NCBI RefSeq assembly: GCF_017908595.1
Contig: NZ_JAGKTL010000005.1
Span: 1-64,000, forward strand
From: Rhodothermus bifroesti
Lineage (GTDB): Bacteria; Bacteroidota; Rhodothermia; Rhodothermales; Rhodothermaceae
Direction of reading: 5' to 3'
DNA length: 64,000 nt
Made by a program: the position numbers and the translations under genes
Part shown: positions 1 to 64,000 of the stretch, one piece after another
Numbering within the stretch: the stretch's first letter is position 1
Layout of the letters: each line of letters starts with the position of its first letter
Notes under the pieces: generated by a model
Told to the model about the DNA's origin: nothing
Seen by the model: only the letters and a program-made list of their open reading frames with translations
The model's database searches: none

Positions 1-77
1 GGTAGTGGTATTTTTGTGCTTAATGATAGCGCCACGCTAGCAACGGCACATCCTGAGGGTGTGGCGGGAGCCCTCAA
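1..77 (+). repeat. 77-bp direct repeat, copy 1
   Basis: These 77 bases are identical to 988-1064, an in-frame offset of 987 bases (329 codons). They encode GSGIFVLNDSATL and the residues that follow. The copy may extend beyond the left edge. Downstream of base 77 the DNA of the two copies diverges, although the encoded residues remain similar (FVFNG in both). Confidence 0.95.
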
Positions 78-1623
78 GACCACGGGGTTAGTGCAGTTGA
101 GTAAGCGAGCGGGTTTTGTGTTTAATGGGCAGGAGGCGCAGGTGGTAGGTGCGTTGTTGCCGGACACGGTAGCGTTTTTGGGGATAGCCAATCCTGTAGG
201 GGTGAGTGTTGCGGATACGCATTATGTGGATGCGCTGCAGGTGGGTGCTGGTGCGAAGTTGATTGTTGAGGGGTTGGGAGTGTTGCGTGTTAAGGAGGGG
301 GAGGTATTGGGTTATGTTGTCAATCAAGGGGCGTTGGAGGCAGAGGCGGTGTTGTCTTTTGGGGAGGGTTCGGTGTATGAGCATGCGCGGGATGGGGGCA
401 GTGTGCCTTTGGCGGATTGGGGAGAGGGTTCGACGGTGGTGTTTAGTGGGATTACGGCGAACGCGCCGGCCAATCGGGGGCAGGATTATTATCATTTAGT
501 GCTTAACACGCCGGGTTTGACGGCGAACCGGGATTTAGGGTTGCATGGTCGGCGCATTCGGGGTGACATTCGGGTGTTGAGTACGGGGAGTGGGCGTTGG
601 CAGCTGGTTGGGGGTGTTTCGGACACGGTGTGGGTTTTTGGGGATGTGGTGGTTGAGGGGGGTCAGTTTACGGTGCAGGGGACGTCGAGTGCGACGCATG
701 TGGTGGTGGAGCATTATGGGGATGTAGTGGTTCGTGGGGGTAATTTTTCGATTGCTCGGGGGAGTCAGGGTGGGGTAGGTACGACGAAGTGGGTGTTGCA
801 TGAGGGGGATTTTTGGATGTCGAATGCGCAGACGCAGAATTCGAATCCGACGGTAGGGAATGCGAAGTTTGTGTTTGCGAAGGCTGGGGTTCAGCGTTTG
901 GTGTTGGGTGAGGGTAATACGATAAGTCAGTTGCCGGTGGAGGTTTTGGGGGGAACGACGTTGGACATGGGGTTAAGTGAGCTTGGGGGTAGTGGTATTT
1001 TTGTGCTTAATGATAGCGCCACGCTAGCAACGGCACATCCTGAGGGTGTGGCGGGAGCCCTCAAAACCACAGGGACGGTCACGCTAAGCAGCGCAGCCAA
1101 CTTTGTCTTTAACGGTACGGTGGCCCAAGAGACCAGCACATTGATGCCTACGGTGGTGAACGATTTGGTGATTGACAACGAGGCCGGCGTAAAGCTTTCG
1201 CAAGAAACCACCATCAATGGCGTGCTTCGGCTTGTAGCCGGAGAGTTTGACAACACGATACCCTTTACGCTTGGCCCTAATGGGACCATCTCCTATGAAG
1301 GAGGTCGCTTGAAAGTGCCCTTCCCCCCGGTTGCTACCGAGCGCACGCAAGAGATACCAACGCAGTTTGCGCTTTACACGGGCTATCCTAATCCTTTTGC
1401 GCACGCGACCAATATCCGCTATGACGTTGCCGAGCCCAGCCGTGTCATCATTAAGATCTATGATGTAACGGGTAGAGAGGTCGCAGAGCTGGTGCATCGG
1501 GATCACCTTCCTGGCACGTATACCGTGCAATGGCGGCCCGAGGGGCTTGCCAGCGGCCTATACTATTGCCAGCTCAATGCAGGGACATTTCAGGCTGTAC
1601 GTACCTTGGTGTTAACGAAATAG
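1..1623 (+). CDS. Repetitive T9SS-exported surface protein, 5' end missing
   Basis: The reading frame is open to the left window edge, so the start is unseen and the GTG at 16 is not a real start. The visible 540 or so residues look like beta-helical repeats of Bacteroidota surface proteins, with units such as FVFNG and LVIDNEAGV. The last 85 residues form a T9SS C-terminal sorting domain (YPNPF near residue 455 of the visible part, then VTGREVAEL, GTYTVQW and LASGLYY), so the protein should be exported and anchored or released outside the cell. Residues coded by 1-77 recur identically at 988-1064. Between the repeats codons end almost only in G or T; after about 1075 C-ending codons are common. 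Function is unknown; an adhesin or S-layer-like role is a guess. Confidence 0.85.
   Translation, partial: GSGIFVLNDSATLATAHPEGVAGALKTTGLVQLSKRAGFVFNGQEAQVVGALLPDTVAFLGIANPVGVSVADTHYVDALQVGAGAKLIVEGLGVLRVKEGEVLGYVVNQGALEAEAVLSFGEGSVYEHARDGGSVPLADWGEGSTVVFSGITANAPANRGQDYYHLVLNTPGLTANRDLGLHGRRIRGDIRVLSTGSGRWQLVGGVSDTVWVFGDVVVEGGQFTVQGTSSATHVVVEHYGDVVVRGGNFSIARGSQGGVGTTKWVLHEGDFWMSNAQTQNSNPTVGNAKFVFAKAGVQRLVLGEGNTISQLPVEVLGGTTLDMGLSELGGSGIFVLNDSATLATAHPEGVAGALKTTGTVTLSSAANFVFNGTVAQETSTLMPTVVNDLVIDNEAGVKLSQETTINGVLRLVAGEFDNTIPFTLGPNGTISYEGGRLKVPFPPVATERTQEIPTQFALYTGYPNPFAHATNIRYDVAEPSRVIIKIYDVTGREVAELVHRDHLPGTYTVQWRPEGLASGLYYCQLNAGTFQAVRTLVLTK
988..1064 (+). repeat. 77-bp direct repeat, copy 2
   Basis: Identical to 1-77. 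It marks the junction between the G/T-coded segment upstream and the ordinary-coded C-terminal segment downstream. Recombination between the copies would delete 987 bp and keep the frame. Confidence 0.95.
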
Positions 1624-1632
1624 AACGGTGTT

Positions 1633-1664
1633 GAAGGCAGGGGGCACGTCTTCCCCCTGCCTTC
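1633..1664 (+). terminator. Hairpin after the surface protein gene
   Basis: A perfect 12-bp inverted repeat (1633-1644 with 1653-1664, 8-nt loop) starts 9 bases after the stop codon. It is GC-rich but lacks a T tract, so it may stabilise the transcript 3' end or be a weak terminator. It separates the surface protein from the pectinase genes. Confidence 0.6.
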
Positions 1665-1681
1665 GCTAAGCGCGGTCTTCG

Positions 1682-3736
1682 ATGAAGCTTTGGGGTCCAT
1701 GGTGGGGGCTATGGATGGGCCTGTGGGCTGTGGTTAGTGGATACGGCCAAGGCTTAAGCCCCATCCCGGCTTTTCCAGGCGCTGAGGGATTTGGAGCCTT
1801 CACGCCTGGGGGGCGTGGGGGAAAAGTGTACTTGGTAACGACGCTTGAGGACTATGATACCCATGAGCCGATCATTCCAGGTAGCCTTCGGGCAGCTGTT
1901 GAAGCGGAAGGTCCGCGCATCGTGGTGTTTCGCGTAGCAGGGTACATCGACCTCAAGCGACCCCTGGTGGTGGCGCACCCCTACCTAACCATTGCAGGGC
2001 AAACTGCGCCTGGCGAAGGCATAACGCTGCGGCGCTATGGTATCGTTATCGCAGCCCCTCACGTGATCCTGCGCTACATGCGCGTGCGTCCGGGAGATGT
2101 CGCGGGTATTGAACAAGATGCCATCGACGTGCGGGCCAATTACGTGATCATTGATCACTGCTCTGTAAGCTGGGCAACCGACGAAACACTCAGCGTAGGC
2201 GGTCGTGCTTCAGAAGTAACGATCCAATGGTGCCTGATCGCAGAAAGCCTAAACCAATCTGTGCATCACAAGGGCGCTCATGGCTACGGCTCCTTGTTTG
2301 CCTCAGGTGGACGCATCAGCGTTCACCACACGATCTATGCCTTTCATGCAAGCCGTAACCCGCGGCCTAAGGATGTGCTGTTGGATTTTCGGAATAATCT
2401 GATCTACGGTTTTGGCGAGCGAGCAGGCTACAGCCGTAACGATCGAACGCAGCTGAACTATGTAGGCAATTACCTGTATCCGCTCGCCTACAGCCAAAAT
2501 GCCCGTTATGCTTTTCTTCTGGAGGGGAGCAACACGCGCATTTTTTTGCAGGATAACGTCCTGCGCCTAGGCGACCAGCTACAAAAGCCCGGTTGGGCGC
2601 TTGTTCGTGCTCCCGAAGGATGGTCGCTCCAGGCTATAGAAGCCTACACTGCTACGGCATTCCCCTTCCCAGCGCCTGCGGTGCACACGGTACCTGCTGA
2701 GCAGGTGCTGGCGTTATTGCTGGCCCAAGCCGGTGCCACACGCCCTCGTCGAGACGCCGTTGATCGTCGCATCCTAGCGCTGATGCAACAAGGCAAAGGA
2801 CGCTTGATTGACACCCAAGAAGAGGTGGGGGGATGGCCTCCGCTCGAACAGGATGCGCCGCCTCAGGATACCGATAGCGATGGCATGCCTGACGATTGGG
2901 AGCTACGTTATGGCCTAAACCCACACGACCCCTCCGATGCAGCAGAGGACCTAGATGGCGATGGATATACGAATATTGAAGAAAACCTGAACAATACCGA
3001 TCCTACCCGACCATTACGCTGGCTACCTCCCCCAAAAATCTTGCCTGACCCTTTTGCGGCACCGTTGGATTCGGTGCTGACCGTAAGCTTTGAGCTGGCC
3101 GACACCACCTTGTCGGTGCACTACACGCTCGATGGTCGTGAGCCTACAGCCCAGGACCCACGCTACACGGGGCCATTTCAGGTGCGTCCCCCCGTGCACG
3201 TTCGGGCACGCTTTGTATCCCCCAACGATACGGTTTTTACCACAACCGCCTTTGCGTTTTATGAAGCCCCCGAAGTACTCCCGGCGGTAGCGCCTCAAGC
3301 ACCTTTGCGTCCTGGCTTGGCTATGCGGCAGTATCGTGCTGCAGACTGGGACGAGTCCCCGCCCGTTGAAACGCTCATGCCGGTCACGGCCGATACGGTT
3401 GCCTATGTAGACTTAAGCCTTTGGGGGGATGAACCCCAAACAGCGCTTTGGTTTGAAGGCTATATGCGCGTGCCCGCTACTGGGCGATATGGTTTCTATG
3501 TAGACGCAGATCCGCGCAGCCGGCTTTGGATCGACAGTCATCTTGTGGCGCATGGCCGCGCTCTGGAAGCAGGACCGTTTTTCGTCGCGCTAGAGGCCGG
3601 GTGGCATCAGGTGCGACTGCTCTTGCTGCGTGAAAATGATCTCGCTCCTACCCAAGTGTACTGGCAACAACCTGAAGCGCCACTGCAGCCACTTAGCACA
3701 GTCGACTTTTTTGTGGAACGCGCACCTGCTCCCTGA
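1682..3736 (+). CDS. Secreted pectate lyase (PL1-like) with TSP3, chitobiase-like and PA14 domains
   Basis: Predicted to cleave polygalacturonate by beta-elimination outside the cytoplasm. A signal peptide ends near VSGYGQ (residue 25). The lyase part begins with AFPGAEGFGAFTPGGRGG, has IIDHCSVSWATDE around residues 155-168, and HASRNPRPK around 221-229, which fits the catalytic Arg region of PL1. A thrombospondin type 3-like calcium-binding linker (DTDSDGMPDDWELRYGLNP, then DLDGDGYTN) spans about 396-440. A chitobiase C-terminal-like fold (YTLDGREPTAQDP) follows near 480, and a PA14-like domain from about 544 to the end (GYMRVPATGRYGFYVDADP) may bind carbohydrate. At 684 residues it is far longer than a bare PL1 domain. 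No T9SS sorting tail is visible. First gene of the pectin locus. Confidence 0.85.
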   Translation: MKLWGPWWGLWMGLWAVVSGYGQGLSPIPAFPGAEGFGAFTPGGRGGKVYLVTTLEDYDTHEPIIPGSLRAAVEAEGPRIVVFRVAGYIDLKRPLVVAHPYLTIAGQTAPGEGITLRRYGIVIAAPHVILRYMRVRPGDVAGIEQDAIDVRANYVIIDHCSVSWATDETLSVGGRASEVTIQWCLIAESLNQSVHHKGAHGYGSLFASGGRISVHHTIYAFHASRNPRPKDVLLDFRNNLIYGFGERAGYSRNDRTQLNYVGNYLYPLAYSQNARYAFLLEGSNTRIFLQDNVLRLGDQLQKPGWALVRAPEGWSLQAIEAYTATAFPFPAPAVHTVPAEQVLALLLAQAGATRPRRDAVDRRILALMQQGKGRLIDTQEEVGGWPPLEQDAPPQDTDSDGMPDDWELRYGLNPHDPSDAAEDLDGDGYTNIEENLNNTDPTRPLRWLPPPKILPDPFAAPLDSVLTVSFELADTTLSVHYTLDGREPTAQDPRYTGPFQVRPPVHVRARFVSPNDTVFTTTAFAFYEAPEVLPAVAPQAPLRPGLAMRQYRAADWDESPPVETLMPVTADTVAYVDLSLWGDEPQTALWFEGYMRVPATGRYGFYVDADPRSRLWIDSHLVAHGRALEAGPFFVALEAGWHQVRLLLLRENDLAPTQVYWQQPEAPLQPLSTVDFFVERAPAP

Positions 3737-3792
3737 ACCACCCATGGTCAAATACCTAGGACGGCGTATTAACGTAACCGTTAAAGTGTGCC

Positions 3793-5205
3793 ATGAAGGA
3801 AATAACTGATATGCCCCGCCGGCGTTTTTTAGAGCTGGCGGCTATTGGTGCCGGTAGCCTACTTGTTTGGCCGCAGCACGTGTTCGCTGGTGCAGAAGGA
3901 TGGGCACTGGTGCCCGATATTCTGGCCCGGATTCGACCGCCTGTGTTTCCTCAGCGTGACTTTCTGCTTACCCGCTATGGCGGGGTGGGCAATGGTCGCA
4001 CAGACGCTACAGAGGCTTTTCGCCGAGCTATCGAAGCCTGCCACCGGGCAGGCGGGGGTCGTGTTGTGGTGCCGCGAGGGACGTTTCTAACCGGACCAGT
4101 ACGGCTGGCCTCAAACGTTAACCTGCATCTAGACGAAGGCGCCGTGGTTCGCTTTAAGCCAGATCCGAGTGCCTATCTCCCTGTGGTTTTTACTCGTTGG
4201 GAAGGGGTAGAGGTCATGAACTATGCACCGCTGATTTACGCCTTCGGCCAAGAAAACATTGCGATTACAGGTGGCGGTGTGCTCGATGGCCAAGCCGACG
4301 AAGCGCATTGGTGGCCTTGGAAAGGCCGTAAAGAGTATGGTTGGCGGGAGGGTATGCCGCACCAAGATGAAGGGCGTCGCCGGCTGTTTGACATGGCCGA
4401 GGCCGGCATCCCACCGGAACAGCGCATTTTGGGAGAAGGCGCCTACCTGCGGCCTAACTTCATTCAGTTTTACCGCTGCCGCAACGTGCTCATCGAGGGC
4501 GTCACGATCATCAACTCCCCGATGTGGGAGATCCATCCCGTGCTTTGCGAAAACGTAACTGTGCGCAGCGTCACTGTACGCAGCCACGGTCCAAACAACG
4601 ACGGCTGCAATCCCGAATCTTGCCGCTACGTGCTCATTGAAGACTGTTTGTTTGACACAGGCGATGACTGCATTGCGATCAAGTCGGGTCGTAACGCCGA
4701 CGGTCGGCGCCTAAGCGTGCCTAGCGAATACATCGTCATCCGCAACTGCAACATGCGCGATGGGCACGGTGGTGTGGTAATCGGCAGTGAAATCTCAGGA
4801 GGGGCCCGCTACATTTTTGCCGAGCGGTGCGCCATGAGCAGCCCAAATCTGGACCGCGCCTTGCGCATCAAAACCAACTCGGTGCGTGGTGGAATCATCG
4901 AGCACATCTATATGCGGGATGTGGAAGTCGGGCAAGTGGCCGAAGCGGTAGTGCACGTCAACTTTTATTACGAAGAAGGCGATGCGGGACGGTTTGACCC
5001 CATCGTCCGCCACATTGAAGTGCGCAACCTGACCAGCCGGCAAAGTCCTTATGCCTTGTATTTGCGGGGGTATGCGCGCGCGCCCATTCGCGATGTTCGG
5101 CTAATTGATTGCACGTTTGACGGCGTCGAGAAAAACCTGACCGAATACGTCGATGGGCTTTACTTCCAAAACGTACGGATAAACGGCAAACGCATTGATC
5201 CATGA
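3793..5205 (+). CDS. GH28 polygalacturonase with Tat signal
   Basis: Glycoside hydrolase family 28 enzyme, expected to hydrolyse alpha-1,4-galacturonosyl bonds in pectin. The parallel beta-helix carries the family signatures: NNDGCNPESC near 269 (NxD), GDDCIAIKSG near 290 (the DD acid pair), GHGGVVIGSE near 324 and RIKTN near 358. The N-terminus has a twin-arginine signal (PRRRFLELAAIGAG), so export is probably folded, through Tat. ATG 3793 is listed; ATG 3811 is also plausible because AAGGA lies about 10 bases before it. The stop overlaps the start of the next gene in ATGA (5202-5205), suggesting translational coupling. It lacks a T9SS tail, so a periplasmic site acting on imported oligogalacturonides is likely. 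Confidence 0.9.
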   Translation: MKEITDMPRRRFLELAAIGAGSLLVWPQHVFAGAEGWALVPDILARIRPPVFPQRDFLLTRYGGVGNGRTDATEAFRRAIEACHRAGGGRVVVPRGTFLTGPVRLASNVNLHLDEGAVVRFKPDPSAYLPVVFTRWEGVEVMNYAPLIYAFGQENIAITGGGVLDGQADEAHWWPWKGRKEYGWREGMPHQDEGRRRLFDMAEAGIPPEQRILGEGAYLRPNFIQFYRCRNVLIEGVTIINSPMWEIHPVLCENVTVRSVTVRSHGPNNDGCNPESCRYVLIEDCLFDTGDDCIAIKSGRNADGRRLSVPSEYIVIRNCNMRDGHGGVVIGSEISGGARYIFAERCAMSSPNLDRALRIKTNSVRGGIIEHIYMRDVEVGQVAEAVVHVNFYYEEGDAGRFDPIVRHIEVRNLTSRQSPYALYLRGYARAPIRDVRLIDCTFDGVEKNLTEYVDGLYFQNVRINGKRIDP

Positions 5206-6671
5206 AGTGGCTTTTATTCGGATGTGTGTTGCTGGCTTGGGCTGGAACGGCCTATGGACAGGCTACCTGGTACGTAGCGCCGGACGGTAACGACACAACC
5301 GGCGATGGCAGCATCACGGCACCCTGGGCCACGCTGAGCCGGGCACTGTCGCGTGCTGCAGCAGGCGACACGATCTACTTGCGTGGTGGCCAATACAACT
5401 GGTCAAGTCGGCTTGACCTACGCAGTGCAGGCCGTGCCGATGCTTACCTGCACATTTGGGCCTATCCAGGCGAAACGCCGGTGCTCCATTTCGAAGGCAA
5501 TCCCATCGAAGGGATTCGGCTGCGGGGATGGTATATCCACCTCAAAGGGCTGGTGGTGCAGCGAGCTGGAGATAACGGCATCCGCATCAACGGCTCCTAC
5601 AACATCATCGAGCAGGTCGTTGTGCGAGAAAATGGGGACTCCGGACTCCAACTAGACGGTGGCGCTGCACATAACCTGATTTTGAATGTCGATTCCTACC
5701 GAAATTACGACCCTGAAAATAACGGCGAAAACGCGGACGGCTTTGCAGCAAAGTTTGGCGTTGGACCAGGAAACGTGTTTCGCGGCTGCCGTGCCTTTGA
5801 CAACAGCGATGACGGATTCGACTTCTGGGAAGCGGGCGAGGGCGTGCGTGTCGAAGAAAGCTGGTCTTTTGACAATGGCTACAACCTTTGGAACGATCCC
5901 AACTTCCAGGGCGATTCTAATGGCTTTAAACTGGGGCGTGGCACGGGTGCCCATGTGCTGATTCGGAATCTGACCTGGGGGCATCGAGCAAATGGCTTCG
6001 ATGTAAACGGCAACCAGACAGGCGTTACGCTCTACCATAACACAGCGTATCGCAATGGCGGGCAAAATTTTCGGTTTGATGAGATGAACAGTGCCCATGT
6101 GCTACGCAACAACCTTTCGGTCGACGGCCGGGTGCTCATGTATCCGCCGATCGATCACGCTTACAATAGCTGGAACCTGGGCCTTACGCCGACTGCTGCC
6201 GACTTTTTGAGCCTGGACACTACCGGCGTGCGTGGGCCGCGAAGACCTGATGGCACCCTGCCTCAGCTCGACTTTCTGCATCCAGCACCAGGGAGTGCGC
6301 TGGTCGATGCTGGTATCGATGTGGGGCTACCCTACCTGGGGGCTGCACCAGACCTTGGCGCTTTTGAGTTTGGCAGCGCTACAACGGTAGCCGCAAATCA
6401 GCCGAGCACATTCCGAGGCTTTGACGTTTACCCCAACCCCTTTCGTCAGAAGCTTGCCGTACGTTTTGAGCTTCCTGCCGCTACGGAGGTGATGGTGAGT
6501 CTTTGGGATCTAACGGGACGCGAGGTCGCGCGCTTGGTGGAAGGCTGGCATTCCGCAGGAGTACATAACGTGCAGTGGACGCCACCGGCTACATTGGCTG
6601 CAGGTGTGTACCTTGTGGTGCTGCAAACCAAAACGCATCAGCACAGGCAAACGCTGGTTTATGTCCGATAA
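5202..6671 (+). CDS. PL9-like right-handed beta-helix pectate lyase with T9SS tail
   Basis: A signal peptide (MKWLLFGCVLLAWAGTAYGQ) precedes a parallel beta-helix that opens with WYVAPDGNDTTGDG and APWATLSRAL, as in PL9 and DUF1565-type proteins. The segment FRGCRAFDNSDDGFDFWEAG around 193-212 matches the calcium/catalytic Asp-rich strand typical of PL9 pectate lyases. The last 80 residues are a T9SS sorting domain (VYPNPFRQKLAVRFEL, then WDLTGREVARLV), so this enzyme should reach the cell surface. It overlaps the GH28 gene by 4 bp and precedes kduD by 6 bp, supporting pectin degradation. The PL9 assignment is from motifs only; another beta-helix uronate lyase is possible. Confidence 0.8.
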   Translation: MKWLLFGCVLLAWAGTAYGQATWYVAPDGNDTTGDGSITAPWATLSRALSRAAAGDTIYLRGGQYNWSSRLDLRSAGRADAYLHIWAYPGETPVLHFEGNPIEGIRLRGWYIHLKGLVVQRAGDNGIRINGSYNIIEQVVVRENGDSGLQLDGGAAHNLILNVDSYRNYDPENNGENADGFAAKFGVGPGNVFRGCRAFDNSDDGFDFWEAGEGVRVEESWSFDNGYNLWNDPNFQGDSNGFKLGRGTGAHVLIRNLTWGHRANGFDVNGNQTGVTLYHNTAYRNGGQNFRFDEMNSAHVLRNNLSVDGRVLMYPPIDHAYNSWNLGLTPTAADFLSLDTTGVRGPRRPDGTLPQLDFLHPAPGSALVDAGIDVGLPYLGAAPDLGAFEFGSATTVAANQPSTFRGFDVYPNPFRQKLAVRFELPAATEVMVSLWDLTGREVARLVEGWHSAGVHNVQWTPPATLAAGVYLVVLQTKTHQHRQTLVYVR

Positions 6672-6677
6672 GCACCT

Positions 6678-7445
6678 ATGCATGGATTAAAACTGTTTTC
6701 CCTGGAAGGGAAAAAGGCGCTAGTTACTGGGGCTAGCCGCGGCTTAGGCCGAGCTATAGCCGAAGCATTGGCACAGGCAGGAGCTGACGTGGTCTGCGCC
6801 AGCAGTCAGCTCGCTGGGACCGAGGAAACCGCCGCGGCCATTCGGGCAATGGGCCGCCAAGCCTGGCAAGTAGCGGCCGATTTTTCAGACCGAGCTGCTC
6901 TGGAACGCATGGCTCAGGAGGCGGAAGCCTTGGCAGGACAAATCGATATCTTGGTCAACAATGCTGGTACAATTCAGCGCTTTCCGGCTGCCGAGTATCC
7001 TCTGGAGGTCTGGGATGAAGTGCTGCGCGTGAATCTAGACGCGGTGTTTTTCTTGTGTCAGTACTTCGGCCGTAAGATGATTGCCAGGCAGTCCGGAAAG
7101 ATTATCAACATCGCCTCACTGCTTTCCTTTTCTGGAGGTATTCTCGTGCCAGCCTATACGGCCAGCAAGCACGCTGTGGCCGGACTGACCAAAGCACTGG
7201 CCAACGAGTGGGCCCGCTACAACGTGCAGGTGAACGCCATTGCTCCAGGCTACTTTGCCACCGACAATACACGAGCACTGCGCGAAGATCCGGTGCGCGC
7301 ACAGGAAATTCTCTCGCGTATCCCTGCCGGACGGTGGGGCCAACCGCCCGACTTGGCAGGAGCAGTTATTTTTCTGGCTTCTGCGGCTAGCGACTATGTC
7401 AATGGGCATATCCTCGTGGTAGATGGAGGCTGGATGGCCCGCTAA
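6678..7445 (+). CDS. kduD: 2-dehydro-3-deoxy-D-gluconate 5-dehydrogenase (KduD)
   Basis: Short-chain dehydrogenase that interconverts 2,5-diketo-3-deoxygluconate and 2-keto-3-deoxygluconate in the pectin monomer pathway. The Rossmann motif is TGASRGLG near residue 18, NNAG follows near 94, and the catalytic triad is in NIASLLSF and YTASK. The C-terminal IPAGRWGQPPDLAGA and SDYVNGHILVVDGGWMAR are characteristic of KduD among SDRs. Length 255 is normal. It sits 6 bp after the PL9-like gene, so it is almost certainly cotranscribed with the lyases. KduI, KdgK and Eda are not seen in this window and must be encoded elsewhere if the pathway is complete. Confidence 0.93.
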   Translation: MHGLKLFSLEGKKALVTGASRGLGRAIAEALAQAGADVVCASSQLAGTEETAAAIRAMGRQAWQVAADFSDRAALERMAQEAEALAGQIDILVNNAGTIQRFPAAEYPLEVWDEVLRVNLDAVFFLCQYFGRKMIARQSGKIINIASLLSFSGGILVPAYTASKHAVAGLTKALANEWARYNVQVNAIAPGYFATDNTRALREDPVRAQEILSRIPAGRWGQPPDLAGAVIFLASAASDYVNGHILVVDGGWMAR

Positions 7446-7533
7446 GCCCTTCAGAAAGGACTAGCAAAAAAACGTAGGAAGCCAGATCTTAGGCTGCAAA
7501 GGTGTTAGCGCTTCCACCAATTGCGGGCCTACT

Positions 7534-9189
7534 ATGCCAAGTTTTACGCTTTCCTGGCTGGATCTGGTTACCGTGCTTTTGTACGTGGTCTTTATTGTCT
7601 GGCTTGGGTTGTACTTTGCCCGGCGCATGCAAACCGCTGATGACTACTTCTTAGCTGGACGGTCGCTAACCTGGTGGCTCATCGGTTTTTCCTTATTTGC
7701 GTCGAACGTGTCGTCGAGTACGCTGCTGGGATTGGCCTCCAGTGCCTACGGAACGGGCATTGCGGTGTACAACTACGAGTGGATGGCCACACTGGTCCTG
7801 ATTTTCTTTGTGCTGTTCATTTTGCCTTTTTACTTGCGCACGCGCATCTATACCATTCCTGAATTCTTGGAGCGGCGTTTTGACAGCAGGGCCCGGTTGT
7901 ATTTCTCCGGCCTTTTGATTGTGCTCAATATTCTGGTTGATACCGCAGGGGCTTTGTATGCCGGAGCTTTGGTGCTAAAGATTTTGTATCCAGAGGTCCC
8001 TATCTGGCTGGCGGTGGGTTTACTAGGCTTCTTAGCAGGACTCTATACCGTGGCTGGGGGCTTAAAAGCCGTGGTTTACACCGATGCCGTGCAGGCCGTT
8101 TTGCTGCTGTTGGGAGCAATTTTAGTAGCCACCTTCTCTTTTCAAGCTGTGGGCTCCTGGGAAGTAGTCACCGAGCGGGTACCGACGCGAGACCTGAGCA
8201 TCATTTTGCCCGCGGATGACCCTGTGCTTCCGTGGCCTGGGCTTGTGACCGGCGTTTTTCTGCTGGGCTTTTATTTCTGGTGCACCAACCAGTTTATGGT
8301 GCAGCGCGTTTTAGGGGCACGCGACCTGAATCACGGTCGATGGGGTTCGCTGTTTGCCGGCCTTTTGAAGCTGCCCGTCCTGTTTATCATGGTGCTGCCT
8401 GGCATTTTTGCGCGCATGCTTTACCCTCCTGAGCAGTTTCCGATGTTAGCGGCCAACACGGACTTGATTTATCCGATGCTCCTTTTTGACCTACTGCCGG
8501 CGGGGATTCGGGGACTGGTGATCACGGCGCTGGTTGCCGCCATTATGTCGAGTGTAGACTCTACGCTCAACTCGGCCTCAACCCTGGTGACCATGGATTT
8601 TATCCGCCGTTTTAAACGGCAAGACAGCCATACGCTCGTCGGTGCAGGGCGCTGGGTGACCGTGGTTTTTATGACGCTAGCTATTCTATGGGCACCCCAA
8701 ATTGTACGCTTTCCCAATCTGTGGACCTATTTACAGGCTATGCTGGCATACTTAAGCCCGCCCGTGGTGGCCTGTTTTCTAATGGGCATCTTTTGGAAGC
8801 GAGCTACACGTTCAAGTGCGTTTGTCGGTTTACTTGTGGGGCATTTGGCTGCAGCCGTCTTTTTGGGACTGAATTTGGCCGATCGGCTTATTGTGCAAAC
8901 AGGCCCACTTTCTCCAGAGCAGCAAGCGCTTGTAGCTTCTGGCGTGCCCGTAGTGCACTTCTTATATCTGCCTCCCATTTTACTGGTAATCAGCATGATG
9001 GCTATCGTTGTAGCCAGTTTGCTTACACCAGCACCACGGCCTGAAGAAGTGGAAGGGCTGACCTGGTCGCCTGCGTTTTTCCGGCAAGAGTCACGCGAGC
9101 TGGCTGCATTACCTTGGTATCAAAACTACCGCCTGCACGCCCTGGGACTCTTGGCGCTTATTGTTTGGATTTTGGTCTGGTTTCGGTAA
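7534..9189 (+). CDS. Sodium:solute symporter (SSS family)
   Basis: Inner-membrane transporter of the SSS/SLC5 family with about 13-14 hydrophobic helices over 551 residues. The first helices carry YFLAGRSLTWWLIG and FASNVSSSTLLGLASSAYGT, and the region ITALVAAIMSSVDSTLNSAS near 327-346 is the conserved Na+-site helix. Position after kduD and before an outer-membrane barrel suggests sodium-driven uptake of oligogalacturonides or unsaturated uronates. Substrate cannot be read from the sequence; a monosaccharide uronate or other sugar is also possible. It lies 88 bp after kduD with no evident terminator. Confidence 0.88.
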   Translation: MPSFTLSWLDLVTVLLYVVFIVWLGLYFARRMQTADDYFLAGRSLTWWLIGFSLFASNVSSSTLLGLASSAYGTGIAVYNYEWMATLVLIFFVLFILPFYLRTRIYTIPEFLERRFDSRARLYFSGLLIVLNILVDTAGALYAGALVLKILYPEVPIWLAVGLLGFLAGLYTVAGGLKAVVYTDAVQAVLLLLGAILVATFSFQAVGSWEVVTERVPTRDLSIILPADDPVLPWPGLVTGVFLLGFYFWCTNQFMVQRVLGARDLNHGRWGSLFAGLLKLPVLFIMVLPGIFARMLYPPEQFPMLAANTDLIYPMLLFDLLPAGIRGLVITALVAAIMSSVDSTLNSASTLVTMDFIRRFKRQDSHTLVGAGRWVTVVFMTLAILWAPQIVRFPNLWTYLQAMLAYLSPPVVACFLMGIFWKRATRSSAFVGLLVGHLAAAVFLGLNLADRLIVQTGPLSPEQQALVASGVPVVHFLYLPPILLVISMMAIVVASLLTPAPRPEEVEGLTWSPAFFRQESRELAALPWYQNYRLHALGLLALIVWILVWFR

Positions 9190-9266
9190 AGAACAAATAG
9201 CAATTTAAAAAAACAAACAACAATTGAAGATATATTAACAAATCATAAATAAAAGGTTATGTAATC

Positions 9267-9297
9267 TAAGGCATCTTTTGTTATCAAAGATGCCTTA
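9267..9297. promoter_or_regulatory. Perfect 12-bp palindromic hairpin just upstream of the porin gene
   Basis: Bases 9267-9278 are the exact reverse complement of 9286-9297 with a 7-nt loop. The element ends 7 bases before the ATG at 9305, inside an AT-rich 115-bp spacer. No T tract follows. It could be an operator for a dimeric regulator, or an mRNA hairpin that hides the start region or protects the mRNA end. Confidence 0.6.
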
Positions 9298-9304
9298 AGC
9301 CTAT

Positions 9305-10300
9305 ATGCGTAAAATCTGCTTGCTAACCGTACTCTTCCTGGGGATATCCCTTCAAACCTATGGACAGGGAAGAATTAGTGGATTAGCCTTTGGGGATTTT
9401 TACTACATCGCCTCGCATCACAACCAGGCATTGCGAGATCAAAACGGATTCTGGTTTCGGCGAATTTATTTCACCTATGATCGGGATTTAGGGGAGCAAT
9501 TTACGACCCGCTTGCGCTTGGAGATGAATCATCCAGGCAATTTTACGGCCGGTGACGCCATCCCTTTTGTCAAGGACGCTTATCTGCAGTGGGATTTCCA
9601 TGCGCAGCATCGGTTCTACTTAGGCATTTTGCCAGCACCGATGTTTGACCTGATAGAGGCACTTTGGGGATATAGGTCTGTTGAGAAGACACCGGGAGAC
9701 TTGTTCAGGCTAGGCTCTCCGCGCGAAGTGGGTCTATCTTTTCAAGGTAGCCTACTTGAGACCGGTGTAGTGCGTTATCACGTGGCGTTTGGAAACAATG
9801 AGGCAACGCGTTCCGAAGGTTATCGGGGCAAAAAGTTGGCCCTGGCTTTGCAGCTTTTGCCCCAGCCTTGGGCAGTAGAAGTTTACGGGGATTATGGGCG
9901 CCTGCGTGAGGGGGAGCAGGCTACGACGTGGCACGGTTTGCTAGGTTATCGCACGCCTTCCCTTCGTCTCGGAGCGATCTATGAGGCTCAAGAGGTGACG
10001 ATCGAGCGCGGCAGAGATTATACATTGCGTTACTTTTCGGTTTTTGGCTCTGGACAGGTGGCACCCCGACTGTATGTGTTTGGCCGGATTGACCGGATGC
10101 TGGAGCCCAATCCGCGGGTAGGCAACAACCCCTATTTGCCTTTAGCCACAACTTCTAAGGCGACGTTATGGATTGGCGGCGTGGATATTGCTATGACACC
10201 TCAGGTGCGCTTCCAGCCGAATGTTGAGCTGGTACGCTACGACGAGGAAGGGCTGGATAGCGATGTCTTTCTGCGTTGGACGTTTTTTGTGACGTTCTAA
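9305..10300 (+). CDS. Outer-membrane beta-barrel porin-like protein
   Basis: A signal peptide (MRKICLLTVLFLGISLQTYG) is followed by alternating aromatic/polar strands, e.g. FWFRRIYFTYDRDLG, RFYLGILPAPMFD and LYVFGRIDRMLEPNP, and the chain ends in Phe (FVTF), a common outer-membrane protein C-terminal signal. At 331 residues this fits a 16-18 strand barrel resembling phosphate-selective-porin-like families. Its place at the end of the pectin locus suggests passage of oligogalacturonides across the outer membrane. No plug domain or TonB box is visible, so it is not a SusC-type receptor. Confidence 0.7.
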   Translation: MRKICLLTVLFLGISLQTYGQGRISGLAFGDFYYIASHHNQALRDQNGFWFRRIYFTYDRDLGEQFTTRLRLEMNHPGNFTAGDAIPFVKDAYLQWDFHAQHRFYLGILPAPMFDLIEALWGYRSVEKTPGDLFRLGSPREVGLSFQGSLLETGVVRYHVAFGNNEATRSEGYRGKKLALALQLLPQPWAVEVYGDYGRLREGEQATTWHGLLGYRTPSLRLGAIYEAQEVTIERGRDYTLRYFSVFGSGQVAPRLYVFGRIDRMLEPNPRVGNNPYLPLATTSKATLWIGGVDIAMTPQVRFQPNVELVRYDEEGLDSDVFLRWTFFVTF

Positions 10301-10326
10301 AGCAGCGGGTTAGGGATAGTACGCCC

Positions 10327-11421
10327 TTAGGTTGTTGCGGCTTCTGCGTCGTTAAAGAGGTCGCCTTCGACCGCCGTGTTGGGGGTGCTTACAGGGCGAA
10401 GCAGTTCGATGCGGTGTAGCGCTGAAAAGTACCACAAGCGATCTGGCGGCGTTTGGACAGGGAGCCAGGCCCAAGAGCGCATCGTGGCAAAATAGTCCCA
10501 GTTCACATAGGCGCTAAAGTCATCGATGAGGTCTGTAATTACGGTGCCGCTGTCGAGTAAAAAGCGTTGAATCTGTGCCCATTTTTCCAGGCTCGATTCG
10601 GCATGCGTCAGGCCAAAGTAGCCTGCACTGCCGGGGCCACGCAAGCACAGAAGGCCGCGCAAGATGGTTGTTTGAAAGCCCAGAAGGCTTTCTGTAGGAT
10701 CGGTCATAAACGTGTCGAAGCGGCGGCGCCAAACGGCAGGCAGCGGCTGGCGCAGGTCGTACCGGACGGCTTCCAGGTGGGGCAGATTTTCTTGGCGTGC
10801 TACATCGTTAATAAATGCTACCAAGCGGGCGTCGACATCGACGGCCAGCACACGCTTGGGCAGACCGGTCAGCGCCGCAGCAATGCTCATCAGGTCATCG
10901 TCCCCCAGGACAATGAGCGCCTTACCTTCCAAATCACCCCGCTGCCAGGCAAAGGCAATCCGTGCCAGTGTTGTGGCTTCGGTCACAAAGCCCTGGTCAT
11001 AGTCTTGCAAAGCCGCGGGGCGATGGCGACAAATTTCCGCAAAGCGCCTTGTGACCTCTTCCGGAAGTTTTTGATAATCTATCCCTCGACCCTCACAAGT
11101 CGTGCAGTGCAGCTCGCGTACTGGTGCAATCCCCAAGGCGTTTACAAATTGCTGTCCCTCAGGCGTAAAGCGAAGCTTGCCATCCTTAAGGCTTAAGAGG
11201 CCTTCGTGCACGAGACGTTGCCAGAACGCGCATAGTGCGCGCATTGGCACATGGCTGAGCCGAAGTGCCTCCCAAAGGTTGTCGGTTGCATGCAGGGCCG
11301 CTAGGGCACGTTCTGCGTCCCGTTGCGTGAAGGGTACCGGCACGGCACGGCGTACAGCACGTAACAGTTTTTCCAGCTGAGGGGCAGCAACTTCACTAGA
11401 ACGCGTCCGCAGATCGGTCAT
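10327..11421 (-). CDS. bpsA: N4-bis(aminopropyl)spermidine synthase (BpsA-like)
   Basis: Predicted to make branched-chain polyamines by adding two aminopropyl groups from decarboxylated S-adenosylmethionine to spermidine. An N-terminal winged-helix-like region precedes a CxxC pair (HCTTCEGRG) and an aminopropyltransferase Rossmann core with VLGDDDLMSIAAAL, VDVDARLVAFI and FDTFMTDPTESL, matching the GDDD and DP motifs of the archaeal BpsA family. ATG 11421 gives 364 residues, close to the family length; a TTG at 11460 would add 13. Such polyamines are known from thermophiles, where they stabilise nucleic acids. No other polyamine gene is adjacent, and it is divergent from tdh. Confidence 0.85.
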   Translation of the reverse strand: MTDLRTRSSEVAAPQLEKLLRAVRRAVPVPFTQRDAERALAALHATDNLWEALRLSHVPMRALCAFWQRLVHEGLLSLKDGKLRFTPEGQQFVNALGIAPVRELHCTTCEGRGIDYQKLPEEVTRRFAEICRHRPAALQDYDQGFVTEATTLARIAFAWQRGDLEGKALIVLGDDDLMSIAAALTGLPKRVLAVDVDARLVAFINDVARQENLPHLEAVRYDLRQPLPAVWRRRFDTFMTDPTESLLGFQTTILRGLLCLRGPGSAGYFGLTHAESSLEKWAQIQRFLLDSGTVITDLIDDFSAYVNWDYFATMRSWAWLPVQTPPDRLWYFSALHRIELLRPVSTPNTAVEGDLFNDAEAATT

Positions 11422-11488
11422 CCTTGATTCCAGTTTGGTGCACACTGCTTCTAGAGCCAAGCTGGGTTATGAACAAAAAAACAACTTG

Positions 11489-11496
11489 TATTTTTG
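11489..11496 (+). promoter_or_regulatory. Candidate -7 box upstream of tdh
   Basis: TATTTTTG is a perfect match to the Bacteroidota -7 consensus TAnnTTTG and lies in the bpsA/tdh divergent gap. No good TTTG is seen at the expected -33 spacing, so this is a weak call. A 7-bp hairpin (11532-11550) lies in the presumed 5' leader. Confidence 0.3.
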
Positions 11497-11617
11497 GTAA
11501 ACAGACTGCTTGAGGTTTCCATGTATTGAGACGAAAATGGAATATTTTCGTGTGGCTGGCGTTTGCTTGCCGCAGGCGCATCAGGCGCTAGGTATGAACT
11601 TTGGGGACTGTTACACC

Positions 11618-12664
11618 ATGAAAGCTTTGGCTAAAACGCGTCCAGGCCCTGGCTTGGAGCTAATCGAGACCGAAGTGCCTAAGCCCGGTCCGCATGACGT
11701 GCTCATCCGCGTGACTGCTACTTCCATTTGTGGCACCGATGTCCATATTTATCGATGGGATCACTGGAGCCAGCAGCGGATCCATCCGCCTCTGATTTTG
11801 GGGCATGAGTTTGCTGGAGAAATTGTAGCGGTAGGAGAAGCTGTGCAAGGGTTGGAGGTCGGCATGCCGGTTTCCGCCGAAGGGCATATCGTGGACCATA
11901 CCTGCGCAGCTTGCCGGGCTGGACAGCTGCACCTATGCCAAAATGCCCAAGTGATCGGGATTGATCGCCCAGGGGCTTTTGCAGAATACGTTTGCGTGCC
12001 TGCAGAAAACGTCTGGGTCAATGCCCCGGATGTGCCACCAGAGATCGCTTCGCTCCAAGATCCCTTTGGCAATGCTGTGCATGCCGTCTATGCCTTTGAT
12101 CTAGCTGGGCAGAGCGTGTTGATTAGTGGCTGCGGCCCAATTGGGCTGATGGCCATTCCAGTGGCCCGTGTGGCTGGTGCCCGATTGATTGTGGCCACCG
12201 ATCCTAATGCGCAGCGCCTCAAGTTGGCCCAGCGTATGGGGGCCGACCTGGTGCTTGACCCTACGCGTGAGGATGTGGTCCGGAAAATTCAGGAGTTGAC
12301 GGGCGATGGGGTGGACGTCGTGCTGGAAATGAGCGGGGCGCCAGCGGCCATCCAGACCGCTTTTGCAGCCCTGCGTTCCGGGGGTAAGGTGGCTGCGTTG
12401 GGACTAACCGCCGAGCCGGTCGCGCTGGACTGGAACGAGCTGATTGTGCTCAAAGGGGCAACGGTGCAGGGGATCTATGGCCGAAAAATCTGGGACACGT
12501 GGCATCGCATGCGGGCACTGCTTCAAACCGGCGCTGTCGATCTCTCCCCGCTGATTACCCACCGGCTTCCGCTCAGTGCCTACGAAACGGCCTTTGGCCT
12601 GCTTATGGAGCCTGGAAGTGAACTGGTTGCCAAAGTCATTCTCTATCCCAATGGCATGGACTAA
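11618..12664 (+). CDS. tdh: L-threonine 3-dehydrogenase
   Basis: Zinc-dependent medium-chain dehydrogenase that oxidises L-threonine to 2-amino-3-ketobutyrate with NAD+. The start ATG 11618 gives MKALAKTRPGPGLEL, the usual TDH N-terminus; upstream in-frame codons at 11510 are not family-like. Catalytic zinc site: CGTDVH near residue 38 and GHEFAGEI near 63. The structural-zinc loop reads D93-x2-C-x2-C-x7-C, where E. coli TDH has Cys at 93, so one ligand is Asp. The NAD motif is SGCGPIGLMA. The next gene, kbl, encodes the second step, which fixes the substrate call among related sorbitol/threonine dehydrogenases. Confidence 0.93.
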   Translation: MKALAKTRPGPGLELIETEVPKPGPHDVLIRVTATSICGTDVHIYRWDHWSQQRIHPPLILGHEFAGEIVAVGEAVQGLEVGMPVSAEGHIVDHTCAACRAGQLHLCQNAQVIGIDRPGAFAEYVCVPAENVWVNAPDVPPEIASLQDPFGNAVHAVYAFDLAGQSVLISGCGPIGLMAIPVARVAGARLIVATDPNAQRLKLAQRMGADLVLDPTREDVVRKIQELTGDGVDVVLEMSGAPAAIQTAFAALRSGGKVAALGLTAEPVALDWNELIVLKGATVQGIYGRKIWDTWHRMRALLQTGAVDLSPLITHRLPLSAYETAFGLLMEPGSELVAKVILYPNGMD

Positions 12665-12679
12665 GCAAGGGAAGAGCAC

Positions 12680-12687
12680 TATCTTTG
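12680..12687 (+). promoter_or_regulatory. Candidate -7 box upstream of kbl
   Basis: TATCTTTG matches TAnnTTTG exactly, 33 bp before the kbl ATG and inside the short tdh-kbl gap. The -33 region is poor, so it may be a secondary promoter or chance. Confidence 0.22.
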
Positions 12688-12719
12688 GATTGGAGCTAAC
12701 CGCATAATCCGAAAAGGCC

Positions 12720-13909
<1,190 letters not shown>

Positions 13910-13913
<4 letters not shown>

Positions 13914-14875
13914 CGGCGAGCGCGACGCGTAGAAGCGCATTTACGTAGCCGACACAGGAAGAAGCCTTCCATTGCTGTTGAGGGTAGAATGCGTCGGGCA
14001 TGGTGCAAGTCGGGGTGAAACGTGCGACCTTGCCAGGCCGAAAGTCCGGGCAACTGATCTTCAAGGGGCAGCGTGAGCGGCTCTAGGACCAGCGCTCCGT
14101 TGAAAGTACGCAGCAACCGGTCAAGCACAGCTTCGTTTTCCTCAGGTGCCAGGGTGCAGGTAGCGTAGACAAGCACGCCTCCGGGGCGCAGGCTCTCCAC
14201 AGCCGAAACCAGCAGGCGATACTGCTTGCGGGCCATTTCCTCTATCTTGCGCAAACTCCAATAGGCGAATGTTTCAGGTTCGCTCAGATGGAAACGGCCC
14301 TCTGCAGAGCAGGGAGCGTCGACGAGCACATAGTCGAAATATTCGGGCCGGTAGCGACCTACGCGCCTGCCGTCCTGCAGAAAAAGCCGTACGTTAGGAG
14401 CACCTTGGGCTTCGACGTTAGCCTTAAGGCGATAGAAACGGGAGCGCACAACCTCAACGGCAGCGATCTCGCCCCGTCCCTGCATCAGGCAAGCCAGCTG
14501 GAGCGTCTTGCTGCCTGGAGCTGCGCAGAGGTCCAGCACGTGGGCATCGGGCGTTGGAGCCAGCACCAGCGGTGGTAGCATGCTGGCTAGGTCCTGCACG
14601 TAGAGTTGCTGCGTTTGATAAGGCGTGCTGCGCAGCAAGGCTTCGCGCGCTTCAGCTTTTACCCAAAAGGCATCCGCATACCAAGGGACAGGTTGGGGAT
14701 GTAGCCCTTCGGCACTTAAGGCTTCTAAAACCTGCTGTCGACTGGCGCGTAACGTGTTAATCCGGAAGGCTGTAAGGCGCGGCCTTGCAAAAGCCTCCAT
14801 CACCCTAGGTAAGGCGGCTTCAGGAACGAGGCGTTTAAGCCGTTCCAGAAATGCCGCAGGTAGCTGGGTGGACAT
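13910..14875 (-). CDS. 16S rRNA m5C methyltransferase, RsmB/RsmF (NOL1/NOP2/Sun) family
   Basis: SAM-dependent cytosine-C5 RNA methyltransferase. Motif I is [16 protein letters not shown] near residue 110, motif IV has the catalytic-type Cys in [10 protein letters not shown], and motif VI has the second Cys in [15 protein letters not shown] near 240. At 321 residues it has a short N-terminal domain and no NusB-like domain, favouring an RsmF-like or YebU-like enzyme over full-length RsmB; the exact target base cannot be told. Convergent with kbl and divergent from clpX. Confidence 0.88.
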
Positions 14876-15042
14876 TGCGCTGATGAACCAAGCCTTGTAG
14901 GTAAAGGCGCATTTCCTACGCGCCTAAGCGCGCTGAGGTTTTGCGCTTCTAGTTGAAAACGTTGCATCAAGCAGCCGATATTTCTTACCATAGGCATGGT
15001 GCCCGATAGACCAACGGGCAAGAGGCTAAAACCCCTTAAGTT

Positions 15043-16302
15043 ATGCGGCGCAGTGACGATACGATTCGCTGCTCATTTTGCGGTCGGTCGACCCATGAAG
15101 TGGTCTCCATGGTGGCCGGACCAAACGACGTCTACATTTGCGATCGTTGCATTCATGATGCTGCGGGGATTGTGCGTAATGATCTGGCTGCCCACGCGTT
15201 GGCACGCCGTCGCCCGCAGGCCCATCGCCGACGGCTAACTCCCCCCGAAATCAAGGCAGCACTGGACGAATACGTCGTCGGCCAGGAGCGGGCGAAAAAA
15301 ACGTTGGCCGTAGCCGTCTACAATCACTACAAGCGCATTGAGGCGCATACGTTTCTGGCCGACTACGAAGACGTCGAGCTCGAAAAATCCAACATTCTGC
15401 TTATCGGACCTACAGGCACAGGTAAAACCCTGCTGGCCCGTACGTTGGCCCGTATCCTCGACGTACCGTTTTCTATCTCGGATGCTACGGCACTAACCGA
15501 AGCTGGCTACGTGGGAGAAGATGTGGAAAGCATTCTGGCACACCTGCTCCACGCGGCCGACTTTAATGTCGAGCGGGCCGAACAAGGCATTGTCTACATC
15601 GACGAAATTGATAAAATTGCCCGTAAAGGCGATAGTCCTTCCATTACGCGCGACGTTTCCGGCGAAGGCGTGCAGCAGGCCTTACTCAAAATTCTGGAAG
15701 GCACGATTGCCGGCGTGCCGCCCAAAGGGGGCCGCAAGCACCCTGAGCAAAACCTGATCAATGTCGATACCCGCAATATCTTGTTTATCTGTGGTGGCGC
15801 TTTTGAGGGACTTGAAGAGATTATCGCGCGGCGTTTGTCGTCCTCATCGATAGGCTTCTTTTCTTCTTCCGGCAAGCGCGTTGATCCCAAAGATCCGCGC
15901 ATTTTCTACTATGTCGAACCCGACGATCTGCTTAAGTTTGGCTTAATTCCTGAGTTCATCGGGCGACTTCCCGTTATTACGCCGCTGGAAGCGCTATCCG
16001 ATGAGGCGCTGCGCAGCATTCTCACCGAACCTAAAAACGCGCTGGTGCGCCAGTACCAAAAGCTGTTTGCGATGGATGGCATCGAGCTGATCTTTGAAGA
16101 AGCGGCGTTAGATGCTATTGTTGAACGCGCCAAAATGCTGGGCACCGGCGCCCGTGGGCTAAGAGCCGTGATGGAAGAGGTGATGCTGGACATTATGTAT
16201 CACATTCACGACCTCCCCGATGTAGCGGTGTGCCGCATCACTGCGGCCACAGTACGCTATGGGGAGGCGCCTGTCTATGAAGCCCGCCGCGCCAGTGCTT
16301 GA
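15043..16302 (+). CDS. clpX: ATP-dependent Clp protease ATP-binding subunit ClpX
   Basis: AAA+ unfoldase that feeds substrates to ClpP. The N-terminal zinc-binding domain has CSFCGRS and YICDRCI (residues 10-35). Walker A is [12 protein letters not shown] near 123, Walker B is [10 protein letters not shown], and the IGF loop that contacts ClpP is present (SSSIGFFSS near 268). Sensor 2 is [10 protein letters not shown]. Length 419 is normal. clpP is not adjacent, which is unusual compared with many bacteria where clpP-clpX are paired. It heads a long plus-strand run that continues into envelope genes. Confidence 0.96.
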
Positions 16303-16379
16303 GGCTTGCGGAACCCCGGGTGGTGCGCTGCTGTAGCCCTAAAGCAAAGACGCTTCCTTGGATTCGATGAGGTTACAGC

Positions 16380-17342
16380 ATGCACCAATGGCCCTTAAAA
16401 TGCCTGCACGCTTTGCGTCGCTTAGGAAGCTCTTTTCGCTATTACGCTACCGGCCTCTACCAGCTCTTTGATCATAAGCCGGCCTTTCTGTGGGCGCAAG
16501 CGATAGCCTTCAAAGTGCTGGTCACTATTGTTCCGATGCTTGTCATCCTTACTGGTGTACTAGGGCATATCCTTCGGCGAAATCAGCCTTTTCAGGCTGT
16601 ATCCCGATTTATTCGGGAATTTTTGCCGCCTTACCAGAGCGATCAGCTTATCCAGCTTTTGGACCAGCTCCAGCAGGCTAGCAGCACGTTTACCCTGATT
16701 GGTAGCTTGGGCTTGCTCTATGCGGCCGTCACGCTGTTTACGACACTCCGCAGCGTACTCAGCCAGATTTTTGACGAAGCCTGGCATCAGAATCGCTCCG
16801 TGCTCCGCGGTTATCTTTTCGACATGCGCATGCTGGTGCAGGTCGGCCTTGTATTTTTGCTCACCTTTAGCCTTTCGCTTCTGTTGCATGCCCTCAATGC
16901 TGCCGGTCTGGAATGGCTACAACGGTTGGGACTAGACTATGTGTGGATTCGCGAAGGATGGCGGCGTCTGATTCAGATGCTAGGTCTTTTGGTTCCCTAT
17001 GGGCTGAGCATTCTGATGTTCTGGCAACTGTACTACTTTACCCCAAAACCACGCCCGCCTTTGCGTGGGGCTTTACTGGGAGCTGTGGTAGCAGCATTGC
17101 TTTGGGAAGTGGCCAAGACCGCTTTTGCTTTTTACGCGGCGCAATCCGCTTTTTTTGAGCGCTACCTTTCTAATGGACTTTCAGCCTTAGGCTATGCTTT
17201 TGGTCTGATCTTAGCTTTTGGCTTTTGGATATACTATTCGGGCGTGGTGTTTATTTTAGGCGCTTTTCTGGTGTTGCTTTATGAAAAGCGAGAGCGTCTG
17301 CGGGAAACTTCCATGGCCGGTGTAGCTGAGACTGCTCTATGA
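16380..17342 (+). CDS. YihY/UPF0761 family inner-membrane protein
   Basis: Polytopic membrane protein with about six helices, historically mislabelled ribonuclease BN. Family features include LWAQAIAFKVLVTIVPML near residue 37, GLLYAAVTLFTTLRSVL near 118 and the C-terminal GLILAFGFWIYYSGVVFILGA. Length 320 is usual. Its biochemical role is unresolved; recent work links YihY-family proteins with lipid transport between membranes, which would suit the tamA/tamB genes that follow. The stop overlaps the tamA start in ATGA (17339-17342). Confidence 0.85.
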   Translation: MHQWPLKCLHALRRLGSSFRYYATGLYQLFDHKPAFLWAQAIAFKVLVTIVPMLVILTGVLGHILRRNQPFQAVSRFIREFLPPYQSDQLIQLLDQLQQASSTFTLIGSLGLLYAAVTLFTTLRSVLSQIFDEAWHQNRSVLRGYLFDMRMLVQVGLVFLLTFSLSLLLHALNAAGLEWLQRLGLDYVWIREGWRRLIQMLGLLVPYGLSILMFWQLYYFTPKPRPPLRGALLGAVVAALLWEVAKTAFAFYAAQSAFFERYLSNGLSALGYAFGLILAFGFWIYYSGVVFILGAFLVLLYEKRERLRETSMAGVAETAL

Positions 17343-19444
17343 GGCACGCACGGTACGTTGTAGGTATTGTGGGGTTGTTGATATGCATGCAAACTCCCCT
17401 TCAGGCACAGGCCCCACTCTGGTTGATCAACGAACGCACGACGGTTCGGGCGATTTCATTTCGTTTTGTAGATACGCAAACCTTTGAGAAATCGCAGCTA
17501 CAGGCGCAGATGGTACTGCGGGCTCCTTCATGGTGGGATCGCCTCAAGGGCTGGTTACCGTTTCTATCACCAAATCGCTATCCTTTCGATCCTATTGAAT
17601 TGGCACGCGATGTCGTGCGACTGCGACAGTTTTATGCCCGAAACGGCTTCCCCCAGGCTGAGATTACGTATCCTGCTTCGCAACTGGACACAGCGCGCAA
17701 CACCATCCACATTGTCCTGAGCATTCGTGAAGGCCCCCCTTTGGTGATCCAAGATGTGGGTTTTTACACCCCTGCAGGGCGCTACCTGACCAGGGCGCTT
17801 GAGCCGTCACTTCGGGAACGTTGGTCGCGATTTCAGGATCAAATCACCTTTCGCATTGGCGATCGCTACACGGAAGCGCGGCGCGTTGCCATTCAAGATG
17901 CTGTGTTCAACTGGTTTCGCGATCGCGGCTATGCGTTTGTGCACGTCGATACCGAGGTGCATATCGACTCGGTGCAGCATGCTGTTGACCTGCGCTTTGT
18001 CGTCGATCCAGGCCCTAAAAGCTACTTTGGACGCATTGAGATCGAGGGAAACCGTTCGGTGAGCGACCGAGCGCTGCGGCGCGAGTTGCCGTTTCGGGAA
18101 GGGGATGTGTTTGCGTATAGCAAGGTAATTGAAGGCCAGCGGCAACTTTTCGGCTTGGCGCTGTTCCGCGTGGCTTTAGCCGAGATTCCACCACAGCCCC
18201 GCGATAGCTTAGTGACCGTACGTTACCGCGTGAGTGAGTCTCCGCCACGCTTTCTGGTGCTTCAAGGAGGGTTTGGGCGGAGTAATGGCTTAGGGGCTGA
18301 GGTGCGTTGGACGCATCGCAACTTTCTAGGCGATGCACGCACGCTCACGCTGAACCTACTGGCCAACACGGGTTTGCTGGCCCGCCGAGGTCCAGGAACG
18401 CCCACGCCTCGCCTGTTTCGGGTAAGTGCCCTCTTCCGACAACCCTACCTGTTTTCCCGGCGCATGGAGGCGCTGGTTTCGCCCTTTTTAGAATACCAGC
18501 GCGACCCGCTTTTGGAAGACAGCAGCGAACCACTGCAAATCAACACACGCGAGTTTGGCCTCAATACAACACTGCTTTATGAGATTTATCCGTTTCGGAC
18601 CCTTACGCTGCAGCACACGCTCAGCCGCGCCTTACAGCTGGCGCAGCAGCGCCGCGACGCGACTGGCAAGCGTGACTTGTTTGATAAAAGTACGCTATCG
18701 CTTACAGCCACCTTGGGACGCACAAACAACTATTTTAACCCACGTCGGGGCTATCTCTTACGTCCTTTTGCGGAGCTGAGCCGTGGGTTTATTGGCTCGG
18801 AAATTGACTACTATCGCATCGGAACTGAAATCACGGGCTACCTGCCGCTTACGCAGCGCAGCGTAATGGCTGCACGGCTACTTGTAGGACACCTTGAGCC
18901 AGCGGGGCAGAGCGGCGCAGCGCTTAGCGGACAGCTTGGAGAGGCCGATAGCTTGCGCTATCGCAATCGCTTTGCGCCCATTTTTTTCTACGCTGGTGGA
19001 AGTAGCGATGTGCGTGGCTGGGGCCTCCAACAGCTCGGCCCAAAAGTTACACGCCTGCAAATAAGCGACCGCGATACCACCGTCTACTACGAACCCGTCG
19101 GCGGCAAACAAAAGCTGGTACTGAACCTGGAATTGCGCTTTGGCGTGCCTGGCCTGAGTAGCGATTGGCAGGCCGCAGCCTTTCTCGATGGCGGACAGCT
19201 CGCTCAGCACCAGTTGCGTTTGGAGCCCAGCGCATTCCGCTGGGCTGTCGGTATGGGCATGCGCTACCAGACCGCCGCGGGCTTTATCCGCCTCGACCTA
19301 GCCTACAAGCTTAACCCCAGCTATGAGGACCTGCGCAACCCCGCCGAGGTATACCGTTACCGGCAGGGGCTGACGGACCAACCCCCCACTGTGCACCCCC
19401 TTCGCCGCTTGCGCCTACACCTGAGCATTGGACAGGCATTTTGA
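17339..19444 (+). CDS. Omp85/TamA-family outer-membrane assembly protein
   Basis: An N-terminal signal (VVGIVGLLICMQTPLQAQAP) is followed by POTRA-like repeats over about residues 30-310, including IEIEGNRSVSDRALRRELPF near 230, and then a 16-strand Omp85 barrel with GGSSDVRGWGLQQLGPK near 552 (the VRGF/Y-type L6 loop motif) and the terminal Phe (SIGQAF). At 701 residues it matches TamA rather than the larger BamA. The next gene is tamB-like and overlaps its stop, which strongly supports the TamA assignment. It is expected to work with TamB in outer-membrane protein insertion or phospholipid delivery. Confidence 0.88.
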   Translation: MRHARYVVGIVGLLICMQTPLQAQAPLWLINERTTVRAISFRFVDTQTFEKSQLQAQMVLRAPSWWDRLKGWLPFLSPNRYPFDPIELARDVVRLRQFYARNGFPQAEITYPASQLDTARNTIHIVLSIREGPPLVIQDVGFYTPAGRYLTRALEPSLRERWSRFQDQITFRIGDRYTEARRVAIQDAVFNWFRDRGYAFVHVDTEVHIDSVQHAVDLRFVVDPGPKSYFGRIEIEGNRSVSDRALRRELPFREGDVFAYSKVIEGQRQLFGLALFRVALAEIPPQPRDSLVTVRYRVSESPPRFLVLQGGFGRSNGLGAEVRWTHRNFLGDARTLTLNLLANTGLLARRGPGTPTPRLFRVSALFRQPYLFSRRMEALVSPFLEYQRDPLLEDSSEPLQINTREFGLNTTLLYEIYPFRTLTLQHTLSRALQLAQQRRDATGKRDLFDKSTLSLTATLGRTNNYFNPRRGYLLRPFAELSRGFIGSEIDYYRIGTEITGYLPLTQRSVMAARLLVGHLEPAGQSGAALSGQLGEADSLRYRNRFAPIFFYAGGSSDVRGWGLQQLGPKVTRLQISDRDTTVYYEPVGGKQKLVLNLELRFGVPGLSSDWQAAAFLDGGQLAQHQLRLEPSAFRWAVGMGMRYQTAAGFIRLDLAYKLNPSYEDLRNPAEVYRYRQGLTDQPPTVHPLRRLRLHLSIGQAF

Positions 19445-19449
19445 CCTTT

Positions 19450-22400
19450 ATGGAGCCTACGCCCTCTACTTCACGTCGATGGCTTCGCCGCCTTGGCCTT
19501 TGGGCGCTGGCTTTCCCAGCCACGTTGATCGGTCTGGTGGGTGTGCTTCTTTTGGTGTTGCAAACGTCCTGGGGAGCTGAGCAGCTACGCCGGCTGCTTG
19601 AAGGCATCCTCAATGCTCAGCTTCAGGGCGGAAAAATAGCGATTGGACGGCTTGAGGGTAACTTTTGGCGCAGCTTGAACCTCTACCAAGTCGTGCTGCG
19701 CGACTCGGCGGGCCGCGCGCTGCTCACGCTCGACACCTTGCAGCTCGTCTATGTCCCCGAAGCCCTTTTGAAAAAACAGGTACGTTTACGTCAGGTGGTG
19801 GTGGGGCAGCTGCATCTGGCGCTTACGCAACAGGCCGATGGTACCTGGGATCTGCTGCGCCTGCTTCCTGAGCCGACCGATACGGCTGCTGTCCCATCAG
19901 AACCCGCACTGGCTTTCTGGATCGATCACCTGACGCTGCGCCAAGGCACAGCCACGCTGCAGCTGTACCCTCCTTCGCAGGACTCCGTTTGGCAGCTCCA
20001 TCACCTGCACGTTAGGCTGGATTCGCTGCGTGTGCCCACCCGTGGTTGGCCTGAGCTTTCTTTAAAAACGTTACAGGCAATCTTCCAGCCTCCAGGAGCT
20101 ACCGACTCGGTGCGTCTGAGTGCTCGCCTGGCGCTCGACAACCGCCGCTTCACGCTGGACACATTGCAGCTGCTTTCGAAGCGCAGCCGCCTTGAGGGTC
20201 AAGGTACGCTCCTGCTACCCGCCGATACCGGCCATGTGGAAGCGATCGATTTTCGCCTTGAAGCCCGACCGCTGACGCTGGCCGACCTAATGCCTTTTGC
20301 ACCTGTGCCAGATCCCCATCGCGCCATCGAAGGGCGACTGACGGTAAAAGGCAACGGCCGGCTACTCGAAGTGCATGCCACAGCCAACGCTGGCACAGGC
20401 GGCCGGCTGACGCTTGCAGCGACCTTTACACCGCTTTTGGATGGGCCGCTGCAGTACACGGCCACCGCTTCCATTGAGCATGTGGATCTGGCCCTGCTTG
20501 GGGGAGGACCAGGACGGCTGGAAGCAACGCTACAAGCGGACCTCCAAGGCCCCTCACTCGAGGCGCTTGAAGGTACAGCGCAGCTTATAGTGCAGCAAGC
20601 TTCGTGGAAGGACTATCAGCTGGAGCCCACAAGGCTCACAGTGCGCTTTGAACAAGGTACCGGAAGTGCTGTGCTGCACAGCGGCCTGCAGGGCGCACAA
20701 CTCCATCTAGAAGGTCAAGGGCGCGCGTTCGATGATACCCCTTGGTTTCGCTGCTCAGGCACGCTGACCGGGCTAGACCCATCCCGTTTCACGGCCGACA
20801 CCAGCTTTGCAGGCCAGCTTAACGTGGCCTTTGAAGCTTCGGGTCAAGGGGGAGCAAATGTGCAACTGGATGGAAGGTTGCTGCTGCTCCCTTCCAGGCT
20901 GAACCGGGCATCGATCGACGAAGGCGCGCTTGTGGTGCAGGTTCGGGGCGACACGACACAATTTGTGCTGACAGCCCGCCTGGCTGGTGGCAGCCTGCGC
21001 GGACAAGGACAGCTTCGCATGGCGTCGTCCCCCGTGTATTCACTCGCACCGCTGGTGGTAGAGCAGCTCGACATCGCTGCCCTTATGGGCGACACGCTCA
21101 AAAGCACCGTTAGTGGTCGACTTCAGCTTACAGGCACTGGACAAGCGCCCGAAACCCTCCGCCTAGAGGCCTTGCTTACGCTCGACAGCCTAATCTACGG
21201 TCCCTATCGCCTAACATCGGTTAAGCTGCCCGTGCGCATGCGCAATGGCAGGCTTACAGCCAGCCTTGAGGCAGGTCTCGGAGAAGGGCACCTCGCGTTG
21301 CACCTTATCGGACAGCCGCTAGCGCGCCACCCTTTGTGGCAAATCGAGCAGGGAAGATTCGAACAAGTAAACCTGGCCGCACTGATGCCTGGGTGGTCTA
21401 CGGCACTCAACGGTACCTTTGAAGGAAGCTTGCGTAGTGGACCGCTTGCTAGGGCTGAAGCTAAAGTGCTGCTCACCCTTGAGCCCTCGCGTATTAACGC
21501 CCAAGAAGTGACTTCAGCCCAGCTTGAGGCCGTGCTGCAAGAGGGTCTGCTGACGCTCTCGGCCACAGCCACCTGGCCAGATGGCGAATTCCGTATAGAC
21601 GGACGTCTGGATTCGCTAGAGGCTGAGCCCCGCTATACGATCGAGCGAGCGGTCTTTCGTGGCGTGAACCTAGCAGCCTGGACCGGACAGCACAACCCCA
21701 AAACCCATCTTAGCGGTGTACTGACGCTCCACGGAAAGGGCATTGAGCCCCGCACGCTCGAGCTGATGAGCCGGCTTCGGCTTGAGGCTTCTCAGGTAAA
21801 CAATGTCGCCGTTGCTGGGCAGGTGCGCCTTACTGCTACCCATGGACGCTGGCAACTGGATGGCCAGGTGGTTGCCGATGAAGGTCAGGCACGCTTTGAG
21901 GGACACCTAGAAATGGATGACCTGCATCCACGTTATGCGCTGACACTGACCACCCGCAATCTAGATGTACTACCCCTGATCGGCATCGATACCCTTCAGT
22001 CACAACTTTCGCTTGAGGCAGAGCTGCGCGGTGCAGGACTAGACCTAAGCACCTTGCAACTCACCGGCCAAGTGCGTAGCGAAAGCGTGCGCTTGGACGC
22101 CCTAAGGGTTGACCACCTGGAGGCGCGCTTTTCGCTGGTTGATGGTGAATTGCTGCTTGATACGCTGCGGCTTGAAAGCAACGTGGCCGCTGCGCGTGGG
22201 TCCGGACGTGTGGCGTTGTGGGATCCTGAAGGCACGCGGCCTTCGGAGTTGTTGCTCCACGTGCAGTTTCAACGCCTAGATCCGCTGCGGCGGCTTGCGG
22301 GTGCCCGCTTGCTCACCCTCAACCAAGGCAAAGCAGAAATTCGCCTATACGGACGCCCAGGTCAGCTTCGCTTTGAAGGCAACGTGACCCTAGAAAACCT

Positions 22401-24555
22401 CATCTACGATGAACTCCGACTGGTGCAGTTTAACGGTCGCACAGCAGGTCAGCTGGATCTCCGTCGGCGTTTAGCGCAAGCCGAAGTCCACACGCAGCTT
22501 CATCTATTGACATTAGGGACGTTTCAGGTCGAGGATGCACGGGCTGAGCTGCGCTACGACGGCCGGCAGCTCGACTATGCGCTACGCCTGGAGGTCGATC
22601 CCAGGCATAGTGCCCATCTAGAAGGGCAGCTCGATCCCGAGCGAAAAGCAATCTACCTGACGCGGCTCGATATGCGCCTGCACGATGCCCGATGGCACCT
22701 TTTGCAAGCGGCTACGATCACGTATGGGGAGGCCTATCGCGTACATGGACTATTGCTGTATACCGAAACTCAGGATCAGCAGTTGGCTGCTGATGGCCTA
22801 ATCGATCCCAATGGCACGCAAAACTTCGTATTTACGCTTGAGCGTTTTCGCCTAGAAACCATCACCGACCTGTTTGACCTCAGTGGATTGGGGGGAGCGC
22901 TGAGCGGAACGGTAGATCTGACCGGTCCGGCTACTGCACCGGTTTTGAACGGTCAGCTTCGGCTTGATCTGGCTTCGCAAGGCCGGCCCGTTGGCACGCT
23001 AGACCTGGCCTTGCGGTACGATAGCCTGCGTATGGGTATCGATGCACGCTTAATCCACCAAGAAGATGCCAGCACGCTTACCCTAGAAGGCACCGTGCCC
23101 TTTGATCTGCGGCTGCGCGCAGCTGAAGATGCACCGCCATTTGATCCCTATCAAGCGCCTTTAGCGTTGATTGTAACAGCCGACACGTTTGCTATTGCCT
23201 GGGTGCAGCCTTTTTTGGATCCAGCCCTGATGCAGGATGTGCGGGGACGGCTGGCTGGGCGCGTACGCATCGGAGGCACGCTCGCTGCTCCGTTACTCGA
23301 AGGCCAAGCTCAGTTGTTCGACGGTGCAGTATACCTGCCTGAATTCGGCGTCACCTATCGCGATATTCGGGCCGAAGCCGTCATGCAAGGCAACCAAATT
23401 CGACTAACGTCTTTCGCGCTAAGCTCGGGGGGCCAATTGACAGGCAACGGCACCATTCAGTTTGAAGCCCTAACGCTTGGGGCGCTCGACCTGCGCATGC
23501 AGGCCCGCTCGTTCTTGGCCACGAACAACCGCGCTTACCGCACTGTGCTTTCCGGTTCGCTCCGGCTTACAGGCACCACGAAACAACCTGAGCTTCAGGG
23601 CGAGCTGCAGGTCGTTAGTGCCGATATTTACCTCGTTGAGCAAACCACGGTTGCGGATCTTGCACCTGTACAGCTTAGCGAAGCCGATTTGCAGATGCTG
23701 CGTCAGTACTTTGGCGTGCGTATTACCGAGCGCGATACCACCACGTTCGATTTTTACGAAGCCTCACGCATGCGTCTCAACCTCCGCATGGAGCGCGACG
23801 TTTGGCTGCGTTCGCGGTCAAACCCCGAAATGAACGTGCAGTTTACAGGTACCCTTACGGTGCAGAAAGAGCCGTACCAAGACCTGCAGCTTTTCGGTAC
23901 TATCGAAGTAATTCCTGAGCGCAGCTATATTGTGCAGTTTGGCAAGCGGTTCGAGATCACCGAAGGTACGCTAACCTATAACGGCCCGGTCGACGACCCA
24001 CAGATGCAGCTGAGTGCCCGCTACGTGGTGCCTTCCCGGGAAGACCCGACGAATCCCGTGACGATTTTGCTATCGGTTAGCGGCCGGCTAGAGCGCCTCA
24101 GCCTGGAGTTTTCCTCGGAGAACCCCGCAGGACTTGAACTGCCCGATATCATCTCCTATATCGTTTTTGGACGACCGGCTGGCCAGGCATTGGCTTCGCT
24201 AACGCCAGGGGGTAACGCTGGCGGCGGATTGCTAGGGCGCGGTGCGGGATTGGCACTGGCGCAGCTTGCCGGGGTTGTTGAAGGGTTAGCTGGCGAAGAG
24301 TTAGGACTAGATGTGGTCGAAATCGAACCAGATGGCCTGCAAGGCGCTAAACTGACCGTAGGCAAGTATGTCTCACCTCGGCTGTTTGCTGCCGTCAGCC
24401 GCCCGATCGCCTTTGAAGGGGGTACGCAGTTGCAGGGGGGGGAAACCTATACGGAGTTTACCATGGAATACACGATTTTCGACGCCATGATCGTACGCGT
24501 AACCAGTCAAGGTACCCAGATGCGCATCAACCTTTTGTGGCGCTATGCCTACTGA
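19450..24555 (+). CDS. TamB-like translocation and assembly module protein
   Basis: Giant periplasm-spanning protein, 1701 residues from ATG 19450 (a TTG at 19441 overlaps the tamA stop and would add 3). A single N-terminal membrane anchor (LGLWALAFPATLIGLVGVLL) is followed by long beta-strand repeats of AsmA/TamB type, with recurring units such as LEGQGTLLLP, LTGTGQAPETL and LSGVLTLHGKG. The last 350 residues are the conserved TamB/DUF490 domain, with LDDPQ-like strand PVDDPQMQLSARYVVPSR and QLQGGETYTEFTMEYTIFD. Such proteins form a hydrophobic groove for lipid transport between membranes and partner with TamA, here directly upstream. Its end overlaps mlaE by 11 bp. Confidence 0.9.
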   Translation: MEPTPSTSRRWLRRLGLWALAFPATLIGLVGVLLLVLQTSWGAEQLRRLLEGILNAQLQGGKIAIGRLEGNFWRSLNLYQVVLRDSAGRALLTLDTLQLVYVPEALLKKQVRLRQVVVGQLHLALTQQADGTWDLLRLLPEPTDTAAVPSEPALAFWIDHLTLRQGTATLQLYPPSQDSVWQLHHLHVRLDSLRVPTRGWPELSLKTLQAIFQPPGATDSVRLSARLALDNRRFTLDTLQLLSKRSRLEGQGTLLLPADTGHVEAIDFRLEARPLTLADLMPFAPVPDPHRAIEGRLTVKGNGRLLEVHATANAGTGGRLTLAATFTPLLDGPLQYTATASIEHVDLALLGGGPGRLEATLQADLQGPSLEALEGTAQLIVQQASWKDYQLEPTRLTVRFEQGTGSAVLHSGLQGAQLHLEGQGRAFDDTPWFRCSGTLTGLDPSRFTADTSFAGQLNVAFEASGQGGANVQLDGRLLLLPSRLNRASIDEGALVVQVRGDTTQFVLTARLAGGSLRGQGQLRMASSPVYSLAPLVVEQLDIAALMGDTLKSTVSGRLQLTGTGQAPETLRLEALLTLDSLIYGPYRLTSVKLPVRMRNGRLTASLEAGLGEGHLALHLIGQPLARHPLWQIEQGRFEQVNLAALMPGWSTALNGTFEGSLRSGPLARAEAKVLLTLEPSRINAQEVTSAQLEAVLQEGLLTLSATATWPDGEFRIDGRLDSLEAEPRYTIERAVFRGVNLAAWTGQHNPKTHLSGVLTLHGKGIEPRTLELMSRLRLEASQVNNVAVAGQVRLTATHGRWQLDGQVVADEGQARFEGHLEMDDLHPRYALTLTTRNLDVLPLIGIDTLQSQLSLEAELRGAGLDLSTLQLTGQVRSESVRLDALRVDHLEARFSLVDGELLLDTLRLESNVAAARGSGRVALWDPEGTRPSELLLHVQFQRLDPLRRLAGARLLTLNQGKAEIRLYGRPGQLRFEGNVTLENLIYDELRLVQFNGRTAGQLDLRRRLAQAEVHTQLHLLTLGTFQVEDARAELRYDGRQLDYALRLEVDPRHSAHLEGQLDPERKAIYLTRLDMRLHDARWHLLQAATITYGEAYRVHGLLLYTETQDQQLAADGLIDPNGTQNFVFTLERFRLETITDLFDLSGLGGALSGTVDLTGPATAPVLNGQLRLDLASQGRPVGTLDLALRYDSLRMGIDARLIHQEDASTLTLEGTVPFDLRLRAAEDAPPFDPYQAPLALIVTADTFAIAWVQPFLDPALMQDVRGRLAGRVRIGGTLAAPLLEGQAQLFDGAVYLPEFGVTYRDIRAEAVMQGNQIRLTSFALSSGGQLTGNGTIQFEALTLGALDLRMQARSFLATNNRAYRTVLSGSLRLTGTTKQPELQGELQVVSADIYLVEQTTVADLAPVQLSEADLQMLRQYFGVRITERDTTTFDFYEASRMRLNLRMERDVWLRSRSNPEMNVQFTGTLTVQKEPYQDLQLFGTIEVIPERSYIVQFGKRFEITEGTLTYNGPVDDPQMQLSARYVVPSREDPTNPVTILLSVSGRLERLSLEFSSENPAGLELPDIISYIVFGRPAGQALASLTPGGNAGGGLLGRGAGLALAQLAGVVEGLAGEELGLDVVEIEPDGLQGAKLTVGKYVSPRLFAAVSRPIAFEGGTQLQGGETYTEFTMEYTIFDAMIVRVTSQGTQMRINLLWRYAY

Positions 24556-25351
24556 TCCTGAGAAACACTTTCCGGCTAGGCCGCCAGCGTCTGCCTTGCG
24601 TTTATGGATGGCGCATATCAGGGGGCTTGTCTTATTTATCGGACGGTTCTTTCGCGAAGTATGGCGTCCGCCTTATGAAGTGCGCGAACTGGTCCGACAG
24701 ATGGATGAAGCCGGAGCGAAAAGCTTCGTCCTGACAGCAGCTGCAGGGATTGCCATTGGTGTTGTGCTAGCCATGCAGAGCCGCGGTACGCTGGCGCGCT
24801 TTGGCGCTGAGGCCGTGCTGCCCAACATGTTGGCGTTGTCGGTTTTTAAAGAAATTGGACCCGTGATTACTTCGCTTGTGTTGGCTGGGCGTCTGGGTGC
24901 TGGGATGGCAGCCGAAATCGGCTCTATGCGCGTAACCGAGCAGATCGACGCCCTTGAGGTGGCAGCGCTTAAGCCGTTTCATTATTTGGTTATTCCACGG
25001 GTGCTAGCCTGCGTGGCCATGTTTCCTGTGCTTACCACCTGGACAAACATGATCGCACTAGCTGGAGGGTACATCGAATCGGTTATTTCAGTGAATATGG
25101 ACCATCGACTTTTTTGGAACAGTGCGTTTTCGAGCCTGCGCTTTTCGGACGTGTTGGTCGATACGCTCAAAACCAGCATATTCGGGTTCCTGGTAGGCAT
25201 GGTAAGTTGCTATCTGGGTTACACGGTGCGAGGGGGCACGCGCGAGGTGGGCCAAGCTGCTATGCAAGCCGTTGTGCTCTCGTCGCTTTTCATTCTGCTG
25301 GCCGACGTCATCATAGTCCGCATTTCGCTGTTTTTCTTTGGGGGACTATGA
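24545..25351 (+). CDS. mlaE: MlaE-type ABC transporter permease
   Basis: Integral-membrane permease of the MCE/Mla phospholipid transport system. The family core is present: FVLTAAAGIAIGVVLAMQS near residue 61, LALSVFKEIGPVITSLVLAG near 95 and GRLGAGMAAEIGSMRVTEQI near 115, then five to six helices ending in VIIVRISLFFFGG. Length 268 is typical. It overlaps the tamB-like gene by 11 bp and is followed by an ABC ATPase and an MCE protein. The MlaA, MlaB and MlaC components are not seen here. Confidence 0.93.
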   Translation: MPTDPEKHFPARPPASALRLWMAHIRGLVLFIGRFFREVWRPPYEVRELVRQMDEAGAKSFVLTAAAGIAIGVVLAMQSRGTLARFGAEAVLPNMLALSVFKEIGPVITSLVLAGRLGAGMAAEIGSMRVTEQIDALEVAALKPFHYLVIPRVLACVAMFPVLTTWTNMIALAGGYIESVISVNMDHRLFWNSAFSSLRFSDVLVDTLKTSIFGFLVGMVSCYLGYTVRGGTREVGQAAMQAVVLSSLFILLADVIIVRISLFFFGGL

Positions 25352-25484
25352 GCCCTGGGCACGCTACAGCACAAAGATCACCCTCCACAAGACGTTCGAG
25401 GTTACGGGGCAAGCACACGCTGCATGGGCATTGCAGCAAAGCCGCTCACTGACCGTTATTTTTTTTTGAGCAGCGCGAAAAATC

Positions 25485-26243
25485 ATGGATAGGTCGCTTG
25501 TATCGTCTGGAGTGCCTGAGCCTGTGGTATGCTTGCGGGCAGTCTACAAGCGTTTTGGTGTGCGAGAAGTGCTGCGTGGCGTAACGCTAGAGGTTGCGCC
25601 GGGGCAATCGGTGGTGGTTATGGGCAGCTCTGGGAGCGGCAAAAGCGTCTTGCTGAAGCATCTGGTGCGGCTTTTAGTGCCCGATCAAGGCGAAGTTTGG
25701 GTGTTGGGGCAGCGGGTTGATCAGCTTGAAGCGGAGGCGCTTGACCAGCTGCGCCTTTCGATTGGCTATTTGTTCCAGAGTGGAGCTCTTTTTGACTCCA
25801 TGACCGTCTACGAAAACCTTGATTTTTTGCTCGAGCGCCACACTAAGCTTAGCCGAGCTGAGCGTCGCGACCGCATTTTAGAGATGCTCGATTGGGTTGG
25901 CTTGCGCCATACAGTCACGCAGTATCCAGCCGAACTCTCAGGTGGGCAGCGTAAACGCATCGCTTTGGCACGCGCTATGATCCTGGAGCCCAAGGTGCTC
26001 CTTTACGATGAACCGACCACGGGGCTCGATCCGGCTTCGGTGCGCGCGGTTTCTGAGCTTATTGTGCGGCTACGCGAGGAACGAAGCATTACGTCGGTTA
26101 CCATCACACACGACCTGCTGTGCGCTGAGATCATTGCCGATCGTGCCCATTTTTTGCATGAAGGCCGCATTCTTTTAAGCGGCACTTTCGAGGAATTGCG
26201 TAAGGCCGATCACCCGGCGCTGCGCAACTTCTTCGGAAATTGA
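25485..26243 (+). CDS. mlaF: MlaF-type ABC transporter ATP-binding protein
   Basis: ATPase subunit that energises MlaE. Walker A is GSSGSGKSVLLKHL near residue 46, the Q loop is in YLFQSGALFDSMTVYENL near 97, the signature is LSGGQRKRIALARAM near 148, and Walker B is VLLYDEPTTGLDP near 168. The sequence SGALFDSMTVYENL after the Q loop is characteristic of the MlaF branch. Length 252 is normal. It is separated from mlaE by 133 bp containing no recognisable gene; ATG 25485 is preceded by AGCGCGAAAAATC, with no clear Shine-Dalgarno. Confidence 0.94.
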   Translation: MDRSLVSSGVPEPVVCLRAVYKRFGVREVLRGVTLEVAPGQSVVVMGSSGSGKSVLLKHLVRLLVPDQGEVWVLGQRVDQLEAEALDQLRLSIGYLFQSGALFDSMTVYENLDFLLERHTKLSRAERRDRILEMLDWVGLRHTVTQYPAELSGGQRKRIALARAMILEPKVLLYDEPTTGLDPASVRAVSELIVRLREERSITSVTITHDLLCAEIIADRAHFLHEGRILLSGTFEELRKADHPALRNFFGN

Positions 26244-26274
26244 CGGATTCAATCGATAAATATTGGTCTGGTCT

Positions 26275-27345
26275 ATGTCGCGGGAATTTCGGGTAGGTTT
26301 ACTGGCATTGGCTGGTGTGGCCTTGTTTGTATTGGTCCTGTTTACGATTGCGAACCGGTCGTTTCTGCTCAGCGATACGTTTTTGCTGCGCGCTCGCTTC
26401 AACCGGGTAGCTGGACTGGTGCCTGGTGCACCGGTGCAGTTTCAAGGCGTAAATGTTGGCCGGGTCGAATCGGTGCAGTTGCCCCTTGCCCCTGGCGGAC
26501 AGATCGAAGTGACGATGGCCATCAAAGAAACAGCGCGGCGCGTCATTCACAGGCGCACGCAGGCCCAAATTAAAAGCGAAGGGCTGGTTGGCCAGCAGAT
26601 TGTTGTGCTGGTCAATCCAGCTGGTGTGGATGGGGAGCCGGTAGTAGAAGGCGATCTGATTGTTGGCGTGGATCCGTTTGACCTGTTTGAAATCACCGAC
26701 CGGGCACTGGCTTCGGTGCAAACCTTTGAGCAGGCAGCCGAAGCTTTCCGGCAAATCATGCACGACGTGCAGGCTGGCCAGGGCACCTTGGGTAAGCTGA
26801 TCTACGATCCGGCGCTCTATAACGAATTTGTGGCCACAACGAGTGAAACGCGACGCGTGCTTAACAACTTGGCCAATAACGCCGAAGCGCTCGTAGCGCT
26901 GGCCGACGAGGCTACGCAGGGTGTGAAGTCGATTCTGGAAAAGATCGATCAAGGGGATGGCAGCCTGGCGCGGCTGCTCAATGATCCGGCACTTTACGTG
27001 CAGCTGCTGGCTACTGTCGATACGCTACGTATGGTTGCTACCGACTTGCGGGCCATTACAGGGGCCATTGAGAATGCAGCGCATTGGGGCACCTTGGGAG
27101 CTTATCGCTTTGCAGAGCTGATGGAAGCCGCCAAGCACAACTGGTTGTTTCGACGCTATTTTGAAGAGCGGGGGTACATGGAGCAGGCACCGTTCGAGGT
27201 GCGCGAGCGGGCTATTGAGCAATCCTACCGTCAGCTTGAGGCTCGCATGCGCGAGCTGCAGGCTTGGGAGCAAGCGTTGCAGGCACGTGAGGCCCGCCTA
27301 AAGGCGCTAGAGGCCCGGATCGATTCCCTAGCAGATGTTCCATAA
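26275..27345 (+). CDS. mlaD: MCE (MlaD) family substrate-binding protein
   Basis: Periplasmic lipid-binding component anchored by one N-terminal helix (EFRVGLLALAGVALFVLVLF). The MCE domain at about residues 36-115 contains FNRVAGLVPGAPVQFQGVNV and GRVESVQLP. The long C-terminal part is helical and coiled-coil-like (ERAIEQSYRQLEARMRELQA near 310), which in related MCE proteins forms a tube or a partner interface. ATG 26275 is preferred to the TTG at 26263. At 356 residues it is longer than E. coli MlaD and resembles MCE proteins of Gram-negatives with extended tails. Confidence 0.88.
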   Translation: MSREFRVGLLALAGVALFVLVLFTIANRSFLLSDTFLLRARFNRVAGLVPGAPVQFQGVNVGRVESVQLPLAPGGQIEVTMAIKETARRVIHRRTQAQIKSEGLVGQQIVVLVNPAGVDGEPVVEGDLIVGVDPFDLFEITDRALASVQTFEQAAEAFRQIMHDVQAGQGTLGKLIYDPALYNEFVATTSETRRVLNNLANNAEALVALADEATQGVKSILEKIDQGDGSLARLLNDPALYVQLLATVDTLRMVATDLRAITGAIENAAHWGTLGAYRFAELMEAAKHNWLFRRYFEERGYMEQAPFEVRERAIEQSYRQLEARMRELQAWEQALQAREARLKALEARIDSLADVP

Positions 27346-27356
27346 GTTACGCCGCT

Positions 27357-28601
27357 ATGTCCCATCCTTCTCAAGACCCCCGCCTAAGCGCCCTGGAAGT
27401 CCTCCTATTGGGAGGAGGGTTGGCCTTGTTCCTCGCGCTGCTCTACACGCTGCAAGCCGTACTGCACCCGCTGCTGATTGCTATAGCTGCTGTGATTTTG
27501 CTTTGGCCGCTACGCACGCAGCGGGCTGTGCGGGCGCTCATGTTTTCTGGGGGCTTTTTGCTGCTGTTCTGGCTCCTGAGCCAGTTGCAGTGGGTGCTGC
27601 TGCCCTTTGTGATTGCGTACCTGTTGGCCTATTTAAGCAACCCGGCTGTCGACTGGCTGGCCCGGCGACTTCACGTGCCGCGATGGGTTTCGGCCTTGGC
27701 AGTAACCGCTGGGGTTATCGGCATCGTAGTCGCCATTGCGCTGCTTTTGGTCCCCTCGATTCTCTCACAGCTGGTTACGCTCTTGCAGCAGTTGCTCGAC
27801 AGCATGCGCTACCTGCGACGCTGGCTTTACGAAAGTCCCTGGATGGATCGGTTAGCAGAAGTGTTGCCTGTGGACCGACAGGCCATCTTGCAACAGCTCA
27901 CAACTTTTATCGAACAACAACTGCAAAAGCTCACTGGAAATCTGCCAGACTTGCTCACGACGTTGGCACAGTCGTTAGGGTCGGTGGTAGGCGCCATTAC
28001 GATGATTGCCACCTTCCCGGTGCTGCTTTTTTATACCCTTAAGGATTATCCCAAATTGCGCGATGCGTTGATTGGCCTGTTTCCGCAGCATAACGGTCGC
28101 AAGGACTACCTTGTCCATGCCAGCACGGTGGTGGGCAATTACTTGCGGGGCCAGCTGTTGATTAGTGCGATTGGTGCAGTGAACGTATCTGTAGCCTTAC
28201 TGCTTCTGAACTTTCCGTTTGCGCTGCTGATTGGGCTACTTGCTGGGATATTAAACTTGATCCCGAACCTGGGCGCAGTGCTGACCAACATTATTGCTGT
28301 GGCTGTTGCACTGCTTTTTGGCGATCCGCCGCTCTTGGATGCCGTTTTGGTAACGGCGGTATTGCTGGGGCAGGGATTACTAGAAGCGAGCGTGCTTTCG
28401 CCGAACATTCTGAGCTACCAAGTGGGTTTGCATCCTGTACTGATTTTGCTTTCCCTGTTTGTGTTCGGGTATTTTTTAGGAGCGCTGGGGTTGCTTGTTG
28501 CCGTGCCCACGACAGCTGTACTGGTCGGTTTTTATCAGAGCTATCGTGCAGCGGTGCAGCAGGCGCAAACTGTTTCGGAAACGACAGTAACCGATGGCTA
28601 A
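27357..28601 (+). CDS. AI-2E family transporter (PF01594-type permease)
   Basis: Polytopic membrane protein with about eight helices. The family hallmark is the central/C-terminal segment with FPFALLIGLLAGILNLIPNL near residue 286 and NIIAVAVALLFGDPPLLDAV. The amphipathic region after the first helices (YLRRWLYESPWMDRLAEVLP) is also typical. Family members have been proposed as autoinducer-2 exporters or Na+/H+ antiporters, so the substrate is open. Length 414 is slightly longer than average. It is 11 bp after mlaD, and its end overlaps ylxR by 8 bp. Confidence 0.87.
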   Translation: MSHPSQDPRLSALEVLLLGGGLALFLALLYTLQAVLHPLLIAIAAVILLWPLRTQRAVRALMFSGGFLLLFWLLSQLQWVLLPFVIAYLLAYLSNPAVDWLARRLHVPRWVSALAVTAGVIGIVVAIALLLVPSILSQLVTLLQQLLDSMRYLRRWLYESPWMDRLAEVLPVDRQAILQQLTTFIEQQLQKLTGNLPDLLTTLAQSLGSVVGAITMIATFPVLLFYTLKDYPKLRDALIGLFPQHNGRKDYLVHASTVVGNYLRGQLLISAIGAVNVSVALLLLNFPFALLIGLLAGILNLIPNLGAVLTNIIAVAVALLFGDPPLLDAVLVTAVLLGQGLLEASVLSPNILSYQVGLHPVLILLSLFVFGYFLGALGLLVAVPTTAVLVGFYQSYRAAVQQAQTVSETTVTDG

Positions 28602-28878
28602 GCGGCACGTCCCGCTGCGGCGATGCGTGGTATGTCGCACGCAGCAGCCTAAGTCCGCCCTTGTGCGCATTGTACGCCAGCCCGATGGTCGGGTAGCATT
28701 GGACGCTGAGCAGAAAAAAAGCGGTCGCGGTGCTTATCTGTGCCGGCAACCCTCGTGCTGGAACCCTAAGCTGGCCTTACCACGGCTGCAACGCGCGCTG
28801 CGAACCTCGATCGATGAAGCGTTTCGTGCAACGTTACTTAGCTATGCCGCGCATTTGCATAGCGCCGATACCGCTTGA
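28594..28878 (+). CDS. ylxR: YlxR (DUF448) family nucleic-acid-binding protein
   Basis: Small basic protein of 94 residues with the YlxR core: RRCVVCRTQQPKSALVRIVR at 9-28 and GRGAYLCRQPSCW near 45-57, with the conserved Cys pairs. YlxR is usually encoded between nusA and infB; here those genes are absent and it is placed between a permease and tgt, so the gene has moved or been separated. YlxR proteins have been reported to bind RNA or act on RNase P and transcription. Confidence 0.88.
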   Translation: MAKRHVPLRRCVVCRTQQPKSALVRIVRQPDGRVALDAEQKKSGRGAYLCRQPSCWNPKLALPRLQRALRTSIDEAFRATLLSYAAHLHSADTA

Positions 28879-28962
28879 AGAAAGCCGGTAAAACTGCAGC
28901 TTTTTTGGATCCTAAGAGGTTAGGCCAGCGTGGAACGGCGCCGCAGTTTTATAGGGAGGGCG

Positions 28963-30093
28963 ATGCGGTTTGTGCTAGAACGTGTCGATACGGCAACGCG
29001 CGCACGGGCCGGACGGCTCGAGACGCCGCACGGCACGGTCGAAACCCCTATGTTTATGCCAGTGGGTACCGTGGGTAGCGTAAAAACCCTCGGCCCGCGC
29101 GAACTGCGCCAAGACATTGGCGCACAGATCATCCTAGGCAACACCTACCACCTCTACCTACGGCCTGGGCTTGAGGTGCTCCGCCAGGCAGGCGGCCTAC
29201 ATCGGTTCATGGGCTGGGATGGACCTATTCTGACCGATTCGGGAGGATACCAAGTTTTTTCACTGGCGCCACTGCGCAAGCTTTCTGATGAGGGGGTCGT
29301 GTTTCAAAGCCATCTCGACGGTTCTCGACACCTGTTTACCCCTGAAAACGTGATCGACTTTCAGCGCATCATCGGGGCGGATATCATGATGGTGCTCGAC
29401 GAATGCCCGCCTGCCGATGTCTCGTTAGAGGCTGCACGTCGGGCACACGAGCTGACGCTGCGATGGGCCGCGCGCAGCCAACAGCGCTTTAGCGCAACCG
29501 AACCGCTTTACGGCTATCCACAAGCCCTTTTTGGTATCGTACAGGGCGGCGTTTTTCCTGCCTTACGGCGGGCTTCAGCCCAAGCACTGGTTGAGATGGA
29601 CTTTCCTGGCTATGCAATCGGGGGCCTTTCCGTGGGAGAACCCGCTGAGGTGATGTACGAAATGGTCGAGATCGTTACCGAACTGCTGCCTCTTGATCGC
29701 CCACGTTACCTCATGGGCGTAGGCACGCCAGCTAACCTGCTGGAAAACATCGCGCGAGGTATTGACCTGTTCGATTGCGTATTGCCTACGCGCAACGGCC
29801 GTAATGGAATGCTCTTTACGACCGAAGGCATCCTCAACATCCGCAACCGTAAGTGGCAAATGGACTTCTCCCCGATTGACCCTGGCCTGGAGGGTTACGT
29901 GTCGCAAACGTTTACCAAAGCCTACCTACGACACCTGTTTCAGGCCGGCGAGATCCTTGGGTTGCAGATCGCTACGCTGCAAAACCTGAGCTTCTACCTG
30001 TGGCTGATGCGTGCAGCGCGGCAGGCTATCTTGGAAAATCGCTATCAAAGCTGGATGAACGAGGTGCTACCGCGCATCAGTCAACGCTTGTAA
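28963..30093 (+). CDS. tgt: tRNA-guanine transglycosylase (Tgt) lacking canonical zinc ligands
   Basis: Exchanges guanine 34 for a queuosine precursor in tRNAs with GUN anticodons. ATG 28963 gives MRFVLERVDTATRARAGRLE, the standard start. Core motifs are present: DSGGYQVFSL near residue 88, MVLDECPP near 144, GGLSVGEP near 221, and the catalytic-Asp region IARGIDLFDCVLPTRNGRNG near 263. However, the zinc site is gone: Leu309, Gly311, Ser314 and Gln340 lie exactly where E. coli Tgt has Cys302, Cys304, Cys307 and His333, with identical spacing. The surrounding KAYLRHLFQAGEILGLQ and NLSFYLWLM are conserved, so the fold is probably kept. Length 376 is normal. Confidence 0.92.
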   Translation: MRFVLERVDTATRARAGRLETPHGTVETPMFMPVGTVGSVKTLGPRELRQDIGAQIILGNTYHLYLRPGLEVLRQAGGLHRFMGWDGPILTDSGGYQVFSLAPLRKLSDEGVVFQSHLDGSRHLFTPENVIDFQRIIGADIMMVLDECPPADVSLEAARRAHELTLRWAARSQQRFSATEPLYGYPQALFGIVQGGVFPALRRASAQALVEMDFPGYAIGGLSVGEPAEVMYEMVEIVTELLPLDRPRYLMGVGTPANLLENIARGIDLFDCVLPTRNGRNGMLFTTEGILNIRNRKWQMDFSPIDPGLEGYVSQTFTKAYLRHLFQAGEILGLQIATLQNLSFYLWLMRAARQAILENRYQSWMNEVLPRISQRL

Positions 30094-30156
30094 ATTGAAC
30101 CGAAGCTGCAGCCGAAGCGTTAGAGCAAAACACGCGCGACCGCAACCGCAATAGCT

Positions 30157-31392
30157 ATGCCTCGGCAGTTTGACATTCCCATCTTTTATAAAAGCCCGAT
30201 CATCTCGCGCGTCAAAGAAGCCCGCCGCCTTCAGGATCCACGCAAGAAAGATTTTTCGCCCACAGTGCTGGACTTTGGGCCGGTGCGCTTCAAGCTAGCC
30301 CGGCATTTTGGCTTCTGTTATGGCGTAGAGCAGGCCGTAGAGATCGCCTATCGGGCCCTTGAGGAAAACCCAGGCCGACGCGTTTTCCTCCTCTCAGAAA
30401 TGATTCATAACCCCCATGTAAACAGCGATTTAGAACAACGTGGCGTGCGTTTTTTGCGCACGACGCGGGGTGAGCAGTTGATTCCTTGGGACGTCTTGCG
30501 GCCCGAAGATATTGTGATCATCCCGGCTTTTGGCACCACACCCGAGATCGAGGCCGAATTGGCGTCACGTGGCGTAGACGTACACCGGTATGACACTACG
30601 TGTCCTTTTGTTGAAAAGGTTTGGAAACGCAGTAGCCAACTCGGCCAGCGCGGCTACACCGTTGTTATTCACGGGAAACGCTATCATGAGGAGACGCGCG
30701 CCACGTTTGCCCGTGCTGCTCGCGAGGCGCCCGTTGTGGTCGTGCGCGATCTCCAAGAAGCCGCCAATCTGGCACGGGTGATTCGGGGAGAGGCCGACGC
30801 GGCGTTTTTCTACGAGCATTTTCGCGACCGCTACTCCGAAGGCTTTGACCCAACGCGCGACTTGGTACGCATCGGCGTGGTCAATCAGACCACCATGCTG
30901 GCTACCGAAACGCAAGCCATTGCCGAGCTGCTGCGTCAGGCCATGATCGATCGCTATGGCGCTGAAAACGTACACGAGCACTTTGCCGATACCAGCGACA
31001 CCCTCTGCTATGCCACGCACGAAAACCAGCAAGCCACGCGTACGCTCATCGATGCTGGAGGGGACTTGGCGCTCGTGGTGGGCGGCTACAACTCCTCGAA
31101 CACCAGCCACTTGGTAGAGCTATGCGCTGAACGCATGCCCACCTACTTCATCAAAGGTCCTGAAGAGCTGCTTTCCCCCGATCGCATCCGGTACTTTGAT
31201 CTTAGGACGCAAACGGTTCAGGAAAGCGAAGGCTGGCTTCCTGCTCATCGACCTATCGATATTGTGCTGACTGCCGGCGCTTCTTGCCCCGATGCTTTGC
31301 TTGAAGCAGTGCTGCAACGGGTACTGACGTGGTTTAAAGACGTACGCGCTGTCGAAGACGTTCTGGCGCCTTACCTGGAAGCGGTCGCTTGA
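30157..31392 (+). CDS. ispH: 4-hydroxy-3-methylbut-2-enyl diphosphate reductase (IspH/LytB), long form
   Basis: Last enzyme of the MEP isoprenoid pathway, an iron-sulfur protein that makes IPP and DMAPP. The three cluster cysteines are in FGFCYGVEQA near residue 56, DTTCPFVEKV near 148 and GASCPDALLE near 371. The HNPHVN motif near 88 and ETQAIAELL region are also family features. At 411 residues with the N-terminal YKSPIISRVKEARR extension it is the cyanobacterial/plant-type long form rather than the 310-residue proteobacterial form. It is followed 3 bp later by a methyltransferase gene. Confidence 0.95.
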   Translation: MPRQFDIPIFYKSPIISRVKEARRLQDPRKKDFSPTVLDFGPVRFKLARHFGFCYGVEQAVEIAYRALEENPGRRVFLLSEMIHNPHVNSDLEQRGVRFLRTTRGEQLIPWDVLRPEDIVIIPAFGTTPEIEAELASRGVDVHRYDTTCPFVEKVWKRSSQLGQRGYTVVIHGKRYHEETRATFARAAREAPVVVVRDLQEAANLARVIRGEADAAFFYEHFRDRYSEGFDPTRDLVRIGVVNQTTMLATETQAIAELLRQAMIDRYGAENVHEHFADTSDTLCYATHENQQATRTLIDAGGDLALVVGGYNSSNTSHLVELCAERMPTYFIKGPEELLSPDRIRYFDLRTQTVQESEGWLPAHRPIDIVLTAGASCPDALLEAVLQRVLTWFKDVRAVEDVLAPYLEAVA

Positions 31393-31395
31393 AGC

Positions 31396-32130
31396 ATGGC
31401 CTGGTACCACGACTGGTTTAATCACGAGGCGTACGAGCTGGTTTACCGCCATCGCGACGATCAGGAAGCCGAGCGTGTGGTAGCGCTGATTGAACAGGTC
31501 GTGCACCCTGAGCCAGCGTGCACCATCCTCGATGTTGGTTGCGGACGCGGTCGTCATGCCCGCGCTCTTGCCCGACGGGGTTATCGCGTGACCGGGATCG
31601 ATGTGGCTGAACGCGCGCTCCAGCTAGCCCGAGAACGTGCCGAAGCAGAAGGCTTGAAAATCCAATTTGTACTGCACGACATGCGCCAGCCGTTTTGCAC
31701 CGGCTGTTTCGATGGGGTGGTCAACCTGTTTACGGCTTTTGGTTTTTTTGAAGAGGAGGCGGATCATTTGCGTGCGTTGCAGGCTATGGCCCAGGCGTTG
31801 CGTTCGGGTGGATGGTTGGTGCAGGATTTTTTTAATGCGGATTACCTTGCCCGCTATCTCGTTCCTTCAGATCATTTCACCTGCGATGGAATCGAAATCA
31901 CGCAAGAGCGCTGGTTGGAAAACGGCCGCGTCAACAAGCGCATCCGCTTGCGGCACAAGGAAACAGAGACGGTGTTCTGTGAATCAGTACGACTGCTGCG
32001 CTTGGAAGACTTCCAGCGTCTTTATGTTCAGGCTGGACTGGAGATCCAAAACATCCTAGGGGATTACGAAGGCCGCCCCTTCACGCCCGAAAGCCCCCGC
32101 TTGATCCTTTATGCGCGCAAACCTGCTTAA
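31396..32130 (+). CDS. Class I SAM-dependent methyltransferase
   Basis: Rossmann-fold methyltransferase, 244 residues. Motif I is ILDVGCGRGRHARALARRG near residue 39, followed by VTGIDVAERALQLARERAE (motif II) and VVNLFTAFGFFEEEADHLRA (motif IV). Substrate unknown; the family resembles ubiquinone/menaquinone-type or small-molecule methyltransferases. It begins 3 bp after ispH and overlaps the following lipoprotein gene by 20 bp, so it belongs to the same transcript. Confidence 0.82.
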   Translation: MAWYHDWFNHEAYELVYRHRDDQEAERVVALIEQVVHPEPACTILDVGCGRGRHARALARRGYRVTGIDVAERALQLARERAEAEGLKIQFVLHDMRQPFCTGCFDGVVNLFTAFGFFEEEADHLRALQAMAQALRSGGWLVQDFFNADYLARYLVPSDHFTCDGIEITQERWLENGRVNKRIRLRHKETETVFCESVRLLRLEDFQRLYVQAGLEIQNILGDYEGRPFTPESPRLILYARKPA

Positions 32131-32686
32131 ATACGTCGGGCTGTGGCTGCTTGTAGGACTGCTGGGGTGTGATTTGTTTGCTCCCCGTCCCCCAGAACCA
32201 CCCATGCAAGAAGGGGGCACCTTCCTGCAGCCCGATACGCCTGAACGCGTCGTGGAAAACCTTCAAGCAGCGATCGCTGAGCGCAATGCAGGAAACTACG
32301 TTCGTTCTCTGGCCGAAGATTTTACGTTTGTGCCAACAGCCAGTGCGGAAACCCGCGATCCGGCTTTATGGGTAGGGTGGGGGCGTTCGGCCGAAGAGCA
32401 ATACTTCAGTGCGCTGGTAGCCGCCCTTACGCCTTTGGCCGTGCCGCAGTTGCAGCTTAGCGCACCTACGCGTCGCTTTGAAAACCCAACGCGCTACGTG
32501 CTGGAAGCTACCTATCAGCTTACCGTGCCCCACACGCGTCCTGATGCACCTACCCTTGTGGCAGGACGGCTCATCTGGGAAATTACGCAGCAAGCAAACG
32601 GCCTTTGGGCACTTACCCGATGGACGGACCGCCAGCAAGGAGAAATGCCTTCGTGGAGTGAGCTCAAGCGCGCTTTCGTCAACTAA
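32111..32686 (+). CDS. Hypothetical lipoprotein
   Basis: Signal peptide II with lipobox LLGC: YVGLWLLVGLLGCDLF places the lipidated Cys at about residue 20. The mature part (about 170 residues) has VVENLQAAIAERNAGNYVRS, which resembles the start of NTF2-like/SnoaL-type domains, followed by a beta-rich half ending in LWALTRWTDRQ. A function cannot be assigned. It starts inside the methyltransferase gene (20-bp overlap), and its TAA shares CTAA (32683-32686) with the stop of the convergent DUF2914 gene. Confidence 0.75.
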   Translation: MRANLLKYVGLWLLVGLLGCDLFAPRPPEPPMQEGGTFLQPDTPERVVENLQAAIAERNAGNYVRSLAEDFTFVPTASAETRDPALWVGWGRSAEEQYFSALVAALTPLAVPQLQLSAPTRRFENPTRYVLEATYQLTVPHTRPDAPTLVAGRLIWEITQQANGLWALTRWTDRQQGEMPSWSELKRAFVN

Positions 32687-33762
32687 GCGACCTGCCGCAC
32701 CCGTAATGGGGGACGCACAGTTGCCGGAACCAGTTCAAACGCAATGCGGCCTAGCAGGCGGCCGTGTTCAGTGCGCACTTCAATCCGCCAGCGGCCTGGT
32801 TGCACCTGGCGCTTAAACGTATAGCCGCGGTATCCCCCATCACGTCCTCCTACCACAGCATAGGCAATTTCGTCCTGCGTAACCCACCGCTGCCGCGCTT
32901 CGTCATAACGCTGCCACACGTGCCGCACGCCTGTGCGCAGCTGCGTAGGTGCAAAGACCGAAGCAAAGCAGAAAACCGTATCTCCTTCCACGTAGTGAAA
33001 ACGGGGACTAACGCGTTGCCAGAAGCGATACCAAGGAGCGGGTTCATAGTGAAGCACGTAAACAGCATTTTCGCGCCGAACGTGATGATATACGCCCCCT
33101 TCGCGTAAGGCTAACGGCACCGGCGGAATCCAATTCAGCACATAAAGCACCCCAAGCCCGAGAACAATTGCCGCTGCAGCTAGAGCCAATTTTATGCTTT
33201 GCCCTTTGGGTACAATCCCCTGGCGATAAAAAAGAACCACAAGCAGCATGACGGGCAGCAGGCTCAGTGCGCTTGAAAGTCCAAACACCAGGTCACTTAT
33301 GCGGCGCAGTACGACCGGCACAAAAAACACGAAAAAGGTAAAGCTGCATAGCGTGTAGAGCCCAAGCAACACATACACCCCTAGCAGGCGCCGATGCATG
33401 AATTCATTGGCTACAAGTAAGCCTACAAGCCCTGCAAAAAATAGCCAGTGGGTAGGTGCTGCCGTGCTCTGAAAGTAAAACACCACGTACGCGCTAAAAA
33501 GTGCACCAAAAAGGAACTGGAGCACAGCAGGAAAATAATCGCGGTAGCGCAAAAGCCAAGCTGCGCGCAGCCGACCGTAGGTCGTGAGTACAGCAAGAAA
33601 AAGCGCAACACCTAAAACTAGGAAATAACTTAGCAAGATCAGGTTATCTGCTAAGGCATCAATGCGGCGTAGCGTGAGGGCATCCCAGGTGACCCCGCCA
33701 AAGAAAAACACCACGGGGAGCAAGCGGCGGTAGCGAGACGTCTGCACGCGCTGCGCTCGCAT
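32683..33762 (-). CDS. DUF2914 domain membrane protein
   Basis: The N-terminal half has six or more hydrophobic helices (e.g. NLILLSYFLVLGVALFLAVL near residue 40 and WLFFAGLVGLLVANEF near 107). The C-terminal soluble part (about 220-355) matches DUF2914, with VWQRYDEARQRWVTQDEIAY, GGRDGGYRGYTFKRQVQPGR and WRIEVRTEHGRLLGRIAFEL. The function of this family is unknown. It is the last gene of a minus-strand group with the cysteine desulfurase and DUF2480 genes, 20 bp after the latter. Confidence 0.78.
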   Translation of the reverse strand: MRAQRVQTSRYRRLLPVVFFFGGVTWDALTLRRIDALADNLILLSYFLVLGVALFLAVLTTYGRLRAAWLLRYRDYFPAVLQFLFGALFSAYVVFYFQSTAAPTHWLFFAGLVGLLVANEFMHRRLLGVYVLLGLYTLCSFTFFVFFVPVVLRRISDLVFGLSSALSLLPVMLLVVLFYRQGIVPKGQSIKLALAAAAIVLGLGVLYVLNWIPPVPLALREGGVYHHVRRENAVYVLHYEPAPWYRFWQRVSPRFHYVEGDTVFCFASVFAPTQLRTGVRHVWQRYDEARQRWVTQDEIAYAVVGGRDGGYRGYTFKRQVQPGRWRIEVRTEHGRLLGRIAFELVPATVRPPLRVRQVA

Positions 33763-33782
33763 AGATTACGTGCAGCGAGGCC

Positions 33783-34346
33783 TCAGTCTGCAGATTTCGG
33801 AAATGCTGGACCTACAGCCCGGGCTTGGGCATCTGAACGAGGCTCCGGCCGGCGCCAGAGCGGGACCGACGAGCAGGGCTCGCCGTACATCAGTTTACGT
33901 GCTACGGTTTGTAAGTACTGGACTGCCAATACGTAGGCACTGGGAGGAACCAGCTTGCTTGCACAGCCTTTGACAACCACAATACGATCCTTGTAACGGG
34001 ACCAATCTTCACGTGCAAGGGCCCGCGCAAAGTAGTCCCGCAGCAACGCGTCACGGCGCCCTACCGTAACCGAACGTGCGATGCCTTGCAGCTTGGTAGC
34101 CACAAGCATGTAGGCCCAAATAGGCAGAATCGCATCTGTAGAGCAGTAAAGGGCAACGTGACAGTCCGCGTACTGCGACCAGTCGTGCGCTTGCACTTGC
34201 TGGCGAAAGGCTTTTTCACGCAGCACCAACCCTTCCACTAAAAAAGGAGCTAGGTCTAGCTCAACAATGGGCTTGTCATCCCAGAGGGCTTCCAGGTTAT
34301 ATACCACAATGTCGCTTTGGGCTACGCGATTAAGGATCGGTTCCAT
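33783..34346 (-). CDS. DUF2480 family protein
   Basis: 187 residues from ATG 34346, which starts MEPILNRVAQSDIVVYNLEA. The family hallmark is at the end: VVVKGCASKLVPPSAYVLAV and KLMYGEPCSSVPLWRR, containing two conserved cysteines. DUF2480 proteins are largely restricted to Bacteroidota and relatives; no function is established. The gene follows the cysteine desulfurase by 13 bp, suggesting a link with sulfur or iron-sulfur metabolism, and the conserved cysteines would fit, but this is inference. Confidence 0.82.
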   Translation of the reverse strand: MEPILNRVAQSDIVVYNLEALWDDKPIVELDLAPFLVEGLVLREKAFRQQVQAHDWSQYADCHVALYCSTDAILPIWAYMLVATKLQGIARSVTVGRRDALLRDYFARALAREDWSRYKDRIVVVKGCASKLVPPSAYVLAVQYLQTVARKLMYGEPCSSVPLWRRPEPRSDAQARAVGPAFPKSAD

Positions 34347-34359
34347 GGCTGTGTGCATC

Positions 34360-35523
34360 TCAAGCAAAGGTCACTGCGGTGCTGCGGCGCAAGCGTTCTA
34401 CCGCAGCAATCAGCTCGGTCAATGCATAGTCAATATCGGCTTCTGTGGTAAAGCGTCCCAGGCTGATACGTAGCGTCGCTTGCGCTTCGGTATCGCTGCG
34501 GCCCATAGCCCGAAGCACATGGCTGGGCTTACCGCGGCCTGAGCCGCAGGCACTTCCAGCCGAAAGTGCCAGTGTACGTACGCTGGCAAGCAAGCGATCG
34601 GCACGCACGCCTTCCAGCGTAATACTGCTGGTTTGGGGCAGGCGTGGCGCCCCCGCTCCGTTGACGCGGACGCCCGGCAGCGCAGTGCGCAAACCTTGCT
34701 CTAAGCGATCACGCAACGCCTGTAAACGAGGCATTTCCGCTGCCATGACTTCGGCTGCCCGCAGCGCAGCAGCCCCCATGCCCACAATACCCGGCACGTT
34801 CAATGTACCGCTACGTAGGCCTTGTTCATGTCCCCCACCATCAATCAACGGCAGCAGCCGAAGCTCTGGCCGACGCCGGACGTACAGCACCCCCACGCCT
34901 TTAGGGCCGTAGAACTTATGCGCTGAGCAAGCCAAAAGATCAATGCCAGCTACCTGCACAGGAATTTTCCCTACCGCCTGCGTAGCGTCGACCAGTAGCG
35001 GTACCCCGTGTGCGCGTGCAAGCCGGGCTATCTCGGGGATGGGATGCAACACGCCCGTTTCGTTGTTGGCCCACATGACGCACAGCAGTACCGTCTCGGG
35101 TCGCAATGCCGCCTCAAGCGCTGCTAGATCCAGCCGCCCTTCAGCATCGACAGGCAGATAGGTAACCTCCCAGCCACGCTGCTCTAGCCTCCGGCAGGCT
35201 TCTAGCACCGCTCGATGCTCGGTCTGCACCGTAACCAGATGGCGCCCACGATGAATCGAGGCTTCGGCTACACCTTTAATGGCCAGATTGAGCGCTTCGG
35301 TCGCGCCACTGGTGAAAATCACATTTTCCGGTTCAGCCCCTAGTAACGCGGCTACTTGCTCACGTGCGGCCTCAACGGCTGCTTCAGCCTCCAGACCATA
35401 GCGATGACCTTTGCTAGCTGGATTACCAAAGCGCTCCGTAAAATAGGGCAGCATCCGCTCCAGCACCTGCGGATCAACAGGCGTCGTCGCGTTGTAGTCC
35501 AAATATATCGGTCGCTGCTGCAT
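34360..35523 (-). CDS. iscS: Cysteine desulfurase (IscS/NifS family)
   Basis: PLP enzyme that removes sulfur from cysteine for iron-sulfur clusters and tRNA thiolation. ATG 35523 gives MQQRPIYLDYNATTPVDPQV. Features: the PLP lysine in CSAHKFYGPKGVGVLYVRR near residue 200, MWANNETGVLHPIPEIA near 147 and the active-site cysteine loop in SAGSACGSGRGKPSHVLRAM near 325. The loop is of the longer NifS/IscS (group I) type. Length 387 is typical. No iscU or iscR is adjacent; instead DUF2480 and DUF2914 genes follow. Confidence 0.92.
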   Translation of the reverse strand: MQQRPIYLDYNATTPVDPQVLERMLPYFTERFGNPASKGHRYGLEAEAAVEAAREQVAALLGAEPENVIFTSGATEALNLAIKGVAEASIHRGRHLVTVQTEHRAVLEACRRLEQRGWEVTYLPVDAEGRLDLAALEAALRPETVLLCVMWANNETGVLHPIPEIARLARAHGVPLLVDATQAVGKIPVQVAGIDLLACSAHKFYGPKGVGVLYVRRRPELRLLPLIDGGGHEQGLRSGTLNVPGIVGMGAAALRAAEVMAAEMPRLQALRDRLEQGLRTALPGVRVNGAGAPRLPQTSSITLEGVRADRLLASVRTLALSAGSACGSGRGKPSHVLRAMGRSDTEAQATLRISLGRFTTEADIDYALTELIAAVERLRRSTAVTFA

Positions 35524-35593
35524 AGGGCCACACCACCAAATCAACCTCTTGAAACGGAAGCCCGGAGAGGGAGTTTCGTAAAGGGCCTAATGC

Positions 35594-35627
35594 AGCGGCG
35601 GAGCCGTTGCACAACAGCTCCGCCGCT
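35594..35627. other. GC-rich hairpin in the iscS / lipoprotein divergent gap
   Basis: Bases 35594-35604 are the exact reverse complement of 35617-35627 (11 bp, 12-nt loop). The 280-bp gap 35524-35803 holds no gene that I can support: a GC-rich half with this hairpin, then an AT-rich half (about 35670-35750) that probably contains promoters. The hairpin has no T tract. Confidence 0.5.
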
Positions 35628-35803
35628 ACGGTACGCTCATACAACCCACCTGGCTGCCAAACAGGAAGGGTATAATTTATATGACCTAATTTAGACAAAA
35701 TCTAAAGTAATTTATAGAGCCTCTTTGTGAAAAATCAATTAAGTACTTTATGCTGCAGCTTATCCGCCTAGGGCGTTGGACGGGGTCAAAAAAAGGGGGT
35801 GTA

Positions 35804-36854
35804 ATGCGCCTACCGGTGGGGATACTGATTGTTTTAAGCTTGAGTCTTGGTGCCTGTGGTGAAGTATCCACGAACTGGAAAATAGAAGAAGAACGGGTTG
35901 TAGCCGGGGTAGACCTGGATTTGCTTTTTATGCCACCGACGGAAGCGGAGCGGCAAGCGGTTCTGGCGGCGTGGGCTACGCGGGACGTTGCGGCGCGTAA
36001 TGTGCAAGAAATTGCGCGTGCACCGTTTGGTGCTCGATAGTACGGCCGTGACGCTACGTTTTTTGGCGCACACGGTCGAAGGACAGCGCCACATTGGGGC
36101 CGTTTTGGTGCCCGAGGGCGCACCTGCAGGCAGTCGGCCTGTGTTGGTATGGGCGCACGATGGCGATCAAGGCGCCAATCTGGAAGCAGACCTTTGGCCG
36201 CTTGTAGCAAGCCTAGACCTGACGCGCTTTGTGCTGGTCATTCCTGCTTTTCGAGGAGAGGCGTTGACCTATCAGGGCCTGGTCTTTGCCAGTGAGGGAG
36301 AAGTGAATCCCTGGGAGGGGGATGTGGAGGATGGGCTAGCATTACTGAATGCCGTGCTTGCGCATGTAGCTGCTGCCAACCCGTCGCGTATTGGGGTACT
36401 CGGTGTGGGTCGGGGCGCTACGGTGGCGTTGCTCATGGCGTTGCGGGATACGCGCATTCGGATGGTGATTGGTGCTTCGGGACTGACGGATTTTTTCGGT
36501 GCGTTTGTGCAGCAGCGCATTGAAGCAGCCCTTCAAGGGAAATATGCACCGCTCCCTGGATGGCAGGCTTTTGGCCGACACGTGCTGGAACCGTTAAAGG
36601 CCAAGCAACGCTCGTTGGGAGAAGCTCGCTTGGCTTTGTTGCGCCGTTCTCCGGTGTATTTTGCGGATCGACTTCCCCTTGGCCAGTGGCATCATGGTCG
36701 CGGTGATACCCTTGTTGCAGTGGCCCAAGCGGAACGTTTGGCGGCGGTACGCCCCTCAAACTTTGCTGTCTACCTCTACGAAGAGGGCGCCTATGGGTTG
36801 GAAACCATGCCGGGAAGTCAAGCGCGTATTCGGACGCTGCTAGAACTGCTGTAG
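35804..36854 (+). pseudogene. Frameshifted alpha/beta-hydrolase lipoprotein, nucleophile also lost
   Basis: From ATG 35804 (preceded by an AGGGGG purine run) a lipoprotein signal is read: MRLPVGILIVLSLSLGACG, lipid Cys at residue 18. That frame stops at 36038-36040. The rest of the protein continues in the +1 frame to 36854 (LRFLAHTVEGQRHIGAVLVP, then a dienelactone-hydrolase/prolyl-oligopeptidase-like core). The two frames join naturally around 36005-36025, so one extra base there explains the break. The nucleophile elbow reads GVGRG near 36400-36415, where active relatives have GxSxG, so the Ser is Gly. Either a decaying gene or a sequencing indel in a non-catalytic homologue. A separate short lipoprotein plus a downstream ORF starting at 35988 is less likely. 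Confidence 0.65.
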
Positions 36855-36856
36855 CC

Positions 36857-37306
36857 ATGGACGAGCAATTTCGCATTCATCCAGTGCAAAGTGAGGCGGA
36901 AATGGCACAGGCCTGGGCCATCCGCGAAGTGGTTTTCATTCAGGAGCAGCACTGCCCGCCGGAAGAAGAGCGAGATGGGTTAGATGAGGTCAGTCGGCAT
37001 GTACTGGGTTGGGTAGGAGACGTGCCTGTGGCTACGGCGCGTTGGCGTGTGGTGCCTTTTCAGGAGCGTTTGGTAGCCAAGCTAGAGCGCTTTGCCGTCC
37101 TGCCCGCTTATCGCGGGCGGGGTTACGGAAAGGCGCTGGTAGCCTATGTTGTGGCAGATGCACGACGGGCCGGATTTACGACGTTTTTGCTGCATGCGCA
37201 GGCCCATCTGGAGTCTTTCTACGAGCAGTTGGGTTTTCATGCTACCGGCTACCGTTTCATGGAAGCCGGCATCCCGCATGTGCAAATGATTCGCCAGGAA
37301 ACTTAA
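36857..37306 (+). CDS. GNAT family N-acetyltransferase
   Basis: 149 residues with the GNAT fold. The acetyl-CoA pyrophosphate loop is RFAVLPAYRGRGYGKALVAY (R/QxxGxG type) near residue 77-96, and the C-terminal FYEQLGFHATGYRFMEAGIP is the usual beta6-7 region. The start VREVVFIQEQ-like segment (IREVVFIQEQHCPPEEERDG) resembles ElaA/YjdJ-like acetyltransferases. The acceptor is unknown. It starts 2 bp after the hydrolase frame and ends at a strong hairpin. Confidence 0.88.
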   Translation: MDEQFRIHPVQSEAEMAQAWAIREVVFIQEQHCPPEEERDGLDEVSRHVLGWVGDVPVATARWRVVPFQERLVAKLERFAVLPAYRGRGYGKALVAYVVADARRAGFTTFLLHAQAHLESFYEQLGFHATGYRFMEAGIPHVQMIRQET

Positions 37307-37338
37307 GCAAGCGGGCCGGCAACTGCCGGCCCGCTTGC
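37307..37338. terminator. Bidirectional hairpin terminator between convergent genes
   Basis: A perfect 14-bp GC-rich stem (37307-37320 with 37325-37338) with the 4-nt loop AACT starts directly at the GNAT stop codon. It lies between that gene and the convergent parvulin gene. T-rich flanks are weak (GGTCTTTG), but position and stability support termination. Confidence 0.8.
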
Positions 37339-37358
37339 GGTCTTTGCGATCGAAGTCG

Positions 37359-38405
37359 TTACAGCTTTGCCTGCACAATGGACGGATTAATCCGAACCGT
37401 AGCTTTGCGCAGGAGGTCTTCAAGGGTCTTTTGTACGGTTTCCTGCTTGCGCTGCTCGGTGAGCTGCTCGCGCGCTTCGGCTGCGTCCATCAGCGAGTCA
37501 TCTTTCCGACGCTCCACAAGGCGAATCAGGTGATAGCCAAATTGGGTACGTACGGGCTCGGCCGTGATATCACCCGGCTTAGCCAATGCAAAGGCAGCTT
37601 CTTCAAAGGCCTCGACGGTTTCCCCACGGCGAATGAAGCCCAGATCTCCGCCTTCCTGGGCGCTGCCATCTTCGCTATGGCGGCGGGCCATTTCGCCAAA
37701 GTCAGCACCAGCACGGATGCTGTCGAGCACCGCCTGAGCGCGATTCCGCACCGCCGTAGCTTCCTCTTCTGAAGCGCCTGCATTGAGCCGAAACAGAATG
37801 TGCTGGACGTGCACCTGCTCGGCTTGCTGCTGGCGAAAGTCTTCGACCTCTTTGTCCGATGGCGGAGTCGCCTTAGCTTCGATTTGCTCCCGAAACGTAC
37901 GCTGACGGATCATTTGGGCCAGCATGCCGCGAAGCGAGTCTTCTGTCAAGCCATCCTGAGCCAGTGCCTGCTGAAAGACCTCTGGACTAGGAAAACGGCT
38001 GCGAATCTGCTCGAGCTCTTGCTCAACAGTTGCTGGATCGGCTTGAATGCCCTGGCGAGCAATCTCCCCATCCACAACGTGGCGCACAATAAAATCTTCC
38101 ACGATGCTTTTGTGCACCTCGGGCAGCAGGGCTGGGTTCATTTGAATTTGCGGGTAGCGCTGCAAAATGAAGGCCAATTGCTGCCGAAATGCTTCAGCGG
38201 TCAGCGTATCGGAGCCGTACTCCGAACTGACTACGGCTGCTACGCTGGAATCGGCTACGGGCGTGCCGACCCGGTAGGTACGGTCGTCTTCCTTTGCGTT
38301 GGCTTCGGTGTCTTGGGCGCGGCAGCCTAAAAGCAACAAAAGGGCTAACCCCCACAGCGCGGGCAGCAGCAGTCGGCCCGTGCGCAAACAACGTACAGCA
38401 TGCAT
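37359..38405 (-). CDS. Parvulin-type peptidyl-prolyl isomerase lipoprotein
   Basis: Periplasmic foldase of the SurA/PrsA kind. ATG 38405 gives a lipoprotein signal with lipobox LLLGC (about residue 26). An N-terminal helical SurA-like chaperone region (about 55-190) includes LAFILQRYPQIQMNPALLPE and SLRGMLAQMIRQRTFREQIE. The rotamase domain (about 200-300) has VQHILFRLNAG, FGEMARRHSEDGSAQEGGDL and GFIRRGETVEAFEEAAFAL, then FGYHLIRLVERR. One rotamase domain and 348 residues are typical. Likely assists outer-membrane protein folding. Confidence 0.9.
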   Translation of the reverse strand: MHAVRCLRTGRLLLPALWGLALLLLLGCRAQDTEANAKEDDRTYRVGTPVADSSVAAVVSSEYGSDTLTAEAFRQQLAFILQRYPQIQMNPALLPEVHKSIVEDFIVRHVVDGEIARQGIQADPATVEQELEQIRSRFPSPEVFQQALAQDGLTEDSLRGMLAQMIRQRTFREQIEAKATPPSDKEVEDFRQQQAEQVHVQHILFRLNAGASEEEATAVRNRAQAVLDSIRAGADFGEMARRHSEDGSAQEGGDLGFIRRGETVEAFEEAAFALAKPGDITAEPVRTQFGYHLIRLVERRKDDSLMDAAEAREQLTEQRKQETVQKTLEDLLRKATVRINPSIVQAKL

Positions 38406-38560
38406 GAACGTGATCCTTTTTGAAATGGTGCAGAACAAAACCGAATTACCGCTGCAACCGCGCGTTTGGTAATTAGATCCGCCTTGAGCTTCTCCGCAAA
38501 GAATTTATTAACCGAAACCCTCAAATTGCTTCAGGCGTTTGGTTTGGCACCTGTAAATGT

Positions 38561-38633
38561 GCCGCGTTCGTCTAGGGGTCTAGGACGCCAGCCTCTCACG
38601 CTGGTGACACGGGTTCGAATCCCGTACGCGGTA
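38561..38633 (+). tRNA. tRNA-Glu (anticodon CUC)
   Basis: Cloverleaf folded by hand. The acceptor stem pairs 38561-38567 with 38626-38632 (first pair G-U), discriminator A at 38633. The D arm is in GTCTAGGGGTCTAGGAC, the anticodon stem CCAGC/GCTGG encloses loop CTCTCAC with anticodon CTC, and the T arm is ACGGG-TTCGAAT-CCCGT. The CCA end is not encoded. A terminator follows 1 base later. Confidence 0.93.
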
Positions 38634-38634
38634 C

Positions 38635-38669
38635 AAAGCCCGCTAGCCTTTAGGCCAGCGGGCTTTTTT
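38635..38669 (+). terminator. Intrinsic terminator of tRNA-Glu
   Basis: Stem AAAGCCCGCT (38635-38644) pairs with AGCGGGCTTT (38657-38666), one A/C mismatch, then GCC/GGC around the loop TTTA; T residues run 38664-38669. Confidence 0.88.
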
Positions 38670-38675
38670 ATGTTT

Positions 38676-38709
38676 AAAAAAGCCCGGCCTGATCGCTCAG
38701 GCCGGGCTT
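38676..38709 (-). terminator. Intrinsic terminator of the DUF5666 gene
   Basis: A perfect 13-bp stem (38680-38692 with 38697-38709, loop 38693-38696) lies just past the stop of the minus-strand gene. The A run 38676-38680 reads as a U tract on that strand. Confidence 0.88.
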
Positions 38710-38713
38710 AAGC

Positions 38714-40933
38714 TTAGCGCACGAGCGTTAGGGTGCGCGTCAGTGCTTGGCGTCCCACCTGAAGGCGGTAAAGGTACATGCCGCTGGCCACAGGGCGACC
38801 CGCCTCATCGGTGGCATTCCAAATCACCTCATGCACGCCTGGAGGCAAGGTGGTATGCACCAGCGTACGCACCCGTTGGCCTAGTAGGTTGTAGATCTCT
38901 AGCGTTACGGGCTGCGGTGCGGTCCCGCCTAGCGTGAAGCGTAGCGTCGTCCGCTGCGTAAAGGGGTTAGGATAGGCAGGGTCGAGTGCAGCGCCAGCAG
39001 GCAGCCGCTCTGAAGCGGTTGTGGTGATTGCAGTGGCATCAAGTACGGTCACATAGTCGGCTGTATAGGTTGTGCTGTGGATGCCGTTGCCGGTTTTAGC
39101 AACACTAGCTGAGCGGCGGCCATAAACGATCACCTGCTGGCCAGCTTGCACATCAGCCCAGGCTATTGGTTGCTGCTGCGCATCCACCACTACGGTTTGG
39201 CTCGTGATGGCAAACGTGACCGACCCGACCACGACAGCATCGGCACGCAAGGTGTCGGCCCTGCCGGTTGCAGCCACAAGGCTTTCTATTTTAATTTGCT
39301 GTGCCACAAGACCCAGGCCAGTGTGCATGGTGGCCTTCACTTCTACAATCTGACCGGTTTGCAGCTCGCCAAACGTAATTGTCATGCCATCCTCAGTTAG
39401 AATCTGAGTGTTGGCATCCACAAACACCGGTACGCCCGCCACGACCAAGCTATCGGTACCTATGGCCTCAATGGTCCCTTCGATTTCTACTTCCTGATCG
39501 TTTTCGTCGGTCAGCACGTGGATACGCATGGCCCAGTAGGTACCGTCAGGGTGTGCTACGCCACGCACTTTCACCACCATGCCCAGCTGCAGATCGCTCA
39601 AATGCACCTGCTGTCCCTGGGCGTCGATCACAAACACCCCCGGCCGCGCGTGGAAAACCAGGCCGCTTACGGTAAGTGTGCTGTCGGTCAGCGCCTCAAT
39701 CGGCCCGCGCACGTCCACCACTGGATGGAAGGCTTTCAGCACCTTGATCTTCAGGGCTAGCCATGTGCCGTCGCGTTGGCGTTCCGCTTTGACCTTAACC
39801 AGCATCCCTACCTGAAGATCAGACAGCATTAACGAACGGCCCCAAGCATCTTCGATTGTGGTCGTGCTGCTTACCCAAAACGTCAGACCAGCCACAACCA
39901 GACTGTCGGTACCTACAGCCTCGATAGGGCCGGCAAACTCAAACATGTGTTCCCCAAGGGTTTCAACCTCAATCTCCAGGGCCAACAGTAAGCGCTGACG
40001 CAGATCAAAGTATCCCTTGACTTCAACAAACTGGCCTACCTCAAGCGCAGCAAAGCTTAGCGGCTGATCTTCGTCGTCGTAGATCTGGGTAAGCGGGGTA
40101 ACCCAAAACGTCAAGCCGCCTACGGTAAGCGTACTGTCGCTCAGCGCTTGGATAAAGCCCTTAAGTTCGATCTCCCGACGGCTTACCGTGATGCGATCCT
40201 CAGAAGCTACCTCGATTTCAATTGCCGTGAGCTGACCGTCGCGGCTCAGGTGGGCTTCGACTTCAACCAGCATCCCTACCACCAAATCGGCCAGCGTCAG
40301 CAACTGGTCATCGGCATGGATGCGCGTGGCGGCGGTAACCCAGATTCGAAGTCCCTGCACAACCAACACTGAATCCTGCAGCGCGAGGATCGGGCCTTTA
40401 AGTTCAATGGTTGGGAACCGATCTGCGTCCTGGTCTCCTGCGCTTCCTTCAACCTGTAGGGCTACAAACTGGCCTTCACGCACCTCACCTTCCACTTCAG
40501 CATAAAGCCCAACGGCGAGCGTGCCTTCAACTTCCGTTTCCGCCGTCAGCCTAAAGGTGAAGCCATGGACCGTCAGGCTGTCGGCACTCAGCGCGGTGAT
40601 GCGTCCACGGGCCTGCACCCGATCTGGGCGATCCTCTGGGGTTATTTGCTTGATGCTGTGGGCGTAGAAGCGCCCATCGGCAGCAAGCATCCCTTCGACT
40701 TCAACCCGCTGTCCAACCGCAAGTTGGCTAAAAGGAATCGGCTGTGCTACTGTGTTTAAAATGCGCGTCAGTGCAGTTACATGAAACGTCACACCATGCA
40801 GGGTAAGTTGGGCTTGAGCGGTAGCTTCGATGGTCCCTTCCAGGGTTACACCCGGTCGATCATCAGCCCGGGCCGGAAGTAAGGGAAGGCTTAACAAAGC
40901 GGCAAGCCCTAGCATTGTGGCAATCCGTACCAT
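38714..40933 (-). CDS. Eight-repeat DUF5666 protein with T9SS sorting tail
   Basis: A signal peptide (ATMLGLAALLSLPLLPARA) is followed by about eight tandem DUF5666 units of roughly 75-80 residues, from residue 28 to about 630. Each reads like GxIEAL-tDSLtVxGLtFxV-T-I-D-LxLGMxVeVKG; the second unit is shorter and the eighth more diverged. Clear examples are GPIEALTDSTLTVSGLVFHA and GTIEAIGTDSLVVAGVPVFV. The C-terminal 80 residues are a T9SS sorting domain (YPNPFTQRTTLRFTLGG, then YNLLGQRVRTLV). The units are OB-fold-like by family knowledge. Function unknown; a surface-exposed binding or matrix protein is plausible. Monocistronic, with its own terminator. Confidence 0.88.
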   Translation of the reverse strand: MVRIATMLGLAALLSLPLLPARADDRPGVTLEGTIEATAQAQLTLHGVTFHVTALTRILNTVAQPIPFSQLAVGQRVEVEGMLAADGRFYAHSIKQITPEDRPDRVQARGRITALSADSLTVHGFTFRLTAETEVEGTLAVGLYAEVEGEVREGQFVALQVEGSAGDQDADRFPTIELKGPILALQDSVLVVQGLRIWVTAATRIHADDQLLTLADLVVGMLVEVEAHLSRDGQLTAIEIEVASEDRITVSRREIELKGFIQALSDSTLTVGGLTFWVTPLTQIYDDEDQPLSFAALEVGQFVEVKGYFDLRQRLLLALEIEVETLGEHMFEFAGPIEAVGTDSLVVAGLTFWVSSTTTIEDAWGRSLMLSDLQVGMLVKVKAERQRDGTWLALKIKVLKAFHPVVDVRGPIEALTDSTLTVSGLVFHARPGVFVIDAQGQQVHLSDLQLGMVVKVRGVAHPDGTYWAMRIHVLTDENDQEVEIEGTIEAIGTDSLVVAGVPVFVDANTQILTEDGMTITFGELQTGQIVEVKATMHTGLGLVAQQIKIESLVAATGRADTLRADAVVVGSVTFAITSQTVVVDAQQQPIAWADVQAGQQVIVYGRRSASVAKTGNGIHSTTYTADYVTVLDATAITTTASERLPAGAALDPAYPNPFTQRTTLRFTLGGTAPQPVTLEIYNLLGQRVRTLVHTTLPPGVHEVIWNATDEAGRPVASGMYLYRLQVGRQALTRTLTLVR

Positions 40934-41236
40934 GACAAACTCCGTCTGGTGGAAAGATTCCGTTGGTTTGTTTGGGGAGCTCTAAGATGATGCCAAATGG
41001 TAATTTTGGCTAAAAAGCCAGGGTAGATATGGCTGAAAAGCTCGGCAAGCGTGCAACCCAAGTTAGGGTGTGCGCACTTTTTGCGCATATGGCTTCAACA
41101 AGGATTAAAGGTTTTCCAAAAGAGGTCTTACTATCTTTTTTGGAACTATCAGCCAGACATCAGGTTGAGCGGGAGCGCCTGTGCAATGCCGGCGTACATG
41201 CGTATAGATTCCCTAAGCGTTGCTTTGAGCTGAGCT
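40934..41236. other. 303-bp divergent intergenic region, no supported gene
   Basis: This gap lies between the divergent DUF5666 gene and valS. It holds two boxes like the Bacteroidota -7 element on the plus strand: TAATTTTG at 41001-41008 (perfect TAnnTTTG) and TATCTTTT at 41132-41139. An in-frame stretch 41029-41247 encodes no recognisable protein and overlaps the valS start, so I do not call it. Confidence 0.5.
41001..41008 (+). promoter_or_regulatory. Candidate -7 box for valS
   Basis: TAATTTTG fits TAnnTTTG, with TTTG repeats at 40967-40974; the spacing of 26 is longer than the usual 19-21, so the assignment is weak. Confidence 0.22.
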
Positions 41237-43924
41237 ATGGCCAGTGAGCCGCTGCTGAAATCAACCCGTCTGAGTAAGGCGTACGACCCTCAAGAGATTG
41301 AGCCGCGGTGGTATGCCTATTGGGAAGCCCATCAGTTCTTTAGAGCTGAGGTTCGTTCTGATCGCGTGCCTTTTGTCATCATGATGCCGCCGCCGAATGT
41401 AACGGGGCGGTTGCATATGGGGCATGCGTTGCAGGACACCATTCAGGATGCGCTTACGCGCATTCGGCGCATGCAGGGCTACGAGGCACTTTGGCTGCCT
41501 GGCATCGACCATGCGGGGATTGCCACGCAGAACGTCGTCGAGCGCGAGCTGCGCGAAAAAGAAGGCAAGACGCGGCACGATCTGGGGCGGGAGGCCTTTT
41601 TGCAGCGCGTTTGGCAGTGGAAGGAGGAATACGGAGACATTATTCTGCAGCAGAAGCGACGGCTAGGCGACTCCTGCGACTGGTCGCGCACGCGCTTTAC
41701 GATGGATGAAGGCTTTACGCGGGCGGTCCAAGAGGTGTTCGTTCGCCTTTATCATGAAGGGCTCATCTACCGAGGGGACTACCTGGTCAATTGGTGTCCG
41801 GTTGATCAGACGGCCCTTTCCGATGAAGAGGTAGATAACGTTGAGCAGGACGGCCAGCTGTGGTACATTCGCTATCCGCTTGCAGACGGCAGTGGCTTTG
41901 TCACCATTGCCACCACGCGTCCAGAAACCATGCTGGGGGATACGGCGGTGGCGGTGCATCCTGAAGATGAACGCTACCGTCACCTGATTGGCAGAAAAGT
42001 GCGCTTGCCGCTTCTTGGACGGGAAATTCCTATCATTGCCGATGCACATGTCAAGCGTGACTTTGGCGCTGGTGCGCTCAAAATCACGCCCGGGCATGAT
42101 AAGAATGATTTTGAGATTGGGCAGCGTCATGGTCTGCCGTTGGTGAACATTATGAACCCAGATGGCACGATTAACGCCAACGGTGGGCCCTATGCTGGGC
42201 TAGATCGCTTCGAAGCACGCAAGCGCATCGTGGAAGACCTGCGGGCTCAGGGGTTGCTAGAAAAAGTTGAGCCTTATCGTCATACTGTGCCCATTTCCAG
42301 CCGCTCGAAGGCTATCATTGAACCTTTGCTCTCCCGGCAGTGGTTTGTCCGGATGAAGCCGCTGGCCGAACCTGCGATCGAAGCGGTTCGGCGCGGAGAG
42401 ATTCGCTTCCATCCGGAGCGCTGGGCGAATGAGTACTTCCGCTGGATGGAAAACATTCGCGATTGGTGCATTAGCCGGCAAATCTGGTGGGGGCATCGCA
42501 TTCCAGTCTGGTACTACACCGACGCCCAAGGGCAGATCGACGAGTCGCGTGGCTTTGTAGTTGCGGTTGATCCGCCCGAGCCGGGCATGGTGCAGGATGA
42601 AGACGTGCTCGATACGTGGTTTTCGTCTTGGCTATGGCCGTTTGCTACGTTGGGTTGGCCTGAAAAAACACCTGACCTGTCGTATTTCTATCCTACCACG
42701 GTGCTGGTTTCAGGCTACGACATCCTCTTTTTCTGGATTGCCCGCATGATAATGGCGGGGATCCACTTTACCGGCCAGGTTCCCTTCCGGGATGTATTCA
42801 TCACGGGCATGGTCAAAGACAAATACGGCCGGTGGATGTCGAAGAGCTTAGGTAACGGTATCGACCCGCTAGAGATGATCGAGCAGTACGGCGCCGATGC
42901 CGTGCGCTATTCGCTGACGGTCTTGTGCACGCAGGGGCAAGACATTAAGCTCGACCCCTCCAAGTTTGAGATGGGGCGAAACTTTGCAAACAAAATCTGG
43001 AATGCCTTCAACGTCTTTGGTCAGTTCATGGAGACCGACGAAGAAGGCCGGCCCCTACGCGACTATCGCCGTCAGCGACCCTTCGAAGCGCTCTCCTTGG
43101 TCGAGCGTTGGATGGTCTCACGCCTGAACCAGACGCTTGGAGTGATTCATGAGGCGATTGACCGTTATCGGCTCAACGAAGCGCTGCTTGCGCTCTATGA
43201 CCTATTCTGGGGGGACTATTGCGACTGGTACCTGGAGCTGATCAAACCGCCGCGCGGTCAGGCTATGGATGACGAGACGATCGCGCTGGCCGTGGAGCTG
43301 TACGAAAAGATGATCCAGCTCCTGCATCCGTTTATGCCGTTTATTACAGAGGCCCTTTGGTGGCGGCTGCGGCCTCGGGCTGAGCGAGAGGCCTGCATTG
43401 CGTCGCGTTGGCCTGAAGCGAACCCGAAAGAAGTGGATGCACTTGCCGTGCGTCGCTTCCAGCGTCTGCAGGAGATGATTTCTGGAATTCGGAATGTGCG
43501 GAGTACCTATGGCGTAGCACCCGGCAGCGAAATCCGCGTGCTGATTCGGGTACCTGAGGCAGAAGCTGATGAAGTCGCGCAGCTTGAGGCACACCGCGAC
43601 TATTTCACCCGACTGGCCAAGGTCCGAGAGGTGACCGTTGGCGTGGGGCTCGAGCGGCCCAAAGCCAGTGCTGTGGTTGTCGTAGGTCGCTACGAAGTCT
43701 ACGTGCCGTTGGCTGAGGTGATCGATCTGGCCCAAGAGCGCGCCCGGTTGGAAAAAGAAATCCAGCAAAAAGAACGCTTCCTGCTCAGCATACAGCAGAA
43801 GCTGCAGAACGTCCAGTTTCTGGAAAAAGCCCCGGCCGAAGTGGTCGCCCGTGAGCGCCAGAAAGCTCAGGATGTCCAGGCAGAGCTAGAGCGGCTGCGG
43901 GCTAACCTGGCTGCGCTCGATTGA
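41237..43924 (+). CDS. valS: Valyl-tRNA synthetase
   Basis: Class Ia synthetase that charges tRNA-Val. The HIGH-type motif is [15 protein letters not shown] near residue 53, the CP1 editing domain has [19 protein letters not shown] near 229-247 (threonine-rich editing site), and the C-terminal arm is a coiled coil ([20 protein letters not shown] near 840). The KMSKS motif reads W533-MSKS ([14 protein letters not shown]), with Trp replacing the first Lys; the catalytically key second Lys is kept. Length 895 is normal. pyrB follows with its ATG 14 bp downstream. Confidence 0.95.
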
Positions 43925-43938
43925 AGCGTAAACTGTCT

Positions 43939-44904
43939 ATGACGCTCCCAACGGAAACGCCTACGCTTGAGCGGCTTCGACACCGCCACCTGTTAGGATT
44001 GGCAACCTATTCGGCCCAAGAAATTCAACTTATTCTACAAACCGCCCGGCAATTTCGTGAAGTGCTTGAGCGCCCCATTCGGCGGGTTCCTACGCTCCGA
44101 GGGGTGACGGTAGTTAATCTATTTTTTGAGCCCTCTACGCGCACACGCATTTCCTTTGAGCTGGCCGAAAAACGCCTTTCAGCCGATGTGGTCAACTTCT
44201 CGACTTCTGGTTCTTCGGTGGTAAAAGGCGAAACGCTAAAAGACACGGCCAGAAACCTGGAGGCGATGAAGATCGACATGGTGGTTATCCGGCATCGCTC
44301 TCCAGGAGCTGCCCACTTTCTCACGCGCTGCATCGATGCGGTGGTCATCAATGCCGGTGATGGCGCGCACGAACATCCTACGCAGGCTTTGCTAGACCTG
44401 CTGACGATCTCCGATCATTTCCCTTCGTTTGAGGGGCTGAACGTCTCGATTATTGGCGACATCGCTCATAGCCGGGTAGCCCGTTCCAACATCTATGGCC
44501 TTAAGGCGCTAGGGGCCAATGTGACCCTCTGCGGTCCGCGTACGCTCATGCCTGTGGGCATTGAAACACTGGGCGTGCGCGTCACCTACCGCTTGGAAGA
44601 GGCCTTGGAAGGCTGCCATGTGGCCATGGCGCTTCGGCTACAACTGGAGCGACAAACGTCGGGTCTATTCCCCAGCTTGCGAGAGTACCACGCTCGCTAT
44701 GGCATTAAGCTGGAGCATCTAGAACGGTACCCCGATCTTTTGATCATGCACCCGGGCCCAGTAAATCGGGGCGTAGAGCTGGCTAGCGAAGTTGTTGACC
44801 ACGAACGCGCCATCATTCTCGATCAGGTTACCAACGGGGTGGCTGTGCGCATGGCTGTGTTGTACCTGCTAGCTGGCATGCCTGAGGCGGCCGAAGCGGC
44901 TTAG
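43939..44904 (+). CDS. pyrB: Aspartate carbamoyltransferase catalytic subunit
   Basis: Second step of pyrimidine synthesis: carbamoyl phosphate plus aspartate to N-carbamoyl-aspartate. The carbamoyl phosphate site is [19 protein letters not shown] near residue 57, [12 protein letters not shown] is near 143, and the C-terminal [16 protein letters not shown] is near 265. ATG 43939 (321 residues) is preferred; TTG 43921 overlaps the valS stop. No pyrR or pyrC is adjacent, and pyrI is absent. Its TAG shares TTAG (44901-44904) with the stop of the convergent aminotransferase gene. Confidence 0.94.
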
Positions 44905-46052
44905 GCTACCGGTGGTTGCCCAGTGCGCAGTGCGGTTTCAAGGTAAGTGCGGATGGCTTCGGCAATGCGCATTTGCTGCGCGGCTGTGAGTTCGGTATGC
45001 ATTGGCAGGGAGAGCACCTCACGTGCCGCTTTTTCGGCCTGGGGGAGCGAATCATAAGGACCCCAGCTGGAAAAGGCCGGGAGCTGGTGGAGCGGGACAG
45101 GGTAGTAGACGGCCGTTGGAATGCCCTGAGCTTGCAGGTATCGCTGCAAGCCGTCGCGCCCACCAGGCACCTCAGGATGGATGCGGATGGTGTATTGATG
45201 GAAGACGTGGGTGCGCTCAGGCGCGCGGTAGGGGAGCGTCAGGCCCGGACAGTCGGCCAGCAGCGCATCATAGCGATCGGCTGCAGCCTGGCGGGCACGG
45301 GTATAAGCTTCTAAGTGGCGCAGCTTGACGCGCAAAATGGCCGCTTGCAGTGCATCGAGCCGGCTGTTGATCCCAATGCATTCGTGGTAATACTTGCGCC
45401 GAGCGCCATGGTTAGCTAGCATGAAGACCCGATGATGCAGCTCCGGATCGTGGGTCACGACGGCACCACCATCGCCATAAGCACCTAAATTTTTAGAGGG
45501 AAAAAACGAAAGGCACCCCATATCGCCAAAGGTACCGGTCTTCTGGTTTTGGTAGCAGGCCCCAATGGCCTGCGCGTTGTCTTCAATCACCCGAAGGTGA
45601 TGGCGTTGCGCCAGCTCTAGCAGAGGCGCTAGGTCGGCAGCTTGGCCGAACAGGTGTACGGGCACTAAGGCCCGGGTTTTCGGCGTAATGCGGGCCTCAA
45701 CGCTAGCTGGGTCGAGCGTGAACGTATAGGGATCGATGTCGGCAAACACGGGACGAATGCCAAGCAGTGCTGCCGCTTCGGCTGTAGCCACAAACGTAAA
45801 AGCAGGCACGATGACCTCATCACCTGCCTGAAGTCCAAGGGCCATGTAGGCTAGCTGCAGCGCATCGGTGCCATTGCCCACGCCCAAAGCAAAACGGCAT
45901 CCCAAAAAAGCAGCCAGCTCTTGCTCAAAAGCCTCGACTACGGGTCCACGAATGAACTGCCCACTGTCTAGCACAGCTTCAAGGGCCGAGAGGATTTCCT
46001 TCTGAATCGCCCGGTACTGCCCAACCAGATCGACCAGTTGTATGTCGTCCAT
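44901..46052 (-). CDS. DegT/DnrJ/EryC1/StrS family sugar aminotransferase
   Basis: PLP enzyme that transaminates keto-sugars attached to nucleotides for surface polysaccharides. ATG 46052 gives [20 protein letters not shown]. Markers: [20 protein letters not shown] near residue 58, [20 protein letters not shown] near 80, and the PLP lysine in [18 protein letters not shown] near 185. Arg-containing HQYTIRIH near 310 is also typical. Length 383 fits. It stands alone on the minus strand, without other nucleotide-sugar genes apart from the nucleotidyltransferase about 3 kb away; the sugar is unknown. Confidence 0.88.
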
Positions 46053-46152
46053 AAGTCCCTGCGTGCTGCGTGGCATTGCGGTCTAAGATACGAACGAACC
46101 GTGTGCGCAAGCGTACATGCACCCTGGGTGCATCTACCAAATAGGAAAGCCT

Positions 46153-46284
46153 ATGCCATACCTTTTGCAAAGCCCTGAGCCGGTTTCCATGCCTACTGGC
46201 TTAGAATGGATGGTGGTTGCCAGCGTGGTAGTGCCGGCTGTTTTGCTGGCCGTGCTCATTTGGCTTGCCCGTCGCACTACGTGA
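46153..46284 (+). CDS. Putative 43-residue single-pass membrane peptide
   Basis: A short frame from ATG 46153 to TGA 46282-46284. A polar N-terminus (MPYLLQSPEPVSMPTGLEW) is followed by one strong hydrophobic helix (MVVASVVVPAVLLAVLIW) and a basic end (LARRTT), the layout of a small membrane protein. An AGGAAAG run lies 5 bp upstream of the ATG. It is divergent from the sugar aminotransferase and ends just before the hairpin at 46296. Not confirmed by homology; an unrelated chance frame is possible. Confidence 0.45.
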   Translation: MPYLLQSPEPVSMPTGLEWMVVASVVVPAVLLAVLIWLARRTT

Positions 46285-46290
46285 CCTAAA

Positions 46291-46319
46291 AAAGAAGGCC
46301 GCTCCTTAAGGAGCGGCCT
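46291..46319 (-). terminator. Intrinsic terminator of the TPR gene
   Basis: A perfect 10-bp stem (46296-46305 with 46310-46319, loop TTAA). The A-rich run just before it (46288-46293) reads as a U tract on the minus strand, so it ends transcription from the TPR gene at 46343. Confidence 0.85.
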
Positions 46320-46342
46320 CGAGCACTTTCGTGTTCGAATGT

Positions 46343-47224
46343 TTATCGAGAAGAAAGTTGCGACAGGTAGTGCTCGGCGGGGGCTTTGTAGTTGCCGTAA
46401 AGTGCGTTGCTAAATGCTTCGCGCGCGTTTTCCCGGTCACCCATCAGCATATATACCTCACCCAGCACAAAGTAAATCTTGGCCTTGTCGGTACGGCTGC
46501 CCCGGTGCAGTTCCAGCGCCTTTTGGCCCATTTCTACGGCTTTTTGATACTCGCCGACGGTTTTTAGCGCCTCAGCATAGTAGTAGTAGACATCGGCGTC
46601 GGGTGAGACTTCCGTAATTTGCAGGAGCTGGTCCAGATATTGGATGGCTTCCCGGGCATCTGCAGGAGCCGGGTTGCCACCATTCCGTGCCAGCGTGCTG
46701 GAAGCCAGGTATACGTAGTGATCCCGAATCGCTTTTTCTGCAGACTGGCGTGTTTCGCTATCCTGTGCTTTTTGGCTGACCGAAAGCGCCTGTCGGAGTG
46801 TGCTTAGGCCTTCTTCCGTACGGTTCAGCTTAAGCAACGCCAGGCCCTTACCTAGATAATTTTTGGCAAACGCGGCGTCGTGCTCAATGCCTTTGTTGTA
46901 ATGATTCAGTGCCTGATCAAACTTGTTGTTTCGATAGGCTTGCAGACCAAAGTTGTAGTCTAGCTGCGCCACAATCCGAAGGGCCTTTTGTGCCGTTTCC
47001 TGATCTCCTGCTTGGCGGGACATCTGGGCAGCTTTCAGGAAACCATCATAGGCCTTCTGATATTGCTTGGCCTTGGCATCCTCTAAAGCTTGGTTAAAGA
47101 CCTTTTTGTACTCCTCTCCAGCCTGGGCTTGGCTGGCAGCTGGAAGTAGCAAGCTCGCCCCTAAGGCCAGGACCAATAGCGCAATTCCCTGGCGAAGGAC
47201 TGTTCCAATACGTTGCACCATCAT
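46343..47224 (-). CDS. Secreted tetratricopeptide-repeat protein
   Basis: 293 residues from ATG 47224. The signal peptide ends at AASQAQA (about residue 34). The rest is helical TPR repeats, e.g. QAYRNNKFDQALNHYNKGIE near 100 and YFVLGEVYMLMGDRENAREAF near the end, so a periplasmic scaffold or assembly role is likely. An AT-rich upstream region holds a plausible promoter. No domain beyond TPR is seen, and its partner is unknown. Confidence 0.82.
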   Translation of the reverse strand: MMVQRIGTVLRQGIALLVLALGASLLLPAASQAQAGEEYKKVFNQALEDAKAKQYQKAYDGFLKAAQMSRQAGDQETAQKALRIVAQLDYNFGLQAYRNNKFDQALNHYNKGIEHDAAFAKNYLGKGLALLKLNRTEEGLSTLRQALSVSQKAQDSETRQSAEKAIRDHYVYLASSTLARNGGNPAPADAREAIQYLDQLLQITEVSPDADVYYYYAEALKTVGEYQKAVEMGQKALELHRGSRTDKAKIYFVLGEVYMLMGDRENAREAFSNALYGNYKAPAEHYLSQLSSR

Positions 47225-47360
47225 CACGCTTCTGGGTTGGGGTGTTAAAAATGAACCACTTAACAAATAGCCAGCTTTCAACACGGCGCTATAAAATACA
47301 AGTTCCAACGCTAAAAGAAAACCTTACATTTTTTTCACAAAAAACACATAAACGTTATGG

Positions 47361-48101
47361 TTAGAAATTAGGCCCTGGGATGCGTTCACGATAGGCGGTT
47401 TCGATTGTTTGCACGGCTACTTCTGGATCATCAGTCAGGGTAAAAAGTGCCAAGTCCTCCAATGCAATGTTGCCGGCTGTGAGCACTTGCCCCTTGAGCC
47501 AGTCGACGAGGCCACGCCAGTAGTCGGTGCCCATGAGGACGACGGGAAAGCGCGTGGCTTTGCCGGTTTGAATGAGCGTCAGGGCCTCAAAGAGTTCGTC
47601 TAAGGTACCAAAGCCCCCGGGTAGTACAATAAAGCCTTGGGCGTACTTGACAAACATCACTTTGCGCACGAAGAAAAAGTTGAAGTTGATTAACTTATCC
47701 CGATCGACATAGGGATTGGTGTCCTGTTCGTGGGGAATGACGATGTTGAGTCCTACGGAAGTGCCACCAGCTTCGCGGGCGCCTTTGTTCGCGGCTTCCA
47801 TGATGCCTGGTCCGCCGCCAGTGATTACGCCGAAGCCGTGGGCTACCAGGCAGCGACCTACGGCTTCGGCCAAGCGGTAGTAGGCATGGTCACGTGGTGT
47901 GCGGGCTGAGCCAAAGACCGATACACAAGGGCCCAGCCGGGAAAGCGTTTCAAACCCTTCCACGAATTCAGACATGATCCGGAAAATCCGCCACAAGTCT
48001 TTAATCTGTCGCTGCTGCCAAATCAATGCTTCGTTCTCCAAATGCGGGGAAGGTGTGTGGTGGCCATCAGTAGTGACGGTCGAAAACTTTCGCTCCATCA
48101 T
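47361..48101 (-). CDS. LOG-family (TIGR00730) Rossmann protein
   Basis: 246 residues with the LOG/lysine-decarboxylase-like signature GGGPGIMEAANKGAREAGG near residue 100 and PGGFGTLDELFEALTLIQTG near 165. Proteins of this family release cytokinin bases from nucleotides (phosphoribohydrolase) or act as nucleotide 5'-monophosphate nucleosidases. The N-terminal extension of about 60 residues (LWRIFRIMSEFVEGFETLSR) occurs in the longer bacterial subgroup. It follows the OmpA lipoprotein gene by 6 bp on the same strand. Physiological role uncertain. Confidence 0.88.
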   Translation of the reverse strand: MMERKFSTVTTDGHHTPSPHLENEALIWQQRQIKDLWRIFRIMSEFVEGFETLSRLGPCVSVFGSARTPRDHAYYRLAEAVGRCLVAHGFGVITGGGPGIMEAANKGAREAGGTSVGLNIVIPHEQDTNPYVDRDKLINFNFFFVRKVMFVKYAQGFIVLPGGFGTLDELFEALTLIQTGKATRFPVVLMGTDYWRGLVDWLKGQVLTAGNIALEDLALFTLTDDPEVAVQTIETAYRERIPGPNF

Positions 48102-48107
48102 CGCGCC

Positions 48108-48767
48108 TCAGTTAGACCGTTGGAGTTCTTGGCGATAGGCTTCGCTGGCGAAAATGGCGATTTCTACGCGGCGGTTCAGCTGGCGACCCTCTGGGGTGTC
48201 GTTGGACGCCACCGGCTCACTTTCTCCTTTGCCCAAGGTACGAATACGGCTGGGGCGAATGCCCTGCTCCATGAGAAATGCCGCAGCTGCTTCGGCGCGC
48301 CGTTCAGAAAGGCGTTGGTTGTACTCTTCAGGCCCTGTGCTGTCGGTGTGGCCTACGATGAGCACTTCGGTTTCTGGGTATTTTTTTAGGCTTTCAGCAA
48401 GGCGGCGCAGGTTTTCGCGGGCTTCGGGGCGCAGTGTGTACGCATTGACGTCAAAGAGGATGCCAGAGTTAAATGTCACCAAAATGCCTTCGCCCACACG
48501 CTCGACCTTGGCATCCGGAAGTTCTTGCTGCATTTCAGCAGCCTGGCGGTCCATGCGTTGACCGATGATCGCACCAGCCGTACCGCCTACAATGGCCCCT
48601 AGAATGGCGCCACGTGCGGTGTTGCCCGTAGCTTTGCCAATAGCTCCGCCAACCACAGCTCCAGCGCCGGCGCCAATAGCTGCGCCTTTTTCGGTGTTGC
48701 TGAGTCGCGCACACCCTGCAAGCAGGAGTGCCAAAATTAAAAGGCCATATCCTGCATGTTTCTGCAT
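48108..48767 (-). CDS. OmpA-family lipoprotein with glycine zipper
   Basis: ATG 48767 gives a lipoprotein signal with lipobox LLAGC (Cys at about residue 18). A Gly-zipper segment rich in GAGAGAVVGGAIGKATG and GAILGAIVGGTAGAIIGQRM (about 28-70) is followed by an OmpA-type peptidoglycan-binding domain with FDVNAYTLRPEARENLRRLA near 105, VGHTDSTGPEEYNQRLSERR and NRRVEIAI. Such proteins tie the outer membrane to peptidoglycan. The family is also called YiaD/YfiB-like. The gene lies next to the LOG-like gene, with a divergent nucleotidyltransferase upstream. Confidence 0.9.
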   Translation of the reverse strand: MQKHAGYGLLILALLLAGCARLSNTEKGAAIGAGAGAVVGGAIGKATGNTARGAILGAIVGGTAGAIIGQRMDRQAAEMQQELPDAKVERVGEGILVTFNSGILFDVNAYTLRPEARENLRRLAESLKKYPETEVLIVGHTDSTGPEEYNQRLSERRAEAAAAFLMEQGIRPSRIRTLGKGESEPVASNDTPEGRQLNRRVEIAIFASEAYRQELQRSN

Positions 48768-48983
48768 GGTCCCTTGTTGGGTTGGTTTAAGATCTGACGA
48801 ACTGGTGTGCATCAATTTCAATGCCGAACCTGCCTAAAAACCATTACAACAGCTGCTTTTACCAAAAGGTCGCAAAAGGATTCCCAAAGTACCTGTAAAG
48901 TTATCTACAGCCGGCGCATTTTCACCTCGGCCTGTTCTATCTTTCAAGCGAGTAAAAAGGGGTTAAAAAAACATCTCCCATCA

Positions 48984-49982
48984 ATGAAGCTGATTATTCC
49001 GATGGCTGGAAGGGGCACGCGCGTGCGTCCCCATTCCCATGTTACGCCCAAACCGCTTTTGCCGGTTAAGGGCAAAAGTATGGTGGAGCGCATTGTCGAC
49101 ACGTTTAACCGGGTGCTGCCGCGGGCTTTGGACGAAGGGGTGTTTGTCTTAGGCCCCGATTTTGGAGAAGACATTCGTGCGCAGCTGCGCGACATTTGCA
49201 GGCGCCACCAGATGCAGGCGCATTTTACCGTGCAACCGGTAGCTGAAGGTACGGCGCATGCGGTCTACTGCGCTGGTGATCACCTCAAGGGTGAGGGCAT
49301 TGTGGTCTTTGCCGATACACTGTTTGAAATGGAACCTGGCGTCGACCTAGAGGGCGCAGACGTGGTCATGTGGGTCAAAACCGTTGAGGATCCGCGGCGC
49401 TTTGGGGTGGCTGTGCGTGAGGGCGAGCGCGTGGTGGCGCTGGTTGAAAAACCTGCTGAACCGATTTCGCATGAAGCACTCATTGGCATCTACTATGTAC
49501 GCGAGCTGGCCGTCTTGCGTCGCTACATCCAGCAGTTGATCGAGGAGGACGTGCGCGGCCACGGCGGGGAGTTTCAACTGACGGATGCTTTTGATCGCAT
49601 GTTGAAAGACGGGCTGGTCTTTAAAACAGCGACGGTGAACGCTTGGCTGGATTGCGGCACCATTGAGGCCCTTATGGACACCACACGCTATCTCCTGCAC
49701 AAAGAGCGCGACACGCTGCGGCTGGGAACGGTTGAAAATAGTGTGATTCACGAACCGGTCTACGTTGGTCCAGGTGCCCGTGTGGTGGATGCTGTGGTAG
49801 GACCTAACGTTTCGATTGAGGCGGGCGCCGAAGTCCGTCGCTCGGTGGTGCGCGACAGCATCCTGTTTGCTCATGCGCGCGTTGAAGGCGCCGTGCTGGC
49901 TGATGCATTGATTGGGCAGTATGCCGAAGTGCGCGGCCATCCCCAACGACTTAACATTGGAGATCATTCTACGGTGCAATGA
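48984..49982 (+). CDS. Sugar-phosphate nucleotidyltransferase with left-handed beta-helix tail
   Basis: Predicted to make an NDP-sugar from a sugar-1-phosphate. ATG 48984 gives MKLIIPMAGRGTRVRPHSHV, with the family signature GxGTRxRP and TPKPLLPVKGK. An upstream in-frame extension to 48807 is not protein-like. The catalytic domain runs to about 240; the C-terminal repeats HEPVYVGPGARVVDAVVGPN resemble the beta-helix of GlmU and glucose-1-phosphate thymidylyltransferases. Length 332. Its stop overlaps the mutS2 start in ATGA. The nucleotide/sugar cannot be told; a supply of precursors for the DegT enzyme is possible. Confidence 0.85.
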   Translation: MKLIIPMAGRGTRVRPHSHVTPKPLLPVKGKSMVERIVDTFNRVLPRALDEGVFVLGPDFGEDIRAQLRDICRRHQMQAHFTVQPVAEGTAHAVYCAGDHLKGEGIVVFADTLFEMEPGVDLEGADVVMWVKTVEDPRRFGVAVREGERVVALVEKPAEPISHEALIGIYYVRELAVLRRYIQQLIEEDVRGHGGEFQLTDAFDRMLKDGLVFKTATVNAWLDCGTIEALMDTTRYLLHKERDTLRLGTVENSVIHEPVYVGPGARVVDAVVGPNVSIEAGAEVRRSVVRDSILFAHARVEGAVLADALIGQYAEVRGHPQRLNIGDHSTVQ

Positions 49983-52387
49983 GCGACGCTGTCGCAGCGC
50001 TGGAATGCTATCCAGAGACGGCTGAAGCTCGGCTAGGCTTCGACGTGGTTCGGGCAGTGTTGCGGGCGCAAACGCTAAGCCCTCTGGGGGCTGAAGCTGT
50101 TGACCAAATGCGTCCGTTGCGCGATCGCGAGGCGGTTTGCTTGGCGCTTCAGCAAGTGGAAGAGCTGCGGCAGGCACTGCGCTTTGATGATCCGGTGCCG
50201 CTTGAGCCCCTGTTTGACCTTCGGCCCCAGCTGACGCAGGCAGCCCCTGAAGGTGCGCGGCTCGAAGGAGAAGTGCTGGAAGCTGTTCGGCGTGTGCTTG
50301 CGCTAGTGCGTCGGCTAGCGGCGTATTTTCGAGATCGACAAGCCAAGTATCCGGCGCTTGCTGCACTAGCGCGGCAGCTGCGGCCACTTCCCGACCTAGA
50401 GCAGCAGTTGGCTCAGGTTGTTGATGAAGAAGGGCGCGTGCGCGACGAAGCTTCTGAGGAGCTGTGGCAGTTGCGGCGGCAGCTTGTCCGCATGCGGGAG
50501 CGGCTACGGGAGAAGCTACTAGAGGCGCTACGTGCAGCGCTTCGCCAAGGTTATGCGGCCGAAGAGCAACCCACAATCCGCAATGGCCGCATGGTTATTC
50601 CCATTCGGGCCGAAGCGCGCCGCAAAGTAGCTGGTTTTGTGCACGACGTGTCGGCCTCTGGGCAGACCGTCTACATCGAGCCGGCTTCCTGTTTAGCGCT
50701 GAATAATACCGTGCGCGAGCTGGAGTTGGCCGAGCAGCGCGAAGTCGATCGCCTGCTTCGCAAAGCTACCGGATGGCTTCGGCCGCATTTGCCTACGCTA
50801 CGGACTGCGCTGGAAGTTTTGGGCTACTTTGATCTGCTGCAGGCAAAAGCACGCCTGGCTGACCAGCTGGAGGCTTGCGTGCCCGAGGTTGGCGACGACG
50901 GTGTGATTGCGCTCAAAGCTGCCCGCAATCCGGCGCTTTTGTTGCATTTCCAGCGTCTTAAAGAAACAACCGGTGAGCAGCGCACCGTAGTGCCGCTCGA
51001 TTTGACGCTTGGACACACCTATCGCACGCTCATTATCACTGGACCCAACGCGGGCGGCAAGACGGTGGCCATGAAAACCGTTGGCCTGCTGGTGCTTATG
51101 CTGGCTTACGGATTGCCCATTCCGGCCGACCCCAGCTCGCATGTGTCGGTTTTCGACCGACTGTTTCTCGACATTGGCGATGCGCAGTCACTGGAAGCCG
51201 ATCTGTCCACGTTCAGTGCCCACATGCAGCACATGGCCTACATGCTGGCACGTGCCGATGAACGTACGCTGATTTTGATCGATGAGGCCGGAACGAGCAC
51301 TGACCCCGATGAAGGAGCGGCGCTGGCGCAAGCCATTCTCGAAGAGCTTACGGCCCGCGGGGCACGCACCATTGCTACTACCCACCATGGGGCACTTAAA
51401 CGCTTTGCCTATGAGACCGAAGGCGTTGAGAATGGCGCCATGCAGTTTGACCAGGTCACGCTTAGCCCGACGTACCGTTTTCAAGTAGGGGTGCCAGGCT
51501 CGTCTTATGCATTTGAAATTGCCCGGCGCATGGGACTGCCCGAGGCTGTGCTCGAGCGTGCCCAGCAGCTGGTGGGTGTGCAGCAAGTGGCCTTGGAGGC
51601 ACTGATCCGCAACCTCGAGGAGCGCTTGGCTACGCTGAGCGCGCGTCAGCAAGCGCTTGAGGCGACGCAGGCCCAACTGGAGCAGTTGCGGCGCGATTAC
51701 GAAGCGCGTTGGCAAGCGCTCAAGCAGGAAACGGCAGCGATCCGCCAGCGCGCGCTCGAGGAAGCCGAGCAGCTTGTGCGTGAAGCTAATGCGCGCATTG
51801 AACGCACCATCCGAGAAATCAAAGAGGCGCAGGCCGAACGCACGACCACGCAGGCAGCCCGCGAAGCGCTAGAGCGCTTTCGCCGCCGCCTACACGAAGC
51901 GCAGCGCACTTTAACACCCGCAGCATCGGCTGCCGCAACAAGCGATCGTCCGACGTTGCAGGTGGGCGACCAGGTAGTGCTTGAGGATAGTGGCACCCCA
52001 GCCGAAGTGTTGATGCTGGAAGGCGACGAAGCGCTGATTGCGGTCGGGCGCTTGAAGCTGCGCGTACCCATAGGCCGCCTGCAGCGCCTCAATCGCCCCC
52101 AGCAGCGCAAGCAAACGCGAACGTCAACGTTACCTGCGCTGACGGCCCGCACGCGCCTCGACGTGCGCGGCTTGCGGGTTGATGAAGCGCTCAAGGCCGT
52201 TGAGCGCTTGATTGACGAAGCCGTTGCCAGCGGTGCGCAAGAACTCGAAGTGCTGCACGGCAAAGGCACGGGGGCGCTGCGCCAGGCCATTCGCACCTAT
52301 TTACAAGATCGACCAGAAGTGGAACGCTTCGAGGATGCCCCCTGGGAACAAGGGGGACCAGGCATTACCCGCATTTGGCTTAAGTAA
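49979..52387 (+). CDS. mutS2: Endonuclease MutS2
   Basis: 802-residue MutS2, which suppresses recombination and rescues collided ribosomes. The MutS-like ATPase has Walker A GPNAGGKTVAMKTVGLLVL near residue 358 and Walker B LILIDEAGTSTDPDEGAALA near 435. A long coiled coil follows (about 520-640), then a KOW-like segment (VGDQVVLEDSG), and the C-terminal Smr nuclease domain with LDVRGLRVDEALKAVERLID and HGKGTGALRQAIR. No mismatch-recognition domain I, as expected for MutS2. Overlaps the nucleotidyltransferase gene by 4 bp. Confidence 0.95.
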   Translation: MSDAVAALECYPETAEARLGFDVVRAVLRAQTLSPLGAEAVDQMRPLRDREAVCLALQQVEELRQALRFDDPVPLEPLFDLRPQLTQAAPEGARLEGEVLEAVRRVLALVRRLAAYFRDRQAKYPALAALARQLRPLPDLEQQLAQVVDEEGRVRDEASEELWQLRRQLVRMRERLREKLLEALRAALRQGYAAEEQPTIRNGRMVIPIRAEARRKVAGFVHDVSASGQTVYIEPASCLALNNTVRELELAEQREVDRLLRKATGWLRPHLPTLRTALEVLGYFDLLQAKARLADQLEACVPEVGDDGVIALKAARNPALLLHFQRLKETTGEQRTVVPLDLTLGHTYRTLIITGPNAGGKTVAMKTVGLLVLMLAYGLPIPADPSSHVSVFDRLFLDIGDAQSLEADLSTFSAHMQHMAYMLARADERTLILIDEAGTSTDPDEGAALAQAILEELTARGARTIATTHHGALKRFAYETEGVENGAMQFDQVTLSPTYRFQVGVPGSSYAFEIARRMGLPEAVLERAQQLVGVQQVALEALIRNLEERLATLSARQQALEATQAQLEQLRRDYEARWQALKQETAAIRQRALEEAEQLVREANARIERTIREIKEAQAERTTTQAAREALERFRRRLHEAQRTLTPAASAAATSDRPTLQVGDQVVLEDSGTPAEVLMLEGDEALIAVGRLKLRVPIGRLQRLNRPQQRKQTRTSTLPALTARTRLDVRGLRVDEALKAVERLIDEAVASGAQELEVLHGKGTGALRQAIRTYLQDRPEVERFEDAPWEQGGPGITRIWLK

Positions 52388-52405
52388 ACCTAAGTCGTTA
52401 TCCTT

Positions 52406-53365
52406 ATGGCACGTGTTGTGGTTACCCGACCAATTATTGAAGAAGGTCTTCACCCGTTGCGTGAACGATACGACCTTGAAGTGCTCAATCCAGTAGACAC
52501 GTGGGACGAAGACGGGCTGATTGCCGCAGCTCACGATGCCGATGCGCTAATTTCTATGCTTTCTGATCCGATTACGGCACGGGTCCTGGCGGCTTGTCCC
52601 AAGCTGCGGGTGGTAGCGCAGTATGCTGTAGGCTATGACAACATCGATTTGGAAGCTGCGCGGGCACGGGGCATTGTGGTTACACACACCCCTGATGTAC
52701 TGACCGATGCCACAGCGGATTTTACCTGGGCCCTTTTGCTTACGCTCATCCGTAAAGTGCGCGAAGCGGACCGTTACGTTCGCGAAGGGCACTTTAAACG
52801 CTGGGAGACGCAGCTGCTGCTTGGGCATGACCTGCGCGACAAGACGCTAGGCATTGTGGGGCTTGGACGCATCGGTAGCGCTGTAGCACGCCGGGCGCTG
52901 GGTTTTGGCATGCGCGTTGTCTATTATAACCGCCGACCAGCTAACCCTACCGTAGAGCGCCAAAGCTGCGCCCGTTACGTGTCGTTTGATGAACTGCTTG
53001 CTGTGAGTGACGTTGTTTCTATACACTGTCCGCTCAATTCTGAGAGCTATCATTTGTTTAACCAAGCGGCTTTTGCCAAGATGAAACCCACCGCCGTCCT
53101 GGTGAACACGGCACGGGGCCCGATTGTGGATGAGGCCGCCTTGGTAGAAGCCCTCGAGCAAGAGCAAATTGCTGGTGCAGCCTTGGACGTGTTTGAGCAG
53201 GAGCCGAAAGTGCATCCAGGACTGCTCGAAAATGATCGGGTTGTGCTAGCGCCTCACTTAGGAAGCGCGACGGTCGAGGCGCGCACGGCTATGGCGCGCA
53301 TGTGCGCTGAAGCTGTTTTGGCGGTACTCGAAGGTGCTGAAAAGATCCCCTATCGCCTGGTATGA
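52406..53365 (+). CDS. D-isomer-specific 2-hydroxyacid dehydrogenase (glyoxylate reductase-like)
   Basis: NAD(P)-dependent reductase of glyoxylate or hydroxypyruvate. The Rossmann motif is GIVGLGRIGSAVARRALGFG near residue 149-168, and the catalytic Arg is in NTARGPIVDEAALVEAL near 232; the final Glu/His pair is in EQEPKVHPGLLENDRVVLAP (Glu near 265, His near 288). QYAVGYDNIDLEAARARGIV near 72 is the usual pre-domain motif. Length 319 is normal. It follows mutS2 by 18 bp. The exact substrate is undetermined; phosphoglycerate-type enzymes would be longer. Confidence 0.87.
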   Translation: MARVVVTRPIIEEGLHPLRERYDLEVLNPVDTWDEDGLIAAAHDADALISMLSDPITARVLAACPKLRVVAQYAVGYDNIDLEAARARGIVVTHTPDVLTDATADFTWALLLTLIRKVREADRYVREGHFKRWETQLLLGHDLRDKTLGIVGLGRIGSAVARRALGFGMRVVYYNRRPANPTVERQSCARYVSFDELLAVSDVVSIHCPLNSESYHLFNQAAFAKMKPTAVLVNTARGPIVDEAALVEALEQEQIAGAALDVFEQEPKVHPGLLENDRVVLAPHLGSATVEARTAMARMCAEAVLAVLEGAEKIPYRLV

Positions 53366-53369
53366 CGTG

Positions 53370-53822
53370 ATGCGTACCGATTGCTGCAAGCGGGCTTTAT
53401 TGCTGTGTTGGATGCAGGTAGGCGCTTTAGTTTTGCTGCTGAGCCTGAGGCTTACGGGAAGCGCTAGGGCTCAAGAAGCCGACTCTTTAGCCCAAGTGCT
53501 TACACTTGCCCTGACGCAAGGCGACGCGGCGCGTCTACTTGAGCAAGCTGCGCCTCAAGTAGAGCTGGCCCTGCTGGGCAGCGGGCGCGTCTATAGCCGC
53601 ATGCAAGCCCGCTACGTGCTCATGGACTTTTTCCGCGTTTATCCTCCTGTGCGTTTTGAAGTGGGCGAAGATCGCTGGATGGATCCACACCGGTTTGTGG
53701 TAGGTGAATACTGGTACGCCCAGGCTACTGCACCGCTGCGCATTTACATGCGGCTTTACCGCGAAGAGGCCGGCTGGGCTTTGCAAGAATTACGGGTGAC
53801 GGCAGGACGTCCGAAGCGATAG
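53370..53822 (+). CDS. DUF4783 family secreted protein
   Basis: 150 residues from ATG 53370, four bases after the dehydrogenase stop. A signal peptide (VGALVLLLSLRLTGSARA) precedes an NTF2-like fold with VELALLGSGRVYSRMQARYV near 66, LMDFFRVYPPVRFEV, and a C-terminal GWALQELRV. DUF4783 is largely confined to Bacteroidota and relatives and has no established function. It precedes the giant histidine kinase gene by only 9 bp, so a periplasmic sensing partner role is possible but unproven. Confidence 0.78.
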   Translation: MRTDCCKRALLLCWMQVGALVLLLSLRLTGSARAQEADSLAQVLTLALTQGDAARLLEQAAPQVELALLGSGRVYSRMQARYVLMDFFRVYPPVRFEVGEDRWMDPHRFVVGEYWYAQATAPLRIYMRLYREEAGWALQELRVTAGRPKR

Positions 53823-53831
53823 CACACCACC

Positions 53832-56800
53832 ATGTGGGTCGGCCAAGCACGCAGCAAGCGACGATATCTAGCCCTTGGGCTGTTGCTTGCTGGACTGCTG
53901 CTCGGCACAGGTGCCTTTAAACTGCTCCGGCTGGCATGGGTAGAGCGGCACATCGCGCAGGCGCAGCAAGCGCGCTTAGCAGAAGCGATAGCTCAGGTGC
54001 AGCGGGAGCTTGGAGCGCTTGAACAGCAACTCTTCTTGCAGGCACGCTGGTTGGCCACCCATCCTGTGGTGCGTTCTGCGCTGCGCGTTGCAGCTCAAGA
54101 AGCGGAGCCCACCTGCAGCGCAGATCTAGCTGCGCTGCTTGCGCGCTACCGCGTGCCGGAGCGGAGCGGTATTGCCCTGTATGATACCACGTTTCGCCAG
54201 GTAGCTTGGGCTGGCTATAGCATGCCGGTGGGCAAAGCCGCCTTGCCGTCCCAACTACCACGCCAGGTCTACGTTGAGCTCATCGAAGATCCCCCATGGC
54301 GCACAGCGCTAAGTCTTTGGCATCCTGTGCGTGAAAATGGAATCGTTGTAGGAGCCGTGCGGGTGCTTCAGCTGCTGATGCAGCGCATGCCTGTTGAAAA
54401 CGCTTATTTGTCTGGCTATGATCAGGTGCGCTTGTGGTCTCGAGAGCACGGCTTGTCCTTGCGGCTGATAGTCTCCGAAAGGCTGCCTGCAGTCGGCACC
54501 AGCGAAATGGTGCGTCCACTCAAAAGCCTTGAAGGACGTACGCTCGGTTGGCTCGTCTTGAGCATACCTCCGCCCAATCAGGTGCTGCGCGATGAGGCGC
54601 GGCGCTTTAACCACCTTATGGCTTTTTGGGGCGCTGTTTTGTTGCTTTGGGGACTTGTGGGCCTCGTCGGTTGGATGCGGGCTGCAGGCTCCAGACCGCG
54701 TCAATTGCTTGTCCGTGCGGGTGTGGTTGCCTTGGTTTGGTGGGGCGTGCGTTATGCCTGGATTGCGCTCGACGTCCCCAATCGCTGGCAACGCGGCCGC
54801 ACGCCTTTAGCCCCGCTTTTTGACCCTGCACACCTGGCCTCTGCCTTTGGCGGTGGACTGATGCGCTCGATTGGGGATCTGCTGCTTACAGCGCTTTTTG
54901 CTTTGGGATTTGCTTGGGGGGCGTTATGGGTAGTTCGTAAGCAGCCTCCTTTCCCGCCGATAGCCGTAGTCTGGCGTGTAGGGAGTTATATACTTGGGGC
55001 CCTAGGCCTATGGGGGCTGGTGCAGCTTTACGGACTGATCGTGCACCATAGCGTGCTGGACAGCACGCTGGACTACCTTACCCGCACAGGGCTTTTGCCA
55101 CCACGCCTGGTTTTGCTGGTCAGCATAGCGTTGCTTTTGCTTTTACTAGCGCTGCTACTTCTATTGCGGGCTTGGGGCTATGCCCTTAAAAGCGTTACCG
55201 GCACCTGGCCAGCGCACGGCCGAGCGCGTTTGATGCTTGTTGTTGGGCTTGCGGCTGCAGTGACGGGTGCTGGTGTGCTGCTGCCTGTGGCTTGGCCTGT
55301 GCCACCCTTAGTGGCTTTTATTCTCGTGGCCTTTGGGCTAAGCCATGCAATATGGCCGTTGCCCTTGCCATCAGCTGGAAGGTGGCTGACGCTTCGCGCC
55401 TTGCTGCCGATTCCGTTTGTGCTTAGCGTATTGCTCTACCCAATGCTTTGGACCGCCTTGGAGGGTCAGCGACGCTTGCAGGTTGAGCGGGCTTTGGAGC
55501 AGTTTGGGCAGGGACAAGATCCACGGGTGGTTTTTGCTATCGAGCAGGCCCTTCAAGAGTTGCAAGCCGACAGTCTGCTGAGCGTATGGTTGGCACAAGC
55601 AGCGCTTTTGCCGCGGGCTGAACGCTTAGACTCGCTCACGGCTGCGGTGCTGCGCGGCTCGTTGCTGTTGTCCCTGGAGAGCACCTACGACATTAGCGTG
55701 ACCTTCTTCGATCGGGGAAGGCGACCCGTGAGTCGCTACGAAGGGATCAGCTCCCCAAGCACCACTACGCCCCTGGAAGTTGATGCGGCTGAGTTTGCGC
55801 TGCTTTGGGAACACTATCAGGCACAACGGGGCCGCTTACCGTTTATTGAGTCTCTGGGCGGTAGACGCGAACCGGCGCAGTGGCAGTATGCTGGACTGAC
55901 CACCGTGCGCTCGGCCGAAGGGATACTGGTGGGGTGGATTATGGTGCGGGCTGAGCCTCAAAGCCCACTTTACGGTGCTGAAACCCCTTTCCCCCGGGTG
56001 CTGGTCCCCTCGGGCTTTTTTGGAGAAGTGCAAGCCGGACTGTCTTTGGCTGAATTTCGCGATGGGGTTTTGGTACGCAGCCAGGGCCGAGCATTCACGC
56101 GCCACCGCCTTGATCCCCAGTTGATGTCGCTGCTGGCGCAGCAGCCTGTGTGCTGGCGAGAAGAAACCGAAGAAGGCCGCACCTACCTGACCCTTTACCA
56201 ACGCGTGGGACTCGAAGCATCGGTAGTCCGCGCCGCACGCATTCCTGCCCTGACGCTGTTTGATCATCTCTATTATGTGCTTCGGCTTACGCTAAGCGGC
56301 TTGGTGCTGTTAGGGGTGTTTTACGTTCTCGGTCTAGGGTATCGTTGGCGTCGAGGGTGGCTACCGCTTCCGGAAGTTCGTTTTCAGGACCGGGTGCTCA
56401 ATGCACTGCTTGCGGTAGGACTGATTGCGGTAGTGGTTGTAGGCTGGGTTGGCGTGCGCGTCATCGAAGGCGAGAGCCACCGTACGGTGCAGGCTTGGCT
56501 GGCCCAATACCTTGATCGCGTGGAACGCACACTGGTACTTGCAGCGCACGAAGGCGAGCTGCCCTACCAGGTGTTGACCCGCATGCCTTTGGACGCGCTG
56601 GCCGGGCAGGTTGGGCTCGACTTGCAGCTTTACCGGGATGGTCAACTGGTAGCCACAACGCGGCCGCGCTTGGTGCGGGAACGCCTGCTAGAAGCGCATA
56701 TGCCGATTGCCGCTTATGCGGCACTGCACTGCACAGCGCAACGCTCTGCGTTTGTGACCGAGCACCTGGGGACATTCACTTACTGGACAGGCTTTCGCGC

Positions 56801-57851
56801 CCTGCTCGACGAGCACGGCCAGCCTTACTACGTGGTGGCTGTGCCGGCTTTGCCCGAGCAGGAACGGCTCGAGGAAGAACGCTCACGGACGATCGCCTAC
56901 CTGTTTGGCGCGCTCTTGCTGTTGGTGTTTCTGGTGCTCAGCGCAGCCTGGCTAGCTGCCCGCGCACTAGGGCGACCACTGGCACGCCTGCAGGAAGGAT
57001 TGCAGGCCGTAGCCCGCGGTGAGCTGGACCACCCCTTGCCAATTGACTCGCGGGATGAGCTGGCCGCGCTGGGCCGCACCTTCAACTGGATGTTGCAGCA
57101 ATTGGCCGAAAACCGTCGCCAGCTAGCACGGCAAGAACGCGAGCTGGCCTGGCGCGAAATGGCCCGCCAGGTAGCGCACGAGATCAAAAATCCACTTACC
57201 CCAATGAAACTTTCCCTTCAGCACCTGCAACGGGCCTTTGCACAACACCGAGATCCAGGCCGCTTTGCGGAGCTCTTTGCACGGGTGACCACGACGCTGA
57301 TTGAGCAAATCGATACGCTAGCCCGCATCGCCGACGATTTTTCCACCCTTGCACGTATGCCCCGCCGGCGACCAACGCAGCTTGACCTTAACGAAGTAAT
57401 CCGCGAAGCTGTTCGCTTGATGGAAGCCGAGGCCGGATGTGCCATTGAACTTGCCTTGCATCCTGAGCCGCTCATGCTGGAGGCCGACCGCGAAGAGCTG
57501 CGCCGCGTATACATCAACTTGATCAAAAATGCCTTGCAGGCCCTGCTTCCCGAGCGCCCTGCCCGCGTGCGCGTTACAACCCGCCTGGAGTTTATCGACC
57601 AACAGCCTTGGGCTTACAGTACCGTTGAGGACAACGGGCGCGGCATTCCTGAAGTGCTGCGTCACCGCATCTTTGAACCCAACTTTTCCACCAAAACCGG
57701 GGGCAGCGGATTAGGACTAGCCATAGTCAAACAAAGCATTCAAGATCTGCAAGGCAGCGTGGGCTTTGAAACTGAAGAAGGAAAAGGCACGACGTTTTGG
57801 CTCCGCTTGCCGTTGAAAATCCCTCAGGAAACAACCCCACATGACGCATAA
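53832..57851 (+). CDS. 1339-residue NtrY-like multi-pass sensor histidine kinase
   Basis: Membrane histidine kinase. TM1 (YLALGLLLAGLLLGTGAF) is followed by a periplasmic region of about 220 residues, then eight or so helices between about 258 and 545 (e.g. LILVAFGLSHAIWPLPL-like segments), a second external region (about 550-820), another helix pair and a third external region (about 880-1025), and the last helix near 1030-1055. HAMP (GRPLARLQEGLQAVARGELD) runs to about 1105. The phospho-acceptor is His1116 in VAHEIKNPLTPMKLSLQHLQ, of the NtrY type. The ATPase has N box NLIKNALQALLP, G1 VEDNGRGIPEV and G2 GGSGLGLAIVKQ. No response regulator is adjacent within this window. Confidence 0.9.
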   Translation: MWVGQARSKRRYLALGLLLAGLLLGTGAFKLLRLAWVERHIAQAQQARLAEAIAQVQRELGALEQQLFLQARWLATHPVVRSALRVAAQEAEPTCSADLAALLARYRVPERSGIALYDTTFRQVAWAGYSMPVGKAALPSQLPRQVYVELIEDPPWRTALSLWHPVRENGIVVGAVRVLQLLMQRMPVENAYLSGYDQVRLWSREHGLSLRLIVSERLPAVGTSEMVRPLKSLEGRTLGWLVLSIPPPNQVLRDEARRFNHLMAFWGAVLLLWGLVGLVGWMRAAGSRPRQLLVRAGVVALVWWGVRYAWIALDVPNRWQRGRTPLAPLFDPAHLASAFGGGLMRSIGDLLLTALFALGFAWGALWVVRKQPPFPPIAVVWRVGSYILGALGLWGLVQLYGLIVHHSVLDSTLDYLTRTGLLPPRLVLLVSIALLLLLLALLLLLRAWGYALKSVTGTWPAHGRARLMLVVGLAAAVTGAGVLLPVAWPVPPLVAFILVAFGLSHAIWPLPLPSAGRWLTLRALLPIPFVLSVLLYPMLWTALEGQRRLQVERALEQFGQGQDPRVVFAIEQALQELQADSLLSVWLAQAALLPRAERLDSLTAAVLRGSLLLSLESTYDISVTFFDRGRRPVSRYEGISSPSTTTPLEVDAAEFALLWEHYQAQRGRLPFIESLGGRREPAQWQYAGLTTVRSAEGILVGWIMVRAEPQSPLYGAETPFPRVLVPSGFFGEVQAGLSLAEFRDGVLVRSQGRAFTRHRLDPQLMSLLAQQPVCWREETEEGRTYLTLYQRVGLEASVVRAARIPALTLFDHLYYVLRLTLSGLVLLGVFYVLGLGYRWRRGWLPLPEVRFQDRVLNALLAVGLIAVVVVGWVGVRVIEGESHRTVQAWLAQYLDRVERTLVLAAHEGELPYQVLTRMPLDALAGQVGLDLQLYRDGQLVATTRPRLVRERLLEAHMPIAAYAALHCTAQRSAFVTEHLGTFTYWTGFRALLDEHGQPYYVVAVPALPEQERLEEERSRTIAYLFGALLLLVFLVLSAAWLAARALGRPLARLQEGLQAVARGELDHPLPIDSRDELAALGRTFNWMLQQLAENRRQLARQERELAWREMARQVAHEIKNPLTPMKLSLQHLQRAFAQHRDPGRFAELFARVTTTLIEQIDTLARIADDFSTLARMPRRRPTQLDLNEVIREAVRLMEAEAGCAIELALHPEPLMLEADREELRRVYINLIKNALQALLPERPARVRVTTRLEFIDQQPWAYSTVEDNGRGIPEVLRHRIFEPNFSTKTGGSGLGLAIVKQSIQDLQGSVGFETEEGKGTTFWLRLPLKIPQETTPHDA

Positions 57852-58141
57852 TTCAACAAATTTGTGAAAAAAAAACAAAGAAACTATCTTTTTGCCTTTT
57901 GAAAGTCAATTCTTTGTGTTTCCTTTATTTTAATATAAAAGCGCATCCATAGGTAAAAAATTTTTTGATATACCTCTTTTTTAATTTCTTTTTTTATACA
58001 AGAAGCGCTACCATTCCTGTTTATCTAGGTCGATCTTCTTGTTTTTGCGAGATAAAGGGTGAATTGATCTCAGGGGCAAAAATTGCGTAATTAGGCGCTA
58101 CCATTGCATTCACGAGAGACGAGCTCACCTTGGAGTATTCC
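57852..58141. other. AT-rich 290-bp leader region upstream of the ilv-leu operon
   Basis: No coding gene is supported before the small ORF at 58142. The DNA is markedly AT-rich from about 57860 to 58010, in contrast to its surroundings, as expected for a promoter region. An 11-base word, GCGCTACCATT, occurs twice 90 bp apart (58005-58015 and 58095-58105). A promoter candidate lies at 57861-57892. Confidence 0.6.
57861..57892 (+). promoter_or_regulatory. Candidate Bacteroidota-type promoter for the ilv-leu operon
   Basis: TTTG at 57861-57864 and TATCTTTT at 57885-57892 (seven of eight matches to TAnnTTTG) are separated by 20 bases, close to the usual 19-21 bp. This implies a leader of about 540 nt before ilvB. 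An alternative is a later AT-rich start site near 57925-57980. Confidence 0.35.
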
Positions 58142-58330
58142 ATGATGGATAGCAGACGTCTTAAAACAACGTGGCAAGCTGCTGTGGGCAGTGGGCGGGG
58201 CGTGACGTCTGCTCCACATCCCGATCGTATAGGGATGACCGCACGGGCAAGCTGGGTAGCTAGGGTCAGCAACCTTCGACTTTGGGGGCTGGCACTGCTG
58301 CTTATTGGCCTGCTCGTAATTATTGCTTAG
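58142..58330 (+). CDS. Candidate Leu/Ile/Val-rich leader ORF (62 residues)
   Basis: ATG 58142 has a good Shine-Dalgarno (GGAG at 58132-58135, 6-nt spacing). The last 18 residues before the TAG (58328-58330) are LRLWGLALLLIGLLVIIA: seven Leu, three Ile and one Val. From an internal ATG at 58235, 14 of 31 residues are branched-chain. It lies directly upstream of ilvB with 113 bp between, the place of a classical leader peptide for BCAA control. It could equally be a small tail-anchored membrane protein. A full 62-codon leader is long; the shorter 31-residue form is leader-like. Homology is unknown. Confidence 0.55.
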   Translation: MMDSRRLKTTWQAAVGSGRGVTSAPHPDRIGMTARASWVARVSNLRLWGLALLLIGLLVIIA

Positions 58331-58339
58331 CTGCGCGGC

Positions 58340-58438
58340 GGTCAATCCCTTGGCACTTCACAGGCGCGATGAACCGATGAGCTTGAGGCCGGGGGATTGA
58401 CCCCGAAAGCCAACAACACAAAACATAAGCCTGTGAGG
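58340..58438 (+). promoter_or_regulatory. Putative ilvB leader RNA: 15-bp stem with loop complementary to the ilvB ribosome-binding region
   Basis: Stem A: 58340-58354 pairs with 58388-58402 (15 pairs, two G-U), enclosing a 33-nt loop. Loop bases 58356-58365 (CTTCACAGGC) pair with 58429-58438 (GCCTGTGAGG; 10 pairs, one G-U), which contains the GAGG Shine-Dalgarno 6 bases before the ilvB ATG at 58444. The two helices could form a pseudoknot, or exclude each other. There is no T tract, so translational control is more likely than an intrinsic terminator. It begins 9 bases after the leader-ORF stop codon, within the footprint of a terminating ribosome. Confidence 0.6.
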
Positions 58439-58443
58439 TAGCC

Positions 58444-60237
58444 ATGCGCACCGACACCATTCCGCTGGTCCGATCGGCCCGTCCGGCATCGGGCACCGAG
58501 GAAACCGCAACAGTCACGTCTGCAGCGCCTGTTTCTGGGGCAGAAATTTTTGTGCGTGCTTTGGAAGCTGAGGGCGTGGAGATTGTCTTCGGGCATCCAG
58601 GGGGCGCTGTCATCCATATTTACGATGAAATCGCTCGTCTTAAGCCGCGTTTTCAACATGTACTCGTGCGCCATGAGCAAGGGGGTACGCACATGGCCGA
58701 GGGCTATGCCAAGGCCACAGGCCGTGTGGGGACAGTACTGGTGACCAGCGGACCCGGCGCAACCAATACCGTTACGGGCATTGCCGATGCATACATGGAT
58801 TCAGTGCCCATTGTGGTGTTTACGGGACAGGTGCCTACCAAACTGATCGGTAACGATGCCTTTCAGGAAACCGACACCATCGGCATTACGCGCTCTATTA
58901 CTAAGCACAGTTTTTTGGTGCGTGACGTACGTGATTTAGCCTGGACGATCAAAGCAGCCTATCATATTGCCCGAACTGGTCGGCCTGGACCCGTTGTGGT
59001 CGATCTGCCAAAGGACATCTTGCTGGCTAAAGCGCCGTTTAGCTATCCCGAAGAAGTGCATCTGCGGGGCTATCGCCTGCCTGGATCGCCTGACGCGACG
59101 CTGATCCGCGAAGCAGCGGCAATGATTGCGGCCTCTCGGCGCCCGTTGCTCTATGTGGGTGGAGGGGTGATTACCGCCAATGCAGCCGAATTGCTAACCC
59201 AGCTAGCCCGTAAGGCCCGCATTCCGGTTACTACCACGCTGCACGGCTTAGGTGCTTTTCCGGAAGATGATCCCCTAGCGCTGGGCATGTTGGGAATGCA
59301 TGGTACCTGGTATGCCAACCAAGCCGTGCAGCATGCTGACCTAATCATTGCGGTGGGGGCACGTTTTGATGATCGGGTAACGGGCAAGCTCGATAGCTGG
59401 GCACCCTATGCCAAGATCATTCATATTGACATCGATCCCTCTTGCATTTCCAAAAACGTACCTGCCGATTGCGCCATTGTGGGTGATGTGCGGGAGGTAT
59501 TGGAGCAGCTGTTGCCTCTAGTAGAACCTAAGGATACCAAAGAATGGCTGGCTAAGATTGAAACCTGGCGTGCTGAATGCCCGCTTACCTATGAGCAGGG
59601 CGATGGTAAGCTGCGGGCGCAGTACGTCATCGAACGTCTGCGGGCCAAAACTGGTGGCCATGCCGTAGTTGTTTCCGACGTAGGCCAGCATCAAATGTGG
59701 ACAGCCCAGTACTTCCGCTTTTTGCATCCACGCTCGCACATTACTTCAGGTGGACTGGGTACGATGGGCTTTGCCTTGCCGGCTTCTATTGGTGCAGCTT
59801 TTGGCCTGCGCGGTCGCAAGGACGTGCCTGTCCTCTGCATCAGCGGTGATGGAGGCTTTGTCATGAATGCCCAAGAGCTAGGCGTAGCCGCAGCCCATCG
59901 ACTGCCGATCAAAGTGGCTGTGATCAACAACAATTTTCTCGGCATGGTGCGGCAGTGGCAAGAGCTGTTTCACGAAAACCGGTTCAGCCACACCGACCTC
60001 AGCGATACCAATCCGGATTTTGTTAAGCTGGCCGAAGCCTATCACTGCGTGGGCCTGCGCGCCACGCGTCCAGAAGAAGTCGACACTGTGCTCGAAGAAG
60101 CCTGGAAAGTGACCGATCGGCCGGTGGTGATAGACTTCCAGGTCGTCAAGGAGGAACTCGTGTTCCCCATGGTGCCGGCCGGCGCTTCGACCAGCGAAAT
60201 GATTACGAAACGTATGACGCCTAACGCATTCGTCTGA
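58444..60237 (+). CDS. ilvB: Acetolactate synthase large (catalytic) subunit
   Basis: Thiamine-diphosphate enzyme that joins two pyruvates, or pyruvate and 2-ketobutyrate, at the head of Val/Leu/Ile synthesis. The N-terminal Pyr domain has the catalytic Glu in VRHEQGGTHMAEGYAKATGR near 75, FTGQVPTKLIGNDAFQETDT near 128, and the C-terminal ThDP motif GDGGFVMNAQELGVAAAHRL then NNNFLGMVRQWQELF near 496. Length 597 is normal. ATG 58444 follows TGAGGTAGCC (GAGG Shine-Dalgarno) and lies downstream of the leader RNA; the small subunit gene follows by 7 bp. Confidence 0.95.
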   Translation: MRTDTIPLVRSARPASGTEETATVTSAAPVSGAEIFVRALEAEGVEIVFGHPGGAVIHIYDEIARLKPRFQHVLVRHEQGGTHMAEGYAKATGRVGTVLVTSGPGATNTVTGIADAYMDSVPIVVFTGQVPTKLIGNDAFQETDTIGITRSITKHSFLVRDVRDLAWTIKAAYHIARTGRPGPVVVDLPKDILLAKAPFSYPEEVHLRGYRLPGSPDATLIREAAAMIAASRRPLLYVGGGVITANAAELLTQLARKARIPVTTTLHGLGAFPEDDPLALGMLGMHGTWYANQAVQHADLIIAVGARFDDRVTGKLDSWAPYAKIIHIDIDPSCISKNVPADCAIVGDVREVLEQLLPLVEPKDTKEWLAKIETWRAECPLTYEQGDGKLRAQYVIERLRAKTGGHAVVVSDVGQHQMWTAQYFRFLHPRSHITSGGLGTMGFALPASIGAAFGLRGRKDVPVLCISGDGGFVMNAQELGVAAAHRLPIKVAVINNNFLGMVRQWQELFHENRFSHTDLSDTNPDFVKLAEAYHCVGLRATRPEEVDTVLEEAWKVTDRPVVIDFQVVKEELVFPMVPAGASTSEMITKRMTPNAFV

Positions 60238-60244
60238 AAAGGCC

Positions 60245-61890
<1,646 letters not shown>

Positions 61891-61899
61891 ACGAGCGGC

Positions 61900-62988
61900 A
61901 TGAGCACGGCATCTTATCATATTGTAGTGCTGCCAGGCGACGGTATTGGGCCTGAAGTCACGCAGGAAGCCGTTCGTGTGCTTGAGGCAGCAGCCGAAGC
62001 GTTGGGTTTCCAAGTGCACATGGAAACGCACCCTGTGGGCGGTGCTGCTATTGAGGCCTTCGGCGACCCTTTGCCCGAACCGGTGCTGGCCGCGTGCCTC
62101 AAGGCTGATGCTGTGTTGCTGGGGGCTGTAGGTGGACCCCAGTGGGACAATCTGGATCGCTCACAGCGACCAGAAGCCGGACTGCTGCGGCTACGTAAGG
62201 CGTTAGAAGCATATGCCAACCTGCGCCCGGTTGAGGTTCCTGAAGCGCTGGCCAACGCTTCTCCCCTGCGCCCTGAGCTTGTGGCCGGCACGAACCTGCT
62301 CATTGTGCGTGAGCTGACCGGAGGTATCTATTTTGGCGAGCCGCGCGGTCGCAATGGCCAAATGGCCTGGAATACGATGCGCTACACGCGCGAGGAGATC
62401 GAACGCATTGCCCGCGTAGCCTTTCAGTGGGCTGCTCGCCGCCGTGGCCGCGTCACCTCGGTCGACAAGGCCAACGTGCTTGAGGTCTCTCAGCTCTGGC
62501 GTGAGGTGGTCAGCCGCGTGCATCGGGAAGAATTTCCAGAGCTAGAGCTAGAGCACCTGTATGTGGATAACGCCGCCATGCAACTGGTGCGCAATCCACG
62601 TCACTTTGATGTGGTGGTGACGGGCAACCTGTTTGGGGACATTCTCTCGGATTTGGCCGCTACGCTTCCAGGATCGCTGGGACTGTTGCCTTCGGCTAGC
62701 TTGGGTGGGCGTGTGGGATTGTTTGAGCCGGTGCACGGCAGTGCTCCTGACCTTGCAGGGCAGGGCAAGGCGAATCCTATGGCGGCTATCCTGAGCGTAG
62801 CCATGCTGCTGGAAGCACTGGGACAGGATGTGGCTGCCCGCCTTGTCCGGCGAGCCGTTGATGCTGCACTGGCCGAAGGCGTCAAGACAGCCGACCTATG
62901 CCGTGCCGGCGAAACACCACTATCAACAGAGGCTGTAGGACGCTACGTGGCCAACTTTGTACGACAGCAGGCTACGGTCTTTACCTAA
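61900..62988 (+). CDS. leuB: 3-isopropylmalate dehydrogenase
   Basis: Oxidative decarboxylation of 3-isopropylmalate in leucine synthesis. Features: [20 protein letters not shown] near residue 9, [20 protein letters not shown] near 133 (substrate-binding and metal region), [20 protein letters not shown] near 224, and [20 protein letters not shown]. Length 362 is normal. ATG 61900 is 9 bp after the ilvC stop. Gene order here (leuB before leuA) differs from the E. coli leuABCD order. Confidence 0.95.
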
Positions 62989-62992
62989 AACC

Positions 62993-63085
62993 ATGACGAA
63001 AGTCACCATGGACGACGGAGTCGTACCGGTAAGTTTGCGCTGGGTAAGAGGTCGACTTAGCTGGCGCCCGGCCTTTCAGGTCTGA
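62993..63085 (+). CDS. Weak candidate 30-codon frame between leuB and leuA
   Basis: ATG 62993 opens a 30-residue frame (MTKVTMDDGVVPVSLRWVRG, continuing to FQV) ending in TGA 63083-63085. The 190-bp gap 62989-63178 is long for this tight operon, but the frame has few Leu codons, no clear Shine-Dalgarno, and no known match. I list it only because the gap otherwise holds nothing recognisable. Confidence 0.15.
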   Translation: MTKVTMDDGVVPVSLRWVRGRLSWRPAFQV

Positions 63086-63178
63086 TCACCTATCGGCTTG
63101 CCGCAGCTCGATGGGTTGGCCGGGCGCAATGGCTTTTGCGGCGAGTGCTCACGGTATTGATCCAAACCTTGCCCAGCC

Positions 63179-64000
63179 ATGAACGATCGTATTATTATCT
63201 TCGACACCACTTTGCGCGACGGCGAGCAAGCGCCGGGTGCCTCGATGACCATCGACGAAAAACTGCGCATTGCGCATCAGCTAGCGCGTCTTAACGTCGA
63301 TGTCATCGAAGCAGGCTTCCCGATCTCTTCTCCTGCCCAGTTTGAAGCCGTGCGCCGTATTGCCGAGGAAGTGCAAGGGCCGGTCATCTGTGCGCTGGCT
63401 CGGGCGCGTGAAGAGGACATTCGGGCTGCGGCCGAAGCCCTCGCTCCTGGCAAGCGGGTGCGCATCCATACCTTTATCGCTACCAGCGACATCCACATCG
63501 ACGCTAAGTTTGGGGACGTGCGCTTTGGGCGCACGCTGGCCGAGAAGCGACAAACCATATTGCGCCTGACCGAAGAAGCTGTACGTCTGGCACGTACCTT
63601 TACCGACGATGTAGAGTTCAGCGCCGAGGATGCCGGTCGCACCGATGTAGGCTACCTGGCCGAGGTTGTGCACACGGCCATTGCAGCAGGAGCCACCACG
63701 ATTAACTTGCCGGATACGACCGGCTACTGCGTGCCGGATGAATACGCGGCGATGTTTCGGAGCGTCATCGAGCGGGTGCAGCCGCCGCCGCACATTATCT
63801 TCTCGGCGCACTGCCACGACGACCTGGGGCTGGCAGTGGCCAACTCGCTGGCCGCCGTACGGGCAGGTGTGCGCCAGATTGAGTGCACGATCAATGGCAT
63901 TGGCGAGCGGGCTGGCAACGCTGCCCTCGAAGAAGTGGTCATGGCGCTCAAGGTCCGCAACGAGCGCTTTGGCGGGCTCAAGGTGGGTATTGTGACGCAG
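63179..64000 (+). CDS. leuA: 2-isopropylmalate synthase, 3' end cut by the window
   Basis: First committed step of leucine synthesis: acetyl-CoA plus 2-ketoisovalerate. ATG 63179 gives [20 protein letters not shown], and the frame stays open through base 64000 (274 codons), so the gene continues beyond the window. The catalytic TIM-barrel region is present: [28 protein letters not shown] near 180, [14 protein letters not shown] near 209 and [14 protein letters not shown] near 240. The C-terminal allosteric LeuA dimer domain, expected after about residue 390, is not in view. leuB lies upstream. Confidence 0.95.

Follow-up and report, generated by a model that had tools for sequence, protein, structure and literature searches.

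A candidate branched-chain amino acid leader-peptide switch at the translation start of ilvB in Rhodothermus and its relatives

The ilvB leader of Rhodothermus bifroesti

In the 64,000-nucleotide stretch of Rhodothermus bifroesti DNA analysed here (hereafter the window), ilvB is preceded by an RNA leader that is rather likely to be a branched-chain amino acid (BCAA)-sensing leader-peptide attenuator with translation initiation as its output, in which three helices, 2:3, 3:4 and loop:start, compete with each other. Whether the first enzyme gene has its start hidden or exposed probably depends on the ribosome reading an ORF rich in Ile, Leu and Val (I/L/V) codons. Most of what is known of amino-acid attenuation concerns the control of transcription in Proteobacteria and Actinobacteria. 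In the ilvB leader, the place of the terminator is taken by a helix over the Shine-Dalgarno (SD) sequence and the start codon, and the layout is kept in several lineages with most of its letters changed. This would offer a natural test of how attenuators shift from one kind of output to the other, transcriptional or translational. It also provides an annotation for the region controlling a key pathway in bacteria that serve as thermophilic and halophilic models.

Read from 5' to 3', the locus consists of a kinase gene, promoter-like hexamers, the leader ORF, the stem, and the ilvB SD and start codon (Table 1). The leader ORF ends with WGLALLLIGLLVIIA-TAG, and 9 nt after its stop begins a stem in which positions 58340-58354 pair with 58388-58402 (15 pairs including G-U). 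The ORF with its I/L/V-rich end and the stem are all found where a preliminary description of the window had placed them. As read from the sequences of the window and its relatives, the anatomy is a conserved one, made up of an ORF with an I/L/V run, a near-fixed distance from stop to stem, the helices 3:4, 2:3 and loop:start, and no terminator.

Table 1. Features of the ilvB leader region, in coordinates of the window
Feature	Positions	Strand	Remarks
Palindromic GAAGCGCTACC motif, candidate operator	58002-58019	+	
Promoter-like hexamers, -35 TTGATC, 18 nt, -10 TAATTA	58064-58093	+	
Leader ORF, 62 codons, ATG ATG after GGAG	58142-58330	+	Ends LLLIGLLVIIA
Segment 1, CAUCCC, candidate pairing with 58232-58237 (CAUCCC/GGGAUG hairpin)	58217-58222	+	Read by eye, genus only
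Segment 2, AGGGAUGACCGC, within leader ORF; forms protector 2:3 with segment 3	58231-58242	+	
Leu/Ile/Val codon run, presumed stall site	58298-58327	+	
Segment 3, GCGGUCAAUCCC, 5' stem arm, also pairing with segment 2	58338-58349	+	
Sequestor loop strand (anti-SD and anti-start)	58351-58371	+	
Segment 4, GCCGGGGGAUUGACC, 3' arm of the stem	58388-58402	+	
Shine-Dalgarno and start codon of ilvB, targeted by the loop strand	58424-58446	+	
ilvB	58444-60237	+	First gene of ilvB-ilvN-ilvC-leuB-leuA; basis Pfam

Leader ORF

The end of the ORF and its I/L/V run are kept across the genus and the order. Order-wide, 31 of the 32 leaders examined have 6-13 I/L/V codons among their last 15, and the stem begins 5-10 nt after the stop in all 32 elements. 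Among the 2,265 stop codons of the window that have 15 open codons before them, four have at least nine I/L/V in the last 15, and only the stop of the leader ORF is then followed by a stem of more than 8 pairs. The last 41 codons of four genus members show 47, 20 and 53 differences at codon positions 1, 2 and 3, respectively, and the ratio of nonsynonymous to synonymous change of the ORF in the same four, scaled by opportunity, is about 0.44. Across the leaders, Leu is mostly encoded by CTT or CTC and Ile mostly by ATT, a choice that differs from that of the neighbouring genes.

In one leader (L050, G085) the frame continues beyond the I/L/V run to a stop adjoining the stem, perhaps as the result of an insertion. 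Within the leader ORF of the genus (58155-58237; L002-L007), a pairing of GACGUCACC with GGUGACGUC was also seen, in which one U-A pair has changed to C-G.

Stem 3:4 and protector 2:3

In the order-wide alignment of the stem, 98.7% of the cells are paired and four pairs have both sides changed, and on four of five measures none of 500 shuffles scored as high. Comparison across relatives had been proposed as a check in the preliminary description, and it speaks for the element, the parts being conserved and the stem covarying. Covariation within the genus and within f13, where there are too few changes, was left out as evidence because the pairs vary too little there for it to be tested. The single-sequence folding energy of the window leader was not significant (z -1.24). 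Folding energy on its own is weak evidence; the strength of the case lies in the comparison between genomes.

The 5' arm of the stem has a further partner inside the ORF, segment 2, which the preliminary description had missed; with it, the stem becomes one arm in a three-way switch. The complementarity of segments 2 and 3 across lineages was equalled in none of 20,000 permutations, and in 9 of 20,000 when one sequence per lineage was used. Synonymous-codon shuffling weakens 2:3 with a combined z of -6.3, a value that is too large because the members of one family are not independent. The helix is unsupported in f14, f15 and L084, and weak in f5. Segment 2 lies upstream of the I/L/V run in Rhodothermales and inside the run in two Balneolaceae leaders, as in classical attenuators. 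Helices 2:3 and 3:4 share segment 3, and comparison supports both of them.

Proposed sequestration of the start site

The loop of the stem is complementary to the start region of ilvB: UGGCACUUCACAGGC (58351-58365) can form 15 pairs, with one bulge, with GCCUGUGAGGUAGCCA (58429-58444), reaching into the ilvB start codon, and three further pairs join AUG (58369-58371) to CAU (58424-58426). A complementarity of the loop to the SD had been noted earlier over 10 positions; it is present, and it is longer than that. The partner sequences are wholly different between lineages, and the leaders' own loop and start partners were compared with swapped ones, with none of 20,000 permutations being as good (2 of 20,000 with one sequence per lineage). 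Most lineages have 13-25 loop:start pairs (interior loops counted) in a loop of 26-45 nt, while the helix of L048 has 7 bp. The pairing is weak in Balneolaceae, L083 and L084 and is not claimed there. In Rhodothermus the loop is directed at the SD of ilvB, in f8, f11, f5 and f4 at the start of ilvB or ilvD, and in f13 at the start codon belonging to a second small ORF.

It could be argued that these are chance pairings around an ordinary small membrane protein, as the end of the ORF is hydrophobic and single-sequence folding is unremarkable. This is, however, extremely improbable, being contradicted by the cross-lineage permutation tests for loop:start and 2:3, by the covariation of the stem, and by the absence of a Pfam match for the ORF.

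An intrinsic terminator was sought in 57900-58600 and none was found, nor does a U-tract follow either helix on its 3' side. Together with the permutation support for loop:start, this agrees with the earlier suggestion of start-site sequestration and translational control without a terminator. The lack of an intrinsic terminator would also be compatible with a transcriptional output, in which hiding the start would leave the RNA untranslated, putative Rho termination would follow, and the switch would act via polarity. In f13 (Salinibacter-like), f14 and f7, the hidden start is indeed that of the second small ORF, and ilvB lies about 200-350 nt beyond it. Nevertheless, in Rhodothermus, f8, f5, f11 and f4 it is the start of ilvB or ilvD itself that is hidden, and we consider polarity a decidedly improbable explanation. 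As a separate observation, the Salinibacter-like leaders L051, L052, L056 and L058-L063 have, between the element and ilvB, the second small ORF (AUGCC...), whose end, in those that were read, lies close to the ilvB start or overlaps it, a placement that suggests coupling.

The preliminary description had joined the stem and the loop pairing into one pseudoknot. Both pairings are conserved, but a long loop:start helix in a short loop leaves little room for both at once, so they are likelier to be alternatives. If 3:4 and loop:SD did form together as an H-type pseudoknot, the ilvB start would be hidden (OFF) and the ribosome on the leader would break the stem to expose it. A reduced form can be built in the window from a 10-bp stem, 5 nt and an 11-bp loop:SD helix (58340-58349, 58355-58365), with 26 nt separating segment 4 from the SD strand, and the short helix of L048 would fit as well. 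On the other hand, the number of loop:start pairs usual in the other lineages could hardly be accommodated above a closed stem, opening of the stem by a ribosome that has reached the stop would switch the operon ON in plenty, which is the wrong sign, and the conserved 2:3 pairing would be left without a role. A joint pseudoknot therefore appears unlikely to us.

Proposed mechanism and fold models

Under the preferred reading, that of three competing helices, charged tRNAs would in times of plenty let the ribosome proceed to the stop codon. As the stop lies 5-10 nt from the stem, a ribosome there would overlie the border of segment 3 and should prevent 3:4 from forming, upon which the loop would pair with the start region and ilvB would be OFF. 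With Leu, Ile or Val in short supply, the ribosome would stall in the run and leave segment 3 free, and the stalled ribosome or a queue behind it would keep segment 2 away from segment 3. Helix 3:4 would then form before the start region is transcribed and hold the loop within the hairpin, and ilvB would be ON. From this arrangement we infer that the ribosome stalls, that 3:4 and loop:start exclude each other, and which sign the regulation has. The sign had been called unpredictable from sequence in the preliminary description, which does not wholly hold, since the anatomy would favour ON in starvation.

The folds were modelled with pseudoknots excluded. In a transcript ending before the start region, the mean predicted formation of 3:4 was 0.73 for the free RNA, 0.24 with a ribosome at the stop, and 0.94 with a stalled ribosome and a queue over the region of segment 2. 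With a ribosome at the stop, loop:start was predicted at 0.43-0.75 in all Rhodothermales modelled. Blocking the stem increased the predicted pairing of the ilvB SD and start to the loop, and when 3:4 was forced the start region was more exposed than in the state with the ribosome on the stop codon. Because pseudoknots cannot form in these models, it is an assumption of theirs, rather than a result, that 3:4 and loop:start exclude each other.

At equilibrium, 3:4 was predicted to lose to other pairings in four of five sequences of the genus, so the ON state would need kinetic control. In Rhodothermales, where segment 2 precedes the run, it would remain uncovered by a lone stalled ribosome, and in models of the full leader with a single stalled ribosome 2:3 mostly remained high, so that either a queue or kinetics would be needed. 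On the basis of the models, the element would work like a translational attenuator in which stalling frees the start.

Comparison with known regulatory leaders

Among translational attenuators, ermC responds to macrolides and the leader of B. subtilis rtpA (anti-TRAP) to uncharged tRNA-Trp. In these systems, as proposed here, where the ribosome stands on the leader ORF determines whether the SD of the following gene is exposed or hidden, and sequence complementarity in the ilvB leader points to the corresponding helix over the SD or start of the next gene. In contrast to ermC and rtpA, the leader described here would serve an entire BCAA operon and would use a relay of three helices.

Leader ORFs for BCAA that are combined with terminators have been described in the Corynebacterium ilvB-II uORF (PMC10272879) and in M. 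tuberculosis ilvB1 (PMC13236596). The ilv transcription attenuators of E. coli, Corynebacterium and M. tuberculosis share with the present element a BCAA-rich leader ORF, mutually exclusive structures, and a stop codon at a position from which a ribosome completing the ORF blocks the anti-structure. Their last element is an intrinsic terminator, while here the last helix would hide the SD and start and there is no terminator. In terms of the trp attenuator, helices 1:2, 2:3 and 3:4 would correspond to the protector 2:3, the anti-sequestor 3:4 and the sequestor loop:start.

The LEU element of actinobacterial leuA combines an ORF with a Leu run, a pseudoknot and pairing to the SD (PMC1262725). 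It resembles the Rhodothermus leader in its Leu-run leader ORF, the pairing with the SD of the structural gene and the lack of a terminator, and perhaps in its pseudoknot-capable RNA. It differs in that its base stem is formed by the run of Leu codons with the SD, whereas here the loop of a hairpin after the stop pairs with the SD and start. Furthermore, the LEU element precedes leuA, while here an ORF with an I/L/V run precedes ilvB or ilvD and a 2:3 helix is added. With regard to the pseudoknot of LEU, both helices are conserved here and are likely alternatives.

The ilvB-OMG and Leptospira ilvB motifs (PMC10272879, PMC8632094) are likewise RNAs before ilvB with a BCAA-rich uORF, but the Rhodothermus leader matches no Rfam model. 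No match was obtained with the Rfam covariance models, including those of the T-box, the ppGpp riboswitch and ilvB-OMG, at the gathering score, and at E up to 10 there were three chance-level matches to unrelated families, with nothing credible among them. A literature search with subscription papers mostly outside its range found no report of such elements in Rhodothermus, Salinibacter or Bacteroidetes.

A motif CAC(U/C/A)UC, or at least CAC, is kept near the 5' side of the loop in many lineages (e.g., 58354-58359). We looked for a pairing role for this CAC and found none, though it is kept while the loop partner changes. This could indicate a riboswitch or a protein-binding leader in which the ORF is incidental. 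Yet there is no Rfam match and no conserved unpaired core apart from CAC, and the conserved features are the I/L/V run and the spacing from stop to stem, which makes such a leader very unlikely.

Distribution among relatives

The promoter, the end of the ORF, the stem with its loop and the pairing to the SD are kept in all seven Rhodothermus genomes. With R1, a covariance model built on the stem, 36 of the 114 genomes of the order gave a match at E up to 0.1, the weakest of these matches not all being real. When 245 genomes of the class were scanned with a refined model (R2), no additional group emerged, and in a draw of 394 genomes of the phylum this model added only two weak matches. The 32 elements examined represent at least 12 Rhodothermales genera. 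There is one sense match per genome, and the R. bifroesti genome has a single locus and its antisense echo.

All sense matches examined follow an I/L/V-rich ORF end and, where the neighbourhood is clear, precede ilvB or ilvD. The proposed link of the leader ORF to the BCAA pathway is thereby upheld, the ORF having no Pfam match and going with ilvB or ilvD in relatives; a conserved membrane protein unlinked to ilvB, which the preliminary description had named as a counter-argument, is not what was found.

A direct search showed the same layout before ilvD, missed by the covariance model, in f4 and some f2 genomes; such leaders were not found by this search in f3, f12 and most f15 genomes. Similar leaders are also present in genomes of Balneolales and Calditrichota. 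Tentatively, and at somewhat less than even likelihood, we suggest a family of BCAA leader-peptide switches of translation initiation that spans Rhodothermales and extends to Balneolales, Calditrichota and related genomes, in which the start-site partners are different ones. In such a family, the order of protector, anti-sequestor and sequestor would be kept, and the letters of the sequestor would be replaced in each lineage while its logic is retained.

In L092, L096 and L087 (Balneolales), L084 (Caldithrix MAG) and L083 (Bacteroidetes MAG), ilvB or ilvD is preceded by an I/L/V-rich leader ORF and, after this ORF, a stem. Between the stem and the start, L083, L084, L092 and L096 have UAUAUCYG, which appears complementary to a GAUAU-like stretch of the ORF.

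Upstream signals

A strict promoter consensus scan of the window gave no match. At the place of the promoter-like hexamers, the other six Rhodothermus genomes have TTGACA-N17-TTAATT. A transcription start downstream of 58402 had been considered as an objection to the element and is not upheld, the promoter-like hexamers lying 5' of the ORF.

Farther upstream, a GGAAGCGCT(A/T)CC palindrome is found about 60 nt 5' of the -35 hexamer in most f1, f5, f7, f11 and f13 leaders. The exact 18-mer of the window (Table 1) occurs once in its own genome. The palindrome is a candidate operator for a regulator of the BCAA operon. A related GAAGCGCATCC was seen still farther upstream in Rhodothermus genomes and, near the ilv locus of a Bacteroidetes MAG, a SAM riboswitch (RF00162) lies on the minus strand (L094:1354-1541).
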